Both the position numbers and the translations under genes were made by a program. A DNA stretch of 64,000 bases from contig NZ_MJAT01000022.1 in NCBI RefSeq assembly GCF_001742305.1, forward strand, positions 1 to 64,000, written 5' to 3'. Positions within the stretch are counted from its first letter, which is position 1, and each line of letters begins with the position of its first letter. Origin of the DNA: Desulfuribacillus stibiiarsenatis. Its GTDB lineage: Bacteria; Bacillota; Bacilli; Desulfuribacillales; Desulfuribacillaceae. Shown here piece by piece: positions 1 to 64,000 of this stretch. The notes below the pieces were generated by a model, which did no database searches, was not told where the DNA came from, and saw only the letters and a program-made list of their open reading frames with translations.

Positions 1-180
1 CTTAGATGTATTTAGAAGACCATCAGGGCCTAGTGATAGATATGTTTGCCGCCATTGGTTGATGGATGCAAAGGTAACATCTAGCATAGAAGCTAAACGT
101 CTAAGGGAACCTTCTCCACGGAGATATTTTTCTACAGCAGCTATTTTTTCTGTTCCTGATATTTTTGATTTGTGAGACAC
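1..180 (-). CDS. IS3/IS150-family transposase OrfA, N-terminal part (runs off the window)
   Basis: The minus strand encodes about 60 residues, starting with GTG at 178-180 after a strong AAGGAGGAG ribosome binding site. The peptide is a helix-turn-helix of the kind found at the start of IS3-family OrfA proteins: a basic N-terminus, EKIAAVEKYL, then SLRRLASMLDV and SINQWRQTY as the recognition region. OrfA binds the element's ends and is usually fused by frameshift to the OrfB integrase; here the downstream part lies outside the window. Whether the element is complete cannot be judged. Confidence 0.75.
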   Translation of the reverse strand, partial: MSHKSKISGTEKIAAVEKYLRGEGSLRRLASMLDVTFASINQWRQTYLSLGPDGLLNTSK

Positions 181-248
181 AAAAATACTCCTCCTTGTAA
201 ATAAACAGTTTTATTATTTAAACTGTCTACCACAAGGGGAGCATATCA
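1..248 (-). mobile_element. Terminal part of an IS3/IS150-like insertion sequence
   Basis: Upstream of the OrfA start the minus strand reads TGATATGCTCCCC followed by TTGTGGTAGACAG, resembling the TG-starting left ends of Firmicute IS150-group elements. The end is therefore placed near 248. The other end and the target duplication are not visible, so the boundary is an inference. Confidence 0.45.
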
Positions 249-335
249 CAACGGCAAAGTCCTTTAATTATGCTAGATAAATTATACGAGATACTAATAG
301 AGACAAATTGATATATCTCATTAGTATAAAGATAA

Positions 336-1526
336 CTACTGTACTCCAGCTTTAGCAGCCTGCCAGAAACTCTCGTCTTCAAGACCTAAACGCCACATAG
401 CAACCCCGTCTAAATTGTATTTACCGACTAGGCCAGCCTTTACTTCGATACTTGCTGGATTATCATACCATACAATGCGTTTATGCCCTTCGCTAGACGT
501 GTAAGTGAAGAAAGGAGTCTTAGCAGTTGAGTCCCACTGAGGGGTAATATTGTTTGTGGTAATAAACGCTGGAATATTACGCCATGCAATTGCTTTGTTT
601 CCTGTATTGTTTGTTTGGTTCCAATCATAACCGTACGCAGGCAACCCTAGTAATATTTTAGAAGATGGAATTTGAGAGACAGCGTATTGTACAACACTCT
701 CCATCCAAGGATAGCTAGCTACTGGTCCAGGGGTTCCCCAAGGTCCATGTTGATCATAAGTCATCAATTGGATTTTGGTAGCGACTTTTCCTAAAGCAGC
801 ATAGTCGAACGCGCCAATCCATGCACTGTTAGGTGCATCCGTAGTTTTAGCACTAACGGATACGACAACTTCAAACCCCTTCGGGTTCAGTTGATTGGCA
901 AGCTCAGTAATAAATTGCGTGAACAGTGGGCGGTCAGCAGGATACATATTCTCAAAATCAATATTGACGCCCTTGAAACTATGAGTCGTTACTAAACTAT
1001 CAATATTTGCGATTAGGCGATTACGAATCGTAGAGTCTTTCAGAATAATACTAGCTATTTCAGGATCAAACTGGCCATTGTTCTCATTAGAAATCGTTGC
1101 ATGGGCTCTTATATTATTTTCTTTCATTAATTGAAGCCCTAAAGTATCGGCAGACCCTAGTACAGTTCCAGTAGCAGAGGCTTTAAAAGTCACCATCGAT
1201 ACTTCGTTGATATAGCTTTTAAAAGAGTTGACGGCATTGTAAGAGCCTTTATCTCCGTTAAAATATACTGTGTAATACCCAAGCATTGTTTTCGGTTCAG
1301 GTAATGGAGCTGGCGGTTCTACTGGAGCTGGCTCTGGTTTAGGAGTAGGTTCTGGTTCTGGTGTAGGCGTAGGTTCCGGCGCTGGTGCAGGTAATGGAGC
1401 TGGCTCGCTAACTTTGTGTTTTGGGTTATTCACTAACCCTTTTTTAGCATCAATCGTTTGTAATGGGGTGACGAATAATAAAGCAAAAATCAGAAGAACG
1501 GTAATCAATTTAAACTGTCGATTCAT
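336..1526 (-). CDS. Secreted glycoside hydrolase family 18 protein with Pro-rich linker
   Basis: This 396-residue protein has a signal peptide (about 1-27), a Pro/Glu/Ala-rich linker with PEPTPKPEP-like repeats (about 41-80) and one GH18 TIM barrel (about 81-393). The catalytic strand reads GVNIDFEN with D190 and the acid E192, followed by conserved barrel segments LMTYDQHG and LLGLPAYGYDW. GH18 enzymes of this YaaH-like group cleave N-acetylglucosamine-containing polymers such as peptidoglycan or chitin. LysM cell-wall-binding modules common in spore-cortex relatives are absent; the linker may instead span the wall. The substrate is not determinable. It is monocistronic, between an IS end and rubrerythrin. 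Confidence 0.85.
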   Translation of the reverse strand: MNRQFKLITVLLIFALLFVTPLQTIDAKKGLVNNPKHKVSEPAPLPAPAPEPTPTPEPEPTPKPEPAPVEPPAPLPEPKTMLGYYTVYFNGDKGSYNAVNSFKSYINEVSMVTFKASATGTVLGSADTLGLQLMKENNIRAHATISNENNGQFDPEIASIILKDSTIRNRLIANIDSLVTTHSFKGVNIDFENMYPADRPLFTQFITELANQLNPKGFEVVVSVSAKTTDAPNSAWIGAFDYAALGKVATKIQLMTYDQHGPWGTPGPVASYPWMESVVQYAVSQIPSSKILLGLPAYGYDWNQTNNTGNKAIAWRNIPAFITTNNITPQWDSTAKTPFFTYTSSEGHKRIVWYDNPASIEVKAGLVGKYNLDGVAMWRLGLEDESFWQAAKAGVQ

Positions 1527-1892
1527 GGTGTGTTTTCCCGCCTTTTCTATGATAGTGTTTTAATCAACCAATTTGAAGTTGGATACTCTTATTTTCGACG
1601 AAAAAGGAGTAAAAGATAATAGATAGCTAGTATGAAAACCCCTAGTAAATGTTTCTAGTAAAATTGAGAAAAATGATAGGAGACAATCGATGTCAAGTGG
1701 GCAAATGAATCGTCTTAGTAGTAAAATGCTGGACAAATAGGAACAATTTAAATAAAAAAATGATGTTAGGGTAGTTCGTGTCTAGTTTAGGTATATCGTT
1801 GTACAATATAAGAGATAGTTGAGCATTTTGAACTAAACAGAGGGTTATCCATAGAAAACGGTGGAAACAGGCAGTAGCGAAGTTAAAAAGAT
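1527..1892. other. Intergenic region between divergent GH18 and rubrerythrin genes
   Basis: AT-rich divergent spacer. No gene, tRNA or riboswitch was recognised. One TTATCCATA 9-mer (a DnaA-box-like word) occurs near 1846, but it is single and probably chance. The right end holds the rubrerythrin promoter described separately. Confidence 0.5.
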
Positions 1893-1929
1893 TTGACGAA
1901 TTAGATCAGAAAATTTAAAATGATTATAA
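1893..1929 (+). promoter_or_regulatory. Rubrerythrin promoter with overlapping PerR-type box
   Basis: TTGACG (1893-1898) and TAAAAT (1916-1921) are spaced by exactly 17 bp. A 15-bp palindrome TTAAAATGATTATAA (1915-1929) matches the PerR consensus TTATAATnATTATAA at all but one non-central position and overlaps the -10 box, where a repressor would block polymerase. In known Firmicutes, PerR with iron or manganese represses peroxide-defence genes including rubrerythrin. The box is seen; control by PerR is inferred. Confidence 0.7.
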
Positions 1930-1952
1930 ACTAACAATAGGAGGTTTTTGAT

Positions 1953-2441
1953 TTGAGTACTGATAAGAATTTAAAAGAAGCATTTGCAGGGGAGTCACAA
2001 GCAAACCGTAAATATTTAGCTTTTGCAAAGAAGGCGGAAGCGGAAGGATATATTGGAGTAGCCAAACTATTTAGAGCAACTGCAGAAGCAGAAACAATCC
2101 ATGCTCATAACCACTTAAAAGCTTTAGGTGCTGTTGGTTCTACTGCTGAGAATCTTAAAGAAGGTATTGATGGTGAGACTTTTGAGTTTGATAGCATGTA
2201 CCCACCAATGCTTGAAGAAGCAAAAGCAGAAGGACGTAAGGATGCAGAAAGAAGTTTTCTTTTTGCAATGGAATCAGAGAAAGTTCATGCGAAACTATAT
2301 GAGGAAGCGCTTGCTAACTTAGATTCGAAAGAAGATGCAGAATACCATCTTTGTACAGTGTGCGGCTACATAGAAAAAGATAAAGCTGCTGATCAGTGTC
2401 CTATCTGTGGCGTGAAAAGCAACATGTTCGTAAAATACTAG
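1953..2441 (+). CDS. rbr: Rubrerythrin
   Basis: This 162-residue protein joins a four-helix ferritin-like di-iron domain (about 1-128, ligand-type segments around E14, E47xxH50 and E109xxH112) to a C-terminal rubredoxin-like FeS4 domain (C134-x2-C137 and C149-x2-C152). Rubrerythrins reduce hydrogen peroxide in the cytoplasm of anaerobes using electrons from rubredoxin or NADH-dependent partners. Translation starts with TTG, supported by AGGAGG 7 bp upstream. The gene is monocistronic and ends at a strong hairpin. A PerR-type box on its promoter suggests peroxide induction. Confidence 0.95.
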   Translation: MSTDKNLKEAFAGESQANRKYLAFAKKAEAEGYIGVAKLFRATAEAETIHAHNHLKALGAVGSTAENLKEGIDGETFEFDSMYPPMLEEAKAEGRKDAERSFLFAMESEKVHAKLYEEALANLDSKEDAEYHLCTVCGYIEKDKAADQCPICGVKSNMFVKY

Positions 2442-2493
2442 AATCGCTATAGATTCTATACACGGATAGAACCTATACGAAACCTATATGAAA

Positions 2494-2536
2494 CAAAGAA
2501 GCTGGAAGATATGTAAAATATCTTCCAGCTTCTTTG
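2494..2536. terminator. Perfect 19-bp hairpin after rubrerythrin
   Basis: CAAAGAAGCTGGAAGATAT at 2494-2512 pairs perfectly with 2518-2536 around a GTAAA loop. It lacks a long T run and may be a terminator for rbr; it also forms the first hairpin of a dispersed two-hairpin repeat (see 2539-2588). Confidence 0.6.
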
Positions 2537-2538
2537 TA

Positions 2539-2588
2539 GCAACTAAGGCATTCTCTTCACCACTTGGCGATGCTGAGTTTTCTATATG
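2539..2588 (+). repeat. Dispersed two-hairpin repeat, copy 1
   Basis: GCAACTAAGGCATTCTCTTC begins a block almost identical to 44458-44477. It folds as GCAT(..)TCACCA ct TGGCGA ATGC with one A-C mismatch and ends in AGTTTTCTATAT. It directly follows the 2494-2536 hairpin. Two related copies lie at 44417-44513 and, inverted, at 46619-46731. Confidence 0.7.
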
Positions 2589-2657
2589 CAGATAGAATTG
2601 ACCTGATGCAGTACTGTATCAATCTGTATTAGAAAGCCACTCAGATATTTATGGAAC

Positions 2658-4292
2658 TTACTTGTGATTAATGAAGACCACACGATTTTTGCCAGACCGC
2701 TTGACGATATACAATGCTTCATCGGCTAATCGGATGACGTCTTTCGTTTCTTCAGCATCCGCAGGCCAAACGGCGCCACCAATGCTACAACCAATTATTA
2801 TCTCGTTACCATCAATAATAAAAGGATCATTTAGGCTTGCTATGACTCGTTCTGCAATGTCTTCACCAACAGATATTGCCTTTTCTGTAGGGGAAGAGAG
2901 TATCATTACAAATTCATCTCCTCCAAGTCTAGCCACTAGATCATCCTCTCGGGTATGCTGTTTTAATCGATTGGCTACTTCTTGTAAGAGAACATCACCT
3001 GTATGATGCCCTAATGTATCGTTGACGGCTTTAAATCCATCTAAATCGAGATAAAGAAATGTCAAACTAGATTGCTGCCTTTCCACTTGGGCTTTAGCCT
3101 TTTCTAAGTGGTAATCTAAAGAAATACGATTTGGCAAACCTGTCAACTGATCATGTTGGGCTAATATCTCCATCTTTCCAAGGGCCTTCTCTGTTTGTGT
3201 TAAGCTACGAATCAGATTACGTAGTGATTCAGATAAGATTTCGATATCAGTGATCCCTTTGTGCTGCGGAATTTCAACCTGCTTACCGGCACTTAAACTG
3301 TTAGCTGCTAGTGTGATTTGGCGTAAAGGCTCAACTACACGACGAGCAATATATAAGCCAAAGGTTGCAAACAATAAGGCTACAAATAGTCCAATGTAAA
3401 GAATGACTTTTTGTAGCTTTTCAACGGATGCGTATGCAACTTCGGCTGGTTGGCGAACCAATACTGTCCAACCAAGCCCAGGGTAGTCTTTATAGCCTTT
3501 GCCGAAGGAGAAACCAGTTAAATACTCTTTACCATCGGGCCATGTTTCTAACGACCATGTATTTTCCCCCGAGCGAGCTCGATTGATACTATCAAGCTTT
3601 AGTGGTTGCCCCATGATGTCGCGGGGTCCTAAAAGCAATGTATCGTCCATTGAACTTACAATATACATTTCAAGTTGCTTTCGGTTTTGAAGAGGAACAA
3701 GTATCGACTCTTCTACCTCTCTAGCCCATTCCCAGCTTAAATGGGCCGCTAGAACGCCTACTAGATCTCCGTTTTCATTATATACGGGGGTACTTACGTC
3801 AACAAATTTCATCGCTTCTCCAGAAGGGTTTGGAAGAAGCTTAGCTAGCAATACCGCTTCATGGACATCTCCGACAAAGTGCCCTTTTAATGCTTCAAGA
3901 TAAACAGGCCTTTTAGAAATGTCGGCACCTTCCAGAATTGCGTCTGTAGATGCAAGCACAATCCCGTTAGGGTCTGTGAACCCAATCCAGGCGAAGGAAG
4001 GGAAAGTGCTCTTTAATTGGTCTAATAATGCTTGAATCGCTTTAAGGTTTCGCGCCTCTTGTAACGTCTCTAATTTGCTTAAAATTAGAATTTCACCTGA
4101 CCTTGCCCACATGTAGTGGTCAAGCTTATCTCCCATAAGGTACGAAACTTCCGCAAGCGAGTTACCTATTTCGGAACGCACTTCTTGGCTTGCAAATTGT
4201 CCTGTGAAGAAACTCATAAAGATGGATAAAACAATAATTAAAAAAGCAAGGGTAAACGCAAATCTTGTTCGCAAGCTAAAAGAAAAATGCAT
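2658..4292 (-). CDS. Membrane diguanylate cyclase: dCache sensor, HAMP, GGDEF
   Basis: The 544-residue protein has an N-terminal membrane helix, an extracytoplasmic dCache-type sensor (about 45-295), a second membrane helix (about 300-320), a HAMP linker (IARRVVEPLRQITLAA) and a GGDEF domain. The active site is intact (LGGDEF from about residue 457), and REDD forms the RxxD inhibitory site five residues upstream. It should make c-di-GMP from two GTP in response to an external ligand. The start at 4292 is chosen because AGGAG lies 8 bp before that ATG; an upstream ATG at 4343 has no such site. The ligand cannot be read from sequence. Confidence 0.9.
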   Translation of the reverse strand: MHFSFSLRTRFAFTLAFLIIVLSIFMSFFTGQFASQEVRSEIGNSLAEVSYLMGDKLDHYMWARSGEILILSKLETLQEARNLKAIQALLDQLKSTFPSFAWIGFTDPNGIVLASTDAILEGADISKRPVYLEALKGHFVGDVHEAVLLAKLLPNPSGEAMKFVDVSTPVYNENGDLVGVLAAHLSWEWAREVEESILVPLQNRKQLEMYIVSSMDDTLLLGPRDIMGQPLKLDSINRARSGENTWSLETWPDGKEYLTGFSFGKGYKDYPGLGWTVLVRQPAEVAYASVEKLQKVILYIGLFVALLFATFGLYIARRVVEPLRQITLAANSLSAGKQVEIPQHKGITDIEILSESLRNLIRSLTQTEKALGKMEILAQHDQLTGLPNRISLDYHLEKAKAQVERQQSSLTFLYLDLDGFKAVNDTLGHHTGDVLLQEVANRLKQHTREDDLVARLGGDEFVMILSSPTEKAISVGEDIAERVIASLNDPFIIDGNEIIIGCSIGGAVWPADAEETKDVIRLADEALYIVKRSGKNRVVFINHK

Positions 4293-4414
4293 AGAATCGC
4301 TCCTGAATAGTAAAAAAGTATCATGCAAAAGAATTATATACAATCATAATAGAGATTTAAATAAGGAATTTAAGTATTTAAGTGATAATAGTCTGTAAAA
4401 GGAATAATAAACAA

Positions 4415-5172
4415 CTATACCTGCGGCGTAGTGGTATCGTCTGCATAGCACGTCTTATTACGTCCAGTTCTTTTCGCTTGATAAAGTGCTGCATCCGCTT
4501 GTTCAATCATTGAGCGTATATCCTGATAATCAGCAGTAGGTTTAAGGCAAATCCCTATACTAATCGTTATGCGAATGTCACCTTTATTCGTTGAGAAAAT
4601 ATGTGATTCTATTGTTTGGCGAATTCGATTACATATAATGTGGAATTGGTCTTTGTCTACTTGGCTGAGTACGATACCGAATTCCTCGCCCCCGTATCGT
4701 CCGACAATATCACCAGTACGAACGCTAAAAAAAGCCTGTTATAGCAGTTTCGTCGTTTAGGCTTTTTTGCAAATATTCACGATCTAACACATTAATTTCA
4801 ATTACGGGCCCTTCGTTGGAATTAACAATAGAACCTTCTTTATCAACAATCACGAATTTGAAATAATTAATGTCATGGTACATTTGATCCGATAGAAGGC
4901 GTGTCGCTAACGAGGAAGAAATAAAATTAGGATTGAATTGACTAAGATATAAGGCCTGTGTCCTTACATTTGTAATTCTGCCGTTAAGCCAACGTTCCAA
5001 TGAATCGGCGACCTCCTGGCGATAATGGTCAGTGATGCTTAACTGTTGTTCTTTTAAAGTGTTTTCTGTAACAAACAACAAAGTGGTACTAATGCTCAGA
5101 AAGGTAACAAAGATAATGGACACAAAAGAAACGAATAAGAACAAAAATATTTTTTTTATAAAATCGGGCCAT
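4415..5172 (-). pseudogene. Broken dCache-GGDEF diguanylate cyclase (internal deletion plus two frameshifts)
   Basis: The minus strand carries an N-terminal membrane helix and the first half of a dCache sensor (to ...DETAITGFF), then joins directly to the end of a GGDEF domain (VRTGDIVGRYGGEEF..., ending IEQADAALYQAKRTGRNKT at 4415). The second half of the sensor, the second membrane helix, HAMP and the first half of GGDEF are missing, roughly 200 residues. The junction is out of frame at a 7-T run (TAG stop at 4725). The best start, ATG at 5170-5172 after GGGGAGAG, is also out of frame because of an 8-A run; the longer reading from 5237 has no good ribosome site. It is a paralogue of the neighbouring intact cyclase. 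Confidence 0.8.
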
Positions 5173-5416
5173 GAATTTGCTCTCCCCAAAAGTGATTGAA
5201 ATTTGAATAATTTTAACACAGAAGCCATGAAAAACATAGAAAATTGTAGAATTTTGTCGAAATTTGCAGGTTAATTCAAGTTCATAATAAATAATTAGAA
5301 AAAAGAGAAAAAAGTACTACGGAATGTGATGAACGATATAGTAATATGCCAAAATTTATGTTTTAATAGCAATATATGTTTAGGACTGAGCGAATAAGAG
5401 TTATCGGAGTGATCGT

Positions 5417-8332
5417 ATGAGTTTACTAGATTCGTTAGCGTGTAGAGAGATTATTAGCATCGATGTAAATTTTACCGTGAAGCAAGCCATCGAATTAATG
5501 CGCACTCATGAAATTAGTAGTATATTTATAGAGGAATCTAATCATTTAGTTGGCATTATAACCGAACGTGATTTAGTGCGAGTTGTCGCGTCGAATATTG
5601 ACTTGCAAGTAACTACGGTACTACAGACGATGTCGAAAAATGTAATCTCTTTACCAGCAACTACGATGCTCGATGAAGCGTTAGTATTCATGGAGAAAGT
5701 TAAAATACGTCATTTACTTGTGACAAACTCTGACGGGACACCGAAGGGGGTAATTACCCATACGGATATCGTACGCAAGCTAGAGGAAGATTTCTTCAAG
5801 GCTCCCCGACCGGTGAAAGAATACATGACTAGGGTATTTGACTTTACTCCGCCAGAAACGCCTTTACAAGACGCGGTTAAGAAAATGTATGAAAAGCGGC
5901 ATAGTTGCGTACTTGTTGGTAGCCGCAACGAAATTGTAGGCATTGTAACAGAAAGAGATATTGTGAGACTCATCCAACAGGGTAATGAATTTACTGCGTT
6001 AAAAATACAGGATGTAATGACTTCGCCAGTCATATCGATTCCACCAGATTTATCGTTATATGAGGCATCACGACTGATGGACGAACAGAAAATAAGGCAT
6101 CTTGTAATCTGTGATAGTAATCAATGTATGGGACTTATCACAAATAGCGATGTCGTGAAATCGATTCGTGATAACTATCGTACATATTTAGAGAAAGAAG
6201 CAATGCGAACAAGAAAGATTTTAGACCTAATTCATGAAGGTGTTATAGAAATTGATGCGGATTCGTTTGCCATTGAATGGACTAACCAAACAGGTGCGAA
6301 TATGCTTGGTTTTTCTTCTATAAGCGATGCGTTAGGGAAGAAGTTCCTTATTTTATTTGAAGAGCGAGATTGCAAACAACTTGAGCAGGATTTTACTAAT
6401 AAAAAGGCGCGTAGCAATGTTCAATGTTCGATGAATTCAGCAGATTTGACAACAATGCTATTATCCTATGATTTTATCCAAAATGATTATAAAGATACAC
6501 AAAAGACATTCATTCGTATTCTTTTGCGAGATATCACTGCAATGGTTGAAAATCGCAAGAAAATGGAAGAGAAGCTACGTAGACAAAAGGAGCAATTCCA
6601 AGCTCTTTTCGATAACACGACAGATGCCATCGTTATGTTTAATACCGAAAAAAAAATTCTAATGGCAAATCAACAGTTTCTGAATATGTTCGATTACACT
6701 ATGGACAAAATTATTGAACAAGATGTATGTCAAATAGTAGATGCGGATCAGAAAAAGCGTGACCATATTGCTGAAATTATCTTTCAAGGGAAGACAGCTA
6801 GTAGAGAGACGGTGCGATATACAAGCACAGGCCGTGAAGTATGGGTGCAGTTAAAAGGCGGTCCAGTGATTGTTGATAATGAAATTACTGGTGGATATGT
6901 CGTGTATACCGATATATCGGAACGTCAGGAAATGATTACCATGCTACAAAAAAATGAAGCGAAATATAGAACACTGATTCAATCGATGAATGAGGGAATG
7001 GCCCTCCATGAATTAGTATATGATGGCGATGAAGTTGTAGATTATCGCTTCCTAGAAGTGAACGCTGCCTATGAACAGCACTTAGGCACAACTGCAAAAA
7101 AAATTAAGGGTATGTTGTCTAGTATGATACACCAGTCCTCACCATTTCTAGATGTATATAAGGAGACGGCTATTACAGGGATTCCGAATAAATTTGAGGC
7201 ATTCATCAACGCAGTCAATAAACACTTCCGAATTTCCGTCTTTTCGCCACAAAAAGGATATTTTGCGACGATTTTAGAAGATATTACGGAGAATAAGCGA
7301 AAGGAAGAGCGGATTCAATACTTAATTTACCATGATTTAGTGACGGGTCTAAATAATCGAGCATACTTTGAAAAACAATTAAAAGAATTAGATACAGAAA
7401 AGGAATTGCCAATTAGCTTGATTGTTGCTGATGTAAATGGGCTCAAACTAGTAAATGACGCATTCGGCCATGAGAAAGGTGACCTTCTGATTAAAACAGC
7501 AGCAGAGGTTATTCAAGAATCGTGTAGAGATACTGACATCGTGGCTCGAACGGGTGGCGATGAATTTACAATCATTCTTCCTAAAACTACTGAAGCAGAT
7601 GCATTAGTAATTATTAATAATATTCGAACCAAGAGCTCAACATTTGAAGTTGAGGGGATTCAATTAAGTATTGCGTTAGGTTGTGCTACTAAGGAAATTG
7701 CCGCAACGAATATTTATGAAGTATTAAAGATTAGCGAAGCAGAGATGTATAACCGTAAGTTGACAGAGAGTAAAGATGCGAAAAGCAAATTGGTGGATTC
7801 CCTTCTTAGTGTCTTAAGTGAGCGGACATGTGAGCCTTCCGATCATAGCGAAAATGTGGCCCAGCTAAGTACTAGGTTAGGTGAAAAACTAGGTATTAAC
7901 GAGGATGGAATAGAGAAATTAAGACTATTAGCCCTATTGCATGATATTGGCAATATTATGGTTCCGCCGGATGTGCTACACAAAGAGAACCCATTAACGG
8001 TAGACGAGTGGAAAATAATCCGCAAGCATTCAGAAACTGGTTACCGAATTGCTAATGCAGTTCCTGAATTTGCAGGTGTAGCAGAGTATATCTTATGTCA
8101 CCATGAGAGAAATGATGGAAGTGGTTATCCAAGAGGTCTGGAAGGCGAGGAGATTCCTCTATTCTCAAGAATCTTATCGGTAGTCGATGCATACGACGCG
8201 ATGACAACTGATAAACCATATCGAAAAGCATTGACACAACAAGAAGCAATAGAAGAGTTAAGGAATCATGCTGGAACGCAGTTTGATCCGCATATTGTAG
8301 AATCATTTATAAACGATATCCTTAGACACTAA
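5417..8332 (+). CDS. Four CBS domains, PAS domains, GGDEF and HD-GYP: bifunctional c-di-GMP regulator
   Basis: This 971-residue soluble protein starts with two CBS pairs (about 1-125 and 140-262), which in known proteins bind adenine nucleotides. Three PAS-like segments follow (about 265-385, 395-505, 515-625). The GGDEF domain keeps GGDEF at 713-717 and an RDTD inhibitory motif. A C-terminal HD-GYP phosphodiesterase follows, with H842-D843, HHERNDGSGYP and GYP at 903-905. It can therefore both make and degrade c-di-GMP in principle, gated by nucleotide and PAS signals. No membrane segment is visible. ATG at 5417 has GGAG upstream. It is divergent from the cyclase pseudogene. Confidence 0.9.
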   Translation: MSLLDSLACREIISIDVNFTVKQAIELMRTHEISSIFIEESNHLVGIITERDLVRVVASNIDLQVTTVLQTMSKNVISLPATTMLDEALVFMEKVKIRHLLVTNSDGTPKGVITHTDIVRKLEEDFFKAPRPVKEYMTRVFDFTPPETPLQDAVKKMYEKRHSCVLVGSRNEIVGIVTERDIVRLIQQGNEFTALKIQDVMTSPVISIPPDLSLYEASRLMDEQKIRHLVICDSNQCMGLITNSDVVKSIRDNYRTYLEKEAMRTRKILDLIHEGVIEIDADSFAIEWTNQTGANMLGFSSISDALGKKFLILFEERDCKQLEQDFTNKKARSNVQCSMNSADLTTMLLSYDFIQNDYKDTQKTFIRILLRDITAMVENRKKMEEKLRRQKEQFQALFDNTTDAIVMFNTEKKILMANQQFLNMFDYTMDKIIEQDVCQIVDADQKKRDHIAEIIFQGKTASRETVRYTSTGREVWVQLKGGPVIVDNEITGGYVVYTDISERQEMITMLQKNEAKYRTLIQSMNEGMALHELVYDGDEVVDYRFLEVNAAYEQHLGTTAKKIKGMLSSMIHQSSPFLDVYKETAITGIPNKFEAFINAVNKHFRISVFSPQKGYFATILEDITENKRKEERIQYLIYHDLVTGLNNRAYFEKQLKELDTEKELPISLIVADVNGLKLVNDAFGHEKGDLLIKTAAEVIQESCRDTDIVARTGGDEFTIILPKTTEADALVIINNIRTKSSTFEVEGIQLSIALGCATKEIAATNIYEVLKISEAEMYNRKLTESKDAKSKLVDSLLSVLSERTCEPSDHSENVAQLSTRLGEKLGINEDGIEKLRLLALLHDIGNIMVPPDVLHKENPLTVDEWKIIRKHSETGYRIANAVPEFAGVAEYILCHHERNDGSGYPRGLEGEEIPLFSRILSVVDAYDAMTTDKPYRKALTQQEAIEELRNHAGTQFDPHIVESFINDILRH

Positions 8333-8361
8333 CGATTGTGGTAGAATTTATAGATAGTTAA

Positions 8362-8409
8362 TTGACATACTCAAGGACTTCCCTTACGATAAGATGATGA
8401 AATCATCAT
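8362..8409 (+). promoter_or_regulatory. Promoter and palindromic operator candidate for the DMT transporter
   Basis: TTGACA (8362-8367) and TACGAT (8385-8390) are 17 bp apart. Immediately downstream, ATGATGA-AA-TCATCAT (8394-8409) is a perfect 7-bp inverted repeat at the expected transcription start, suitable as a repressor operator. The repressor is unknown. Confidence 0.5.
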
Positions 8410-8425
8410 TGAAGGGGAATGTACA

Positions 8426-9322
8426 TTGGGTTTTTTCTTTGCTTTTATGGTTGGCTTAGGATTTGCATCGGGGAATATTCTCGTCCGAAAGGGAATGAAG
8501 CAGTCGGATGAGCAAGATAATGGGGTACTTACCACTGTAATTATAAACGTTATATTTTTGGGAATTGCATGGTTGATTTACCGTCTATTGTACGTCACAG
8601 TGGAACTTAATTGGATCGGGACACTATATTATGTGTTTGCAGGTATTTTTACAACGTTTTTAGGTAGACAGACATTGTTTATGAGTTATCGGAAAATTGG
8701 AGCGCCTAGGGGCTCAGCTATTAAAAATAGTGCTCCGCTGTTTACTGCCGTTTTTGCCTTAGTGATTTTGGGTGAAACAATGGGTTGGCTACCGTTTGCG
8801 GGCTTTGTATTTGTACTACTTGGACTAGGCATTCAAGGATTATTTATGATACGGCAAGGAAATAAGCTTAGTACTGATATGCACGTGGAACGCATTGGAT
8901 ACTATCTTGCATTAGCATCGGCTATGTCGTTCGGAGTTGGCCAAGGGATTCGCAAATCGGGATTACTTGAACTCCCCGACCCGTATTATGGTGCTTTTAT
9001 CAGCGGACTTGTTGCTTTGCTTATGACAATCCTTTGGGAAGCACGAACCGGGAATATACGAGAGAAGTTAATTGGACAAGTGAAACGATATAATCCATTC
9101 TATCTGGCAGCAGGAGTGTGTACGAGTATCGCCATGCTTTCGTTTTTTATAGCGATAACCTACATCCAAGTATCGTATGTAGCTGCAGTAGCGGCACTGG
9201 AGCCCCTTTTGACAATCATCTTGAGTAAACTGTTCCTAAAGCAAGAGGAGATTCAACGCTATACGATTGTTGCTTCGATGACGGTCTTTGCTGGGGTGTT
9301 AATGTTAATCTTATTTACGTAA
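8426..9322 (+). CDS. EamA/DMT-family transporter
   Basis: The 298-residue protein consists of about ten hydrophobic helices in two five-helix EamA repeats (about 1-140 and 155-297), the fold of drug/metabolite transporters. Such proteins export or import small metabolites across the cytoplasmic membrane; the substrate is unknown. Translation starts with TTG after GAAGGGGA. The gene is monocistronic, followed by a strong terminator. A palindrome at its transcription start suggests dedicated repression. Confidence 0.85.
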   Translation: MGFFFAFMVGLGFASGNILVRKGMKQSDEQDNGVLTTVIINVIFLGIAWLIYRLLYVTVELNWIGTLYYVFAGIFTTFLGRQTLFMSYRKIGAPRGSAIKNSAPLFTAVFALVILGETMGWLPFAGFVFVLLGLGIQGLFMIRQGNKLSTDMHVERIGYYLALASAMSFGVGQGIRKSGLLELPDPYYGAFISGLVALLMTILWEARTGNIREKLIGQVKRYNPFYLAAGVCTSIAMLSFFIAITYIQVSYVAAVAALEPLLTIILSKLFLKQEEIQRYTIVASMTVFAGVLMLILFT

Positions 9323-9380
9323 CATTTAAGATACATGAATATAGATCCTAAGATACGTTGGATATAACTAAGTATTTCTG

Positions 9381-9422
9381 AAACCACGGGGAACATACCA
9401 AGTTCCTGTAGTGGTTTTTTTG
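9381..9422 (+). terminator. Rho-independent terminator after the DMT transporter
   Basis: AAACCAC-GGGGAAC pairs with GTTCC-tgta-GTGGTTT and is followed by a T run (9415-9421). Confidence 0.8.
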
Positions 9423-9520
9423 TATGAAAAAGGAAGTGCAAGTCATACTAATAAAAACTCTGATAATAATAGCTTATGCTAGGCAAAACACAGAGTAACT
9501 TTTACATAAGAGGTGTTAGT

Positions 9521-11095
9521 ATGACATTTAGTAGACCGAATCGATCTGAAGCTATTTTGACAAGAAACCGTACTCCGAACTCGATATCTCCATTTAGCGG
9601 ACTTTGTGCCTCTTGTAACGATGAATGTCCAGGTTTATGTGAGGTAGGGAAATCCGCATATCGTGGCAAAGAAGTTCTTTACCCACAACCGTTCGGCAAC
9701 ATTACAGCAGGTTCTGAAAAGGACTATCCAGTCGATTATAGCCACTTCAACATCATGGGAACTGCTGTTGGGGCTCAGGGTGTGGAAGCTGACTCCGATG
9801 TTGCGATTTTCCCAAATGTTGATGTATCCACGGAAATCGGCGCAGAACACAAAATTCAATTAGATACGCCAATCGTCATTGCGGGTATGGGGTCAACAAA
9901 TGTTGCTGCTAAGCATTGGGAAGGTATGGCTGCAGGAGCGGCGATTACAGGCTCTATTATAGTCATTGGTGAGAACATCTGTGGTATGGACCCGAATATG
10001 GAAATGAGTCACGGAAGAGTTAGCAAGTCGCCAAACCTCGAAAAAAGGGTAAAAGATTTTCAAAATTGGTACCAAGGCAAAGGCGCTATTGTCGTGCAAG
10101 CGAACGTTGAGGATACCCGTTTAGGTGTCCAGGAATATGCTCTCGAAAAGCTTGGTATTGACACTGTTGAAATTAAGTGGGGACAAGGCGCGAAAGATAT
10201 TGGTGGGGAAGTAAAAGTCAATACGTTAGAGAAAGCCCAGCAATTAAAAAGCCGCGGATACATTGTATTGCCAGACCCAGAAAGCCCATCTGTTATCAAA
10301 GCATTTCAAGCGAATGCGTTTAAAGAATTTGAGCGTCATTCTAGGGTAGGAATGGTTGAGGAAGAAGGATTCCACAAGCGTGTGGCAGAATTACGACAAG
10401 CTGGTGCGAAACAAGTGTATCTAAAGACGGGAGCATACCGTCCAGCCGACTTAGCACGGGCTGTAAAGTTTGCTTCTGATGCGAAGATTGACTTACTTAC
10501 GGTGGACGCAGCAGGCGGGGGAACGGGAATGAGCCCATGGAGAATGATGAATGAGTGGGGAGTTCCAATGGTAGAACTTCATTCCTTGTTATATCAATAC
10601 CTAAAACGTCTACAAGACAAAGGTAGATTCGTTCCACATGTATCAATCGCGGGTGGGTTCAGCTTAGAAGACCATATGTTTAAAGGATTTGCCATTGGTG
10701 CACCATTTGTAAAAGCTATTGGCATGTCAAGAACTGCAGTACTCGCTTCCTTTGTCGGAGAAAATATAGCAAGTAATTTAAAGGACGGCAAACTTTTTAA
10801 ACAATATAGTGCCTATGGCGATAAAATCGAAGAAATATGTATTCTTGCGAGTGAGTTGAAAGAGAAATTCGGCAGCGATTTTGATCGTCTACCACCAGGT
10901 GCGCTTGGTATTTACACGTACTTTGATAGATTAAAAATGGGGCTAAAACAGTTAATGTGCGTCGCACGTAAGTTTAATTTAGGTCTCATTGAACGTAATG
11001 ATATTGCTTCACTCACGAAAGAGGCAGCTGAAATCAGCGGAATCCAATATATTATGGATTTAGATCAAGAGGAAGTTGATAGGATTCTTAGCTAA
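9521..11095 (+). CDS. FMN-binding glutamate-synthase-like protein with N-terminal Cys-rich motif
   Basis: This 524-residue protein corresponds to the FMN-binding TIM-barrel part of glutamate synthase (GltB central domain, as in archaeal-type stand-alone forms). Barrel signatures include VDAAGGGTGMSPWRMMNEWGV and the phosphate-binding VSIAGGF and FAIGAPFVKAIGMSR. It lacks the glutaminase domain and the long C-terminal beta-helix of GltB. The N-terminus carries CASCNDECPGLC (C-x2-C-x3-C-x3-C), a likely metal-cluster or zinc site. Start ATG 9521 has AAGAGGTG upstream; the upstream extension to 9476 lacks a site. True glutamate synthase is encoded separately at 37013-43123, so the reaction here is uncertain. 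Confidence 0.8.
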   Translation: MTFSRPNRSEAILTRNRTPNSISPFSGLCASCNDECPGLCEVGKSAYRGKEVLYPQPFGNITAGSEKDYPVDYSHFNIMGTAVGAQGVEADSDVAIFPNVDVSTEIGAEHKIQLDTPIVIAGMGSTNVAAKHWEGMAAGAAITGSIIVIGENICGMDPNMEMSHGRVSKSPNLEKRVKDFQNWYQGKGAIVVQANVEDTRLGVQEYALEKLGIDTVEIKWGQGAKDIGGEVKVNTLEKAQQLKSRGYIVLPDPESPSVIKAFQANAFKEFERHSRVGMVEEEGFHKRVAELRQAGAKQVYLKTGAYRPADLARAVKFASDAKIDLLTVDAAGGGTGMSPWRMMNEWGVPMVELHSLLYQYLKRLQDKGRFVPHVSIAGGFSLEDHMFKGFAIGAPFVKAIGMSRTAVLASFVGENIASNLKDGKLFKQYSAYGDKIEEICILASELKEKFGSDFDRLPPGALGIYTYFDRLKMGLKQLMCVARKFNLGLIERNDIASLTKEAAEISGIQYIMDLDQEEVDRILS

Positions 11096-11219
11096 TAATT
11101 TATCTAAAAAGAATACCGGATGTTTATTGCGATTTTTAGGCTACCATGCGATAATAGGCATATGATACTATGCAAACATGAAAATTAGTGAATTCGCCTA
11201 TGCTTAAAGGAGAAACAAC

Positions 11220-11597
11220 ATGAAGAAGATATTAATCATCGATGACGAGCCAGCAATAATCATGATTGTCAAAGAAGTATTGGAGAGTAAAGGATACCTC
11301 CTAACGACTGCTCTAGATGGTAGCGAGGCTATGAAGATTCTTAACCAAGAGCAACACGACTTAGTGATTGTCGACTATCAACTGCCTTACGTCAATGGAG
11401 TAGAAGTGATTCAAATGATGAAAGCAAACACCATGCACTCCATCACGCCAATTATATTGTGTACTGGAAATGATGGGGACATGGGGAACGTACATAAAGT
11501 TGCAAACGTTACAATATTAAAGAAGCCTTTTGAGATAGAGGAATTAGCTATACAAGTAAAGAAGTTATTAGAAAAGGAACCCTCTCACGTAATATGA
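11220..11597 (+). CDS. Single-domain response regulator (CheY-like)
   Basis: This 125-residue protein is one receiver domain and nothing else. The acidic pocket (IDDEP), the phospho-acceptor aspartate in IVDYQLP, the switch Thr in LCTGN and the Lys in LKKPF are all present. Without an output domain it must act by protein contact, as CheY or Spo0F do. No histidine kinase is adjacent. AAAGGAG precedes the ATG. Its last codons lie in a hairpin shared with the convergent TetR gene. Confidence 0.9.
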   Translation: MKKILIIDDEPAIIMIVKEVLESKGYLLTTALDGSEAMKILNQEQHDLVIVDYQLPYVNGVEVIQMMKANTMHSITPIILCTGNDGDMGNVHKVANVTILKKPFEIEELAIQVKKLLEKEPSHVI

Positions 11598-11613
11598 GAG
11601 TGTTCCTTTTCTA
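11572..11613. terminator. Bidirectional terminator overlapping two gene ends
   Basis: AGAAAAGGAAC-c-CTCTC pairs with GAGAG-t-GTTCCTTTTCT. It ends in T runs on both strands. The stop codons of the receiver gene and the TetR gene both fall inside it, and the two reading frames overlap by 13 bp. Confidence 0.85.
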
Positions 11614-12268
11614 TATGGTCGTTCGCTAAACCGTGCATCAGAAATTGTATGGTATCTTCCATTTCTATTGTATCATCCCACTGTTGGTCCGGTAATATGA
11701 GAAATCGCGTCATTAGAAAACCAATGATTGTAGTCATAGTCATTCGGATTACAGTATCTGGAGGGAATTTTACAATCTCGCCCTTATTTTGAAAATGCAA
11801 TGTGATTTTTTGGAAGCTTTGATACACGTTATCAGTGAAGATTTTTTTGCATTCGGATTGCAGCTCTGGCTGGAATGCAATTTCTTGTAAAAATATTCGA
11901 ACCATAGGGATATGATTCTTAACGAAATGATAACGATTCAGTAATAATGTACGTATAAATTGTTCATAGTTTTGATGGTCTTTCTCAAATACTTCTTTTA
12001 TAAAACCCTTCGCTAGAAAAGGAGCAACAACCTTTGCAAGTGTCGGTGCAACTATTGATAATAGCAGATCCTTTTTTGTCTTATAATGACGGAAAATGGT
12101 CCCTTCTGCTACGCCAGCTTTTTTTGCAATTTCGTTAGTAGAGGTCGATGCATATCCTTTTTCTGAGAATATCTCTATGGCAGCAGCTACAATCTTTTTT
12201 TGCTTTTCGCTCATTGTGTTTTCGTCATTGAGCATTAGTATTTCATCTAGCCAATTTTTATCAGACAT
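11585..12268 (-). CDS. TetR-family transcriptional repressor
   Basis: The 227-residue protein has a TetR N-terminal helix-turn-helix (about 20-70: AAIEIFSEKGYASTSTNEI, then VAEGTIFRHYKTKKDL) and an all-helical ligand-binding C-terminus. It is the last gene of the operon encoding an ABC ATPase and permease, 22 bp after the permease. This arrangement suggests it represses the exporter operon until an exported or sensed compound binds. A TGAGT-N4-ACTCA palindrome upstream of the operon at 14129-14142 is a plausible operator. Confidence 0.9.
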   Translation of the reverse strand: MSDKNWLDEILMLNDENTMSEKQKKIVAAAIEIFSEKGYASTSTNEIAKKAGVAEGTIFRHYKTKKDLLLSIVAPTLAKVVAPFLAKGFIKEVFEKDHQNYEQFIRTLLLNRYHFVKNHIPMVRIFLQEIAFQPELQSECKKIFTDNVYQSFQKITLHFQNKGEIVKFPPDTVIRMTMTTIIGFLMTRFLILPDQQWDDTIEMEDTIQFLMHGLANDHIEKEHSHIT

Positions 12269-12290
12269 ATTCGGCTCCTATACAGAATTT

Positions 12291-13361
12291 CTATAACGCA
12301 CGGTGTTTTTTCAAGGCAAATACATTAAGGAACATAAACACGAGAGAGAATGCCACTAGAATCAGCACATTGGTGGAAATGCTCTCCCAACCATTGCCGC
12401 GGATCATGATATCACGTAACGCATCTGCTCCGTAAGTAAGGGGCATGATTGAACCAATCGATCGTAGCCAACTTGGCATAGAAGTTAAGTCAAAGAGTCC
12501 ACAAAAGAAAACCTGAGGAACAATAATAATCGGAATAAATTGTATCATTTGTAGCTCGTTGTTCGCAAATGCAGATAATAAAGTGCCGAGGGTCAGTGCT
12601 GACATCGCAAGCAAGAATGTAATCAGAATTACGTACAAGAATGTACCTTCCATCATGATATTCAGCACGGAAATGGAATACCAGGAAATTAAGCTTGCTT
12701 GAAATGTAGTAAATATACCAAAGCCGATGACATAACCAAGGACGATTTCCCATCGACGTAATGGAGTTGCTAACAATCGTTCAAGAGTTCCAGTGGTGCG
12801 TTCTCGCAAGAAGGAGACACCAGCAATAATAAATACAAAGAAAAATATAAAAAAGCCAATTAAAATGGGTCCAATCGAATCAAAAAGAGACATATTTGCT
12901 GAGCCGTATAGATAGGTAACGTCAAGAGTATTATCTGTCTCTGGAAGTGGGCTAGCAAGTGTGCTTGGCGCTGCCCCAGGAATTGCTCCAGACATAGTTA
13001 GTTGTGAAATTTTTTGAACGATTTGAAGTACCATCATGTTTTTCGCAGGATCACTTCCTTCGAGAACAACTGTGGGCTTAGGATGGCTGAAGTCAATCAA
13101 AGCGTCGATTTGGCTTGATTCTAATAGGGTATTACCCTCATCCACCGTTACGATTGTGAATGGAATCTCTAGTGTGTCTAATGCTTCATGTATGATAGTT
13201 GGGGCGTTAGCAATTCCAACATTAGGAGTAGGCTCATTATAAGAGAATACCAAATACATCAAAGAAAGTATGAACATTGGTGCGACTAACAGCAGGGCTA
13301 AAGTTCTTTTGTCGCGGATAAATTGCTTCATAATGCGCTTTATAATCGCTTGAACTCTCAT
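12291..13361 (-). CDS. ABC-2 type exporter permease
   Basis: The 356-residue protein shows the ABC-2 layout of YhgE/DrrB-like exporters: one N-terminal membrane helix (about 20-40), a large extracytoplasmic loop (about 45-160) and five C-terminal helices. The cytoplasmic coupling segment is FLRERTTGTLERLLATPLRRWEIVLG. It forms the membrane channel for the ATPase encoded just upstream, with which it overlaps by 4 bp (translational coupling). Substrates of this type are drugs, lipids or polymers; the actual one is unknown. Confidence 0.9.
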   Translation of the reverse strand: MRVQAIIKRIMKQFIRDKRTLALLLVAPMFILSLMYLVFSYNEPTPNVGIANAPTIIHEALDTLEIPFTIVTVDEGNTLLESSQIDALIDFSHPKPTVVLEGSDPAKNMMVLQIVQKISQLTMSGAIPGAAPSTLASPLPETDNTLDVTYLYGSANMSLFDSIGPILIGFFIFFFVFIIAGVSFLRERTTGTLERLLATPLRRWEIVLGYVIGFGIFTTFQASLISWYSISVLNIMMEGTFLYVILITFLLAMSALTLGTLLSAFANNELQMIQFIPIIIVPQVFFCGLFDLTSMPSWLRSIGSIMPLTYGADALRDIMIRGNGWESISTNVLILVAFSLVFMFLNVFALKKHRAL

Positions 13362-14086
13362 CGGGCAGCACCTCCATAGGCAAGAAAAGCAGCTTCTAAA
13401 GAGCTTGCTTGCGTCTCTTCTTTCATATCATTTGGGGAACCAATGGCTATTATTTTACCATCTCGCATCATCGCTAAGCGATGGCACTTATCCGCTTCAT
13501 CCATCACATGTGTTGTTACAAGAATCGTGACACCTTGTGCGCTAAGTTTTTCAAGTTCCGCCCAGATTGACTGGCGCAAAATTGGGTCTATTCCAACGGT
13601 TGGTTCATCTAAAACTAATATCTCTGGTTCATGCAGTAATGAAATTGCAAGGGATAATCTACGCTTCATGCCTCCAGAATAATTTCTAACGACTTTATTC
13701 ATTTCCTCTGACAGATTGACGATTTCCATGACCCGTTTGATACGTTCTGCTTTTTTTGAACCGCGTAAACCATAGATTCCAGCAAAAAAATCTAGGTTTT
13801 CTCGTGCCGTTAATTCAGTATACAAGGCATCGGATTGCGCCATAAATCCAATACGCTGCATGATCGTTAAGTCTGGCATCGGAGTATTAAGGACAGTGAC
13901 ACGACCAGAACTTGGCGTATCGATTCCAGCGATCATCCGTACTAACGTGGTCTTTCCTGCACCAGATGGACCTAGGAGACCAAAAATTTCTGATGTTTGG
14001 ACATTTAAGTCAATTGAGTCTAGGACTTTCTTTTTACCAAAGCTTTTGTCTACCGATTGAATAGAAATGCATGTAGATTGATTCAT
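13358..14086 (-). CDS. ABC exporter ATPase (ABC-2/DrrA type)
   Basis: The 242-residue nucleotide-binding protein has Walker A GPSGAGKTT (about 40-48), signature YSGGMKRRL, Walker B ILVLDEPTVGID and the switch histidine in VTTH. It energises the permease encoded downstream, and both are followed by their likely TetR regulator. GGAGG lies 8 bp before the ATG. It is the first gene of the operon. Confidence 0.95.
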   Translation of the reverse strand: MNQSTCISIQSVDKSFGKKKVLDSIDLNVQTSEIFGLLGPSGAGKTTLVRMIAGIDTPSSGRVTVLNTPMPDLTIMQRIGFMAQSDALYTELTARENLDFFAGIYGLRGSKKAERIKRVMEIVNLSEEMNKVVRNYSGGMKRRLSLAISLLHEPEILVLDEPTVGIDPILRQSIWAELEKLSAQGVTILVTTHVMDEADKCHRLAMMRDGKIIAIGSPNDMKEETQASSLEAAFLAYGGAAR

Positions 14087-14126
14087 GTGGTAACCTCCTA
14101 TAAGAGAACTTTAAAAGACAATAAAA

Positions 14127-14142
14127 AGTGAGTAATCACTCA
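14127..14142. promoter_or_regulatory. TetR-type operator candidate upstream of the ABC exporter operon
   Basis: AGTGAGTAATCACTCA holds two overlapping inverted repeats: TGAGT-AATC-ACTCA (14129-14142) and AGTGA-GTAA-TCACT (14127-14140). Palindromes of TGAGTGA type are common TetR-family operators. It lies about 40 bp upstream of the ATPase start codon. The regulator-operator pairing is inferred from operon context. Confidence 0.5.
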
Positions 14143-14192
14143 TTTTGTATTATTCTCAGAATACCTTATCTATGATGATATAGCAAATAAAA

Positions 14193-14275
14193 AATTACAA
14201 ATCACAAATCACAATCACAAACCACAAACCGCAGATGGCATGCCCAAATCACAAATCGCATATAGCATATAACAA
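14193..14275. repeat. Low-complexity (TCACAAA)n-like tract
   Basis: Within the 395-bp divergent spacer 14087-14481, about ten imperfect copies of a 7-8 bp word (ACAAATC, ACAAACC, GCATATA) follow one another. No coding potential or RNA structure was recognised. Confidence 0.55.
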
Positions 14276-14400
14276 CGGGATAAGAACGAAAAAAGCGAAC
14301 GATGGAAAACAAGAAAAAACTATAAAACGTGGTAAGTAATGGGATATATGGCATGCTAGCACATTTTAATTGAAAGATACTGTGAAATTGCCGATAATTT

Positions 14401-14454
14401 AAAGAAGACTTGTGTCTTAAAGAAGATATATGTGCTAAAGAAGATATGTGTTGA
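14401..14454 (+). repeat. Three 18-bp direct repeats upstream of the two-component operon
   Basis: AAAGAAGACTTGTGTCTT, AAAGAAGATATATGTGCT and AAAGAAGATATGTGTTGA follow head to tail and end about 30 bp before the response regulator start. OmpR-family regulators bind direct repeats, so autoregulation is possible but not shown. Confidence 0.55.
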
Positions 14455-14481
14455 GATAGTAATCATAAAGCTTGAGGATCG

Positions 14482-15201
14482 GTGAAATGGATGTCTAATA
14501 AAATCTTAATCATAGACGATGATTTGAATATTCATGAGGTATTACGGCTGTATTTTGCAAGAGAGGATTATCAGCTAGTATTTGCAGAAAACGGTAGCCT
14601 GGGTTTGGATAGGTTTCGTCAGGAAAAACCAGATGTCGTTATTTTAGATATTATGCTGCCAATCATCAATGGTTGGGAAGTTTGCCAATTGATTCGAAAG
14701 GATAGTAACGTCCCAATCCTGATGCTCACTTCAAAAGATACATCGGAAGATAAGCTTATGGGGTTTGATTATGGAGCAGACGACTATGTGATAAAACCCT
14801 TTGACCCGAAAGAAATTGTTGCTAGAGTTAGAGCGTTATTGAAAAGAGTGGCTAACTTTTCGGAATCTCAGTCAATGGATACGTATAATCAAAACTATAA
14901 TCCTAACGTACTTAAGGCAGGAAGTATTACGGTCAATTATGAGACCTACGAAGTGTTAGTAAATCAAAAGCCTGTGGAATTGACTCCAAAAGAGATCCAG
15001 CTCCTGTTTTTTCTATTAAAGCATCCCAAAATCGTATTTACTAGAAATCAGCTACTGAATAAGGTGTGGGGAGATGAGTATTACGGAGAGACGAGAACTG
15101 TGGATGTTCATGTCAAACGCCTTCGAGAGAAACTAGGGGATACCAACGGAGTTCAATTGAAAACCGTGTGGGGCGTAGGGTATAAAATCGAGGTGATGTA
15201 A
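14482..15201 (+). CDS. OmpR/PhoB-family response regulator
   Basis: The 239-residue protein has an N-terminal receiver (IDDD pocket, phospho-acceptor Asp in VVILDIMLP, Lys in VIKPFDP) and a C-terminal winged helix (about 140-238: VELTPKEIQLLFFLLKHP ... RTVDVHVKRLREKLG). It is a DNA-binding partner of the histidine kinase encoded 1 bp downstream. The start is unsettled: GTG 14482 or ATG 14491 (MSNKILIIDDD); neither is ideally spaced from GAGG at 14474, and the shorter form matches family N-termini better. Probable PhoP-type boxes precede the next operon (16624-16640). Confidence 0.9.
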   Translation: MKWMSNKILIIDDDLNIHEVLRLYFAREDYQLVFAENGSLGLDRFRQEKPDVVILDIMLPIINGWEVCQLIRKDSNVPILMLTSKDTSEDKLMGFDYGADDYVIKPFDPKEIVARVRALLKRVANFSESQSMDTYNQNYNPNVLKAGSITVNYETYEVLVNQKPVELTPKEIQLLFFLLKHPKIVFTRNQLLNKVWGDEYYGETRTVDVHVKRLREKLGDTNGVQLKTVWGVGYKIEVM

Positions 15202-15202
15202 T

Positions 15203-16606
15203 GTGTTTAGTATCTATAAAAAACTGCTGGTAGCCTATATGTTGATTCTCGCATGTATTTTACTTTTACTATCCGTCCTGTTTTATCAGTATTTCAAAGC
15301 AGATTTATTTATGAAATCGCAGAACACTTTACTAGATGCCGGACAATATATCAATACGCTACTGATTCAATTCGATAGAAACACCTTGACCCAACACGAC
15401 TTGCAGCAATCGATTAATACAGTAGGCGAAATGACGAATGCTCGTATAGTTATTGTAGAGGGTAAAGAATATTTAGAGAACGAAGAATTGTTAAAAGACG
15501 TATTTCAGATTCATGATGAATCGTTGTTAACTAGTTTAAAGGAAATATTTCAAGGGAAAACGATTACGCGGCAAATCCAGCTGGCAGAAGACCTTAACTC
15601 CCATGTATTAGGGGTAGGAATGCCAATCACCATAGAGAATGAAGTGCGAGGAGCCATTGTACTATTCACTCCAGTTAGCAAACTAGAAGGCACGCTTACA
15701 AAAGTCGTGAAGATGATATTTTGGGTATCTGTTGCTTCGTTTTTAATCGGTGTGATTCTAATTTTTATCATGTCTAAAAGTATATCGAAACCAATTGAAC
15801 AGGTGAGTCAAAGCGCATTACAACTAGCATCTGGAAAAGAAGTCACAGATATACCGATGACTAGAAAAGACGAAATCGGTGTGCTTGTTCAATCGTTCAA
15901 TGAAATGAAACAGCAACTACAGAAAACAGAAAAAATGCGTAAAGAGTTAATTGCTGGTGTTTCTCATGAATTAAGGGCACCGCTCGCCGCCATTCGTGGG
16001 TTTGTACTCGGGATTTTAGATGGAGTGATTCCGTCCAACCAACAAGAAAAGTACTTAACAGTTATTTTAAAAGAGACGGAACATTTAACAAGAATTACTG
16101 ATGATTTACTAGATTTAGCAAAGCTAGAAGCAGGCAACTTACCTATCAACAAGACTGTTTTTAATGTTTCAAGTCTTGTCAATGAAGTAATCACGATACT
16201 CAGTAAGCACAGAGTAGATAAAGGAATTACAATTAAAACTGTGTATGAAGCTGAGATATTGCTATTGGCAGACAAAGCTCGCATCAAGCAAGTTATATTG
16301 AATCTCGTAGAAAATGCGATTCGATACACAAATCCTGGCGGTAACATCTCGATTAGCATTCGAGAACTTAGTAGCACGATTAGTATATCGATATCAGATT
16401 CGGGTATAGGCATTAATGTAGAGGAGCTTCCATATATATTTGATAAATTTTATCGTGTGGAGAAGTCAAGAAATCATGCCAGTGGAGGAATTGGTCTAGG
16501 TCTAGCAATCATTAAGAACATTGTAGATCTCCATCGTGGTAGAATTGTAGTAGAAAGCGAACGGAACATAGGGAGTACGTTTACTGTCACGTTACCAAAA
16601 GAATAG
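15203..16606 (+). CDS. Sensor histidine kinase (HAMP, HisKA, HATPase)
   Basis: The 467-residue protein has two membrane helices (about 8-30 and 172-192) enclosing an extracytoplasmic sensor of about 140 residues. It continues with HAMP (about 193-245), a HisKA dimerisation domain with phospho-acceptor His in AGVSHELRAPLAAIRGF, and an HATPase domain (N box VENAIRYTNPGG, G boxes DSGIGI and GGIGLGLAI). It phosphorylates the adjacent OmpR-type regulator. The sensor ligand is unknown. The three exported proteins downstream suggest an envelope signal. Confidence 0.93.
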   Translation: MFSIYKKLLVAYMLILACILLLLSVLFYQYFKADLFMKSQNTLLDAGQYINTLLIQFDRNTLTQHDLQQSINTVGEMTNARIVIVEGKEYLENEELLKDVFQIHDESLLTSLKEIFQGKTITRQIQLAEDLNSHVLGVGMPITIENEVRGAIVLFTPVSKLEGTLTKVVKMIFWVSVASFLIGVILIFIMSKSISKPIEQVSQSALQLASGKEVTDIPMTRKDEIGVLVQSFNEMKQQLQKTEKMRKELIAGVSHELRAPLAAIRGFVLGILDGVIPSNQQEKYLTVILKETEHLTRITDDLLDLAKLEAGNLPINKTVFNVSSLVNEVITILSKHRVDKGITIKTVYEAEILLLADKARIKQVILNLVENAIRYTNPGGNISISIRELSSTISISISDSGIGINVEELPYIFDKFYRVEKSRNHASGGIGLGLAIIKNIVDLHRGRIVVESERNIGSTFTVTLPKE

Positions 16607-16623
16607 ATGGAACGAGGCTGCTG

Positions 16624-16677
16624 TTTACAAATTGTTTACAAAATGGATATTTCCCTGAAACAAATTGCTTTTATACT
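16624..16677 (+). promoter_or_regulatory. PhoP-like direct repeat and promoter before the exported-protein operon
   Basis: TTTACA occurs at 16624-16629 and again at 16635-16640, an 11-bp repeat matching the TTWACA-N5-TTWACA pattern bound by PhoP/OmpR-type regulators. TATACT (16672-16677) can serve as -10 with no good -35, as expected for an activated promoter. The preceding two genes encode such a regulator and its kinase. The binding is inferred. Confidence 0.55.
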
Positions 16678-16724
16678 GTAGAAAAGTAACTGGGGAGGGG
16701 GTATTCCGAAAGGAGGAACCGTAG

Positions 16725-17177
16725 GTGAAACTGAAACAGAAAATATATTGCACAGGCATTGCATTGATTAGCTTGGTAATACTAGCAGGTTGCGGCGGCA
16801 ACTCTCCATTATCACCCCAAAAAGCTACCTCGGTTCAAGAACGACAGAACGTGATTGTGGAACCAACAGGAAAGAATCGAGATGCTGAAGAGTTTTTTGA
16901 CAAAGTGCAAGATGCAAAAGAAGCAAACGAAGTGAAAGAAGTAAATGGAATACAAGATCAAGACACAATAAACGATGACAGCAATCGCAAGACACAGAGT
17001 AAGCAACAAAATAGTACTCCAAACGAATCAAAGACAACAGGATTAATCATAAAAAGTGAAAACAAAATTGCAATCAGTTCAAAAGAAGTACTAGATCAAC
17101 TTAATCAAGAAATCGAGGATTTATTAAAATCATTCGATGAAATGGATGACATCAAGCTTGACGAAATCAGTTTTTAG
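16725..17177 (+). CDS. Small lipoprotein of unknown function
   Basis: The 150-residue protein has a lipoprotein signal with lipobox LAGC (Cys 23) and then a polar, Lys/Asn/Gln-rich, low-complexity body ending in an acidic helix (DQLNQEIEDLLKSFDEMDD). GTG start follows AAAGGAGGAA. It would be anchored on the outer face of the cytoplasmic membrane. It heads a three-gene operon behind the two-component system (next gene 13 bp downstream). No family was recognised. Confidence 0.75.
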   Translation: MKLKQKIYCTGIALISLVILAGCGGNSPLSPQKATSVQERQNVIVEPTGKNRDAEEFFDKVQDAKEANEVKEVNGIQDQDTINDDSNRKTQSKQQNSTPNESKTTGLIIKSENKIAISSKEVLDQLNQEIEDLLKSFDEMDDIKLDEISF

Positions 17178-17190
17178 GAGGAGTAGAATC

Positions 17191-17715
17191 ATGAAAAAAT
17201 TTCAAGGCAGCATATGGATTCTTGTTATGATTCTATTCCTTTCCTCTGGGCAAGGAATTGCTCTAGCGAGCAAAGGACAGAGTCAAGCGTATCCTTCGAA
17301 TTCAAATCAGCAGCAGAAGCAAGATCAAGTATCTCGCCAAGTGCTTCAGGAAAAGCAAAAAATGGTTCAGAAACAACAAAAGGAAATTAGACTGCTTCAG
17401 AATCAAGTAAGACAAGAGCTACAAAAAGCTCAAAAAAAGATTAATGAAATGAGTAGAAAACCAGAAATCATCACAGAAGAAAATGTTCGCGCTATTAAAG
17501 AAGTATTAAGTTTAATGCAGGATAATCGAAAACTGCTTACAGAATCTTTGCAACAAGTTCAACAGCAAAATGAGTATCGCAAAGCATTGAAAAATCGGGA
17601 TATTCAAGATTACATTATATTTCTTGAGAATGTAGAATCAATCCAAGCGAAAAGGGCTGAAAGTCTACATCATCTTCAGGGTGATATAGCAAGTTTAATG
17701 GTAATACTTAAGTAA
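17191..17715 (+). CDS. Secreted Gln-rich coiled-coil protein
   Basis: The 174-residue protein has a signal peptide (about 1-27, ALAS cleavage region) and a long Gln/Lys-rich coiled coil (about 45-110: VLQEKQKMVQKQQKEIRLLQ and onward) plus a second helical segment. The start at 17191 is set by GGAGGAG 8 bp upstream; the longer frame from 17137 overlaps the lipoprotein. No enzymatic motif is present. With the adjacent lipoprotein and copper-amine-oxidase-N protein it probably forms an envelope complex regulated by the upstream two-component system. Confidence 0.75.
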   Translation: MKKFQGSIWILVMILFLSSGQGIALASKGQSQAYPSNSNQQQKQDQVSRQVLQEKQKMVQKQQKEIRLLQNQVRQELQKAQKKINEMSRKPEIITEENVRAIKEVLSLMQDNRKLLTESLQQVQQQNEYRKALKNRDIQDYIIFLENVESIQAKRAESLHHLQGDIASLMVILK

Positions 17716-17748
17716 AAATGGATATTCGTAAAATGAGGAGATGACATT

Positions 17749-18747
17749 ATGGGAAAGTTTGTGAAAGTGATTGCACTAAGTACTGTGCTTACATTTGTTT
17801 CAGGTTCAATGGTAACGGCTAATCCAGTGCAGGATACTATTAAAGGGAATTCCACAAGAGTTGTGGAATCACAAACAAATGATGCGAAAGGAAACAGACC
17901 AGCGATTGCAAAGGAAAGAGAAGGAGAACTTCAAAAACAGTATCTTTCGGCCATGCAGAAACTAAGGGCATTCGCTGTTAGCATTAAGGACGCTAAGCTA
18001 AAAGCAGAAACCATTAAAGAGATTCAAAACATTCATATTACGAAAGATACAATAGAGAATAAGTTAGCTAGAATTCCTACGCTCGAAGCCAAAATCAGAG
18101 AAAGAATTGCTCGATTACCAGGTGTTCAGCCACTTGCGTCGTCTGAGGTGGAAGAATTAAGGGAGAAACTCGACAAAGCTGCTAAGATAAAAGAAGAATT
18201 AGGAGTAGAGAAAGCCTTAGAACTTCGCAAAAAACTAGCAGATCGGAAAGTAGCGTTAGCTGCGCAAAAAGAATTAAAACAAGAACAAAAACAAGCACTG
18301 AGAGCAAGAGACGTAAAAGACCGCTTATATATTAAAGGGGCCACAATGAAGTTTGATGTTCCGCCGGTCATTCGCGAAGGAAGAACATTAGTGCCAGTGA
18401 GAGCTATTACTGAAGGCCTTGGAGCAAAAGTTGACTGGAATCCAGCTACGAAGACGATTACTATTACTAAAGATGACAAAGTCATAGTTCTTGTCCTTGG
18501 TTCTGCAACCGTAACTGTCAATGGCGTACCTGCAACAATTGATGTACCTGCTCAAGTGACAAACAACAGAACTATAGTGCCAATCCGATTTATCAGTGAA
18601 ATATTGAAGGTAAGTGTAGAATACGATAATGAAACAGGTGATATAGATATTGGGCTTGATACGCTTGATAATCTAGAGCTACTGGAAGAAACAGAGGCTG
18701 TTCAGGAATTGAATGACTTAATTGAAGAAGTAGAAGCTACAATTTAA
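17749..18747 (+). CDS. Secreted protein with copper amine oxidase N-terminal (stalk) domain
   Basis: The 332-residue protein has a signal peptide (about 1-25), a charged helical region (about 40-190) and a C-terminal copper amine oxidase N-terminal-like domain of two beta-alpha units. The unit motif VIREGRTLVPVRAITEGLGAK and its second form NNRTIVPIRFISEILKV are both present. In Firmicutes these domains occur on surface proteins without any oxidase domain and are thought to mediate wall or ligand binding. Last gene of the three-gene operon, ending at a terminator. A related domain occurs in the protein at 32694-34154. Confidence 0.85.
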   Translation: MGKFVKVIALSTVLTFVSGSMVTANPVQDTIKGNSTRVVESQTNDAKGNRPAIAKEREGELQKQYLSAMQKLRAFAVSIKDAKLKAETIKEIQNIHITKDTIENKLARIPTLEAKIRERIARLPGVQPLASSEVEELREKLDKAAKIKEELGVEKALELRKKLADRKVALAAQKELKQEQKQALRARDVKDRLYIKGATMKFDVPPVIREGRTLVPVRAITEGLGAKVDWNPATKTITITKDDKVIVLVLGSATVTVNGVPATIDVPAQVTNNRTIVPIRFISEILKVSVEYDNETGDIDIGLDTLDNLELLEETEAVQELNDLIEEVEATI

Positions 18748-18754
18748 ATAAATT

Positions 18755-18787
18755 AAGCCTTAGGAGATATGTTCTCTTAAGGCTTTT
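18755..18787. terminator. Terminator between convergent genes
   Basis: AAGCCTTAGGAGA pairs with TCTCTTAAGGCTT around TATGT, followed by T residues on the plus strand. It ends the exported-protein operon and may serve the convergent helicase gene. Confidence 0.8.
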
Positions 18788-18794
18788 TGCTTGG

Positions 18795-20270
18795 CTATTT
18801 TTTCCTGTTTTTATTATCAAACTTCTTTTTGCCAGCGCTTTTCCCGCGATCAAAGTCTTTTCCACGGTCATATTCCTTGCGGTTAGGAGCACCTTTACGG
18901 TCAGTACTACGCCCTTTGCTTCCACCTTTGGAGAATTCTCTAGGCTTTTTCACGCGAAGAGGAGATTCTTCTGTAAGATTTACAGGTGTAGTGTTCGGCT
19001 CTTTCACTAATAGCTTCAACGCAGCAGATACTAGAGTTAATGAATCATGCTCATTTAATAATTCTTCAGCTAATGACTTATGAGTAAAGTCGCCTGCTTC
19101 AATAATTTCTAATATTCTTTCTACGATTTGTCTTTGCTGACCTTCAATGGCATCCACAACATTCGGAACAGATCTACGATCCATTTTACGCTTTGTAATA
19201 CTTTCAATCGTACGTAGGTGGCTTACTTCTCTTGGAGTAACAAAAGTTATAGCAAGTCCAGTGTTTCCTGCACGACCAGTTCTACCGACTCTATGCACAT
19301 AGCTTTCAGGATCTTGCGGAATATCAAAGTTAAACACATGACTAACTCCGCTGACATCTAAACCTCTAGCAGCTACATCAGTAGCAACAAGGATATCAAT
19401 TGTGCCTTCTTTGAATTTACGAAGTACACTCTCGCGTTTCGATTGCGTTAAGTCACCGTGTATTCCCTCAGCATCATAACCACGTTTCGCTAAAGCTTCA
19501 GATAACTCATCAACTCTGCGTTTTGTTCTACCGAAGATAATCGCAAGCTCAGGCGACTCAATATCTAAAATGCGGCATAAAGCATCGAATTTTTGTCTTT
19601 CTGCTAGTTCAATGTATTGTTGAGCAATGTTAGGAACAGTAACTTCTTTGGATTTAACCTTAACAATCAATGGATTGTTCATGAACTTCTCAGCTAATGT
19701 TTGAATTCTAGGAGGCATTGTGGCTGAGAATAATAAAGTTTGTCGATCAGCTGAAAGCGCCGCAAGAATAGTCTCGATGTCTTCGATAAAACCCATCTGC
19801 AACATTTCATCTGCTTCATCAAGAACAATTGTCTTAACAGTATCAAGGCGAATTGTTTTGCGATTCATATGATCTAATAAACGACCAGGTGTTCCAACGA
19901 TGATATGTGCGCGATTCTTTAGTGCGCGGATTTGTCTTTGGAAATCTTGGCCACCGTAGATAGGTACAGTCTTTACCCCTTTATATTGACCAAGCTTATT
20001 TAGTTCTTCGGCTACTTGCATTGCCAACTCTCTAGTAGGCGTTATTACTAAACACTGGACAATATTCTCTGAAACATTACATGTTTCAATTAATGGAATA
20101 CCGAATGCCGCTGTTTTCCCTGTACCAGTTTGGGCTTGGCCAATTAGGTCTCTACCTTCTAAAGCCTGAGGGATTGTTTGCTCCTGGATTGGTGTTGTTG
20201 TTTCGAACCCCATGTCACTTACTGCACGTATCACATGTGGGCTTAGTCCTAAATCATAAAATGTTATCAA
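18795..20270 (-). CDS. cshA: DEAD-box ATP-dependent RNA helicase (CshA-like)
   Basis: The 491-residue protein has all core motifs: Q motif [10 protein letters not shown], motif I AQTGTGKT, Ia [31 protein letters not shown], and [13 protein letters not shown] basic Arg/Lys/Gly-rich tail (about 430-491) is typical of CshA/DeaD RNA chaperones that remodel mRNA and ribosome precursors, especially in the cold. A TTG start follows AAAGGAG. A cold-shock protein gene lies upstream on the same strand with its own terminator, so the two are separate units. Confidence 0.92.
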
Positions 20271-20370
20271 TAGTATTAAATCTCCTTTGTATGTAGTTTA
20301 GATTACACATTAATCTATAAAATAATCATAACGAATCATTTATAGTATGTCCAATTTTTTTGCTTTTAAA

Positions 20371-20403
20371 AAAAGGCATATCCGAATATCGGATAATGCC
20401 TTC
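20371..20403 (-). terminator. Terminator after the cold-shock gene
   Basis: On the minus strand GGCAT-ta-TCCGA pairs with TCGGA-t-ATGCC around TAT, followed by seven T residues. Confidence 0.85.
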
Positions 20404-20429
20404 TTGTAGTCAATGTAGTTATGTTATAA

Positions 20430-20627
20430 CTATACGCGAACTACGTTAGCTGCTTGTGGTCCACGGTTTCCGTCAACGATATCGAATTGTACTGATTGAC
20501 CTTCTTCTAAAGTCTTGAATCCGTCTCCTTGGATAGCTGAGAAGTGAACGAATACGTCGTCACCGTTCTCGCGCTCGATGAATCCGAAACCTTTTTCTGC
20601 GTTAAACCATTTTACTTTGCCTGTCAT
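20430..20627 (-). CDS. Cold-shock protein (CspA/CspB family)
   Basis: The 65-residue protein is a complete cold-shock OB fold with RNP1 KGFGFIE and RNP2 DVFVHFSAI. It binds single-stranded RNA/DNA and prevents RNA structure formation. The start at 20627 ([16 protein letters not shown]) follows GGGAGG and gives the family's standard length; the longer frame to 20678 is untranslated leader. A leader of unknown length, common for csp genes, precedes it. Confidence 0.96.
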
Positions 20628-20905
20628 TTGATTGGCCTCCCAAAAAATTAAAGTGTTTAAAAAGCATAATGTAACCATGTTTCCTTGCTAAACCATCTTT
20701 AGATTTTTAGAGGCCGCAAAACCAAAACGTTATCTATACTTTTCACTTTAACAGAATATCACAGTTGTAAAATAAAAGCAAATTAATATAAAGAAATATT
20801 AACAGCGAGGAAAATTGCGTTCTATTTATTGGAAAAACAGTTCAATATTTATGTTGATTCAACAGCAAGCCCATTGTATGATGAAACTAGACAATTTCAA
20901 CGGAA

Positions 20906-22219
20906 ATGGGCGACACTATGGATATTAAAAGATTAATGACATTGGGGAAGGCCAGGCAATATAAGACGGATGAGTTTGTATTTTATGAAGGCGATGTAGG
21001 GGAGGAAATGTACATTTTGCTAAAAGGCAAAGTGGGTGTTTTTACGAACAATATTAATGGTTCGAAATGTAAAATAGTAGAATTAGAATCTGGTGACTTT
21101 TTTGGCGAAATGGCTTTAATTGATGGTTCTCCACGCAGTGCCGATATATTAGCCCTCGATGATATATCAGTTTTTGTCATTACCAAAGCTAATTTCGAAC
21201 AAGTCATAGTGGCATTCCCAGATTTAGCGTTGCGCATTATGAAGGGTATGAGTTTGCGCGTCAGAGAACAGAACAAAATCATTTCTAATATGAGATCTCC
21301 AGTAAAACAAATATCAAGTCTGCTGTCTAAGCAAATAACCACAGATAGTAACAACGAAGACACCCCTCAGAGACCCTCACACAATGCAGAGAAGCCAAAT
21401 GAAAATGTCACTACTTTAGAAATCTCTTTAAATAGGGACGAAGAAAGTCATGTTGATGAAACAAATAATAAGAAAGAAACGAAAATTATAAATTATGATC
21501 AAATCATAGTACCAGAAAATTATAACAAATACATATTTACGGGCGATGTTGAGTGTCCAGTCTGTGACAAGAAATTTACAACAGATAAGATTCGTAACAC
21601 GATGCTTAAGATGGATAAAGAAGATCGTGATTTCCGTACCAGATATAAAGAGTTTGAACCGTATTGGTATAAAATTTGGGTTTGCCCGCACTGTTATTAT
21701 GCAAACTTTGATTATATCTATAATCAAGTGAGCTATCTTAAGAAAAAAACAATTCTAAGTCAAACAAAGCAATTGAAACAAAAGTATCTAATTGACGTTA
21801 GCAAGAAGCGCACTTTGAAAGACGTACTAAGGATGTTCTTTCTATGCCAAGAAATTCATCAAATTACACCAATGGATCGTCTTTCCTATGCGAAGGCATG
21901 GTTATTCTTGACTTGGATCTATGAAGATATTGGTGATACGGATATGGTTGAGGTAGCAACGGAAATGGCGTTAAATAGCTATATCGACACCCATCAGAAC
22001 GATGTTCGTGGACTCGCTAACGGCCAAGAAATTAGACTTGCATTATTAATCGGAGAATTGTATATTAGGCAAAATAAGCTTGACGAGGCTGTAAAATATC
22101 TTGCTAAGGCAGTACAGATGCGCTCAGAGCCGAAGCGAATGAGGGAGCTCGCATCCGATCGAATGATAGAACTTAAAGAAAAGTTAAAAGCTGCGAAAAA
22201 GCAGGAATCAACGGATTAA
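20906..22219 (+). CDS. Cyclic-nucleotide-binding domain fused to DUF2225 zinc-ribbon protein
   Basis: The 437-residue protein starts with a cNMP-binding beta-barrel (about 5-125) containing the phosphate cassette GDFFGEMALIDGSPRSADI. A low-complexity linker follows (about 130-200), then DUF2225: two CxxC pairs (CPVCDKKF and CPHCYYANFD) and a helical TPR-like C-terminus. There is no DNA-binding helix-turn-helix, so it is not a Crp regulator; it probably responds to a cyclic nucleotide by protein contact. ATG 20918 is an alternative start; neither has a strong ribosome site. A class III cyclase is encoded at 29998-31779. Role unknown. Confidence 0.8.
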   Translation: MGDTMDIKRLMTLGKARQYKTDEFVFYEGDVGEEMYILLKGKVGVFTNNINGSKCKIVELESGDFFGEMALIDGSPRSADILALDDISVFVITKANFEQVIVAFPDLALRIMKGMSLRVREQNKIISNMRSPVKQISSLLSKQITTDSNNEDTPQRPSHNAEKPNENVTTLEISLNRDEESHVDETNNKKETKIINYDQIIVPENYNKYIFTGDVECPVCDKKFTTDKIRNTMLKMDKEDRDFRTRYKEFEPYWYKIWVCPHCYYANFDYIYNQVSYLKKKTILSQTKQLKQKYLIDVSKKRTLKDVLRMFFLCQEIHQITPMDRLSYAKAWLFLTWIYEDIGDTDMVEVATEMALNSYIDTHQNDVRGLANGQEIRLALLIGELYIRQNKLDEAVKYLAKAVQMRSEPKRMRELASDRMIELKEKLKAAKKQESTD

Positions 22220-22241
22220 TTTGAGGGGAGAATCGTAACAT

Positions 22242-23426
22242 ATGTATTCATCACCATTGACTAAAGGTGCTAAAAAGATAATGTTATTAGGATCAGGGGA
22301 GTTAGGAAAGGAAGTAATCATTGAAGCGCAACGGTTGGGTATCGAAACGATAGCAGTTGACAGATACGCAAGCGCTCCTGGCATGCAGGTAGCACATCGC
22401 TCCCATGTCATCAACATGTTAGACCCTGAGCAATTATTGCAAGTTATTTACGACGAGAAACCTGACGTAATCGTCCCAGAAATTGAAGCGATAGCGACTG
22501 ATGTACTTCTTGAAGTAGAAAAAGAAGGATTTCATGTAGTCCCAACCGCTAGAGCTACTCGCCTTACGATGGACAGGGAAGGTATCCGCCGCTTAGCTTC
22601 AGAAGAGCTTCAGTTGCCTACTGCTAACTATGAATTTGCTGATAGCTTAGAAGAACTTCGTAGTGCTGTGGAGAAGATTGGCACACCATGTTTTATTAAG
22701 CCGGTGATGAGTTCGTCTGGTAAAGGACAGAGTGTTTGTAAAACTTTAAATGACGTGGAAACATCTTGGAATATTGCAATGCAAGGAAGTCGCGGCAAAA
22801 GCACACGTGTGATTGTAGAAGAGTTCATTAGCTTTGAGTCGGAGATTACACTATTAACCATCCGCTCTGTTTCGGGAACAACTTTCTGTCCCCCAATCGG
22901 ACATGTTCAAAAAGACGGTGACTACATCGAGTCATGGCAACCGCACGCTATGGAGGAGTGGCAGATTCAGCAGTCGATGGATATTGCCAAGAGAGTAACT
23001 GATGAGCTCGGCGGTTATGGCTTATTTGGAGTCGAGTTATTTATAGGAAAAGACAAAGTATACTTCAGTGAGGTTTCACCGCGACCACATGATACGGGAA
23101 TGGTTACTTTAGCAACACAAGATTTATCGGAATTTGCATTACATGTTCGAGCAATTCTTGGTTTCCCAATTCCTACGATTCAATTGCTAAAGTCAGGAGC
23201 ATCTTATACGTTAAAAGCAGATCGTGAATCAAAGAAGTTTAACATCGAGAACATCGGAGAGGCCCTACAGTTACCGAATACACAGGTTCGAATTTTCGGC
23301 AAACCGGAAACAAAAGTAGGAAGAAGAATGGCAGTAGCATTAAGCACGGCTGACACCACTGATGAGGCAAGAGCGATTGCTATGAAAGCAGCCAAGACTT
23401 TGAAAATTCAATACAACGATAACTAA
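22242..23426 (+). CDS. purT: Formate-dependent phosphoribosylglycinamide formyltransferase PurT
   Basis: The 394-residue ATP-grasp enzyme matches PurT in length and order: N-terminal Rossmann-like region ([20 protein letters not shown]), central ATP-grasp ([41 protein letters not shown]) and a C-terminal barrel. It uses formate and ATP to formylate GAR in purine synthesis, avoiding formyl-tetrahydrofolate. It follows the cNMP/DUF2225 gene by 22 bp with its own GAGGGG site and may be co-transcribed. A terminator follows. Confidence 0.96.
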
Positions 23427-23456
23427 GGTATTAAATTTCATATAGGCAATCGAAAG

Positions 23457-23480
23457 GCATCTCCTTAGGGGATGTTTTTT
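23457..23480 (+). terminator. Terminator after purT
   Basis: CATC-t-CC pairs with GG-g-GATG around TTA, followed by six T residues. Confidence 0.75.
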
Positions 23481-23528
23481 GTTGCCAAGACTTTCGTGAA
23501 TAGTTTTCCCGATACAAGGACGGAAATA

Positions 23529-23557
23529 TTTACAAAAACAAAAAATCCACTTATAGT
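23529..23557 (+). promoter_or_regulatory. Promoter of the potABCD operon
   Basis: TTTACA (23529-23534) and TATAGT (23552-23557) are separated by 17 bp, about 40 bp before the potA start. Confidence 0.6.
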
Positions 23558-23599
23558 AGGCTAATGAGATTATTTAGGTATGAAGTTAGGTGGTGTAAT

Positions 23600-24586
23600 G
23601 TGAGGACTTTAATTCGATTAGAAAGGGTTACTAAACGATATGACGAGGATATCGTGATTCATCCCATCGATTTATCAATATATGAAGGGGAATTCCTGAC
23701 GTTGCTTGGGCCCAGTGGTTGCGGGAAAACCACGTTATTACGAACGATTGCTGGATTTGAGCAACTAACAGATGGGGAAATCTATTTAGAGGATGAACCA
23801 ATGAAGGGCCAGCCGCCATACCGAAGGAATATGAATATGGTCTTTCAGCAGTACGCACTGTTCCCGCATATGAATGTAGAAGATAATATTTTATTTGGAT
23901 TAAGGATGAAGAAAGTACCGACTCAAGAGCAAGAAAAGCGTCTGGCAGAAGTACTAGAATATACGCAACTAAAAGATTATAGGAAACGGTTTCCGCAACA
24001 ACTTTCTGGGGGGCAGCAACAACGGGTCGCAATTGCCCGTGCGATTATCAATAGGCCTAAAGTTTTGCTACTGGACGAGCCTTTAGGGGCACTCGATTAT
24101 CAACTTCGCAAGGGTTTACAGTTGGAATTGAAGAACTTACAGAAACAACTAGGGATTACTTTCATATATGTAACTCATGATCAAGAGGAAGCACTCATGA
24201 TGTCAGACAGGATTGTCATTCTAAACGCTGGGAAAATCGAACAGATTGGCACTCCGTTGGAAATCTATAATAGGCCTCGTACATTATTTGCAGCTAAATT
24301 CATTGGAGAGAACAATATTTTTCAACAAGGGAATCGGATATTCTCTGTTCGCCCAGAAGCTATTACAATATCATCGGCGAGTGAATCTACCAATAGAAAC
24401 TCCCAAAAACAAGGTGAAATACTAGATGTAGTATTCACTGGAGCAACGAATAAAGTCTACATTGCCCCTAGCAATGAAACGGCAGTGATACTCGTGTATG
24501 ATGCGATAAAGGGTACGCCACAGTGGAGAAAAGGACAAGCTGTCAAGTTGTCGTGGCAGGAGTTGGACGAGGTGGACTTGTCATGA
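23600..24586 (+). CDS. potA: Spermidine/putrescine ABC transporter ATPase PotA
   Basis: The 328-residue ATPase has Walker [11 protein letters not shown]-loop [11 protein letters not shown], signature LSGGQQQRV, Walker [13 protein letters not shown] and H-loop YVTHDQEEA, then a TOBE-type C-terminal domain (about 235-325). It powers polyamine uptake by PotBCD. GTG at 23600 is preferred, with AGGTGG 7 bp upstream; the longer frame from 23564 has none. Its stop codon overlaps the potB start (ATGA), indicating coupled translation. Polyamine specificity is inferred from the whole operon. Confidence 0.93.
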
Positions 24587-25446
24587 AGCAAAGGCTATCA
24601 GAGGTAATGGGTAAGTTGATGGCATTACCGATTATGTTCTGGCTTATCATTTTTTTCATGCTTCCGTTTGTATTTATGCTTATTATATCGTTCTATCAAC
24701 GGGGGATTTATGGGCAGCTAATTCCAGGTTTTTCACTGGACAACTATTGGAGATTTTTTGACAGTTTATATCTAGGGATTCTCCTAGATACATTAGTGGT
24801 CGCTTTCGTAACTACCATTAGTGTGTTGCTGATTGCATATCCGTTGGCATACTATATCAGTCGTCTGCCACGCGCTAACCAAGCGATTTGGTTGGTAATC
24901 GTGATGATTCCATTTTGGATTAATTTTTTAATCCGTTCTTATGCGTGGGTAATTATTTTACGCTCTCAGGGACTTGTCAATACGATACTTTTAAAACTCG
25001 GAATCATCGATGTTCCGCTTTCGTTGCTATACAATTGGCCAGCAGTTATGCTCGGTATGGTATATACGTTATTACCTTTTATGGTATTACCACTTTATGT
25101 GTCTTTAGAGAAACTAGATAGAAGAAAATTAGAGGCAGCATATGACCTAGGAGCACGCCCGTGGCAAGCATTTTGGCACATTACACTACCTTTAACGAAA
25201 CCGGGAATTGCCTTAGGTTCTATCATAGTATTCGTATCTTCTATTGGGATGTTTGTTGTGCCTGACGTCATGGGAGGAGCCAAGTCGATGTTACTGGGCA
25301 ATGTCATACAGAATCAGTTCTTATCAGCGCGCGATTGGCCCTTTGGCTCTGCGATATCTGTATGGTTGATGATTCTCTCAGCGATTCTAATTGCACTCTA
25401 CTACAAAGCGATGCAATGGGAGCAACGCTTGGAGGACAAACTATGA
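24583..25446 (+). CDS. potB: Spermidine/putrescine ABC transporter permease PotB
   Basis: The 287-residue membrane protein has six predicted helices and the permease EAA loop ([17 protein letters not shown]) that contacts PotA. The segment [11 protein letters not shown] is typical of PotB. ATG 24583 overlaps the potA stop by 4 bp and follows GAGGTGG. The longer frame from 24523 is discarded. It forms one half of the polyamine channel with PotC. Confidence 0.93.
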
Positions 25447-26225
25447 AAATACTGCGTCCGCTCTCTTACTTCATCGTAGCATTCATATATATACCAATGA
25501 TTGTGTTAATGGTATTCTCTTTTAATCAGTCGCGAATTAATGCCGCGTGGTCGGGATTCACTCTGGATTGGTATCGATCACTACTGGAGAACCGATTTGT
25601 ATTAGATGCCCTTAGCAATAGCATGTTAGTTGCAAGCGCAACAACGGTTATCGCAACCATCATGGGGGCATTCGCAGCCTATGGATTCTACAAGTATCAG
25701 TTCCGGTGGCACTCATTATGGAGAGGATTTATATACGCTCCTTTAATTATACCTGAACTATTGATGGGTCTTTCGTTATTAATCCTATTCTCGCAATTCG
25801 ATATACCACTAGGAAAAGGTACGTTGATTATAGCCCATGTGACATTTAGCATTCCATTTGTTTTCTTAATTATCTATGATCGATTGATAGAGATGGGTAA
25901 GGAACTAGAGGAAGCAGCTATGGACTTAGGGGCTTCACCCATGCAAACATTTTTCTTGATAACTTTACCGGTTCTTATGCCGAGCATATTTGCAAGTATA
26001 CTACTGGTATTCACGCTTTCGTTGGATGATTTTATCATTAGCTTCTTTGTCGCAGGGCCTAACTCTACTACTTTACCAATTTACATATATGGAATGATAA
26101 AACGAGGTATATCCCCAGAAATCAATGCCTTAGCAACACTTATGATTATTTTTACGATTGTTTTTATTGCAATTGCGGAATGGATTCGCAGAAAAGGGTC
26201 TATGAAAGTGAATAAAACAAGTTAA
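25443..26225 (+). CDS. potC: Spermidine/putrescine ABC transporter permease PotC
   Basis: The 260-residue membrane protein has six helices and an EAA loop (EEAAMDLGASPMQTFFLI), with the PotC-typical segments FNQSRINAAWSGFTLDWY and SLDDFIISFF. ATG 25443 overlaps the potB stop by 4 bp and has GGAGG upstream. Second half of the polyamine channel. Confidence 0.93.
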   Translation: MKILRPLSYFIVAFIYIPMIVLMVFSFNQSRINAAWSGFTLDWYRSLLENRFVLDALSNSMLVASATTVIATIMGAFAAYGFYKYQFRWHSLWRGFIYAPLIIPELLMGLSLLILFSQFDIPLGKGTLIIAHVTFSIPFVFLIIYDRLIEMGKELEEAAMDLGASPMQTFFLITLPVLMPSIFASILLVFTLSLDDFIISFFVAGPNSTTLPIYIYGMIKRGISPEINALATLMIIFTIVFIAIAEWIRRKGSMKVNKTS

Positions 26226-26246
26226 AGAATAGAAAGGGGAAAGGTA

Positions 26247-27287
26247 ATGAAAAAAATAGCACTTTTATTTTTAATCAGCATGATGGTGTTCACAATGTTA
26301 ACAGGTTGCTTCGGAAGCAAGCAAGAGGTGCTGAATATCTATAGCTGGGCTGATAATTTTGATCCAGATGTGATTGCCGATTTCGAAAAGCAGTTTAATG
26401 TGAAGGTGAACTATGATGTGTTCTCTAGTAACGAGGAGATGCTTGCGAAGCTACAAGCTGGTGCATCGCAATATGATATTATTCAGCCATCTGATTATAT
26501 GGTGGAAATTATGATCGAACTAGGATTGCTAGAAGAATTGAATAAGGATAATATTCCTAATGTGAAGAATATCGTATCGAATTTTCAAACACCGCCGTTC
26601 GACCCTCAGAAGCAGTACTCGCTTGTATATACATGGGGGGTCACAGGGATTGCGTATAATCCGAAATATGTAACAGATCCAATTACGAGTTGGAATGACC
26701 TTTGGAACGACAAGTATAAAGGTCGAGTGGTATTATTAAATGACCCGAGAGAAGTCATTGGTATGTCACTCATTAAGAATGGATTCTCGAATAGCACAGA
26801 GGATGCCAATGAATTAAAATTTGCGGTAGATGATTTAAAGCAACTACTACCCAATGTATTAGCTTTTGATACTGATACGATTAAGCAGAAGTTTATTGCA
26901 GAAGAGGCATGGATTGGGACTGTTTGGTCAGGCGATGCGGCTTTCATTGCAGAAGAGAATGAAAACATTGCATACGTAGTTCCAGAAGAAGGTGGTACAA
27001 TCTGGGCAGACACAATTGCTATCCCGAAAGGTGCTAAGAATAAGGAACTTGCAGAAAAGTTTATAAATTTCCTGCTTGAACCACAGGTTAGTGTACGGAA
27101 TTACGAGTCGATTGGCTATAGTAATCCAAATGAACAAGCGTATCCTCTGCATACTCAAGAGTATTTGGATAATAATATGATATTCCTAGATGAGGCTGAG
27201 TTAAACCGTACGGAGTGGTTAATTGATGTGGGTGATTTGCTACGTGAGTATGACCGCGCTTGGACAGAGTTAAGGAGCGGAAGATAA
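26247..27287 (+). CDS. potD: Spermidine/putrescine-binding lipoprotein PotD
   Basis: The 346-residue protein has a lipoprotein signal with lipobox LTGC (Cys 21) and a periplasmic-binding-protein fold beginning LNIYSWADNFDPDVIADFEK. The polyamine-binding family feature YDIIQPSDYMVEIM is present. It is tethered outside the cytoplasmic membrane and delivers substrate to PotBC. Last gene of the operon, 21 bp after potC, with a terminator behind. Confidence 0.94.
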   Translation: MKKIALLFLISMMVFTMLTGCFGSKQEVLNIYSWADNFDPDVIADFEKQFNVKVNYDVFSSNEEMLAKLQAGASQYDIIQPSDYMVEIMIELGLLEELNKDNIPNVKNIVSNFQTPPFDPQKQYSLVYTWGVTGIAYNPKYVTDPITSWNDLWNDKYKGRVVLLNDPREVIGMSLIKNGFSNSTEDANELKFAVDDLKQLLPNVLAFDTDTIKQKFIAEEAWIGTVWSGDAAFIAEENENIAYVVPEEGGTIWADTIAIPKGAKNKELAEKFINFLLEPQVSVRNYESIGYSNPNEQAYPLHTQEYLDNNMIFLDEAELNRTEWLIDVGDLLREYDRAWTELRSGR

Positions 27288-27293
27288 AATAGA

Positions 27294-27337
27294 AAAAAAC
27301 CTGTAATAAGTGAGTAGTCTCTTATTACAGGTTTTTT
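27294..27337. terminator. Terminator after potD
   Basis: AAAAAACCTGTAATAAG pairs perfectly with CTTATTACAGGTTTTTT around a 10-nt loop; A and T runs on both sides make it bidirectional, serving the convergent FecR-domain gene as well. Confidence 0.9.
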
Positions 27338-27418
27338 CTTGGTACATCAGCATGTATAAAATTTGAGGTAGATAGTATAACTTTACATTAGCAGATGGAA
27401 GAGAAATAAATTTTGCAG

Positions 27419-29938
27419 TTAATCCATATAAAAAATCACAAGATATAGCGGCTCATCGTCTATTTGTATAGCTACAGTAGGTGGATGATTTAGTACGCCC
27501 CCCGTATTCAAGATGACATCTGTGCCTGATAGTGTATAAGTGTCAGTCGCTAAGGTAGCTCCAGGTGCAATCGTTAGAGTGATGATGGCATTTGCTGTAT
27601 CGTCAATATTGCCAGCTTGTATTGCAGAAATCGTCACATTGGATGGGGGATTACCAACTGAATTCTCGAATGTCCAATTTCCAATTGTGCTGTCTAGCTG
27701 CATATAAGGAAGTTTTAGCATAATGTTTTTCGTTGTGACGTCAGTTGTAACGGAACTGCTAAGTTCAAATTCTATTATAATGCTTTGAGGTGTTGTAGTA
27801 TTTTCCGTTATATCCGATTCTAAAAACAAGTCACTTATCGATGTCATGTAATATGGGAATGAATTTACTGTGCCGTGATTGATTTGCATCGTAAAGGAAC
27901 TTTGTATTACATCAGATGTTCCGGTTATACCATCAGAATGACGTAATAAATACCTGCCTGATGGCAGTATTTCATTTTCGTTAATTGTTATAATAAGCGT
28001 TGCTCCAGAGGAAACAGCTACAGATGCGATTGTTTCTGGATAGTAATTAGGATCATCTAAAGATTCAATATACCATCGATTTTCATTATATGGATCTGGT
28101 ACCTGGTTTAATATTAAATCTGCAAACGTCAATGTTATGGCTGCTGGTGTTGAAGAAACCTCTACAGGCGAGTCTAATTCAAATACAATTGCTCCTGACT
28201 GATTCGAAGAGAAATCTTTCGTTAGAGGTTTGTTATAGTTTGTTATATCAGAATAGGGCTGATAATCGCTCCATAAAGCAGCATTGCTGATTTCGGGATT
28301 GGCGAAAATTGTATGAATGGTGTAGGTAATCGTTTGTGTTCCATCTCCTGAGGTGACGATAATTGTATCACCTGATTGGACGGGATCTTGAACACTATCA
28401 ATATCCCAGGAAGAATAACTAGACCTTAAGAGAATATTGTATAGAAAAGTTGTTCTATCAGTACCGTAAGGAACGTTAGAGATTGTTCCGATAGATCCAT
28501 ATTCTGCAATTGAATAATCATTAATAGAGAAAATGGTTGCATCATTTGCGTAATGAAGTGTGATGTAATACCCTTTAAGAGTAATGCCATCAGTACCCAA
28601 GACGAATAGAAAATCATGCAATTGTAGAGTGTCACTGTCGGACTTTCCAGGTAATGAAGTTATGCTATTTACCGTTGGCGTACCAGTGATATCCGATGAG
28701 TTGGTTATCTTCCACCATTGCGCATTTGCAGGTAAGTTTAAATCACTAAGAAAACTACCTACTGTTAATGATTCTGTAATTGTCCCCATACTGCTATAAA
28801 TGCGATTGTCTGTGATGGATAACGAAGTTGGATGACTTAATATATCATAAAACACCGCACCTGGACCGTACTCCTTTGAAGTCAAATGAATACTTTGCAC
28901 AGGTGGCGGTTGTGTAGGTGTAGAGGAGTCATCATTGTTAGAGCTTCCCCCCCCGCCACTAGATGCAGGTTGGCTTGGCTGCGTTTGTCCTGGCACTGTG
29001 GGTAAAGTTGGCTCACCGGTTGTTGATGGTGTAATTGCTATAATTTCACTATTAGTACTAGACTGGGCCTGCGTAAATTCATCAGGTGCTGGTGGTCTTG
29101 CAGCTTCTTCTTGTTGTTTTTGTTCGATAGTTTGTTGTATTACTTGTTGTACAGTTTCTCGTAGTGTCTGAGGAATGAGTTGTGGCTGAGACTGTGAGAG
29201 TTCCTGAATACGCTCTAAGAAGGCTACTTCTAAGCCCTGTAAGCTTAAAGGCTGTGGAGGTGCCTGAAGCTCCTGTGCTGTTGTCCTCTCTGTAAATGAA
29301 ACCTGTTGTAAAGCTTGTACAACAAAGCTTACTGTATTTGTATTAGGTGGAGGTGTTTGCGAAGCACTAGGAGCACTTGGTGGTGGAGGAGTAGGTGGGA
29401 TACTTGATACTGCAGCAGTTACCTCTACAACACCTGTGATAACACGGACATCAATTACGCCATTGTTATATTGAGTGAAAAATTCTGTGCCTCGCACACC
29501 CATTACGGCAGTTGGCGTCTTGATTTCATAGCGGGAATTATTCGCTAGAGGGTTTTTCACAGTGCTACCAACTCCGCCGGCTTGTATAGATATTGATGTC
29601 TGCTGTGAATTATTAACTCCACGCAACTCTGATAGATAAATTCGAGAATTTTCTGCAAGAGTTACAATGATAGAATTCTCTAATTCAACCTTCGCAGATG
29701 CACCTTTACCAGTAATGATGCGGTCACCCTCTGTGAGACGCATGTTAAGAAAGGCCTTAATCGGCTTGTCTCCACCACCTCGTAATACTTGAACATCGCC
29801 TTTGATTTCAATCATCTTACCGCTAGTAACGTTTGCGAGAACATGGCCGATGGGCATAAGAACACTACTAAACATTACAATAGCCATAAATAATATCATA
29901 TGTTTTCTAAAACTCTTCATTGGATAGATTAAAGCCAA
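27419..29938 (-). CDS. Large secreted FecR-domain surface protein
   Basis: The 839-residue protein has a signal peptide (about 1-35) and a FecR domain (about 40-175: IEIKGDVQVLRGGGDKPIKAF ... LTEGDRIITGKGASAKVEL ... TAVMGVRGTEFF). A Pro/Gln-rich, coiled region with SSGGGGSSNNDDSSTPTQPPP follows (about 180-345), then beta-rich repeats of Ig/cadherin-like type to the end. TTG start follows AAAGGAGG by 7 bp. Stand-alone FecR domains at the cell surface are commonly encoded beside CHASE2 cyclases, as here. It is the last gene of the four-gene minus-strand unit, 59 bp after the cyclase. Ligand unknown. Confidence 0.82.
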   Translation of the reverse strand: MALIYPMKSFRKHMILFMAIVMFSSVLMPIGHVLANVTSGKMIEIKGDVQVLRGGGDKPIKAFLNMRLTEGDRIITGKGASAKVELENSIIVTLAENSRIYLSELRGVNNSQQTSISIQAGGVGSTVKNPLANNSRYEIKTPTAVMGVRGTEFFTQYNNGVIDVRVITGVVEVTAAVSSIPPTPPPPSAPSASQTPPPNTNTVSFVVQALQQVSFTERTTAQELQAPPQPLSLQGLEVAFLERIQELSQSQPQLIPQTLRETVQQVIQQTIEQKQQEEAARPPAPDEFTQAQSSTNSEIIAITPSTTGEPTLPTVPGQTQPSQPASSGGGGSSNNDDSSTPTQPPPVQSIHLTSKEYGPGAVFYDILSHPTSLSITDNRIYSSMGTITESLTVGSFLSDLNLPANAQWWKITNSSDITGTPTVNSITSLPGKSDSDTLQLHDFLFVLGTDGITLKGYYITLHYANDATIFSINDYSIAEYGSIGTISNVPYGTDRTTFLYNILLRSSYSSWDIDSVQDPVQSGDTIIVTSGDGTQTITYTIHTIFANPEISNAALWSDYQPYSDITNYNKPLTKDFSSNQSGAIVFELDSPVEVSSTPAAITLTFADLILNQVPDPYNENRWYIESLDDPNYYPETIASVAVSSGATLIITINENEILPSGRYLLRHSDGITGTSDVIQSSFTMQINHGTVNSFPYYMTSISDLFLESDITENTTTPQSIIIEFELSSSVTTDVTTKNIMLKLPYMQLDSTIGNWTFENSVGNPPSNVTISAIQAGNIDDTANAIITLTIAPGATLATDTYTLSGTDVILNTGGVLNHPPTVAIQIDDEPLYLVIFYMD

Positions 29939-29997
29939 TATAATACCTCCTTTGCCCTGAATGGGTCTTATATTATATAGGTATATCTAGATATTGT

Positions 29998-31779
29998 TTA
30001 AGACGATGGTTTATCCATATTCCGCACATGATCTACTTGATACACTTGTATCCCTTGGGTCTTTCCTTTTACTTGGAAGACTCCTAAATCTGTTACTTCA
30101 ACGTGTTCTTTAACATATTGATAAATGGCATCACTAATTAGAATTTGCCCTGGCTTTGAGTTACTTTCTAGTCTGGCTGCAGTATTTACCGTATCGCCGA
30201 TAGCGGTATAGTCCATACGGAAATGAGCACCGATATTCCCGATGACGGCAGGTCCTGTGTGAATACCGATACCGAAACGGACACTACGACCAAATCGTTT
30301 CTGTAAATCTTCTTGGAGTGGTTTAGAACCTTCGTACATAGCCCATGCGGCCTGCACAGCTCGCAATTGATGCTGTTTCACATCGAAAGGCGCGTTGAAA
30401 ATCGCCATTGTAGCATCACCGATAAATTTATCTAAGGTACCGTCGTAGTCAAAAATCGATTGAGCACACAAGGTTAAGTATTCGTTCAAAATCGATACAA
30501 CCTCTTCCGGTTGGGCAGCTTCAGAGAGGGGTGTAAATCCACGAATATCGACAAATAAACAACTGATTTCTCTTCGGATTCCTCCGAGCTTTAAACCATC
30601 TTCGCCTTCTGCTAAAATCTTACCGACAATTTGTGGTGCAACGTACTTGCCAAATACGTCTGTAATGCGTTTCTTTTCTAACTGTTCAGCAATAAACTGA
30701 TGACCAAGGGCAACTACATATTGGGAAGTGATAAATAATGTCTGATAGATTATGCTCATCACAAAACCATTTTTATAAGCAACTATACACCCGAATATGT
30801 ATCCAGCAAATATCATAATAAGAGCAATAGCGCTAATGCCTGGTCGAAAACGATAAAATATTATGAATCCCAGTAAACCTAACAGAATCATAATGATAAC
30901 TTGAAAAGTCAATGGAACATCTTGATAGAATTCTTGATGTAGGAATTGTTGAATAATATTCGAATGTATCTCAATTCCAAACATCGGAACCTGGGGTGCT
31001 ATTGGTGTGAAATAGTAATCATCAATACCGACAGTATACGTACCGACAAGCACGATTTTATCTCGGAAGTATTCAGCAGGAATTTCGCCTGTTAACACCA
31101 GGTGATAAGGTATACTTTCTATTGACATGGGTTCACCATAATATTTAATGATTGGACGACTCCAATAATCTAAGGGGATATTGTCAATTTGTAGTGGAGT
31201 TTTTTCGAACTTAGATGCGTACATCTGATAGATTTGCCATGCAAAACTATCAACAATGTCACCCTCATAGTTAAATTGTAGAACGGTTCTGCGCACAAGA
31301 CCGTCGTTATCTAATACGGTATTTATGTGTCCGATTGTAGATGCTTCCTTTAATTCGCGGAAAGGTAAGGAGAGTTGTTTTGCCTGTAGCATACCGCGTT
31401 TCGACGACTGATCAAAGCTTCCATAGGCAGGTAGCACCACGTTACCTGCCTCTTTGACCTGTGACAAGAAATATTCATCATCCGCAGGATTAAGTGACGG
31501 TTCCGCGAAGATAAGATCAAATCCTACAACGGCAGGATTGCCCTCTGATAGCACACGAAGCAATTCTCCGTGGTAATCCCGAGGCCATGGCCAGCGTCCG
31601 AGCACTTCAAGGCTTTCATCCTCTATCGCAATAATAACGATGCGCGGATCTGTTGGAGCAGGCTTCTGGTATAAGGAATCCTGCAAGCGGTAGTCTTGAA
31701 TTTCAAAGGTATGTGCTAAGAAAAAGCCAATAAATAAAACCAATAATGCACTATGAATGATATATGACCACTTTTTCAG
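29998..31779 (-). CDS. CHASE2-sensor class III adenylate/guanylate cyclase
   Basis: The protein (about 593 residues) has one N-terminal membrane helix, an extracytoplasmic CHASE2 sensor (about 30-290: DPRIVIIAIEDESLEVLGRWPWPR ... IVLVGTYTVGIDDYYFTP), three membrane helices and a class III cyclase domain (about 410-575). The two metal-binding aspartates are in CLFVDIRGF and DKFIGDATM. It makes cAMP or cGMP upon an external signal. The ribosome site AGGAGG overlaps the first possible GTG (31788), so initiation is more likely at CTG 31777-31779, spaced 8 bp. The frame overlaps the preceding MBL gene by 29 bp. Confidence 0.88.
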   Translation of the reverse strand: MKKWSYIIHSALLVLFIGFFLAHTFEIQDYRLQDSLYQKPAPTDPRIVIIAIEDESLEVLGRWPWPRDYHGELLRVLSEGNPAVVGFDLIFAEPSLNPADDEYFLSQVKEAGNVVLPAYGSFDQSSKRGMLQAKQLSLPFRELKEASTIGHINTVLDNDGLVRRTVLQFNYEGDIVDSFAWQIYQMYASKFEKTPLQIDNIPLDYWSRPIIKYYGEPMSIESIPYHLVLTGEIPAEYFRDKIVLVGTYTVGIDDYYFTPIAPQVPMFGIEIHSNIIQQFLHQEFYQDVPLTFQVIIMILLGLLGFIIFYRFRPGISAIALIMIFAGYIFGCIVAYKNGFVMSIIYQTLFITSQYVVALGHQFIAEQLEKKRITDVFGKYVAPQIVGKILAEGEDGLKLGGIRREISCLFVDIRGFTPLSEAAQPEEVVSILNEYLTLCAQSIFDYDGTLDKFIGDATMAIFNAPFDVKQHQLRAVQAAWAMYEGSKPLQEDLQKRFGRSVRFGIGIHTGPAVIGNIGAHFRMDYTAIGDTVNTAARLESNSKPGQILISDAIYQYVKEHVEVTDLGVFQVKGKTQGIQVYQVDHVRNMDKPSS

Positions 31780-32692
31780 TCTTGTCACCTCCTATAAATA
31801 CTGTCATTCCTTCCCTTGCAGCTATGGATTTTGAAAAAGCCTTCTTTGCTGCTTGCTCTATGAGGCTTTGTTGGTTATCTGTACGGTTTTCTTTATGATG
31901 GAACAGCGCAAGGCACTCTACATTAGCAATATGGCTTAAACGGACCCCTTCCTCCCAAGTAGAATGACCCCATTTATATTTAGGGAATCCATCTAGTACT
32001 CCTGTATATTCGTCATTGGTATAATGGCAATCGTATATAAACAGATTGGTGTCTTTGATGAAATTAACGAACTGTTGCTCCTGATCACCTGTTATATGTT
32101 CAGTATCCGTGCAATAGACGATAGAATATTGTTTGTATTGCAGTTTGTAGGCTAAGCATCCATTGGGATGATTGACGGCAAAAGTAGTAACGGTAATTCC
32201 ATCTCCTAAGTCAACGGTCTGATTTGCTGTAATTTCGTTAAATGATATAGAGGACTTCATCAGTCTCATCGTAATCGGGAAATGTGGGGACTGCATTTGC
32301 ATTTCAATAATTTCCTTCAATGACAAATCATTTTTTGACTCTCCATAGAAACGGAACGTATTAAGGGGACTATATAATGGTTGAAAAAAGGGAATCCCCT
32401 GGATGTGATCCCAGTGTAAATGTGAAAAAAACACGTCGGCATTGATGCTCTTGTGATGCTTATTCAACTCATCATCACGTTCAACGGGTTTATGGAAACG
32501 CATCAATTGATTACCAAACTCTACAATTCCTGTTCCGGCATCAAATAGTATGGTACGATTATTAATTTGGGCTTGTATACAAGAAGTATTACCACCATAC
32601 AACATAGTATCTTTTCCAGGAGTAGGTTTAGATCCACGCACCCCCCAAAAGGTTACCTGGATTAAATCCGTTGTGTGTTCCGTATTAGACAT
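31751..32692 (-). CDS. Metallo-beta-lactamase-fold hydrolase, probable cyclic-nucleotide phosphodiesterase
   Basis: The 313-residue cytoplasmic protein carries the motif FWGVRGSKPTPG ... YGGNTSC near the N-terminus and the metal site HLHWDH (H91, H93, D95, H96), with further ligand candidates at DCHY and LFHHKEN. This subfamily is often annotated as class II cAMP-phosphodiesterase-like and is found with cyclic-nucleotide modules. Position next to the CHASE2 cyclase supports a role in degrading the same messenger, but this is inference. Start 32692 has TGGAGG 8 bp upstream; the longer frame to 32716 does not. Confidence 0.8.
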   Translation of the reverse strand: MSNTEHTTDLIQVTFWGVRGSKPTPGKDTMLYGGNTSCIQAQINNRTILFDAGTGIVEFGNQLMRFHKPVERDDELNKHHKSINADVFFSHLHWDHIQGIPFFQPLYSPLNTFRFYGESKNDLSLKEIIEMQMQSPHFPITMRLMKSSISFNEITANQTVDLGDGITVTTFAVNHPNGCLAYKLQYKQYSIVYCTDTEHITGDQEQQFVNFIKDTNLFIYDCHYTNDEYTGVLDGFPKYKWGHSTWEEGVRLSHIANVECLALFHHKENRTDNQQSLIEQAAKKAFSKSIAAREGMTVFIGGDKTEKVVIYHS

Positions 32693-32693
32693 T

Positions 32694-34154
32694 TTATTTT
32701 CCTCCAGAGGTCTCAATTACTACTGCACGATGTTCGGCAACCCAGTCCACACTAAATCCTAGATTTTCAGCTAATGTACGTAATTGCACCATAGAACGAC
32801 CTTGCTGCACATAAAAATCTCCCGTAGTTTCAAAAAATTCTACTATTTTCCCATTTTTCGAAACAATTACCGCCTTGCGCGTATTATCCCAGGATACATC
32901 TGCTCCCCACTGTTCAGCAATGAAGCGTACAGGTACTCTTGTACGGCCTTCTACTATTACTGGCTGAACATCAGGAAACTTTAACTCAGAACCATCTATA
33001 TAAACTGGTAATTGTGATTTTTTCAATGCAAAATCAATTGCCGGACGAAGCATTTCATTCGTCACAGGAATAGAAACAATACGATTATTCCAATAATCGG
33101 CGATATATAGCGTATCTGAAACACAATGAATTCCAAACGGTCCATCAAATCGGATTATATTCTTTTGGTCCCAGTCGGAACCGCTAACACCAGCCCCAGC
33201 TACAGTAAATACTCTGCCTTCAGGGGAAACAGCTTTGATTGAATGATTCCATGCATCAGCAATGAAAAAATACCCTTCTGTGCTGTAAGTAATCCCTTTA
33301 GGAAAGTTCAATCTAGCATTCTTGCCTAAACCGTCGATATTACCGCCAACCCAATAATTGGTTTCCTTATCAATCTCAGAAACGGAACCAGCTACTAGCT
33401 CTACTCTTCCATGATTCACTCGCTTAATCTGATGATCGGCACTACTGACGATATATAATACATCGTCTTTATCAAAGGCAATGCCTGCAGGCTCATTTAA
33501 TATAGTAGAATCATTCGGAGAGCCAACGTAAGTCGTAACAGTTCCTTCTCGATCAATTTTGCGGATGGAATGATTCAAGGTATCACTAACAAAGATTTCT
33601 CCTGTAGAGTTAATAGCGATTGAAGAAGGATTATTAAATAATGCTTGGATACCGTTATCATTTTTATAACCTGGAGTTCCATTCCCTGCGACGGTATATA
33701 CTTTTCCATCATAAACCTTACGAATTGCATGATTCCCAGTATCTGCAATGAAGATTGCACCGTTTGGAGCGACTGCTATACCTCTAGGGCGATTAAACAT
33801 TGCTTTAGCGGCATCGCCATCACGGTGGCCGCCAGCAGGAAATCCAAAACGGTCAACAAGTTCAGAGTTACCGGCTAAAGTGGCAACTCTTTTAGCAGCT
33901 ATATCTAGTGTTCGTATTCTATGATTCTGATTATCTACTATGTACAGGACGTCCTTAGAAGGAGAACTAGCTAAGCCATAAGGAAACCGGAATTCAGCAT
34001 TCGTATAATCCCCATCCTGGTATGAAAAGTCACCAGTTCCGATAATTAAGGCAGTTTTCTCTTGGGCAGATATTCCTAATGAACTAACGAATAAAAGCAT
34101 TAAAAGCGACACAATGAACAATAGTTTATTTTCTTGAACTAATTTCTTTGTCAT
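32694..34154 (-). CDS. Secreted NHL-repeat beta-propeller with copper amine oxidase N-terminal domain
   Basis: The 486-residue protein has a signal peptide (about 1-30), six or so NHL repeats (about 45-370; repeated NHxIRK and IAxAPNGxIFIADTGNHAIRK-like units) forming a beta-propeller, and a C-terminal copper amine oxidase N-domain (about 385-483: VEGRTRVPVRFIAEQWGADV). NHL propellers bind proteins or ligands. It is the first gene of the four-gene minus-strand unit and ends 1 bp before the MBL start codon. Its exported nature suggests it presents or modifies the signal sensed by CHASE2 or FecR. Confidence 0.85.
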   Translation of the reverse strand: MTKKLVQENKLLFIVSLLMLLFVSSLGISAQEKTALIIGTGDFSYQDGDYTNAEFRFPYGLASSPSKDVLYIVDNQNHRIRTLDIAAKRVATLAGNSELVDRFGFPAGGHRDGDAAKAMFNRPRGIAVAPNGAIFIADTGNHAIRKVYDGKVYTVAGNGTPGYKNDNGIQALFNNPSSIAINSTGEIFVSDTLNHSIRKIDREGTVTTYVGSPNDSTILNEPAGIAFDKDDVLYIVSSADHQIKRVNHGRVELVAGSVSEIDKETNYWVGGNIDGLGKNARLNFPKGITYSTEGYFFIADAWNHSIKAVSPEGRVFTVAGAGVSGSDWDQKNIIRFDGPFGIHCVSDTLYIADYWNNRIVSIPVTNEMLRPAIDFALKKSQLPVYIDGSELKFPDVQPVIVEGRTRVPVRFIAEQWGADVSWDNTRKAVIVSKNGKIVEFFETTGDFYVQQGRSMVQLRTLAENLGFSVDWVAEHRAVVIETSGGK

Positions 34155-34346
34155 AACGGTAGACTCAACTCCTATAGGATTGTTTAAAATACAAATTATC
34201 AGAATATTTAGTATTATCTTGTGATTATATCAGTAATAGAATATTATTTTAATAGGAAAATAAGGTAAATTTAAAAGAGTTATAGGACGTAATGATTATT
34301 TTAATAGAAACATTCTTATAGTAGAGTATACAAAGAGGTGATACGC

Positions 34347-35519
34347 TTGTTAGACCATGATATTCAAATTAAGCCAAAACTAAAAAAAGAGTTAAACTCT
34401 GATGAAATGCTTAAGCTTATCTTTGATTATGCTAGTAAAATAGCAAATGAGTCAAGACTCGATAATCTATTACAATTAATGACTGACCTTGGACGGGAAA
34501 TTGTCGTAGCCGATCGTTGTACGATTTGGTTGCTCGATCATGAAACGAATGAGCTATGGACGAAGGTAGCACACGGCATTCAGGAGATTCGTATTCCTGC
34601 GAGCACTGGAGTAGTAGGACATGTAGTGCAAACCGAAAAACCGTATTTTACAGATGATGCATACACGGACCCGAACTTTAACCAGAATGTTGACAAACAA
34701 ACCGGATATCGAACCAAGGCGATGTTGGCACTACCTTTATATAATAATGAAGGACAAATTTTAGGGGCTTACCAAACAGTAAACAAGTTGACAAAGGAAC
34801 AGGTTTTTTCTCAGAAAGATATTGATAACTTGAAAATGGTAGCTTCTTACTCAGAGAAATCGCTCGTCAATGCATTATTAAATGAAGAAATAGAAAAAAC
34901 GCAAAAAGAAATTATCTTCTTAATGGCTGAAATCGGTGAAAGCCGTTCAAAGGAAACAGGAAATCACGTCAAGCGAGTTGCTGAGTACTCAAAAGAGTTA
35001 GCTCTATTGTATGGGATGAGCGAAGAAGAAGCAGAACTGATTAAGATGGCATCGCCAATGCACGATATTGGGAAGGTTGCCATACCCGATGCAGTGTTGA
35101 AAAAGCCAGGAAAACTTACGGATGAAGAGTTTGACATTATGAAAAGTCACTCAGACATTGGATATCAATTACTAGCGCACTCCAATCGTAAGATATTAAA
35201 AGCTTCCGCAATCATTGCTCATCAACACCATGAAAAATGGAATGGCAAAGGTTACCCAAATGGCCTTAAAGGGGAGGAAATACATATATATGGTAGAATC
35301 AGCGCCATAGGAGATGTATTTGACGCCCTTGCTAGCGATAGATGCTATAAGCCAGCTTGGGAGCTAGATCGTGTATATAACCTTTTTAAGGAAGAAAGCG
35401 GAGAGCACTTCGATCCTAAATTGACCCAATTATTCATTGATAACTTCGATAAATTTGTGGAAATTAAAGAGCGATATAAGGATGAAGATACTACTGCTAC
35501 ATTGGAAAAGGCGACCTAA
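34347..35519 (+). CDS. GAF-HD-GYP c-di-GMP phosphodiesterase
   Basis: The 390-residue soluble protein has an N-terminal GAF domain (about 15-185) and a C-terminal HD-GYP domain (about 195-375). The HD pair is in MHDIGKVAIP; the HHEKWNGKGYP motif is close to the consensus HHExxDGxGYP with Asp replaced by Asn. HD-GYP enzymes linearise c-di-GMP or related dinucleotides. TTG at 34347 is the likely start because AGAGG lies 8 bp upstream and the GTG at 34338 is inside that site. It is divergent from the FecR/CHASE2 unit. Confidence 0.88.
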   Translation: MLDHDIQIKPKLKKELNSDEMLKLIFDYASKIANESRLDNLLQLMTDLGREIVVADRCTIWLLDHETNELWTKVAHGIQEIRIPASTGVVGHVVQTEKPYFTDDAYTDPNFNQNVDKQTGYRTKAMLALPLYNNEGQILGAYQTVNKLTKEQVFSQKDIDNLKMVASYSEKSLVNALLNEEIEKTQKEIIFLMAEIGESRSKETGNHVKRVAEYSKELALLYGMSEEEAELIKMASPMHDIGKVAIPDAVLKKPGKLTDEEFDIMKSHSDIGYQLLAHSNRKILKASAIIAHQHHEKWNGKGYPNGLKGEEIHIYGRISAIGDVFDALASDRCYKPAWELDRVYNLFKEESGEHFDPKLTQLFIDNFDKFVEIKERYKDEDTTATLEKAT

Positions 35520-35532
35520 TATAGGTCGCCTT
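35508..35532 (+). terminator. Hairpin at the end of the GAF-HD-GYP gene
   Basis: AAGGCGACCT pairs perfectly with AGGTCGCCTT around AATAT and contains the stop codon. There is no T run, so it may act as an mRNA-end stabiliser or weak terminator. Confidence 0.6.
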
Positions 35533-35882
35533 AAAGTGTAATAATTGCCGCGATACTTTACTTTATGCTTTTGAAAAACAAATTAAACGATGTAAGCCCT
35601 ACCTCTCAAACATTCTTACGGCTCCAAAGCCGATCCAGGTGAATAATTATCAAATTGAACATGGTGGTAAAATACATTATTACGTGAGTACTTGTTTGTG
35701 CACACCGAACAAATATAGCACTAATGATAAATTATACCATAAACTTATAATAAGTCAAATCAGGTAAGAATTTAGGTCAATTTCTTAAAGTTTAGTTAAG
35801 TGAAATTAAGTAAAGTTGTAAACACAAGTTTAATATAATGATAATATTAGTAAAAAGAAACAATATACTTTGATATAATCGA
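35533..35882. other. Intergenic region before the DUF975 gene
   Basis: AT-rich spacer. One plus-strand frame (35523-35762) stays open for about 80 codons and reads LKCNNCRDTLLYAF..., but it has no start codon or ribosome site and no recognised family. No RNA motif was identified. Confidence 0.4.
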
Positions 35883-35947
35883 GACATGAACGAAAGACAT
35901 GAACGAAAGACATGAACGAAAGACATGAACGAAAGACATGAACGAAG
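35883..35947 (+). repeat. Five tandem copies of a 13-bp unit abutting a promoter
   Basis: GACATGAACGAAA is repeated exactly four times from 35883, with a fifth copy differing only in its last base. The array stops immediately before the -35 box at 35948. The unit length is not a multiple of three and no gene uses it. Confidence 0.95.
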
Positions 35948-35976
35948 TTGAGAAACTATACTATAAAGTATATAAA
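35948..35976 (+). promoter_or_regulatory. Promoter of the DUF975 gene
   Basis: TTGAGA (35948-35953) and TATAAA (35971-35976) are 17 bp apart, 28 bp before the ATG. The 13-bp tandem array touches its upstream edge, a position for an activator or repressor. Confidence 0.65.
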
Positions 35977-36004
35977 AAAATAATACAAAGTAGGATGTGG
36001 GATT

Positions 36005-36634
36005 ATGAAGGTTAATGCGGAGCTTAAAGTTCAAGCGAAAAACAGTTTAGAAGGAAATTGGGGATTGGCAACCGGGGTAGTGGTAGTTGTCTGGTTATTA
36101 ACGGCTGCTTTCATAGGAGATAATGCGAACCACTCTGATGGTGATTTTGCAAGTTTTATGTCATTGGTGAGTTTGTTACTATCCGGGCCCTTAACGTTCG
36201 GACTAAAGACAATCTATCTTAAATTTATTCGTAGACAAGAAGCGAGCTTTCCGAATATATTCGAAGGATTTACGTACTTTATTCAAACGTTCATATTGCA
36301 CATTCTGAAGACTATATTCATCGTCTTGTGGTTATTGCTTCTGATTATTCCTGGTATTATAGCGATCCTGAGATATTCTATGGCATACTATATTATGGTA
36401 GACAATCCTGGCATTGGAGGATATGAGGCAATTCGTAGAAGTAAGGAAATGATGAAAGGGCATAAAGGAAGACTATTTTATCTATGGCTAAGCTTTCTTG
36501 GATGGTTTTTGCTAGGGATTATCACATTCGGCATAGGGTTTCTATATGTGGCACCTTATTACGAGGCAACTTTAGCTGCCTTTTATCAAGATTTGAAGAA
36601 TCATAAAGATGATGATTGGGACGAATCATTTTAG
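36005..36634 (+). CDS. DUF975 family integral membrane protein
   Basis: The 209-residue protein has a short amphipathic N-terminus (ELKVQAKNSLEGNWGLA) and about four to five hydrophobic helices, with the family segment PNIFEGFTYF and YSMAYYIMVDNPGIGGYEAIRRSKEMMKGHKGRLF. DUF975 proteins are membrane proteins of unknown function in Firmicutes. ATG 36005 follows AGGATGTGGG. It is monocistronic, with an unusual tandem repeat array upstream of its promoter. Confidence 0.85.
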   Translation: MKVNAELKVQAKNSLEGNWGLATGVVVVVWLLTAAFIGDNANHSDGDFASFMSLVSLLLSGPLTFGLKTIYLKFIRRQEASFPNIFEGFTYFIQTFILHILKTIFIVLWLLLLIIPGIIAILRYSMAYYIMVDNPGIGGYEAIRRSKEMMKGHKGRLFYLWLSFLGWFLLGIITFGIGFLYVAPYYEATLAAFYQDLKNHKDDDWDESF

Positions 36635-36864
36635 TTTACAATCATTGCATAAATTAATATAGGCATAAATAATAAGAGTAAATATTAGGAGTAATTAATA
36701 GGCATAAAATAGAAGGATTTCACCATAAATATAGAAGGCAGTTCTTCTGTACTCCTGATTCGAGGATTGCAAATGACTGTCTTCTATTATTTTTACTAGA
36801 AAATAATCACTGAAAATGTAAGGTTTTATGACATGATTCTTTAAAATATGACAATTTCTTTGAA
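36635..36864. other. Intergenic region after DUF975, with long-range hairpin
   Basis: ATAGAAGGCAGT (about 36739-36750) can pair with ACTGTCTTCTAT (about 36774-36787) across a loop with a small inner stem (CTC/GAG), followed by a T-rich stretch; this is probably the DUF975 terminator. No gene is visible. Confidence 0.45.
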
Positions 36865-36971
36865 ATTCTATCATTTTGCAATTGATAGAATAGACTAACT
36901 AATGTTAATATTAAAAAAATTCATAAAAATGTAGTAGATTCTATCTAGTTAATAATGTGAAGAATTACACA
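36865..36971 (+). promoter_or_regulatory. Candidate control region of gltBD
   Basis: A perfect inverted repeat ATTCTATCA-N9-TGATAGAAT spans 36865-36891, and a third ATTCTATC lies at 36938-36945. Further on, TGTGA-N6-ACACA (36956-36971) differs by one base from the CRP/FNR consensus TGTGA-N6-TCACA. All lie within 150 bp of gltB. No known Firmicute gltB regulator box was recognised with confidence. Confidence 0.45.
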
Positions 36972-37012
36972 AAGGTAGAAATCATTTGCTAACATTGAAG
37001 AAAAAATAAGAG

Positions 37013-40000
37013 ATGGGATGGTTGCAAAAAATGACACACATTGGTTTACCCCCTAAGCAAGGCTTGTACGACCCGCAATTTGAACACGATGCTTGTGGTA
37101 TTGGTTTCGTTGCCAATATAAAAGGCAAGAGATCTCATGAAACAGTACGACAAGCACTACAAATTCTATTAAATCTCGACCATCGTGGCGGTCAGGGATG
37201 TGAAAAGAACACGGGTGACGGTGCAGGGATTCTGATGCAGAGTCCACATACCTTTTTTGTTAAAGAGTGTGCCAAACTAGGAATCACTCTACCGGAGTTC
37301 GGAAAATATGGCGTGGGTATGTTTTTTCTACCAAAAGAAGAGAAAGCACGTGTTAACGTAGAGAAAATTATCGAAGGTATTATTGCAGATGCGGGACAAA
37401 CGCTACTAGGTTGGAGAGATGTACCAACTGATAATTCTACTTTAGGGGATACGGCAAAATCAGTAGAGCCTTGTGTACGTCAGATTTTTATTGGAGCTAA
37501 TGCGAATCTAGCAGACCAAATGGCGTTCGAGAGAAAGCTATATGTCATTCGCAAGCTAGCAGAAAACAATATCCGATTTGCTAGTGTTGAAGGTGGGGAG
37601 CAATTTTATGTTCCGAGCTTGTCTAGCAAAACAATAGTATTTAAAGGAATGTTAACACCTGAGCAAGTGGATGGATATTACTTAGATCTTAGAAATCCAG
37701 AGATGGAGACAGCGTTAGCTTTAGTGCATTCGCGCTTCAGTACGAATACATTCCCTAGCTGGGAACGTGCCCATCCTTATCGATACATGATTCATAATGG
37801 GGAAATCAATACGCTTCGCGGTAACGTAAACTGGATGCATGCACGCCAGGCAATGTGTGAATCAGAGCTATTTGGCGATGATCTGAAGAAGATTCTACCG
37901 ATTGTAGATAATGACGGTAGTGACTCGCAAATTTTCGATAACTGCTTAGAGTTTCTTATGTTATCAGGACGTTCATTACCTCATGCAGCGATGATGATGA
38001 TTCCTGAGCCGTGGTCGAATCATGAGAGCATGAGCGATGAGAAAAAGGCATTTTATGAGTATCATAGCTGCTTAATGGAGCCGTGGGATGGCCCTGCTGC
38101 CGTAGCATTTACTGATGGTAGTATTATTGGTGCTGTACTTGATCGTAACGGACTGCGTCCTGCACGCTATTATGTAACGAAGGACGATTTAATTATCATG
38201 GCATCTGAGGTAGGAGTACTGGATATTGCGCCTGAGAATGTTGTTTGTAAGAAGCGTTTAGAGCCAGGTAGAATGCTATTAGTAGATACAGTTGCTGGCC
38301 GTATTATAGATGATGAAGAACTGAAGAGTCAGATAGCTACGGAGCATCCGTACCGTGATTGGTTAGATGAGCATTTAGTGAGCCTGGATGACCTACCAGA
38401 AGCACCGCTTGTGGCAGAGCCAGATCATGCGACAGTAACAGAGCGTCAATTAGCATTTGGTTATACATTTGAAGATTTGAAAAAGACATTAGAACCGATG
38501 GCTGTCAATGGGGTAGATCCAGTAGCTGCCATGGGTATCGATACGCCACTCGCAGTATTATCAGACAAACCGCAATTATTATATAACTATTTTAAGCAGT
38601 TGTTCGCACAGGTTACCAATCCGCCAATTGATGCATTACGCGAAGAAATCATTACGGCAAGTGATACTACCATTGGACCGGAACGTAACTTGATTCAACC
38701 GGAACCTGAAAGCTGTCGTCAAATCAGACTAAAATCACCGATTCTATCCAATGAGCAATTTGCAAAAGTTGTGCACGTACAGCGTGAAGGATTTAAAACG
38801 GTTACACTATCTGCCCTGTATAAAGTAAACGAAGGAAGCAACGGTTTAGAGAGCAAGCTGGATGAGTTATGTGCAGCTGTAGATCAGGCAATTGCTGATG
38901 GAGCCACTTTCATCGTTCTATCGGACCGCGGTGTCAATCAAGAGCTAGCGGCAATTCCTACGTTACTAGCAATTGCAGGCGTCCACCATCACTTAATTCG
39001 TCAAGGAACGCGTACTAAGGTTGCGTTAATTGCTGAAACTGGAGAAGCTCGTGAAGTACATCATTTTGCATTATTGATTGGTTATGGTGCGAGTGCGATT
39101 AATCCGTATCTTGCCTTTGAGACATTAGATGATATGATTCGCCAAGAATTGATTAGTGGTCTGAATCACGAAAAGGCAGTGAAGAATTACATCAAGGCAG
39201 CGACAAAGGGAGTTATCAAGGTATTATCAAAGATGGGGATTTCGACAATTCAAAGTTACCATGGTGCCCAAATCTTTGAGTGTGTGGGGATTGCGCAATC
39301 AGTGATTGACAAGTACTTTACATGGACGCCTTCGCGTATCGGAGGAATTGATCTTTCGGTAATTGCACAGGAAGTAGAAATGCGTCATAAGCGTGCCTAT
39401 GACAAGATTGAGAGTCGAGATCGTACATTGGATAGTGGTGGAGATCACCAGTGGAGAAAAGATGGTGAACATCATTTGTTTAATCCTGAATCAATTACAA
39501 TGCTACAAGATGCTTGCCGCAACGGTGAATATAAGTTATTCAAACAGTATTCAAACCAATTAAACGGAGAATCTGCAAAGCAAGCAACATTACGTGGCTT
39601 ATTCGATTTCAACTTTGCAGCGAATCCAATACCAATAGAAGAAGTAGAATCTGTAGAATCGATTTGTAAGCGCTTTAAGACAGGTGCAATGTCATTCGGA
39701 TCGATTAGCCAAGAGGCTCATGAGGCTCTAGCGATTGCCATGAACCGCATTGGCGGAAAGAGCAACACTGGCGAAGGTGGAGAGCATCCAAACCGTTTCA
39801 CGAGAGACGCAAACGGGGATTTACGTCGTAGTGCTATTAAACAAGTAGCATCTGGACGTTTTGGTGTTACTTCAGAATATCTTGTGAATGCAGATGAGAT
39901 TCAGATCAAAATGGCACAAGGTGCAAAACCTGGAGAAGGCGGACAGTTACCAGGTCGCAAAGTATATCCATTTGTAGCTGAAGTGCGTGGTACAACGGCA

Positions 40001-41629
40001 GGGGTAGGACTGATTTCACCTCCTCCACACCATGATATTTATTCTATTGAAGACTTAGCAGAATTAATCCATGACTTGAAGAATGCCAATCCTCGTGCTC
40101 GCATTAACGTGAAGCTTGTATCTGAAGTGGGTGTAGGTACGATTGCAGCGGGTGTTGCGAAAGGTAAGGCAGATGTTGTTCTGATTAGTGGTTATGACGG
40201 TGGAACTGGTGCATCGCCACGTACCAGCATTAAGCATGCGGGACTTCCATGGGAGCTTGGATTAGCGGAAACTCATCAGACGCTCGTAATGAATAATCTT
40301 AGAGACCGTATAGTCGTAGAAACAGACGGCAAGATGATGACAGGTAGAGATGTAGTCATTGCTGCACTTCTTGGCGCCGAGGAATATGGTTTTGCTACAG
40401 CACCACTAGTAGTACTTGGTTGCGTTATGATGCGCGTTTGTCACATGGACACTTGCCCAGTTGGGGTAGCAACACAGAACCCAGAACTACGCAAGCTGTT
40501 TAAGGGAGATCCTGCCCACGTGGTGAACTTCATGCAGTACATTGCTCAGGAAATGAGAGAATACATGGCTCAGCTTGGATTCCGTACAATCAATGAAATG
40601 GTTGGAAAAACAGACCGTTTAGCAGTGACTCGTGCGCAAGACCATTGGAAAGCAAAGGGCCTAGACTTCAAGGCAATCTTACATCAACCGGAAGTTGATC
40701 CAAGTGTACGCAAGTATTGCCAAATGGATCAGGACCATGGTTTAGATAAATCGATTGATATGCAGCAGCTTCTAGATATCTGTAAGCCAGCAATCGACAA
40801 TAAGCAACCTGTGCAAGCAACACTTCCGATTTGTAACATCAACCGCGTGGTTGGTACGATTCTTGGTAGTGAAGTAACTAGAAAACACGGCGGGAAAGGC
40901 CTTCCGGAAGACACAATCAAACTAAAGTTTGAAGGATCTGCAGGTCAAAGCTTTGGAGCCTTCGTACCGAAGGGAATCACCATGTCTCTAGAAGGAGATT
41001 CGAACGACTATTTCGGTAAAGGACTATCTGGAGGGAAGCTATCGGTATATCCATCGGAAAAAGCAACATTCGTTCCTGAAGAAAACATTATTATCGGAAA
41101 CGTTGCGTTCTATGGCGCGACTGCTGGGGAGGCGTATATTCGAGGCATTGCTGGAGAGCGTTTCTGTGTAAGAAATAGTGGTGTGCATGCTGTCGTTGAA
41201 GGTGTGGGCGACCATGGATGCGAGTACATGACAGGTGGTCGCGTGGTTGTGTTAGGTAAGACTGGCAGAAACTTCGCTGCAGGTATGTCAGGTGGTATCG
41301 CATACGTACTTGATACGAATAACAGCTTTAAGAATCTCTGCAATATGGAGATGGTAGGGCTTGAGACGTTAGAAACCGCGAAAGAAATTGAAGAAGTAAA
41401 GGCTATGATTGAAAAACATGTAGCATTCACTAAGAGTAGTCATGCTCAATCGATTTTAGACCGCTGGGATGAGATGGTGTCGAAGTTCGTTAAGGTCATT
41501 CCTAAGGATTTCAAGCGTATGATGGAAGCAATTGAACGTGCTCAGGAAGCAGGCCTAAGTGGAACGGAAGCGGTAATGGCAGCATTTGAAGAAAATAAAA
41601 ATGATCAGTCTCGCGTCAGCGGAAACTAA
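37013..41629 (+). CDS. gltB: Glutamate synthase large subunit GltB
   Basis: This 1538-residue protein has the full family order: class II glutaminase domain beginning HDACGIGF, whose Cys 28 becomes the N-terminal nucleophile after processing; a central linker domain; the FMN-binding TIM barrel with a 3Fe-4S cluster motif ([15 protein letters not shown]); and the C-terminal GXGXG beta-helix. It converts glutamine and 2-oxoglutarate to two glutamates with GltD supplying electrons. The start may instead be ATG 37031 (MTHIGLPP), since neither ATG has a strong ribosome site. gltD follows 21 bp downstream. Confidence 0.97.
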
Positions 41630-41650
41630 TGGATTGGGAGGTAGCAGAAG

Positions 41651-43123
41651 ATGGGAAAACCAACAGGATTTTTAGATTATAATCGCGAGCTTCCAGCAGA
41701 CCGTGATCCACTTGAGCGCATCAAGGACTGGCAGGAATTTCATGAATATTTTAATGAAGATAAATTGAAAGAACAGGGCGCTCGTTGTATGGATTGCGGA
41801 ATCCCGTTCTGTCATACAGGTGCTATGATTGGCGGTATGGCATCAGGATGTCCAGTGAACAACTTAATCCCTGATTGGAACGATCTTGTTTACAAGGGAT
41901 TATGGCATGAAGCCTTTGAACGTTTAATGAAAACGAATAACTTCCCAGAATTCACTGGAAGGGTATGCCCAGCTCCTTGCGAAGGGGCATGTACAGCAGG
42001 TTTTAATGGAGACCCTGTAACGATTAAGAATACGGAGTACTCGATTATCGAGAAGGCATACGAAGAAGGCTGGATGGCACCGAACCCTCCGGCAATGCGC
42101 ACTGGGAAAAAAGTTGCTGTGGTCGGTTCAGGGCCAGCAGGACTTGCGTGTGCGGATCAATTGAACAAGGCAGGCCATACAGTAACCGTATATGAGCGTG
42201 CGGATCGTATCGGTGGTCTAATGATGTACGGTATTCCAAACATGAAACTTGACAAAAAGTATATCAAGCGCCGAGTTGATCTAATGACAGCAGAGGGTAT
42301 TACGTTTGTCACGAACACAGAGATTGGGAAAGACATACCAGCGCAAAAGCTTAAAGAAGATTTTGATGCGGTAGTGTTATGTGGTGGAGCTACAAAACCT
42401 AGAGATTTACAAGCAGAGGGCCGAGAAATGAAAGGCATCCATTTTGCCATGGAGTTCCTACATGCGAACACGAAGAGCTTATTAGATTCAAGCTTAGAAG
42501 ATGGCAATTATATCTCAGCAAAGGGTAAAGATGTGATTGTCATTGGTGGTGGAGACACAGGTACTGACTGTGTAGGAACATCGATACGCCACGGCTGCAA
42601 TAGCGTTGTTCAACTAGAGATTATGCCAATGCCTCCGCAAGAGAGAGCAGCGAATAATCCATGGCCTCAGTTCCCAAAGGTATATAAGATGGACTATGGT
42701 CAAGAGGAAGCAAAGGAACTGTATGGAAGTGACCCACGTAAATATTGCATCATGACGAAGAAGTTTGTCGGTGATGAGAATGGTAACGTGAAAGAGTTAC
42801 ACACAGTGGAAATTGAATGGAAGAAAGATGAACAAGGCAGGTTTTCGCCAGTAGAAGTAGCAGGCTCTGAGAAGGTATGGCCGGCACAATTAGTATTACT
42901 TGCAATGGGTTTCCTAGGGCCAGAGGAAACAGCAATCGACCAATTAGGTGTAGAGAAGGATTCTCGTACCAACGTGAAGACGGCAGAAGGTAAATATGCA
43001 ACGAATGTTCCAGGAGTATTCTCGGCAGGGGATATGCGCCGCGGACAAAGCCTTGTGGTTTGGGCGATTAGCGAAGGCCGTGGAGCAGCTAAGGAATGTG
43101 ACTATTATCTCGCGGGATTGTAG
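41651..43123 (+). CDS. gltD: Glutamate synthase small subunit GltD
   Basis: The 490-residue protein has the N-terminal Fe-S domain ([10 protein letters not shown] and CPVNN, with CPAPCEGAC), an FAD-binding motif [12 protein letters not shown] and an NAD(P)H-binding motif [14 protein letters not shown]. It passes electrons from NAD(P)H to GltB. Start ATG follows GGGAGG. It forms an operon with gltB and ends at a strong terminator. Confidence 0.97.
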
Positions 43124-43186
43124 GATTAATGAAAGAAATATAAAATCTTAGAATCAAACATGATCAGTAAAAGGATTGAAGCTATG

Positions 43187-43221
43187 GACCGTTATGGAGA
43201 GAACTCCTAACGGTCTTTTTT
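43187..43221 (+). terminator. Terminator after gltD
   Basis: GACCGTTA-t-GGAG pairs with CTCC-TAACGGTC around AGAA, followed by six T residues. Confidence 0.9.
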
Positions 43222-43340
43222 GTTGTGAAAAGAAAGAATGAGAAATTGATTTCAAAAACCAGGAATAGTATGATAATGAGTAGAACAAATAAAGATAGAA
43301 TTTTCAAACAAGTAATACACTAAGTTGCCTGGAGGGGATC

Positions 43341-44369
43341 TTGGAAATGAAGTATACTGACGTGTTAGTGCAAGCGAAGGAAGTTGTTTCACAGTATTGT
43401 CGTGTGTGTAAGGACTGTAATGGGAAGGTTTGTACTGGGGAAGTTCCCGGTGTAGGTGGAAAAGCGACAGGTTCTGCTTTTACAAGAAGTCGTGAAAAAT
43501 TAAATGAAGTGAAAGTAAATTTAGATACAATTGTAGAAGAGAAGCCAATTGATATGAGCGTCGAGTTATTTGGCAAACAGTTCAAATACCCAGTGTTTGC
43601 AGCACCGATTGGCGCAGTAGCATTAAATTATGGTGCACATATGGATGATTACACGTATACCCAAGCAATCGTTAAGGGCTGTCAAGAGGCAGGAGTTGCA
43701 GGGTTTACAGGCGATGGAGTTAAGGAAGAGTTCTACGATTTGCCGCTTAAAGTGATTGGAGAAAACGGCGGACACGGAATTCCAACGATCAAACCGTGGA
43801 AGAAGGAAGAGATCCTAGCGAAGATTAAAAAAGCAGAAGCAAATGGTGCAATGGCTGTGGCAATGGATATTGATGCTGCAGGGTTAGTGACGCTAGCATT
43901 ATTAGGGAAACCAGTGGGAACGAAATCTGTAAAAGACTTGCAGGAGTTAATATCCGCAACGAAGTTACCTGTAATCTTAAAAGGTGTTATGACGGTAGCT
44001 GGCGCGAAGAAAGCAATGGAAGCAGGAGCATACGGCATTGTAGTATCTAATCATGGCGGTCGTGTGCTTGATCATACACCAGCAACAATTGAAGTATTAT
44101 CGGACATCGCGAAAGCAGTAAAAGGGAAGTTGAAGATTTTCGTTGATGGTGGGTTTAGAAGTGGGATTGATGTATTCAAGGCATTAGCCCTTGGAGCAGA
44201 TGCTGTGTTAATTGGACGTCCGTATGTATTAGCTGCTTATGGTGGCGGTTCTGAAGGCGTGAAAGTTTATACGGAGAAAATTGGGCAAGAACTTATGGAG
44301 ACAATGATTATGACGGGTTGTCATACATTGAAGGACATAAATGAAGATTGCGTATTTCTAAGCAAGTAG
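43341..44369 (+). CDS. FMN-dependent alpha-hydroxy-acid oxidase/dehydrogenase-like protein
   Basis: The 342-residue protein is an FMN TIM barrel of the lactate/glycolate oxidase superfamily: FAAPIGAVALNYGAH near the start, LPVILKGVM, the active-site segment VVSNHGGRVLDH with the catalytic His, and the phosphate-binding VDGGFRSGIDVFKALALGADAVLIGRP. The N-terminus has CRVCKDCNGKVC, a Cys-rich motif reminiscent of that in the FMN protein at 9521-11095. TTG 43341 or ATG 43347 may be the start; GGAGGGG is upstream of both. Substrate and electron acceptor are unknown. It follows gltBD but has its own promoter region. Confidence 0.85.
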   Translation: MEMKYTDVLVQAKEVVSQYCRVCKDCNGKVCTGEVPGVGGKATGSAFTRSREKLNEVKVNLDTIVEEKPIDMSVELFGKQFKYPVFAAPIGAVALNYGAHMDDYTYTQAIVKGCQEAGVAGFTGDGVKEEFYDLPLKVIGENGGHGIPTIKPWKKEEILAKIKKAEANGAMAVAMDIDAAGLVTLALLGKPVGTKSVKDLQELISATKLPVILKGVMTVAGAKKAMEAGAYGIVVSNHGGRVLDHTPATIEVLSDIAKAVKGKLKIFVDGGFRSGIDVFKALALGADAVLIGRPYVLAAYGGGSEGVKVYTEKIGQELMETMIMTGCHTLKDINEDCVFLSK

Positions 44370-44377
44370 TTGAGCTG

Positions 44378-44415
44378 AAATCTTAGGTGCATAAATAGCA
44401 TCTAAGATTTTTTTA
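44378..44415 (+). terminator. Terminator after the FMN oxidase gene
   Basis: AAATCTTAG-g-TGC pairs with GCA-t-CTAAGATTT around ATAAATA, followed by T residues. Confidence 0.88.
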
Positions 44416-44416
44416 C

Positions 44417-44513
44417 ACTATCAGAATTAATAATAAATTAATGTTGATAGTATAAGTGCAACTAAGGCATTCTCTTCGCCAGTAGGCTTGGCGAATGCCA
44501 AGTTTTCTTTATA
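44417..44513 (+). repeat. Dispersed two-hairpin repeat, copy 2
   Basis: Hairpin A (44417-44451, CTATCA/TGATAG with an inner AT-rich stem) is followed by AGTGCAACTAAG, hairpin B (GGCAT..TCGCCA-gtaggct-TGGCGA-ATGCC, about 44466-44500) and AAGTTTTCTTTATATA. The order and the flanking words match copies 1 and 3. Confidence 0.75.
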
Positions 44514-44660
44514 TATGTGTTATTCGTTTGTCTAAGATTGCGGTATATCTTGAAAAGTAGATAGGGTATTTTTGCTTAGGGTATTTTTGCTGTTAAGCTT
44601 GCAATAAACAATAACCTATATGATAATATGGAGAAAATATGTTGCTGGGGAGTAGACGTT

Positions 44661-45428
44661 GTGAGTAATAAACCTCTGGATATTCATGAAATCGACGGTC
44701 AATTAGAGTTTGTGATTGAGCATTTAGAAGATAAAAGTAAAAAGAACAATAAAAAAGCGGCGAGCTACTATTTATATGAATCTACAATAGAGCGTATTAA
44801 AACATATGCGCAAAAATATAACATGAAAGAAAATCAGTTTATTGAAGAAGTAATGAACAAGCTAATGGATGAGATAGAGAACAAAGGTAATTCGGCAAAA
44901 GCACAAAATATACAGCCAATTAATAACCAGCCGCGACTGATGGCAGACCCACAGACAACATCATGGTCTAGAATCTTCTCAGGCAAGACGACGAGAGACC
45001 AAGAAGTCAACGACAATTCTATATCTTCAGAAAATATGGATGAAAATGTTGATGATAATATAGATAAGAAAACGGAAGAAAAGGCATTAAAACTTCCTGA
45101 GACAAGTGGTCCTGAGACAAAAACACCGAAGATAATAGACGCGCTGCAGTTAGCGGAATTAGAGGAAAAGATGTTAGAGTATATTTTCGACCAATATAAG
45201 CCTGATTATCGAATTTTATATCAGCGTTTCGAGAGTAAAATTGAAAAAGAATTAGACATAGAAGGAGAAGTAATTTTACAGATTGTACGCTCATTACATA
45301 GTAAGAAATATGTAACCCATTATACAGATTACAATTTGCTGGATATTAACAAAAAGATATTTGAAGAGAAGTTGCCAGACGTTAAAGACGTCTTAAAATT
45401 CTATGAAGACGATGATATAATAACATAA
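44661..45428 (+). CDS. Protein with ribbon-helix-helix-like N-terminal segment, function unknown
   Basis: The 255-residue protein starts at GTG 44661, preceded by GGGGAG at 8 bp; the longer frame from 44628 has no site. Residues about 25-72 (AASYYLYESTIERIKTYAQK ... QFIEEVMNKLMDEI) resemble a CopG/Arc ribbon-helix-helix. An acidic low-complexity linker follows (about 75-150), then a helical C-terminus (about 155-235: ELEEKMLEYIFDQYKP ... LHSKKYVTHYTDYNLL) that could be winged-helix-like. It is probably DNA-binding but no family is recognised. It stands alone between two repeats and a terminator. Confidence 0.6.
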   Translation: MSNKPLDIHEIDGQLEFVIEHLEDKSKKNNKKAASYYLYESTIERIKTYAQKYNMKENQFIEEVMNKLMDEIENKGNSAKAQNIQPINNQPRLMADPQTTSWSRIFSGKTTRDQEVNDNSISSENMDENVDDNIDKKTEEKALKLPETSGPETKTPKIIDALQLAELEEKMLEYIFDQYKPDYRILYQRFESKIEKELDIEGEVILQIVRSLHSKKYVTHYTDYNLLDINKKIFEEKLPDVKDVLKFYEDDDIIT

Positions 45429-45465
45429 TGATAACGCGATTAACTAATAATAGCTTTCCCAACTG

Positions 45466-45485
45466 CCCCGTCTGATGCGGGGTAT
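45466..45485. terminator. Short GC hairpin between convergent genes
   Basis: CCCCG pairs with CGGGG around TCTGATG, with a T-rich continuation on the plus strand. Confidence 0.6.
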
Positions 45486-45500
45486 TTGATTTCTTAAAAA

Positions 45501-46556
45501 TTAGGCGATAGGTTTTTGCCACTGATACCATAATTTAACCAATATAGGAATTAAGATTGTAATGAGTACAACTCGTACTAATTGATATCCCGTCACAAAA
45601 GGAACATTCGCTTGAATCGCCTTTGCTGTGACACCCATTTCCGCGACACCTCCTGGAGCGGCACTGAGAAAACCAGTAGCCAAAGAGATATCAGGGTATA
45701 TGATTGTAAGGGCATAACCAAGGCCCAATGAAATAATAATTAGCAGAATGCTTGCAATTGTAGAATACACCGCCAGTTTTTTTAAAGCAAAAATTTTAAA
45801 TGGGTCAATGGATGATGCGATATGAATTCCAAGGAATATTTGTATCAAAACAAAAAGTGAAACCGGAAGTCTGGGTGCTGGAATATCTATAGACACTAAA
45901 GCCATCGTCATAAGAATTGGCGCAATTAAATGGGGCGTGGGAACTTTTATACGAATACTAATTATTGTGGCAATGGCAATTAGAATGGAGTAAATGAATA
46001 GAGCTGTCCAAGTAAATTCTAAGTTATTAAGTGTAGGTGGAAAAATATGATGTTCTGTTACTAAGAAATGAACAGTAAAAAAAGGCACAATAAACACCAC
46101 TAAAAGCAAGCGTAACATATGCATCAAGGCAATGACGTTAGCGTCTAGGTGCTTAAAATCGGTGCAGATATAAACCATTTGGCTAAGTCCGCCGGGTATG
46201 CTGCCAATTAGTAAGCTGTCAAAAGATATGTTTGTTAGTTTTGAAATGATATAGGCAAACATCGCGCCGAGCAGAATCAATATAAATGTTATGAACAACA
46301 TACTTGGAACTTGATACAACAATGTTTCTATGTCAGAAGCGCGAAAGGACGCGCCTAAATAGTAACCAAGGATAATGAAACTAAAGTTTCTTAATATGCT
46401 AGGCCACTCAAAGGCATAGTGAAAGACTGCTTTCGTAATTAACAAAAAGCTTAGAGGACCGAGAATCCAGGTTAGTGGTAATGAAAGATAATAAAATGTA
46501 ACACCGCCTAAACTGGCAATGCTAATTGTCGTTATAACTTGTCGTAATACTCTCAA
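45501..46556 (-). CDS. AbrB-family integral membrane protein
   Basis: The 351-residue protein has about ten hydrophobic helices in two repeats, each with the conserved signature of the AbrB duplication family (GGLSQMVY and APGGVAEM around a helix break). Family members are putative transporters; some were named after ammonia monooxygenase regulators without evidence for that function. The start is TTG 46556. It is divergent from glnS, with an inverted copy of the two-hairpin repeat between them. Confidence 0.85.
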   Translation of the reverse strand: MRVLRQVITTISIASLGGVTFYYLSLPLTWILGPLSFLLITKAVFHYAFEWPSILRNFSFIILGYYLGASFRASDIETLLYQVPSMLFITFILILLGAMFAYIISKLTNISFDSLLIGSIPGGLSQMVYICTDFKHLDANVIALMHMLRLLLVVFIVPFFTVHFLVTEHHIFPPTLNNLEFTWTALFIYSILIAIATIISIRIKVPTPHLIAPILMTMALVSIDIPAPRLPVSLFVLIQIFLGIHIASSIDPFKIFALKKLAVYSTIASILLIIISLGLGYALTIIYPDISLATGFLSAAPGGVAEMGVTAKAIQANVPFVTGYQLVRVVLITILIPILVKLWYQWQKPIA

Positions 46557-46618
46557 AAATTCTCACCATCAATTTTTCTGAAATATTTTACAATCGCTGC
46601 AAATAAAGGTACTATATT

Positions 46619-46731
46619 ATATAAAGAAAACTTAGTTCAGATGGAGTTTTTACTCCACCTGAACTCTAGTTGCACTTATTTCGAAGCTTGCGGGCACTAA
46701 TACTCCCGCTTATAGAAGTGGGAGTATTAGT
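46619..46731 (-). repeat. Dispersed two-hairpin repeat, copy 3 (inverted)
   Basis: Read on the minus strand, hairpin A (46696-46731, ACTAATACTCCC/GGGAGTATTAGT) precedes AAGTGCAACTA, hairpin B (46634-46665, AGTTCAGGTGGAGT/ACTCCATCTGAACT, one mismatch) and AAGTTTTCTTTATATA. The linking words equal those of copy 2 while the stem sequences differ entirely. Confidence 0.75.
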
Positions 46732-46814
46732 AAACGCCGCTGAGATAATTATAACGCATGTGTCTTTTCGTTGGATACAGTGTAAAAGTAAATTGTCTAA
46801 AAGGAGTCAAAAAT

Positions 46815-48509
46815 ATGAGCTTGAATAACACAGAAATACCTGTGAACTTTATTCAAAATATTATAACGGAAGACTTAAAGGCTGCCAAGAATAATAGTCG
46901 AGTACATACACGCTTTCCACCAGAACCTAACGGATACTTACATATTGGACATGCTAAATCGATTTGTTTGAACTTTGGTTTAGCGAACGCCAATGGAGGG
47001 TTATGCAACTTGCGAATGGATGACACGAATCCTTCCAAAGAGGAAGAGGAATTTGTAGAATCCATTAAGACGGATGTAAAGTGGCTAGGGTATGACTGGG
47101 AAGACCGCATGTATTTCGCTTCTGATTATTTCGAAAAGCTATACCAATATGCTGTTCAGTTAATTCAAGCAGGCAAGGCATACGTCTGCGATTTATCAGC
47201 AGAACAAATGAGGGAATACCGAGGAACTCTAACGGAACCAGGAAAGAATAGTCCCTATAGAGATCGCTCAGTGGAAGAGAATCTTGACCTGTTTAATCGG
47301 ATGCGGGCAGGAGAATTTGCCTCTGGAACAAAAGTGCTACGTGCAAAAATTGATATGACATCTGGGAATTTAAACATGCGCGATCCAGTGATTTATCGTA
47401 TTATGTTTGCCCATCATCATCGCACAGGGGATGCATGGTGTATTTATCCGATGTATGACTTTGCTCATCCGTTATCCGATGCCATAGAGAACATAACACA
47501 CTCGATATGCACATTGGAATTTGCTGATCACAGACCATTGTACGACTGGTTAGTAGAGAATGTCGATTATTCGGACATGGCTGATGGCCGTCCACATCAA
47601 TACGAATTTGCGAGATTGAATTTAAGCTACACAGTCATGAGTAAGAGAAAACTAAAACTACTTGTGGAAGAAAATCATGTGACTGGTTGGGATGATCCAA
47701 GAATGCCTACGATTTCTGGTCTTCGTAGAAGGGGATATACACCGGAGTCGATTCGCGACTTTTGTGAACGTATTGGTGTTGCCAAAGCGAGTAGTCTAGT
47801 GGATAAAGCGCTTCTTGAGCATTGTATTCGTGAGGATTTAAATGCGAGAGCAACTCGCGCCATGGCTGTTGTTAAACCTCTAAAGCTAGTGCTTGAGAAT
47901 TATCCTGAAGATCAAGTGGAATTCCTGCCAATAGAGAATAATCCTGAGCAGGAAGGATCAGGGATGAGAAACGTACCGTTTTCTAGGGAGATTTATATTG
48001 AACAAGATGACTTTATGGAAGACCCGCCGAACAAATTCTTCCGTCTTGCACCAGGAAAAGAAGTGCGTTTAAAAGGTGCCTACATTATTAAGTGTGAAGA
48101 AGTCATTAAGGATGAAAACGGAAATATTACGGAACTCCGCTGCACCTATGACCCTGAGACTAGAAGCGGTCTACCTGGTAGTGCGCGCAAGGTCAAAGGT
48201 GTGCTCCATTGGGTATCAGTCCTACATGGTATCCAGGCTGAAGTCCGTTTGTATGAAGATTTGTTTACCAAGGAACAGCCAGATATGGAGGAAGAAGGGT
48301 CGGATTTCCGTGCCAATATTAACCCGGATTCTTTAGCGATAATACAATCCTGCATCGTAGAACCAATCTTAGCAACAGCGACGAAGGATGACAGATTTCA
48401 ATTTATGAGACAGGGATATTTTTGCATCGATTCCGTAGACTCGAAACCACATCAGCTAGTCTTTAATCGTATTGTATCCTTGAAGGATAGCTACGTAAAA
48501 GTGAAATAG
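46815..48509 (+). CDS. glnS: Glutaminyl-tRNA synthetase
   Basis: The 564-residue class I synthetase has the HIGH-type motif [14 protein letters not shown], the MSK-type loop VMSKRKL and GlnRS-specific segments ([27 protein letters not shown]). It charges tRNA-Gln directly; many Firmicutes lack it and use GatCAB, so its presence hints at ancient transfer in this lineage. ATG 46815 follows AAAAGGAG; the longer frame from 46758 is leader. A terminator follows. No T-box was seen upstream. Confidence 0.95.
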
Positions 48510-48514
48510 AACGT

Positions 48515-48546
48515 AAAAAGGACTGCCTTGGCAGCCCTTTTAATTT
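48515..48546 (+). terminator. Terminator after glnS
   Basis: AAAAGG-a-CTGCC pairs with GGCAG-c-CCTTTT around TT, followed by a T-rich stretch. Confidence 0.85.
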
Positions 48547-48712
48547 TTACTATCGAAAGTATAAGTTTTTATATTAATTTTTCGACTATCTGAATATTAT
48601 GCGACGTCAACATTGATAAGATTCTGATGAGAGTTGTGAGGTATGAACTGAATAGCTAATGCAAATCAAGGTAATCCTGTAACAAAATCTAATTTTGTTA
48701 GGGAGAGCATTC

Positions 48713-49018
48713 ATGATTCATCAAAAGATTCTATTCAAGCTATTATGTGTGTATATGTTATCTGTTATGGATTACATAATTACTAGGACAGCACTAGCAA
48801 AAGGTGCAATCGAAGCGAATCCAATCCTTGCCCCAATCATTGAAAGTCCAATAGGAATGACAATAAAACTTATGGCTCCATTAATAGTGTTAGCTTACTT
48901 ATGGTATCGAAGAAACTCGAATCCATTTCGTGTGAACTATACTGCCGCTTTTTTAGTTTTGTTTTATAGCCTAGTCGTAACATGGAATGTATCCGTATAT
49001 GTCTTTTATTTAATTTAA
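48713..49018 (+). CDS. Small membrane protein, DUF5658-like
   Basis: The 101-residue protein has three hydrophobic helices and the pattern MDYIITRTALAKGAIEANPI, typical of DUF5658-like small membrane proteins (Asp/Thr near helix 1, then ExNP). Function unknown. ATG 48713 follows GGGAGAG. It is convergent with copA and shares a terminator. Confidence 0.75.
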   Translation: MIHQKILFKLLCVYMLSVMDYIITRTALAKGAIEANPILAPIIESPIGMTIKLMAPLIVLAYLWYRRNSNPFRVNYTAAFLVLFYSLVVTWNVSVYVFYLI

Positions 49019-49041
49019 GAAGGTAAAATTTGTTAAATCTC

Positions 49042-49085
49042 ACAACTCCTAGATTATGATTGCATTTCATGAATTTAGGAGTTGT
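49042..49085. terminator. Shared terminator between DUF5658 gene and copA
   Basis: ACAACTCCTA pairs with TAGGAGTTGT around a 24-nt loop with partial inner pairing, with T-rich sequence on the plus side. Confidence 0.75.
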
Positions 49086-49091
49086 TTATTT

Positions 49092-51575
49092 TTATACTAA
49101 TTCCCGCACTGGCTTAAATAAACGCAAACGCATCGTATTCATAACGACAGAAACAGAACTAAAGGCCATCGCTGCAGCTGCGAGCATAGGATTCATGAGG
49201 ACACCCCAGACTGGCCATAGGATTCCAGCAGCTACAGGGATTAAAATGATGTTATAAGCGAACGCCCAGAATAGATTCTGCCAAATCATCCGCATTGTTG
49301 CCTTCGACAACTGAATAGCTGTTGGCACACCCCGTAAATCACCGGAAATCAGCGTTACATCGGAAGCTTCCATTGCTACATCAGTACCAGTTCCAATGGC
49401 TATCCCTACATTCGCTTGGGCTAAAGCTGGTGCATCGTTAATGCCATCACCTACCATTGCCACGATTTTCCCATTATCCTGTAGCTCTTTCACTTTTAGA
49501 GACTTGTGCTCGGGAAGTACCTCGGCAAACAGTCGCGTTATCCCAACTTGCTTCGCAATAGCCGCTGCTGTTCTTTGATTATCGCCAGTTAGCATGATTA
49601 CTTCTATCCCTTGACGTTGTAGACTTTGAATCGCACGGTATGAATTCTCTTTCACGGTATCTGCTACAGCAATTACCCCTGTTGGGTGATTGTTGATTGC
49701 AATGTACATAGGAGTCTTACCTTCGGAGGCTAACTGATCAGAAGACGATAATAACTCTTCTGGGAATCTTACTTCGTTTGCTTCCATTAGTCGTTGGTTT
49801 CCAATTAAAATATGATTATCTAAAACTGTAGCTTGTAGTCCTTGCCCAGGAATTGCTTCGAACGTCTCAGGTTCTAGCAAATCTAATCCGCGTTCTTTGG
49901 CAGCTTTAACAATGGATTGCCCTAGAGGATGCTCAGAAGCTGTCTCGATAGAAGCTACTAAGCGCAAGAATTGATTTTCGTCTAAAGTAATATCGCTTTC
50001 TGGAATCATAGTATTAAGAATTATATCTGTTAACGATGGCTCTCCTACAGTTATTGTACCTGTCTTATCTAGTACGACGGTATTGATTTTATGGGCCATT
50101 TCAAGACTATGTGCATCTTTAATGAGGATTCCATTCTCTGCGCCTTTCCCTGTACCAACCATAATTGCAGTTGGAGTAGCTAGGCCTAGAGCACAAGGGC
50201 ATGCAATAATCAGAACTGCTATAAAGGTCGTAAGGCCAAACACCAATGAAGGATCTGGTCCGAAAATCCACCATAATAAGAAGCTTGCAATAGCAGTAAC
50301 CACTACAAAAGGAACAAAATAAGCGGCAACCTTATCTACAATTTTTTGGATAGGCGCTTTAGAGCCTTGGGCATCCTCGACTAATTGAATGATTTGTGCA
50401 AGCATTGTATCTTTACCAATTTTCGTGGCGCGGAAACGGAAAGAGCCTGTTTTGTTCATAGTAGCACCTATGACCTCATCATCGACAGTCTTATCTACTG
50501 GGATGCTTTCGCCTGTTAACATCGATTCGTCAATTGTCGAGCGACCACTAATGATTACGCCATCAACAGGTATTTTTTCACCGGGACGGACAACCAAGAT
50601 ATCTCCTACAACTAACTCTTCAATAGGTAAGTCAAGCTCCATATCGTTGCGGATCACTCGAGCCGTTTTCGATTGCATACCCATCAGCCTGCGGATTGCC
50701 TCGGAAGTCTTTCCCTTGGCCTTAGCTTCCATAATTCTACCTAGCAAGATTAATGTAGTGATAACTGTCGCTACGTCATAGTACAACTGGTAAGGGAAGC
50801 CAATCGATGTTAAAAAGTCAGGGAAAAGTGTCATGGCAGCACTATACAACCACGCAGAACTTGTTCCCATCGCCACAAGTACATTCATATCGCTTGTGCC
50901 ATGAGATAAAGCAGCATAAGCTCCTTTATAAAAACGCCAACCGGAAAAGAATTGCACAGGTGTTGTAAACAGTAACAACGTTATTGGTAAAGTTAAGAAA
51001 TGTGGAACCCAATCGCCCCAACCTGGCAGCATGTGCGGTAAAGAGCCGATTAATACAATTGTAGTTAGAATCGCGCCAAACAAGAAATCTTTGCTAAGTC
51101 TTTTCATCTCTTGTTCTCGTTGTTTCTGTTCTCGGTCTTCTGTAGTTTCGCGTTCAATTTCAAACACTTGAAAGCCCAAAGACACAATCTTTTGTTGAAT
51201 CATAGGGTATGTGGTTTCACTGCTGTCGTAATCGACCACAGCTTTGTGTGTTGCTAGATTTACCGCGACCGCGTGTACACCACTAAGCTTTAGAACTGCT
51301 TTTTCTATGCGATTCACGCAAGCAGCACAAGACATTCCACCAATCGGAATCGTGATTTTCTCCAATTGGGCGGGAGCTGCAGTAAATCCCATCTTTTCAA
51401 TCGCAGCTATCATGTCTGCTGGTGCCACTTTTGTATTGTCATAGGTAATCGTAGCGCGATGAGTACTCAAGTTCACATTTGCTTCTGCAACACCATCGAA
51501 TTTTAACAAACGCTTTTCTATTCTACTGACACAAGCAGCGCAAGACATCCCACCAATTTTTAATATAGTCTTCAT
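49092..51575 (-). CDS. copA: Copper-exporting P1B-type ATPase CopA
   Basis: The 827-residue protein has two heavy-metal-associated domains with GMSCAAC motifs (Cys 12/15 and 83/86), eight membrane helices, the TGES actuator loop, the metal-translocating [13 protein letters not shown], the DKTGT phosphorylation site and the nucleotide domain ([16 protein letters not shown]). It exports Cu(I) across the cytoplasmic membrane. The CPC motif and the CsoR gene upstream support copper or silver specificity. It is 111 bp downstream of csoR with its own CsoR-boxed promoter. Confidence 0.96.
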
Positions 51576-51642
51576 CGATATCCCCTCAATTCTGGTTATA
51601 ATAAGATAACAAAAATAAACTAAAATTATAATTCATCTTAAA

Positions 51643-51674
51643 TATAGGATACCCCCCTATACTATAAATGTCAA
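51643..51674 (-). promoter_or_regulatory. copA promoter with CsoR-type operator
   Basis: On the minus strand TTGACA (51674-51669) and TATCCT (51651-51646) are 17 bp apart. The spacer and -10 hold TATAGGGGGGTATCCTATA (51644-51662), a G-tract pseudo-palindrome of the kind bound by CsoR repressors. It would silence copA without Cu(I). Confidence 0.7.
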
Positions 51675-51686
51675 GGGTGTGAATCA

Positions 51687-51983
51687 TTATTTCATTAGTT
51701 TACTAACCGTTTTTACTAATTCAGGAATAACTTCTAAATCTCCTTGCTGTATTCTTCGAGTTACGCACGTTTTCATATGATTTTCTATTAACAATTTCCC
51801 GACTCCATTTAGGGCTGCTTGAATGGAGGCTATTTGATTCAAGACATCATCACAATATACATCTTTCTCAATTAAACCTTTGACTCCACGAATTTGTCCT
51901 TCTATACGATTTAATCTGTTAATTAAACTTTCTTTCATTTCATTTGTATGATTACTTTTGAGAGAATCTTTTGATTGGGTCAT
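51687..51983 (-). CDS. csoR: Copper-sensing repressor CsoR
   Basis: The 98-residue all-helical protein belongs to the CsoR/RcnR family (DUF156): INRLNRIEGQIRGVKGLIE, then Cys 44, His 69 and Cys 73, the Cu(I)-binding C-H-C triad of CsoR. Cu(I) binding releases it from DNA. It lies directly before copA on the same strand and after the glycosylase gene; a matching operator stands at the copA promoter. Confidence 0.93.
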   Translation of the reverse strand: MTQSKDSLKSNHTNEMKESLINRLNRIEGQIRGVKGLIEKDVYCDDVLNQIASIQAALNGVGKLLIENHMKTCVTRRIQQGDLEVIPELVKTVSKLMK

Positions 51984-52015
51984 ATGACGTTTCTCCTTTA
52001 ATAATTAGTAAACAG

Positions 52016-52684
52016 CTAAAGATTAACAGTATTTCTATATTGACAATCATTAAAAAAGCAACTACTACATAATGGTTTCTTTCGGCAAAATTGTTTGGCA
52101 TGTTCAACGATCAATGCATGATATTCGTTGTAGATATTGTGGTTGACTTCTAATTGATTTTCAAACAACTCACGAAAAGCATCATAATCTTTAGGGACAT
52201 CCATGCCCAAGCGGTCAAAAATTCGTCGTGAGTAAGCATCGATGACGAAGATGGGTTTATTCACAGCATATAAAATGATAGAATCGGCAGTTTCTTTGCC
52301 TATGCCGTTAATGGACAACAACTGATGGCGTAAATCAGCAATGTCCATCTTTTGTAGAACATCAATAGAAAACTTATGTGTCAGGAACCACGCTAAAAAG
52401 TTTTTTAACCTTCGCGTTTTCACTGTAAAAAAACCGCTAGGACGGATTAATTCTGCTAGCTGAGAATCTTCCATAGCAATTATTATCTCTGGTTTTAAGT
52501 AAGGTCGGAGATTATGTATTGCTTTCTCTACATTTTGCCATGACGTGTTTTGGGTTAAGATTGCACCAACCATCACTTCGAAAGGGGAATCGGCAGGCCA
52601 CCAATTTAAGTGTCCATAGTGGTATAAAAGTCGGTCATAGGTTGATGGGATGAGTGATAATTCTGTAGATTGATTCGGCACCAT
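52016..52684 (-). CDS. HhH-GPD DNA glycosylase, endonuclease III/MagIII-like, with 4Fe-4S cluster
   Basis: The 222-residue protein has the HhH-GPD fold with hairpin SINGIGKETADSIILYA, the conserved Asp in FVIDAYSRR, and a C-terminal cluster motif (C200-x5-C206-x2-C209-x5-C215). The lyase Lys of endonuclease III (GRKTAN) is replaced by Glu (GKETAD), as in 3-methyladenine glycosylase MagIII, so a monofunctional alkylbase glycosylase is more likely than classical Nth. It acts in base excision repair. csoR follows 32 bp downstream. Confidence 0.85.
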   Translation of the reverse strand: MVPNQSTELSLIPSTYDRLLYHYGHLNWWPADSPFEVMVGAILTQNTSWQNVEKAIHNLRPYLKPEIIIAMEDSQLAELIRPSGFFTVKTRRLKNFLAWFLTHKFSIDVLQKMDIADLRHQLLSINGIGKETADSIILYAVNKPIFVIDAYSRRIFDRLGMDVPKDYDAFRELFENQLEVNHNIYNEYHALIVEHAKQFCRKKPLCSSCFFNDCQYRNTVNL

Positions 52685-52885
52685 GGCGATAACTCCTCGT
52701 ATAGTTTAGCTCTTTTTTAGATTGCTTTTTTTAAAAAGATAAACTCTTTTTATATAGTACTTCTCTTTATGAGATCCTTTTACAACTAAAAGTATAGAAG
52801 ATTTGTTTCCTAACGCTTATTGTAGGTAGGAATAGTTAATCCATATTGTAACATAAAATATTTGAAATACGCATCTCGGAACGCA

Positions 52886-52914
52886 TTGACTAAGGGTGCT
52901 TTCGGCAGTACAAT
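52886..52914 (+). promoter_or_regulatory. Promoter of rarD
   Basis: TTGACT (52886-52891) and TACAAT (52909-52914) are 17 bp apart, about 55 bp before the start codon. The remainder of the spacer 52685-52885 shows nothing recognisable. Confidence 0.65.
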
Positions 52915-52969
52915 AGCCAAATAAGTAATTGCTTATTATATAGATAGAAGTGGTAAGGGGACAGAGTGT

Positions 52970-54010
52970 ATGGATGCGCAGTCATCATGTGAAGTTGTGA
53001 AAGAGCAACGACTAGGGGTTATGTACGCTGTATTAGCCTATGTGCTTTGGGGTGTTCTTCCACTATATTGGAAGATGCTAGATTACATTCCAACGGGCGA
53101 GATTTTAGCACATCGCGTGTTTTGGTCGTGTGTGTTCATGTTTGGAGTCATTGCTGTATTTAAGCTGTGGAATCCATTGAAAGAAGTAGTTGTGGTTCGA
53201 AGAAAAAGAATATCAATATTTTTCTGCGCCATTTTTATAAGTATAAACTGGTTCACATATATAGGGGCAGTAAATAGTGACCAATTAGTAGAAGCTAGTT
53301 TTGGTTATTTTATCACGCCTATTTTTAGTGTACTTCTTGCAGTTGTCGTCCTAAAGGAGCGTTTGAATTTCTGGCAAGGCGTTGCATTGGGACTAGTTTG
53401 TATAGGGGTATTGGTTATGATTTTTCAATATGGAAGAATGCCTTGGATGGCATTAGTCTTAGCATCGTCTTTTGCAATGTATGGATTAATTAAGAAAAAG
53501 GCAAATATTGACTCTATTGTTGGGTTAACAATTGAAACGGCGTATGTTACGCCAATTGCAATCTTATATTTATTAGTCTTACAAGTAACGGGGAAACAAT
53601 CGTTTCATATGGCAATTGACTCTACGAATCTACTATTAATAGGTGCAGGGGCTGCCACGGCGTTACCACTTATATATTTTGCACAAGCGGCAAAACGGGC
53701 GTCTTTAGCAACCCTTGGTTTTACTCAGTATCTTGCTCCGTCGATAAGCCTAGGTATTGGAGTGCTTCTTTTTAAAGAGCCGTTTACATTAATCCATGGA
53801 ATTAGCTTTGGCTTTATATGGTGCGCCCTATTCTTCTATAGCTTTGCGAAGGCAGAATGGATGCTACGTGTAAGAAATCAAATATTTGCGACATTTCTTA
53901 GGAAGACAGTAGCAGTGCCGCCGATAGTGGCGCAACAAGTTGTGCAACCAGTAGTGGGACAACAAATAATTGTACAGTCAGCAGACTCTATTAAGCAAAT
54001 TGCAGACTAA
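52970..54010 (+). CDS. rarD: RarD-type EamA transporter
   Basis: The 346-residue membrane protein has about ten helices and the RarD signature from the start (GVMYAVLAYVLWGVLPLYWKML, then PTGEILAHRVFWSCVF) with two EamA repeats. RarD proteins are DMT-superfamily permeases of uncertain substrate. The C-terminus adds about 30 hydrophilic Gln/Val-rich residues (VVQPVVGQQIIVQS) beyond the last helix. Monocistronic, ending at a hairpin. Confidence 0.88.
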   Translation: MDAQSSCEVVKEQRLGVMYAVLAYVLWGVLPLYWKMLDYIPTGEILAHRVFWSCVFMFGVIAVFKLWNPLKEVVVVRRKRISIFFCAIFISINWFTYIGAVNSDQLVEASFGYFITPIFSVLLAVVVLKERLNFWQGVALGLVCIGVLVMIFQYGRMPWMALVLASSFAMYGLIKKKANIDSIVGLTIETAYVTPIAILYLLVLQVTGKQSFHMAIDSTNLLLIGAGAATALPLIYFAQAAKRASLATLGFTQYLAPSISLGIGVLLFKEPFTLIHGISFGFIWCALFFYSFAKAEWMLRVRNQIFATFLRKTVAVPPIVAQQVVQPVVGQQIIVQSADSIKQIAD

Positions 54011-54043
54011 GTCTGATATAAAATCTTATAGCACACCGGATAT

Positions 54044-54073
54044 ATCCATACAGCATTAATTTGTATGGATTTT
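54044..54073 (+). terminator. Terminator after rarD
   Basis: ATCCATACA pairs perfectly with TGTATGGAT around a 9-nt loop, followed by TTT. Confidence 0.8.
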
Positions 54074-54146
54074 CTTATTCAACCTGTGTTCTACCATTTA
54101 AAAAATAGAGGGAATCATTTATGATAGTTATAATGGAGGGGAATTT

Positions 54147-55373
54147 ATGAAATCTAATAAACATTCATTTGTTATGAAAAGCAGCACCTTATTATTAATA
54201 GCGTTCTTAAGCTTTACTATAATCGGTTGTTCAAAAGATACAGAAGCAGTAGTAGACATAACGAAACCTGTAAAAACGATGGCGGTTCACTCGGAAGAGA
54301 GAATTGTGGAACTTATCTATATCGGAATCGTCGAAGCTGAAGATATTAAGAAGCTTAGCTTTGGCACAGGTGGGTTAATCGAAAAGATATATGTAAAGAA
54401 ACATGATACAATTCGCCCTGGGCAGCTATTAGCAACAGTCAGCACGAAAGACTTGCAGTTCGCTGTACGAGAAGCAAAGGCGCAAGTGGATATGGCGAAT
54501 GCGCAGTACCGTTTGGCATTGCAAGGGGCAGCAAATGAAGATGTCAATCAAGCCCTACTAGCGATTCAAAAGGCGGAAGATGCTTATGATTATACATTCA
54601 ATCAGTTAGAGCGAATGAGAAGTCTCTATGAACAAGGGGCAATACCTAAGGTCGAACTAGAGAAAGTGGAGTTTGAATTCAACTTGCGCACGACTGAAAA
54701 GGCCCAAGCAGAAGCACAATTGAAAAAGGTAGAAAATGCTGTGCGTATGGAAGAAAAGGAAGCGTTATTAGCGCAATTGGAGCGGGCGCAAGTGGACTAT
54801 GAATACAAAAGCAGTATGCTAAAAGATGCCGAGATTCATTCCCATAGCGGTGGGTACGTGTTAGATATCGTAGCAAAAGAAGGAGAACGGGTCGGTTCGG
54901 GACATCCGGTCATTCTCATACAAAATACGAATCAAGTTGTAACTGTAGGAGTAACGAACCGAGATCTTCAGAACATCAAGCCAGGTCTTGATGTAAGTGT
55001 GAATGCCAATGGAGTTCATACATCAGGAAAGGTTATCAGCATAGCGGCAAACCCAGACCCAACCACACGTACTTACGCTGTGAAGATTCAATTGCAGCAA
55101 GAAAAGGATGCTTACGCGATCGGAACTGTTGTTCAAGTGAAATTTGCGATTGGAAAAGAAAAAGGGATCTGGATTCCGATTTCCTCCATTATGGCAGAAG
55201 CTTTCGATTACGTGTATACCGTAGATCGTGATATCGCGTATAAAACAGACGTTGTGTTAGGTGCTGTTATGGGCAATGAAATTAAGGTAGAAGGTTTAGA
55301 AGATGGGGCGTTGCTAGTGATAGAGGGTGCCAAAAGACTTTCACATCAAGAGCAAGTAAAGCTACAACAGTAG
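54147..55373 (+). CDS. RND efflux membrane fusion (adaptor) lipoprotein
   Basis: The 408-residue protein has a lipoprotein signal (lipobox IIGC, Cys 28), a biotinyl-lipoyl-like half (FGTGGLIEKIYVKKHDTIRPGQ), a long coiled-coil hairpin (about 105-215), the second lipoyl half (HSGGYVLDIVAKEGERVGSGH) and beta-barrel and membrane-proximal domains. It couples to the RND pump encoded 10 bp downstream. The Firmicute cell has one membrane, so it would extend the pump toward the wall; no outer membrane channel gene is present. Confidence 0.9.
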   Translation: MKSNKHSFVMKSSTLLLIAFLSFTIIGCSKDTEAVVDITKPVKTMAVHSEERIVELIYIGIVEAEDIKKLSFGTGGLIEKIYVKKHDTIRPGQLLATVSTKDLQFAVREAKAQVDMANAQYRLALQGAANEDVNQALLAIQKAEDAYDYTFNQLERMRSLYEQGAIPKVELEKVEFEFNLRTTEKAQAEAQLKKVENAVRMEEKEALLAQLERAQVDYEYKSSMLKDAEIHSHSGGYVLDIVAKEGERVGSGHPVILIQNTNQVVTVGVTNRDLQNIKPGLDVSVNANGVHTSGKVISIAANPDPTTRTYAVKIQLQQEKDAYAIGTVVQVKFAIGKEKGIWIPISSIMAEAFDYVYTVDRDIAYKTDVVLGAVMGNEIKVEGLEDGALLVIEGAKRLSHQEQVKLQQ

Positions 55374-55383
55374 GTGGAGGTAT

Positions 55384-58300
55384 ATGATGCTTCAAACAGC
55401 GATTCGGGCAGTCATTCAATATAGGAAAATTACGATGTTCACCGTTGTCGCCTTAGCGATTTTTGGAATGTATAGCTATTACGTGACTCCTAAACAAGAA
55501 GCACCAGAAATCAACGTGCCAATAGCTGTGATTACAACAATCTATCCTGGTGCAACTCCTGAGGATGTTGAAACCTTAATCACACGCAAAATAGAAGACG
55601 AGATCTCAACAATCAACGGTTACGATTATTCGGAGTCAACATCGAAGGAAGGCGTATCTGCAATAGCGATGCGTCTCAGCCAAGATGCGGATATAGATAA
55701 AGCGTGGACAGATTTGCGACAGAAAATGAATGATCTTCAAAGCAAACTTCCTACAGGTGCGAAAGAAATTCAAATTAACACAGAACTATCAGATTCCGCA
55801 GGTATTATTCTCAGTGTATCTAGCAATCAATATACACAACAGGAATTAGTGTATTATGGAGAGTTAATGAAACAGGAGTTGCAAAAGGTATCGGGGATCT
55901 CAAGGTTCGAAATTATCGGTGAACAGGCCAGAGAAATTCAGGTAGTTGTTGATTTGGCACAATTGCAATACTTGCCACTTTCTCTAAAGGATATTGCCGC
56001 CTCCTTACAGGCGCAAAACACAGAATTACCTTCAGGGAAAATTGAAGACGGAACACATAAAATTAACGTCAATACACCTCCAACTTTTGAAACGATAGAA
56101 GATATAGGCAATACGATTCTGTTAGTATCAAGGGAAAATGGCTCTGTCGTACGATTGAAAGATATTGCAGAGATCCATTATGTGCAATCTGAAGACGATC
56201 CCAATGCAACTCACAATGGTGAACAAGCGATTCTGTTAGCTGGTTATTTTAAAAACAACAAAAACATTGTCGATGTTGGTGCGGAAATCGATCAGCAATT
56301 AGTGAAATTTCAGTCCAAGCTACCATTGGATATAACGGTTTCCTATGTCCTCAATCAACCGAAGGATGTTCATAAATCAGTCAATCAATTTGTGCTTAAC
56401 TTATTACAAGGGATGGCGTTTGTGATTTTTGTAGTATTCGTGGGTATGGGAATCAGGAATGCCGTCATTGTAACGGCAGCTATCCCATTGTCGATTTTGA
56501 TTACCCTGAGTGCGATGAATGTATTAGACATTCAAATTCATCAAATTTCTATAACAGCCCTCATCATTGGACTAGGAATGTTAGTAGATAATGCAATTGT
56601 TGTCAGTGATACGATTCAAGTCCGTCTAGATGAAGGACAAGAACGTCTTCAGGCTTGCATAGATGGCGTAAGGGAAGTAGCAATGCCAATCTTTACATCA
56701 ACACTTACGACAATTGGCGCGTTTATACCACTGCTTGTACTACCTTCCGTTGCTGGAGAATATATTAAAAGCCTTCCGCAGATTGTTATGATAGCGCTTA
56801 TTGCATCCTATGTTGTGGCTTTATTCGTAACTCCTGTCATGGCGTTTTTATTTTTCAAGAAGAGTGTGGAGGCAGAAAGGCGTCATCTCATTCGTGGTAT
56901 TTTCGCAGGGACATTAAAGCTCGGTATGCGCTGGAAAACAACGACGTTTGTTATTTTGATTCTAGCCACAGTCGGCGCTGGACTTTTAGTGACGACACTA
57001 GGGTTGCAATTTTTCCCGAAAGCCGATAAGAATATTATCCACATTGATATTACTGCTGAACGCACAAGTGATGTACAATTAACGCAATCGATAGTTAATC
57101 AAGTAGAAGATATCCTGCAAAACTATACAGAGGTCGCTAGTTATACGACTGTAGTGGGTGGCGGTCTGCCAAAATTTTATAATACTCTTCCGGTGTATAC
57201 TGCGTCGCAAAGTGTTGCACAGATCCTGGTGGAAGTTGATTTGCATGAGAGTACTTTCAAACGCAACACACACTTAGTCAACGAACTTCAACGTGCTGTT
57301 GATGCCCAAGTAACAGGTGGCACAGCATTGGTTAAGGAACTAGAGCAGGGTGAGCCTATTGGCGCACCAGTAAGATTGAGAGTATATGGCGATGATATGG
57401 ATCAGTTATATGAAGTAGCTCTACAAATCCAGAATCTCCTGAAAGATATTGATGGAACTACGAATATTGATAACGACTTTCCGAAAAAAGTCTATGAGTT
57501 TCAAGTAGATGTCAACAATCAGCAAGCAAGCATCATGGGAGTTTCGAAATATGATATTCAAAGAGAGATTCATTACGCGTTGCGTGGAACAGAAGCTACG
57601 CTTCTAAAGCAACAAGGAAATGAATACCCGATTATCGTAAAGGGAAATATTGAATCTTTATCGGATTTAGAAGGACTGTTCATACCATCATCGATTACAG
57701 GTCAGAAATTCATGGTAAGAGATATGGCTGACGTGAAACTTCAAGCTTCAGTCCCAGCAATTCGCAAATATGATCGAGAAATTTCGTTAACAATATACAG
57801 TGATGTGATTACTGGGTATAGCCCTGTTACAATTCAAGAGCAGCTTCAAGCAAAGCTCGGTACAATTGAGGCAAAAGGCGTCGGGATTGTATTTGATGGA
57901 GAGCGTGAAAAGATTCAGGAAAACTTCGGGGACATTGGGTATTCTGCATTGTTCGCAGTCCTGTTGATTTATGGAGTATTGCTATTGCAATTTAACTCGT
58001 TTAGTCAGCCGTTTATCATCTTACTTACGATTCCACTATCAGCGATTGGGTCGATTGTTGGCTTATACCTCTTCCAACAGCCGTTGTCATTTACAGCGAT
58101 GCTAGGAATTGTGAGTTTATTTGGGATTGTAGTCAATAATGCGATCGTATTACTAGACTATATTAATAAGGAACGCGAAATGAATATTGAAATTGAACAA
58201 GCTTGTTATGATGCTGTTATTAAGCGCTTCCGACCGATTATGTTGAGTACGATTACGACAACCATGGGAATTATGCCTCTCGTATTTTCAGGGAGCGAAT

Positions 58301-58464
58301 TGTTTCGTCCGCTGGCAATCTCAATCATGTGCGGTTTATTGGTCTCAACGATTCTAACGTTAGTAGTCGTGCCTGTCTTCTATGCACTTACACAAGGCAA
58401 CTTGAAAGGGCAAAAACAACAAAATGCAATATTGTCGAGTTCTGCGGAGATGCTAAGTAAATAA
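55384..58464 (+). CDS. RND-family efflux permease (AcrB/HAE1-like)
   Basis: The 1026-residue pump has twelve expected membrane helices in two halves, each with a large extracytoplasmic porter/docking domain. The proton-relay helix segment LGMLVDNAIVVSD carries the conserved Asp pair region, matched by LFGIVVNNAIVLLDYIN in the second half. It exports lipophilic compounds, surfactants or metals using the proton gradient; closest in role to SwrC/YerP-type pumps of Firmicutes. It forms an operon with the adaptor. Substrate unknown. Confidence 0.92.
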   Translation: MMLQTAIRAVIQYRKITMFTVVALAIFGMYSYYVTPKQEAPEINVPIAVITTIYPGATPEDVETLITRKIEDEISTINGYDYSESTSKEGVSAIAMRLSQDADIDKAWTDLRQKMNDLQSKLPTGAKEIQINTELSDSAGIILSVSSNQYTQQELVYYGELMKQELQKVSGISRFEIIGEQAREIQVVVDLAQLQYLPLSLKDIAASLQAQNTELPSGKIEDGTHKINVNTPPTFETIEDIGNTILLVSRENGSVVRLKDIAEIHYVQSEDDPNATHNGEQAILLAGYFKNNKNIVDVGAEIDQQLVKFQSKLPLDITVSYVLNQPKDVHKSVNQFVLNLLQGMAFVIFVVFVGMGIRNAVIVTAAIPLSILITLSAMNVLDIQIHQISITALIIGLGMLVDNAIVVSDTIQVRLDEGQERLQACIDGVREVAMPIFTSTLTTIGAFIPLLVLPSVAGEYIKSLPQIVMIALIASYVVALFVTPVMAFLFFKKSVEAERRHLIRGIFAGTLKLGMRWKTTTFVILILATVGAGLLVTTLGLQFFPKADKNIIHIDITAERTSDVQLTQSIVNQVEDILQNYTEVASYTTVVGGGLPKFYNTLPVYTASQSVAQILVEVDLHESTFKRNTHLVNELQRAVDAQVTGGTALVKELEQGEPIGAPVRLRVYGDDMDQLYEVALQIQNLLKDIDGTTNIDNDFPKKVYEFQVDVNNQQASIMGVSKYDIQREIHYALRGTEATLLKQQGNEYPIIVKGNIESLSDLEGLFIPSSITGQKFMVRDMADVKLQASVPAIRKYDREISLTIYSDVITGYSPVTIQEQLQAKLGTIEAKGVGIVFDGEREKIQENFGDIGYSALFAVLLIYGVLLLQFNSFSQPFIILLTIPLSAIGSIVGLYLFQQPLSFTAMLGIVSLFGIVVNNAIVLLDYINKEREMNIEIEQACYDAVIKRFRPIMLSTITTTMGIMPLVFSGSELFRPLAISIMCGLLVSTILTLVVVPVFYALTQGNLKGQKQQNAILSSSAEMLSK

Positions 58465-58587
58465 TCAAAGCAAAGTAAAACATCAGCAAAGTAAAGTACA
58501 AAAACAAAGTAAAGAATCAATTGAAATTGTTCATGTGAATACAAATAAAAATAAAATCTTCTTAATTGCAAAAATGGAGATGATGAC
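58465..58587. other. Spacer with CAAAGTAAA-type direct repeats
   Basis: CAAAGTAAA-like words recur four times between about 58467 and 58524. No terminator for the RND operon was recognised, so read-through into msrA is possible. Confidence 0.45.
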
Positions 58588-59205
58588 ATGTCGTATAAAG
58601 TCGCAACCTTTGGCCTCGGATGATTCTGGGGACCTGATGCCCGGTTCGGGGTCATGGAAGGAATCGTACGTACTCGTGTTGGTTATGCAGGAGGGACAGC
58701 GGACAATCCAACCTACCACAATTTAGCGGACCATACGGAATGCTTGCAGGTGGAGTATGATGAGTCCATGATTTCTTATGAACGAATTCTAGAATGGTTT
58801 TGGAAACTGCATAATTCCACAAGACGTGTATGGTCTAGACAGTATATGCCAGTGTTGTTCTATCATGATGAACAACAAAAAGCATTAGCAATAGCCAGTA
58901 AAGAACTGCAACAAAGCCTTCTTGGGAAGGTGATTACACCGATAGAGCAGTATGAGAAATTCTTTCTAGCGGAATTCTATCATCAGAAATATTATTTGCA
59001 GCAAGTGCGAGAAGTAGCGCAAGAGATACAGAAACATGAAGGAACTCCACAACAATTTGTCGACTCAACGGTGGCAGCTCGTTTAAATGGTTATATTGCC
59101 GGCTATGGCAATTTGCCGCAACTATTGCTGGAATTACCTGATTGGAAGCTTTCTGATGCTGCCAAGAAATTGCTAATTGTAAGAGTAAGTAGTTACCAAT
59201 CTTAA
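58588..59205 (+). CDS. msrA: Selenoprotein methionine sulfoxide reductase A (in-frame UGA = selenocysteine)
   Basis: Read through the TGA at 58621-58623, the frame gives 205 residues. The MsrA catalytic motif GCFWG appears as GUFWG (Sec 12), followed by the family segments GVMEGIVRTRVGYAGGT and YHNLADHTE. ATG 58588 has GGAG 8 bp upstream. A bacterial SECIS-like hairpin follows the TGA. MsrA reduces methionine-S-sulfoxide in proteins; Sec raises catalytic rate in known selenoprotein MsrAs. Cys 52 is the only cysteine, so the usual C-terminal resolving cysteines are absent. A caller ignoring Sec would begin at ATG 58654 and lose the active site. Confidence 0.88.
58621..58653 (+). promoter_or_regulatory. 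Bacterial SECIS-like element in msrA
   Basis: After the UGA, GAC (58631-58633) pairs with GTC (58651-58653), and CCC (58640-58642) pairs with GGG (58648-58650), exposing loop GGTTC with its two guanines 20-21 nt after the UGA. That matches the placement of the GGUCU loop in E. coli fdhF, bound by SelB. The 5' side bulge CTGATG is unpaired. Confidence 0.75.
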
Positions 59206-59268
59206 TATGAATAATTCACTCTATAAGCAGCAATGTAACATAAGGTTAATTTTATATAGTTTGTACAG

Positions 59269-59318
59269 AATAAGAGCACGTGCCATTTTTTAATCATGGG
59301 GCGAGCTCTTATTTTTAT
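59269..59318 (+). terminator. Terminator after msrA
   Basis: AATAAGAGC pairs with GCTCTTATT with further inner pairing, followed by TTTT. Confidence 0.8.
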
Positions 59319-59337
59319 TACTAAAAAATATGAACAT

Positions 59338-59451
59338 ATGGAACTAAAAGACAATACGAATAATCAAATTGTTCCAGTAGATAATAACATTGACAATGTA
59401 AATCCTACTATCAATGGAAATATAAAAAACTATGAGAGGTTGCCCAATTGA
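59338..59451 (+). CDS. Possible 37-residue peptide overlapping the following remnant
   Basis: A small ATG-started frame rich in Asn (MELKDNTNNQIVPVDNNIDN and onward) ends with a TGA that overlaps the TTG start of the next frame. It has no clear ribosome site and no recognised family. It may be a remnant. Confidence 0.25.
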   Translation: MELKDNTNNQIVPVDNNIDNVNPTINGNIKNYERLPN

Positions 59452-59704
59452 AAGATGATTTATATCGTATATATGAGGTAATCATACATCAAGTCATCCA
59501 ATTAAAAGCGGATACGCCATTGCTAGAGCAAGACCGACAAGAAGCTGTGGCAATTTGTTAAGCTATGCTGTAATGCGCGGCTTCGACTAAGAAAGCTTGC
59601 AAGATAGGCTGGCTGCGTTAGGTTTAACATCCTTGTCGCGACTTGAGGAAGAGTTGTTTACCATGCAAAATAATATATTTGAGGTAAAGAAAAAGAATCA
59701 TTAA
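59448..59704 (+). pseudogene. Degraded small gene with a frameshift and a nonsense codon
   Basis: TTG at 59448 follows GAGAGG. The frame reads MKDDLYRIYEVIIHQVIQLK ... QEAVAIC and stops; one frame over it continues SYAVMRGFD, a TAA, then ESLQDRLAALGLTSLSRLEE up to 59702. The second part is reminiscent of a helical segment (LQxRLAxLGLSSLGRxE) found at the start of some large pyruvate-kinase-like proteins; this match is from memory and weak. Two lesions indicate an inactive remnant just upstream of the cytochrome genes. Confidence 0.4.
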
Positions 59705-59739
59705 AGACTGTAAGAACATTTAAAGAAGGGAGTAAAAAC

Positions 59740-60789
59740 ATGAAAAAAAGTTTAATTATAGCTTTCGTAGTATTAGTTGCAGCATCAATTTTTGTTGGAT
59801 ATCAAACGCAGGTAGGCGATCAAGCGATTCAGGAGAGTAATAATCCAGAACAAGCTGCTGTACTTGCATTAAGCCCAATTGAAGTTGCAGAAAGAATTTC
59901 AAGTGAATGGAAAGGCTCTAACAAGTTTTTCGCGCAAATTAACGCAGCAAATTTGGCGAACAGTCCAGGTGCGCGTGAGGGTTGTACACATTGTCATAAC
60001 GGTATGGTGTTTGCAGGTGGAGTACATACAAACGCCCCGATTGGCGATCATATGACGGGTATCAATTGTCAAGCATGTCACACTGGCACTGGTAATGAAT
60101 TGATGAAAACTGGGCAAATCAATCCAGCTATGAGACATTTCACAGGCACATACATAAAAAGTGATATTACTGGTGGACGCGCAGGAAAAGGCGCATTATG
60201 TATCACATGCCACAATGGTAGACGTGATCCGCAGGCATCATTAGCAGCATTTACGGCTGGAACAGGAAACATGCAATATCCTCACTATGGTGCAGCATCG
60301 CTAGTGTTTGGGCAAGGCGGTATGCATTTGCCTGAAGCTACTTACCGCTCATCGGCAGCGCACTCGAACATCCAAGATAGTTGCGTTGGGTGTCATATGG
60401 TAGAGACTCAAGAAGGATATTCACAACATACATTCATACTTGATGAAGCAGATGCTAATAAAGCATGTGGAAACTGTCATGTGGGTGCACAGAATTTCAA
60501 TATCAACGGTTCACAAACAGAAGTCTATAACGGTTTGAAAAGAGTCTATGATGCATTATTAGAAGCGACAGGAGCCGCTAGAATCGAAACATCAGGTCAA
60601 GGTGGATTCTTGTTCTACGATCAAGCTGGGGCAACGTTCCAACATAGGCCAACTCCCGAAGTATACTCATTACTATATAACTGGTACCTTGTAAAAAGCG
60701 ATGGCAGCTTAGGAGTCCATAACCCCGCGTATGCACGTGCGTTATTGGGTGAGTCCTATCGCGCTGTAACAGGTAAAGGGCTTTGGTAG
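59740..60789 (+). CDS. Pentaheme c-type cytochrome (cassette 1, gene A)
   Basis: The 349-residue protein has a signal peptide or N-terminal membrane anchor (about 5-22) and five CxxCH haem sites: CTHCH 82-86, CQACH 110-114, CITCH 154-158, CVGCH 215-219 and CGNCH 243-247. Intervening His-containing segments (TGTYIKSD, PHYG, AAHSN, GYSQHTF) look like distal ligands, as in the NrfA/multihaem scaffold, but there is no CxxCK catalytic haem. An electron-transfer role in anaerobic respiration is likely. AAGAAGGGAG precedes the ATG. Closely similar to the protein at 62310-63356. Confidence 0.9.
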   Translation: MKKSLIIAFVVLVAASIFVGYQTQVGDQAIQESNNPEQAAVLALSPIEVAERISSEWKGSNKFFAQINAANLANSPGAREGCTHCHNGMVFAGGVHTNAPIGDHMTGINCQACHTGTGNELMKTGQINPAMRHFTGTYIKSDITGGRAGKGALCITCHNGRRDPQASLAAFTAGTGNMQYPHYGAASLVFGQGGMHLPEATYRSSAAHSNIQDSCVGCHMVETQEGYSQHTFILDEADANKACGNCHVGAQNFNINGSQTEVYNGLKRVYDALLEATGAARIETSGQGGFLFYDQAGATFQHRPTPEVYSLLYNWYLVKSDGSLGVHNPAYARALLGESYRAVTGKGLW

Positions 60790-60816
60790 TCATATTCAAT
60801 AGGAAGGAGATATAAC

Positions 60817-61842
60817 ATGAGAAAAAGTCTAATTTTAGTACTAGTTTTGCTGGTAACTATGTTCATATCAATCGGTTGTGAGTTGGAAGAGATTCCAGAA
60901 ACTCCAGCACCGCAGACGCCTACACAACCACAAATACCAGCGTTAACATTAAATAACTTAGATTTAACAGAAAGAATTTCGAATGAATGGAAAGGGACAG
61001 GAAAAGCCTTTGCGATTCCAGATCCAGCGGGACGGGGAATTGGCTGCGCGCAATGTCATGACGGTTACGGATTTTCAATGTTCAATACGTATAATCCTAA
61101 CGTAACTGGTGCACCAGCCTATGCTCCAAAACACCCTACAGGAATTGACTGTCAAGCCTGTCATACTGGGCGTGGCAAAGAGTTAATGGATTCTGGTTCC
61201 GTACAGCTACCGTTTAATGCACAACCGTTACAAGCTGGAAAATCAGCAAATTGTATGGCGTGTCACAATGGTAATAGAAACCCAGAAACGTTAGCACAGC
61301 AATTCCAAGCAGGTACACTAGCTCGTTTAACATATCCGCACTATGGAATGCAAGCAGCTGTAACAACGGGACAAGGCGGCATGGCGATTCCAGGAGTTAC
61401 CCTGCCATCCACAGTAGCTCACTCTTCAACTCCATGCATCACATGTCATATGCCGTACACGAATGAAGGATATAAGTCGCATACATTTAAAGCAGATGTG
61501 GCAAATATCAACCAAACCTGTGGAACATGTCATGCGGGAATTACAGATTTCAATTACAATGGATTCCAAACTGAAATTACTGATTTGTTAACAAAAGTTA
61601 AAAAGGCAGCGATAGAAAAAGCAGGAGCATCTGATTTAACGTATGCAGGTGGTGCGTTTACTTTCCATGACGCACAGGGTGCTGAAATTGATATTAAACA
61701 GATTCCGTTTGAGGCGTACGTTGGTGCCTATAACTGGAGGCTAATTGCTTTAGATGGTAGTGGTGGTATTCACAATCCTCAATACGCAAGATCAATTTTG
61801 AGGGAGACGTATAGATTTATCACAGGACAACAAATTCAATAG
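60817..61842 (+). CDS. Pentaheme c-type cytochrome lipoprotein (cassette 1, gene B)
   Basis: The 341-residue protein has a lipoprotein signal (ISIGC, lipobox Cys 21), a Pro/Thr-rich linker and five CxxCH sites (CAQCH, CQACH, CMACH, CITCH, CGTCH). It shares the scaffold of gene A (TERISNEWKGTGKAF, PHYG, GQGGM, YKSHTF, HNPQYARSILRETYR), so A and B are paralogues. Lipid anchoring would hold it on the outer face of the membrane as partner of gene A. It lies 27 bp after gene A with AAGGAG; a terminator follows. Confidence 0.9.
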   Translation: MRKSLILVLVLLVTMFISIGCELEEIPETPAPQTPTQPQIPALTLNNLDLTERISNEWKGTGKAFAIPDPAGRGIGCAQCHDGYGFSMFNTYNPNVTGAPAYAPKHPTGIDCQACHTGRGKELMDSGSVQLPFNAQPLQAGKSANCMACHNGNRNPETLAQQFQAGTLARLTYPHYGMQAAVTTGQGGMAIPGVTLPSTVAHSSTPCITCHMPYTNEGYKSHTFKADVANINQTCGTCHAGITDFNYNGFQTEITDLLTKVKKAAIEKAGASDLTYAGGAFTFHDAQGAEIDIKQIPFEAYVGAYNWRLIALDGSGGIHNPQYARSILRETYRFITGQQIQ

Positions 61843-61857
61843 TTTTTCCATAATGTA

Positions 61858-61892
61858 AAAGAAACCCTTGTGAATGCAAGGGTTCTTATTTT
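61858..61892 (+). terminator. Terminator after cytochrome cassette 1
   Basis: AAGAAACCCTTG pairs with CAAGGGTT-c-TT around TGAATG, followed by a T-rich stretch. Confidence 0.85.
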
Positions 61893-62007
61893 GCCTAATT
61901 ATCACTTAGAACGAATGCAATTTTACATTAAAACTTCACATTCGAGTATCAAAAATGAAAGAGATTTAGCGTCACTCATGCATAAAAATTGCACAATTTT
62001 TACATAA

Positions 62008-62073
62008 ATTATCCATAAAAAACACAAACTTTCTCCACAACTTCTCCATGATTTCTCCACAACTTATCCGCGT
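62008..62073 (+). promoter_or_regulatory. Helically phased 11-bp repeat array upstream of cytochrome cassette 2
   Basis: Nine-base words TTATCCATA (62009), TTCTCCACA (62031), TTCTCCATG (62042), TTCTCCACA (62053) and TTATCCGCG (62064) share orientation and are spaced 22, 11, 11 and 11 bp. They are near the DnaA box TTATCCACA, but 11-bp periodic direct repeats are also the hallmark of PhoB/OmpR-type binding sites. The binding protein is unknown. Confidence 0.6.
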
Positions 62074-62166
62074 TAACTCCTTGTGTATCAAGTGTTGCCG
62101 CCAATTGAACTATTATTTTAAGTATGAAAAATAGAGCCAAAGAAAATTAAAAATATTTATATATTT

Positions 62167-62252
62167 TTGACACAAAACTGTAACAAATGTATTGAAAAGA
62201 AGTGTGATGCATGTCATAATAGGGTATGTAATTGTGAAATTGATTCACAATT
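62167..62252 (+). promoter_or_regulatory. Promoters and Rex/CRP-like palindrome before cytochrome cassette 2
   Basis: Two overlapping promoter candidates are TTGACA (62167-62172)/TATTGA (62190-62195) and TTGAAA (62192-62197)/CATAAT (62215-62220), each spaced 17 bp. AATTGTGAA-N5-TTCACAATT (62230-62252) is a perfect 9-bp inverted repeat at the likely transcription start. It resembles the Rex operator TTGTGAA-N4-TTCACAA and the CRP/FNR site TGTGA-N6-TCACA, with one extra central base. Confidence 0.5.
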
Positions 62253-62309
62253 GAAAGTATAGAAAGTTGTCTATACAAGAAAATTCATCTTTAGAAGGGA
62301 GAAAGAGAA

Positions 62310-63356
62310 ATGAAAAAGAGCTTATTTTTAGCTTTTGCAGTTCTAGTTGCTGTTTCTGTGTTTGTAGGCGTACAATACCAAACAGTTGCAGAACCTGCGA
62401 TTGAAACAAGTGCTTTTGCTGAAGCGGCTGTTCTTGGAGTAAGCAACCTGGAAATGGTTGAGAAGATTTCAGCTGAGTGGAAGACCTCTGATAAGGCTTT
62501 TGCTCAAGTGAGTACCCCAATCACTAACAGCCCAGGGCAAAGAGAAGGATGTACTCATTGTCATAACGGTATGGTATTTGCAAGTGGTGTACATACCAAT
62601 GGTGTAGTAGGTGACCACATGACGGGATTAAACTGTCAAGCTTGCCACACTGGTACTGGTGAAGAGTTAATGAAAGCTGGTAAATTGAACGTATCTATGA
62701 GACATTTTACAGGAACATATATTAAGAGTGATTTTACTGAAGGTAAAGCTGGGAAAGGTGCATTATGTATTACTTGCCACAGTGGAAGACGTGATCCAGC
62801 TACGAATCTTAAAGGTTATATCGCTGGTACAAATGGAATGGCTTATTCACACTATGGTCAAGGTCCAATTATCTTTGGTCAAGGAGCAATGCCAATTGAA
62901 GGTGTAACTTTCAAGACTTCTTCTGCTCATGCTAGTATCCAAGATTCTTGCGTAGCGTGCCATATGTCTGATACAAAAGACGGCTATGCATCTCACTCAT
63001 TCAAAATGAACAAGGATAACGTCGCTACAGCTTGCGGTACTTGCCATACTGGAGCGAAAGACTTCGATATTAACGGTGTCCAAACAGATATGTACAAGAA
63101 ATTAAATATTGTGTATGACGAAATCAAGAAATTCTCAGGCGCTGCAGAAGTTAGAACTTCGGGGAGCACAGGATTTACGTTCCACAAAGCTGATGGAACA
63201 GCAATAGCTTACAAGCCAACACCTGCACAATACACATTAATGTACAACTGGTACCTTGTAAAAGGTGACAAGAGTAAGGGCGTTCATAACCCACAATACT
63301 TAAAATCTGTGTTAAGCGAGTCGTATAAAGCTGTAACCGGCAAAGGACTTTGGTAG
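62310..63356 (+). CDS. Pentaheme c-type cytochrome (cassette 2, gene A)
   Basis: The 348-residue protein parallels gene A of cassette 1 along its whole length, with the same five CxxCH sites (CTHCH, CQACH, CITCH, CVACH, CGTCH) and the same candidate ligand segments (TGTYIKSD, SHYG, SAHAS, SHSF). It has an N-terminal signal or anchor (KKSLFLAFAVLVAVSVFVG). AAGGGAG precedes the ATG. It starts the second cassette, with its own promoter region including an 11-bp repeat array. It was probably generated by duplication of the A-B pair. Confidence 0.9.
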   Translation: MKKSLFLAFAVLVAVSVFVGVQYQTVAEPAIETSAFAEAAVLGVSNLEMVEKISAEWKTSDKAFAQVSTPITNSPGQREGCTHCHNGMVFASGVHTNGVVGDHMTGLNCQACHTGTGEELMKAGKLNVSMRHFTGTYIKSDFTEGKAGKGALCITCHSGRRDPATNLKGYIAGTNGMAYSHYGQGPIIFGQGAMPIEGVTFKTSSAHASIQDSCVACHMSDTKDGYASHSFKMNKDNVATACGTCHTGAKDFDINGVQTDMYKKLNIVYDEIKKFSGAAEVRTSGSTGFTFHKADGTAIAYKPTPAQYTLMYNWYLVKGDKSKGVHNPQYLKSVLSESYKAVTGKGLW

Positions 63357-63393
63357 GAATTACATTGATTATTACTAGAAGGGAGAAAGAGAA

Positions 63394-64000
63394 ATGAAAA
63401 AGAGCCTAATATTAGTGCTAGTTTTTCTAGCTACTATGTTTGTTATAGCTGGTTGTGAACTTGAAGAAATGGCTGAGACACCAGCAGTATCAACTCCAGC
63501 TCCTACGCCAGCACCTCAACCGGCTCCGGTTGTAATGTCGTTAAGCAGCTTAGAGTTAACGAACAAGATTACTGCAGAGTGGAAAACATCTGATAAAGTA
63601 TTTGCAATCACTGATCCAGCAGGTAGAGGTATCGGTTGTGCAAAGTGTCACGATGGATACGGTTTCTCAATGTTTAAAACGTTTGACCCTGCTGTAGCGG
63701 GAGCTCCTGCGTATGCTCCAAAACATGCTACAGGGATTGATTGCCAAGCTTGCCACACAGGCCAAGGTAAAGAACTAATGGAGTCAGGTTCCGTTAAATT
63801 ATTGTTCATGGATCAGCCATTACAAGCTGGCAAATCTGCTATGTGCTTAAGCTGCCATAACAGTAATCGTAATCCTAAGGATTTAGCAGCACAATTTAAA
63901 GCAGGTACATTAACGCAAATGACATACCCACACTATGGTATGCAGGGTGCAGTTTATACAGGTAAAGGTGGTATGGAGATTCCAGGAGTTACACTTCCTT
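63394..64000 (+). CDS. Pentaheme c-type cytochrome lipoprotein (cassette 2, gene B, truncated by window end)
   Basis: ATG 63394 follows AAGGGAG. The visible 202 residues match gene B of cassette 1: lipoprotein signal (VIAGC), a Pro/Ala-rich linker (STPAPTPAPQPAPV), ELTNKITAEWKTSDKVFAI, then CAKCH, CQACH and CLSCH haem sites and PHYGMQGAVYTGKGGMEIPG. The remaining haem sites would lie beyond 64000. It completes the A-B-A-B arrangement, 37 bp after gene A. Confidence 0.88.
   Translation, partial: MKKSLILVLVFLATMFVIAGCELEEMAETPAVSTPAPTPAPQPAPVVMSLSSLELTNKITAEWKTSDKVFAITDPAGRGIGCAKCHDGYGFSMFKTFDPAVAGAPAYAPKHATGIDCQACHTGQGKELMESGSVKLLFMDQPLQAGKSAMCLSCHNSNRNPKDLAAQFKAGTLTQMTYPHYGMQGAVYTGKGGMEIPGVTLP

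Follow-up and report, generated by a model that had tools for sequence, protein, structure and literature searches.

Position 58588 of the window, by which we mean the whole stretch of 64,000 nucleotides analysed here, is the start of a coding sequence whose twelfth codon is UGA, ordinarily a stop. This raises the question of whether the codon is read as selenocysteine (Sec), giving a Sec-containing peptide-methionine (S)-S-oxide reductase (MsrA), as an earlier note on this DNA had proposed, and of how the oxidised enzyme would then be returned to its active form. When TGA is translated as Sec, positions 58588-59205 of the forward strand form a single open frame, with codon 12 as its sole in-frame TGA. 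We consider it very probable (about 96%) that this gene encodes a real Sec-containing MsrA, for which we propose regeneration by an external thiol. Such an enzyme, which serves in protein repair, is a new member of an already characterised family with known structures, and in that sense it is largely ordinary. The features of the locus are the following:

58588-59205 (+), msrA, Sec-containing peptide-methionine (S)-S-oxide reductase, 205 residues long when the UGA is decoded as Sec (Pfam, TIGR00401, phmmer)
58576-58579 (+), ribosome-binding site GGAG, 8 nt 5' of the ATG at 58588 (sequence)
58621-58623 (+), in-frame UGA for Sec12, which is the catalytic residue in the motif GUFWG (translation, alignment with homologues)
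58633-58657 (+), SECIS-like hairpin CCUGAUGCCCGGUUCGGGGUCAUGG, -8.8 kcal/mol (folding, comparison of Sec and Cys genes, criteria of PMC13188914)
58735-58743 (+), codons of Thr50, the catalytic Glu51 and the non-conserved Cys52 (alignment, residue list of the C. oremlandii enzyme)
59062-59157 (+), residues 159-190, the MsrA_helical domain that characterises the C. oremlandii type (PF20939)

The read-through product matches the Pfam families PMSR (PF01625; 127.5 bits for a cut-off of 23.7, E 7e-37) and MsrA_helical (PF20939; 24.8 bits for a cut-off of 23.7, E 1.8e-5), and it also scores above the cut-off of TIGR00401. The homology continues without any change of frame on both sides of the UGA, which sits exactly at the catalytic residue of a G-UGA-FWG motif, of the GCFWG type that marks PMSR members. 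On these points, and on the good ribosome site in front of the ATG, the earlier note had read the locus correctly. The closest solved structures are those of the MsrA of Clostridium (Alkaliphilus) oremlandii OhILAs, hereafter CoMsrA (4u66, 7c13 and 4lwj-4lwm; phmmer E about 1e-53 over residues 4-187). All the active-site residues listed for CoMsrA (PMC4333827) are kept, namely F13, W14, Y43, E51, Q85, Y86, H132 and Y135. Both proteins have a catalytic Sec in a GUFWG motif and a C-terminal helical domain (PMC4479559; PMC4333827), which are marks of the C. oremlandii type, and both appear to lack a conserved resolving cysteine. Unlike CoMsrA, the present protein has a shorter N-terminus (Sec at position 12 versus 16) and one extra cysteine, Cys52. 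It also resembles the Cys-type 1-Cys MsrAs of haloarchaea, Planococcus and its relatives, and Halanaerobium in length, architecture and sequence (about 38-53% identity); these Cys-type enzymes with a helical domain differ in that their catalytic codon is TGC or TGT, mostly without a matching hairpin after it.

Selenocysteine machinery and other UGA-containing genes were searched family by family in the genome. ARAGORN detected a tRNA-Sec with anticodon TCA, which scores 61 bits against the Rfam model RF01852 (cut-off 47), and profile searches recovered selA (585.6 bits), selB (411 bits, cut-off 242) and two copies of selD (410.9 and 323 bits), each carrying a UGA. The complete set used by bacteria to decode Sec (selA, selB, selD and tRNA-Sec(UCA)) is thus present in the same genome, as the earlier note had supposed; selB and selC, whose absence it had named as an objection to its own reading, are both there. 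The tRNA-Sec lies near selA and the 410.9-bit selD, and selB is located elsewhere. The second selD (348 aa, with a GSGUAC motif) stands apart from the selA-selD-tRNA-Sec cluster. Further UGA-containing genes, which the earlier note had suggested looking for, were also found: besides the two selD genes, they comprise the gene for the alpha subunit of formate dehydrogenase (Fdh) and two genes for thioredoxin-like proteins. In the 64,000-nt window itself, the other in-frame TGA stretches yielded no Sec candidate by Pfam.

C34:224586-225515 (+) and C34:206824-207738 (-), the two selD genes (loci L131 and L170), both carrying an in-frame UGA in the part that encodes the active site
L178:1489-1980 (-) and L180:399-962 (-), a paralogous pair of thioredoxin-like proteins, probably lipoproteins, with an active-site UGA (UPSC, UPTC)

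The alignment with Cys homologues that had been proposed as a check places the UGA opposite the catalytic cysteine codon. In this tblastn alignment, the codon at the position of Sec12 is TGA in 20 rows (19 homologues and the gene itself) and TGC or TGT in 81 members of the helical-domain family. The closest genome within the taxonomic family and a second genome of the class both have TGA at this place. Sec/Cys exchange would be expected to give such a pattern, which a local error cannot explain. The 19 UGA homologues belong to many different families within the phylum. Among 398 genomes sampled from the phylum, 20 have a strong MsrA match (E at most 1e-34), and in 17 of these the match contains one TGA; for Sec-containing MsrAs of this type, the earlier note's mention of a few anaerobes was therefore too narrow. 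Sec and Cys forms are mixed in a tree of the 101 rows, with six changes between them versus a mean of 18.5 after shuffling. At least two of the six changes are forced by well-supported branches; most deep forks are weak, and for this reason no direction of change is concluded. One Sec row (L164) groups weakly with a haloarchaeal Cys clade (82/95).

These data bear directly on two ways of dispensing with Sec. An ordinary Cys MsrA could have acquired the UGA by nonsense mutation or through a sequencing error, leaving a pseudogene or a misassembly. Gene calling with table 11 would indeed give a shortened ORF of 183 residues from 58654, and the genome has no MsrA match other than msrA at 58588-59205 (MsrB is encoded by a separate gene without a stop). 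Yet this codon is also UGA in 19 homologues from so many families, which strongly disfavours the explanation; it must also contend with a complete Sec machinery, with 193 codons that remain open and conserved past the UGA and with a hairpin kept mainly in Sec genes; we regard it as highly improbable. Translation could alternatively begin at the downstream ATG 58654, the start of the longest table-11 ORF at the locus, and produce a functional protein devoid of the GUFWG motif. Such a product would have neither the catalytic residue nor the first strand of the fold, whereas the segment 58588-58653 is conserved as protein in all homologues and has its own ribosome site, so that this start is hardly credible. 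With Sec retained at codon 12, the msrA record needs a Sec annotation, since a standard gene caller would either shorten the gene or miss it.

Decoding of the UGA would depend on the hairpin that follows it. Its core stem pairs 58640-58643 with 58647-58650, for a total of 10 pairs with bulges, and its loop is GUU (58644-58646), or GGUUC if the closing pair is counted, with the loop G at 58644. The GG that the earlier note had placed in the loop, 20 nt past the UGA, is indeed found at 58643-58644. The published limits for bacterial SECIS elements (bSECIS) require an apical loop of 3-9 nt with a G in the first two positions, a stem of 4-16 bp, a distance of 16-37 nt from the UGA and an MFE of at most -7.5, and the model places a closing pair N1-N2 around G-[G/U] (PMC13188914). 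The msrA hairpin falls within these limits (loop GUU at 20 nt, 10 pairs, -8.8 kcal/mol) and, as in bacterial SECIS elements, its loop opens with G-[G/U] some 20 nt past the UGA. The limits are loose and separate poorly, being also satisfied in 16 of the 20 Sec genes, 22 of 33 Cys genes and 14 of 150 random stretches. Presumably the hairpin is comparable to the SECIS of E. coli fdhF, from which it differs in stem sequence. Its folding energy is not above chance relative to shuffled sequences (z about -0.3) and was dropped as evidence. RNAalifold prefers a competing helix to the SECIS-like hairpin; the helix pairing columns 6-10 with 20-24 was set aside, as it shows no compensatory change and starts too near the UGA.

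Since the energy of the hairpin alone is unremarkable, we set the Sec genes against the Cys genes of this MsrA family, which are under equal protein constraint and need no SECIS. Only this comparison at fixed positions, and not a scan with the bSECIS limits, separates the two groups. Among close Sec rows and non-haloarchaeal Cys rows, the loop G is present in 19/19 and 9/33 (p 1.4e-7) and the three-pair core in 16/19 and 8/33 (p 3.8e-5), respectively. The full core stem with the closing pair and the loop G occurs in 15 of the 20 Sec genes versus 2 of those 33 Cys genes (Fisher p 2.6e-7). All these p-values are optimistic because they ignore relatedness. Columns 23 and 27 form the closing pair, which is A-U in 10 Sec genes, G-C in 6 and G-U in 1, a covariation reached in 1 of 500 shuffles, and in the Cys genes the two columns show no association (p 0.69). 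The base in column 23 is the second of a Gln/Arg codon, and that in column 27 is the third of a Phe codon, where the exchange is silent; a silent base thus tracks an amino-acid change. As judged from the aligned genes, the putative SECIS hairpin is conserved beyond protein coding and specifically in Sec genes, and it is supported by both this comparison and the covariation, most Cys homologues lacking it. The paired set of 20 Sec and 81 Cys genes makes it possible to separate a bacterial SECIS hairpin from protein-coding constraint.

The chemistry, regeneration and cellular location that we propose follow, by analogy, those of the characterised relative. SelB is predicted to bind the hairpin at 58633-58657 and to bring Sec-tRNA(UCA) to the UGA at 58621-58623. 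The enzyme, in which no signal peptide was seen, would be a cytosolic MsrA of the 1-Cys type with Sec as its catalytic residue. The Sec selenolate would attack the sulfoxide of methionine-S-sulfoxide, methionine would be released and Sec would become a selenenic acid, which an external thiol would then reduce to the selenol, either directly or via a diselenide between two MsrA molecules. An external thiol is proposed because the protein has no conserved resolving cysteine. CoMsrA contains Sec and no Cys, its Sec form being about 20 times more active than the Cys form; it is reduced by glutaredoxin, not by thioredoxin, and can dimerise through its catalytic residue (PMC4479559). An external thiol or a dimer as the route of regeneration is therefore in keeping with the family.

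The earlier note had left recycling to either Cys52 or an external thiol. Cys52 is, as it had stated, the only other cysteine of the 205-residue protein and could act as an internal resolving residue through a Sec12-Cys52 selenenylsulfide, all the more so as no canonical glutaredoxin was found and as a distant Sec homologue (L168), the sole other Sec row with a cysteine there, also has one 40 residues after Sec. However, in almost every homologue, whether of the Sec or the Cys form, position 52 is V, T, A or I, and this lack of conservation suggests that Cys52 is probably not a resolving residue. It also adjoins Glu51, whose counterpart in CoMsrA, Glu55, lies on a central beta-strand (PMC4333827), so that the side chain of Cys52 probably faces away from the catalytic centre. 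A resolving role for Cys52 is thus possible but not favoured, and we consider a Sec12-Cys52 bond in place of an external thiol unlikely. Of the two proposals, the external thiol is the one that agrees with the 1-Cys mechanism of CoMsrA (PMC4479559), and an external reductant should be expected for this MsrA.

The apparent lack of glutaredoxin bears on the nature of this reductant. Unlike the situation of CoMsrA, which glutaredoxin reduces, no canonical glutaredoxin was found by one search for the PF00462 family in the draft genome (99.86% completeness); the sole match is weak and corresponds to a protein of 138 residues that reads as Spx/ArsC-like. The genome of the nearest relative encodes a clear glutaredoxin (PF00462). 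Thioredoxin candidates are one ordinary cytosolic thioredoxin (CGPC), whose gene may be located at C36:161928-162218, and the two UGA-containing thioredoxin-like proteins (UPSC, UPTC). The latter were discarded as reductants of MsrA, as they begin with a lipoprotein-type signal and look to be outside the cytosol. We tentatively suggest, with rather more doubt than belief, that this MsrA may work without glutaredoxin, via the ordinary thioredoxin or a Sec12-Cys52 bond opened by thioredoxin. If true, the Sec12-Cys52 route would represent a 1-Cys enzyme turned into a 2-Cys enzyme by a cysteine gained beside the catalytic Glu.

At the locus, no sign was found of a link between msrA and either the transporter gene upstream or the cytochrome genes downstream. 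The gene 5' of msrA encodes a transporter of the RND type, named from its sequence alone, and three multihaem c-type cytochromes (349, 341 and 348 aa) are encoded in tandem directly 3' of msrA, at 59740-63356 (+) of the window. Two Rfam matches were also detected in the window: a BsrC sRNA at 35577-35662 (+), with 65.5 bits, and a cspA thermoregulator at 20370-20709 (-), barely over its cut-off (79.4 versus 78).
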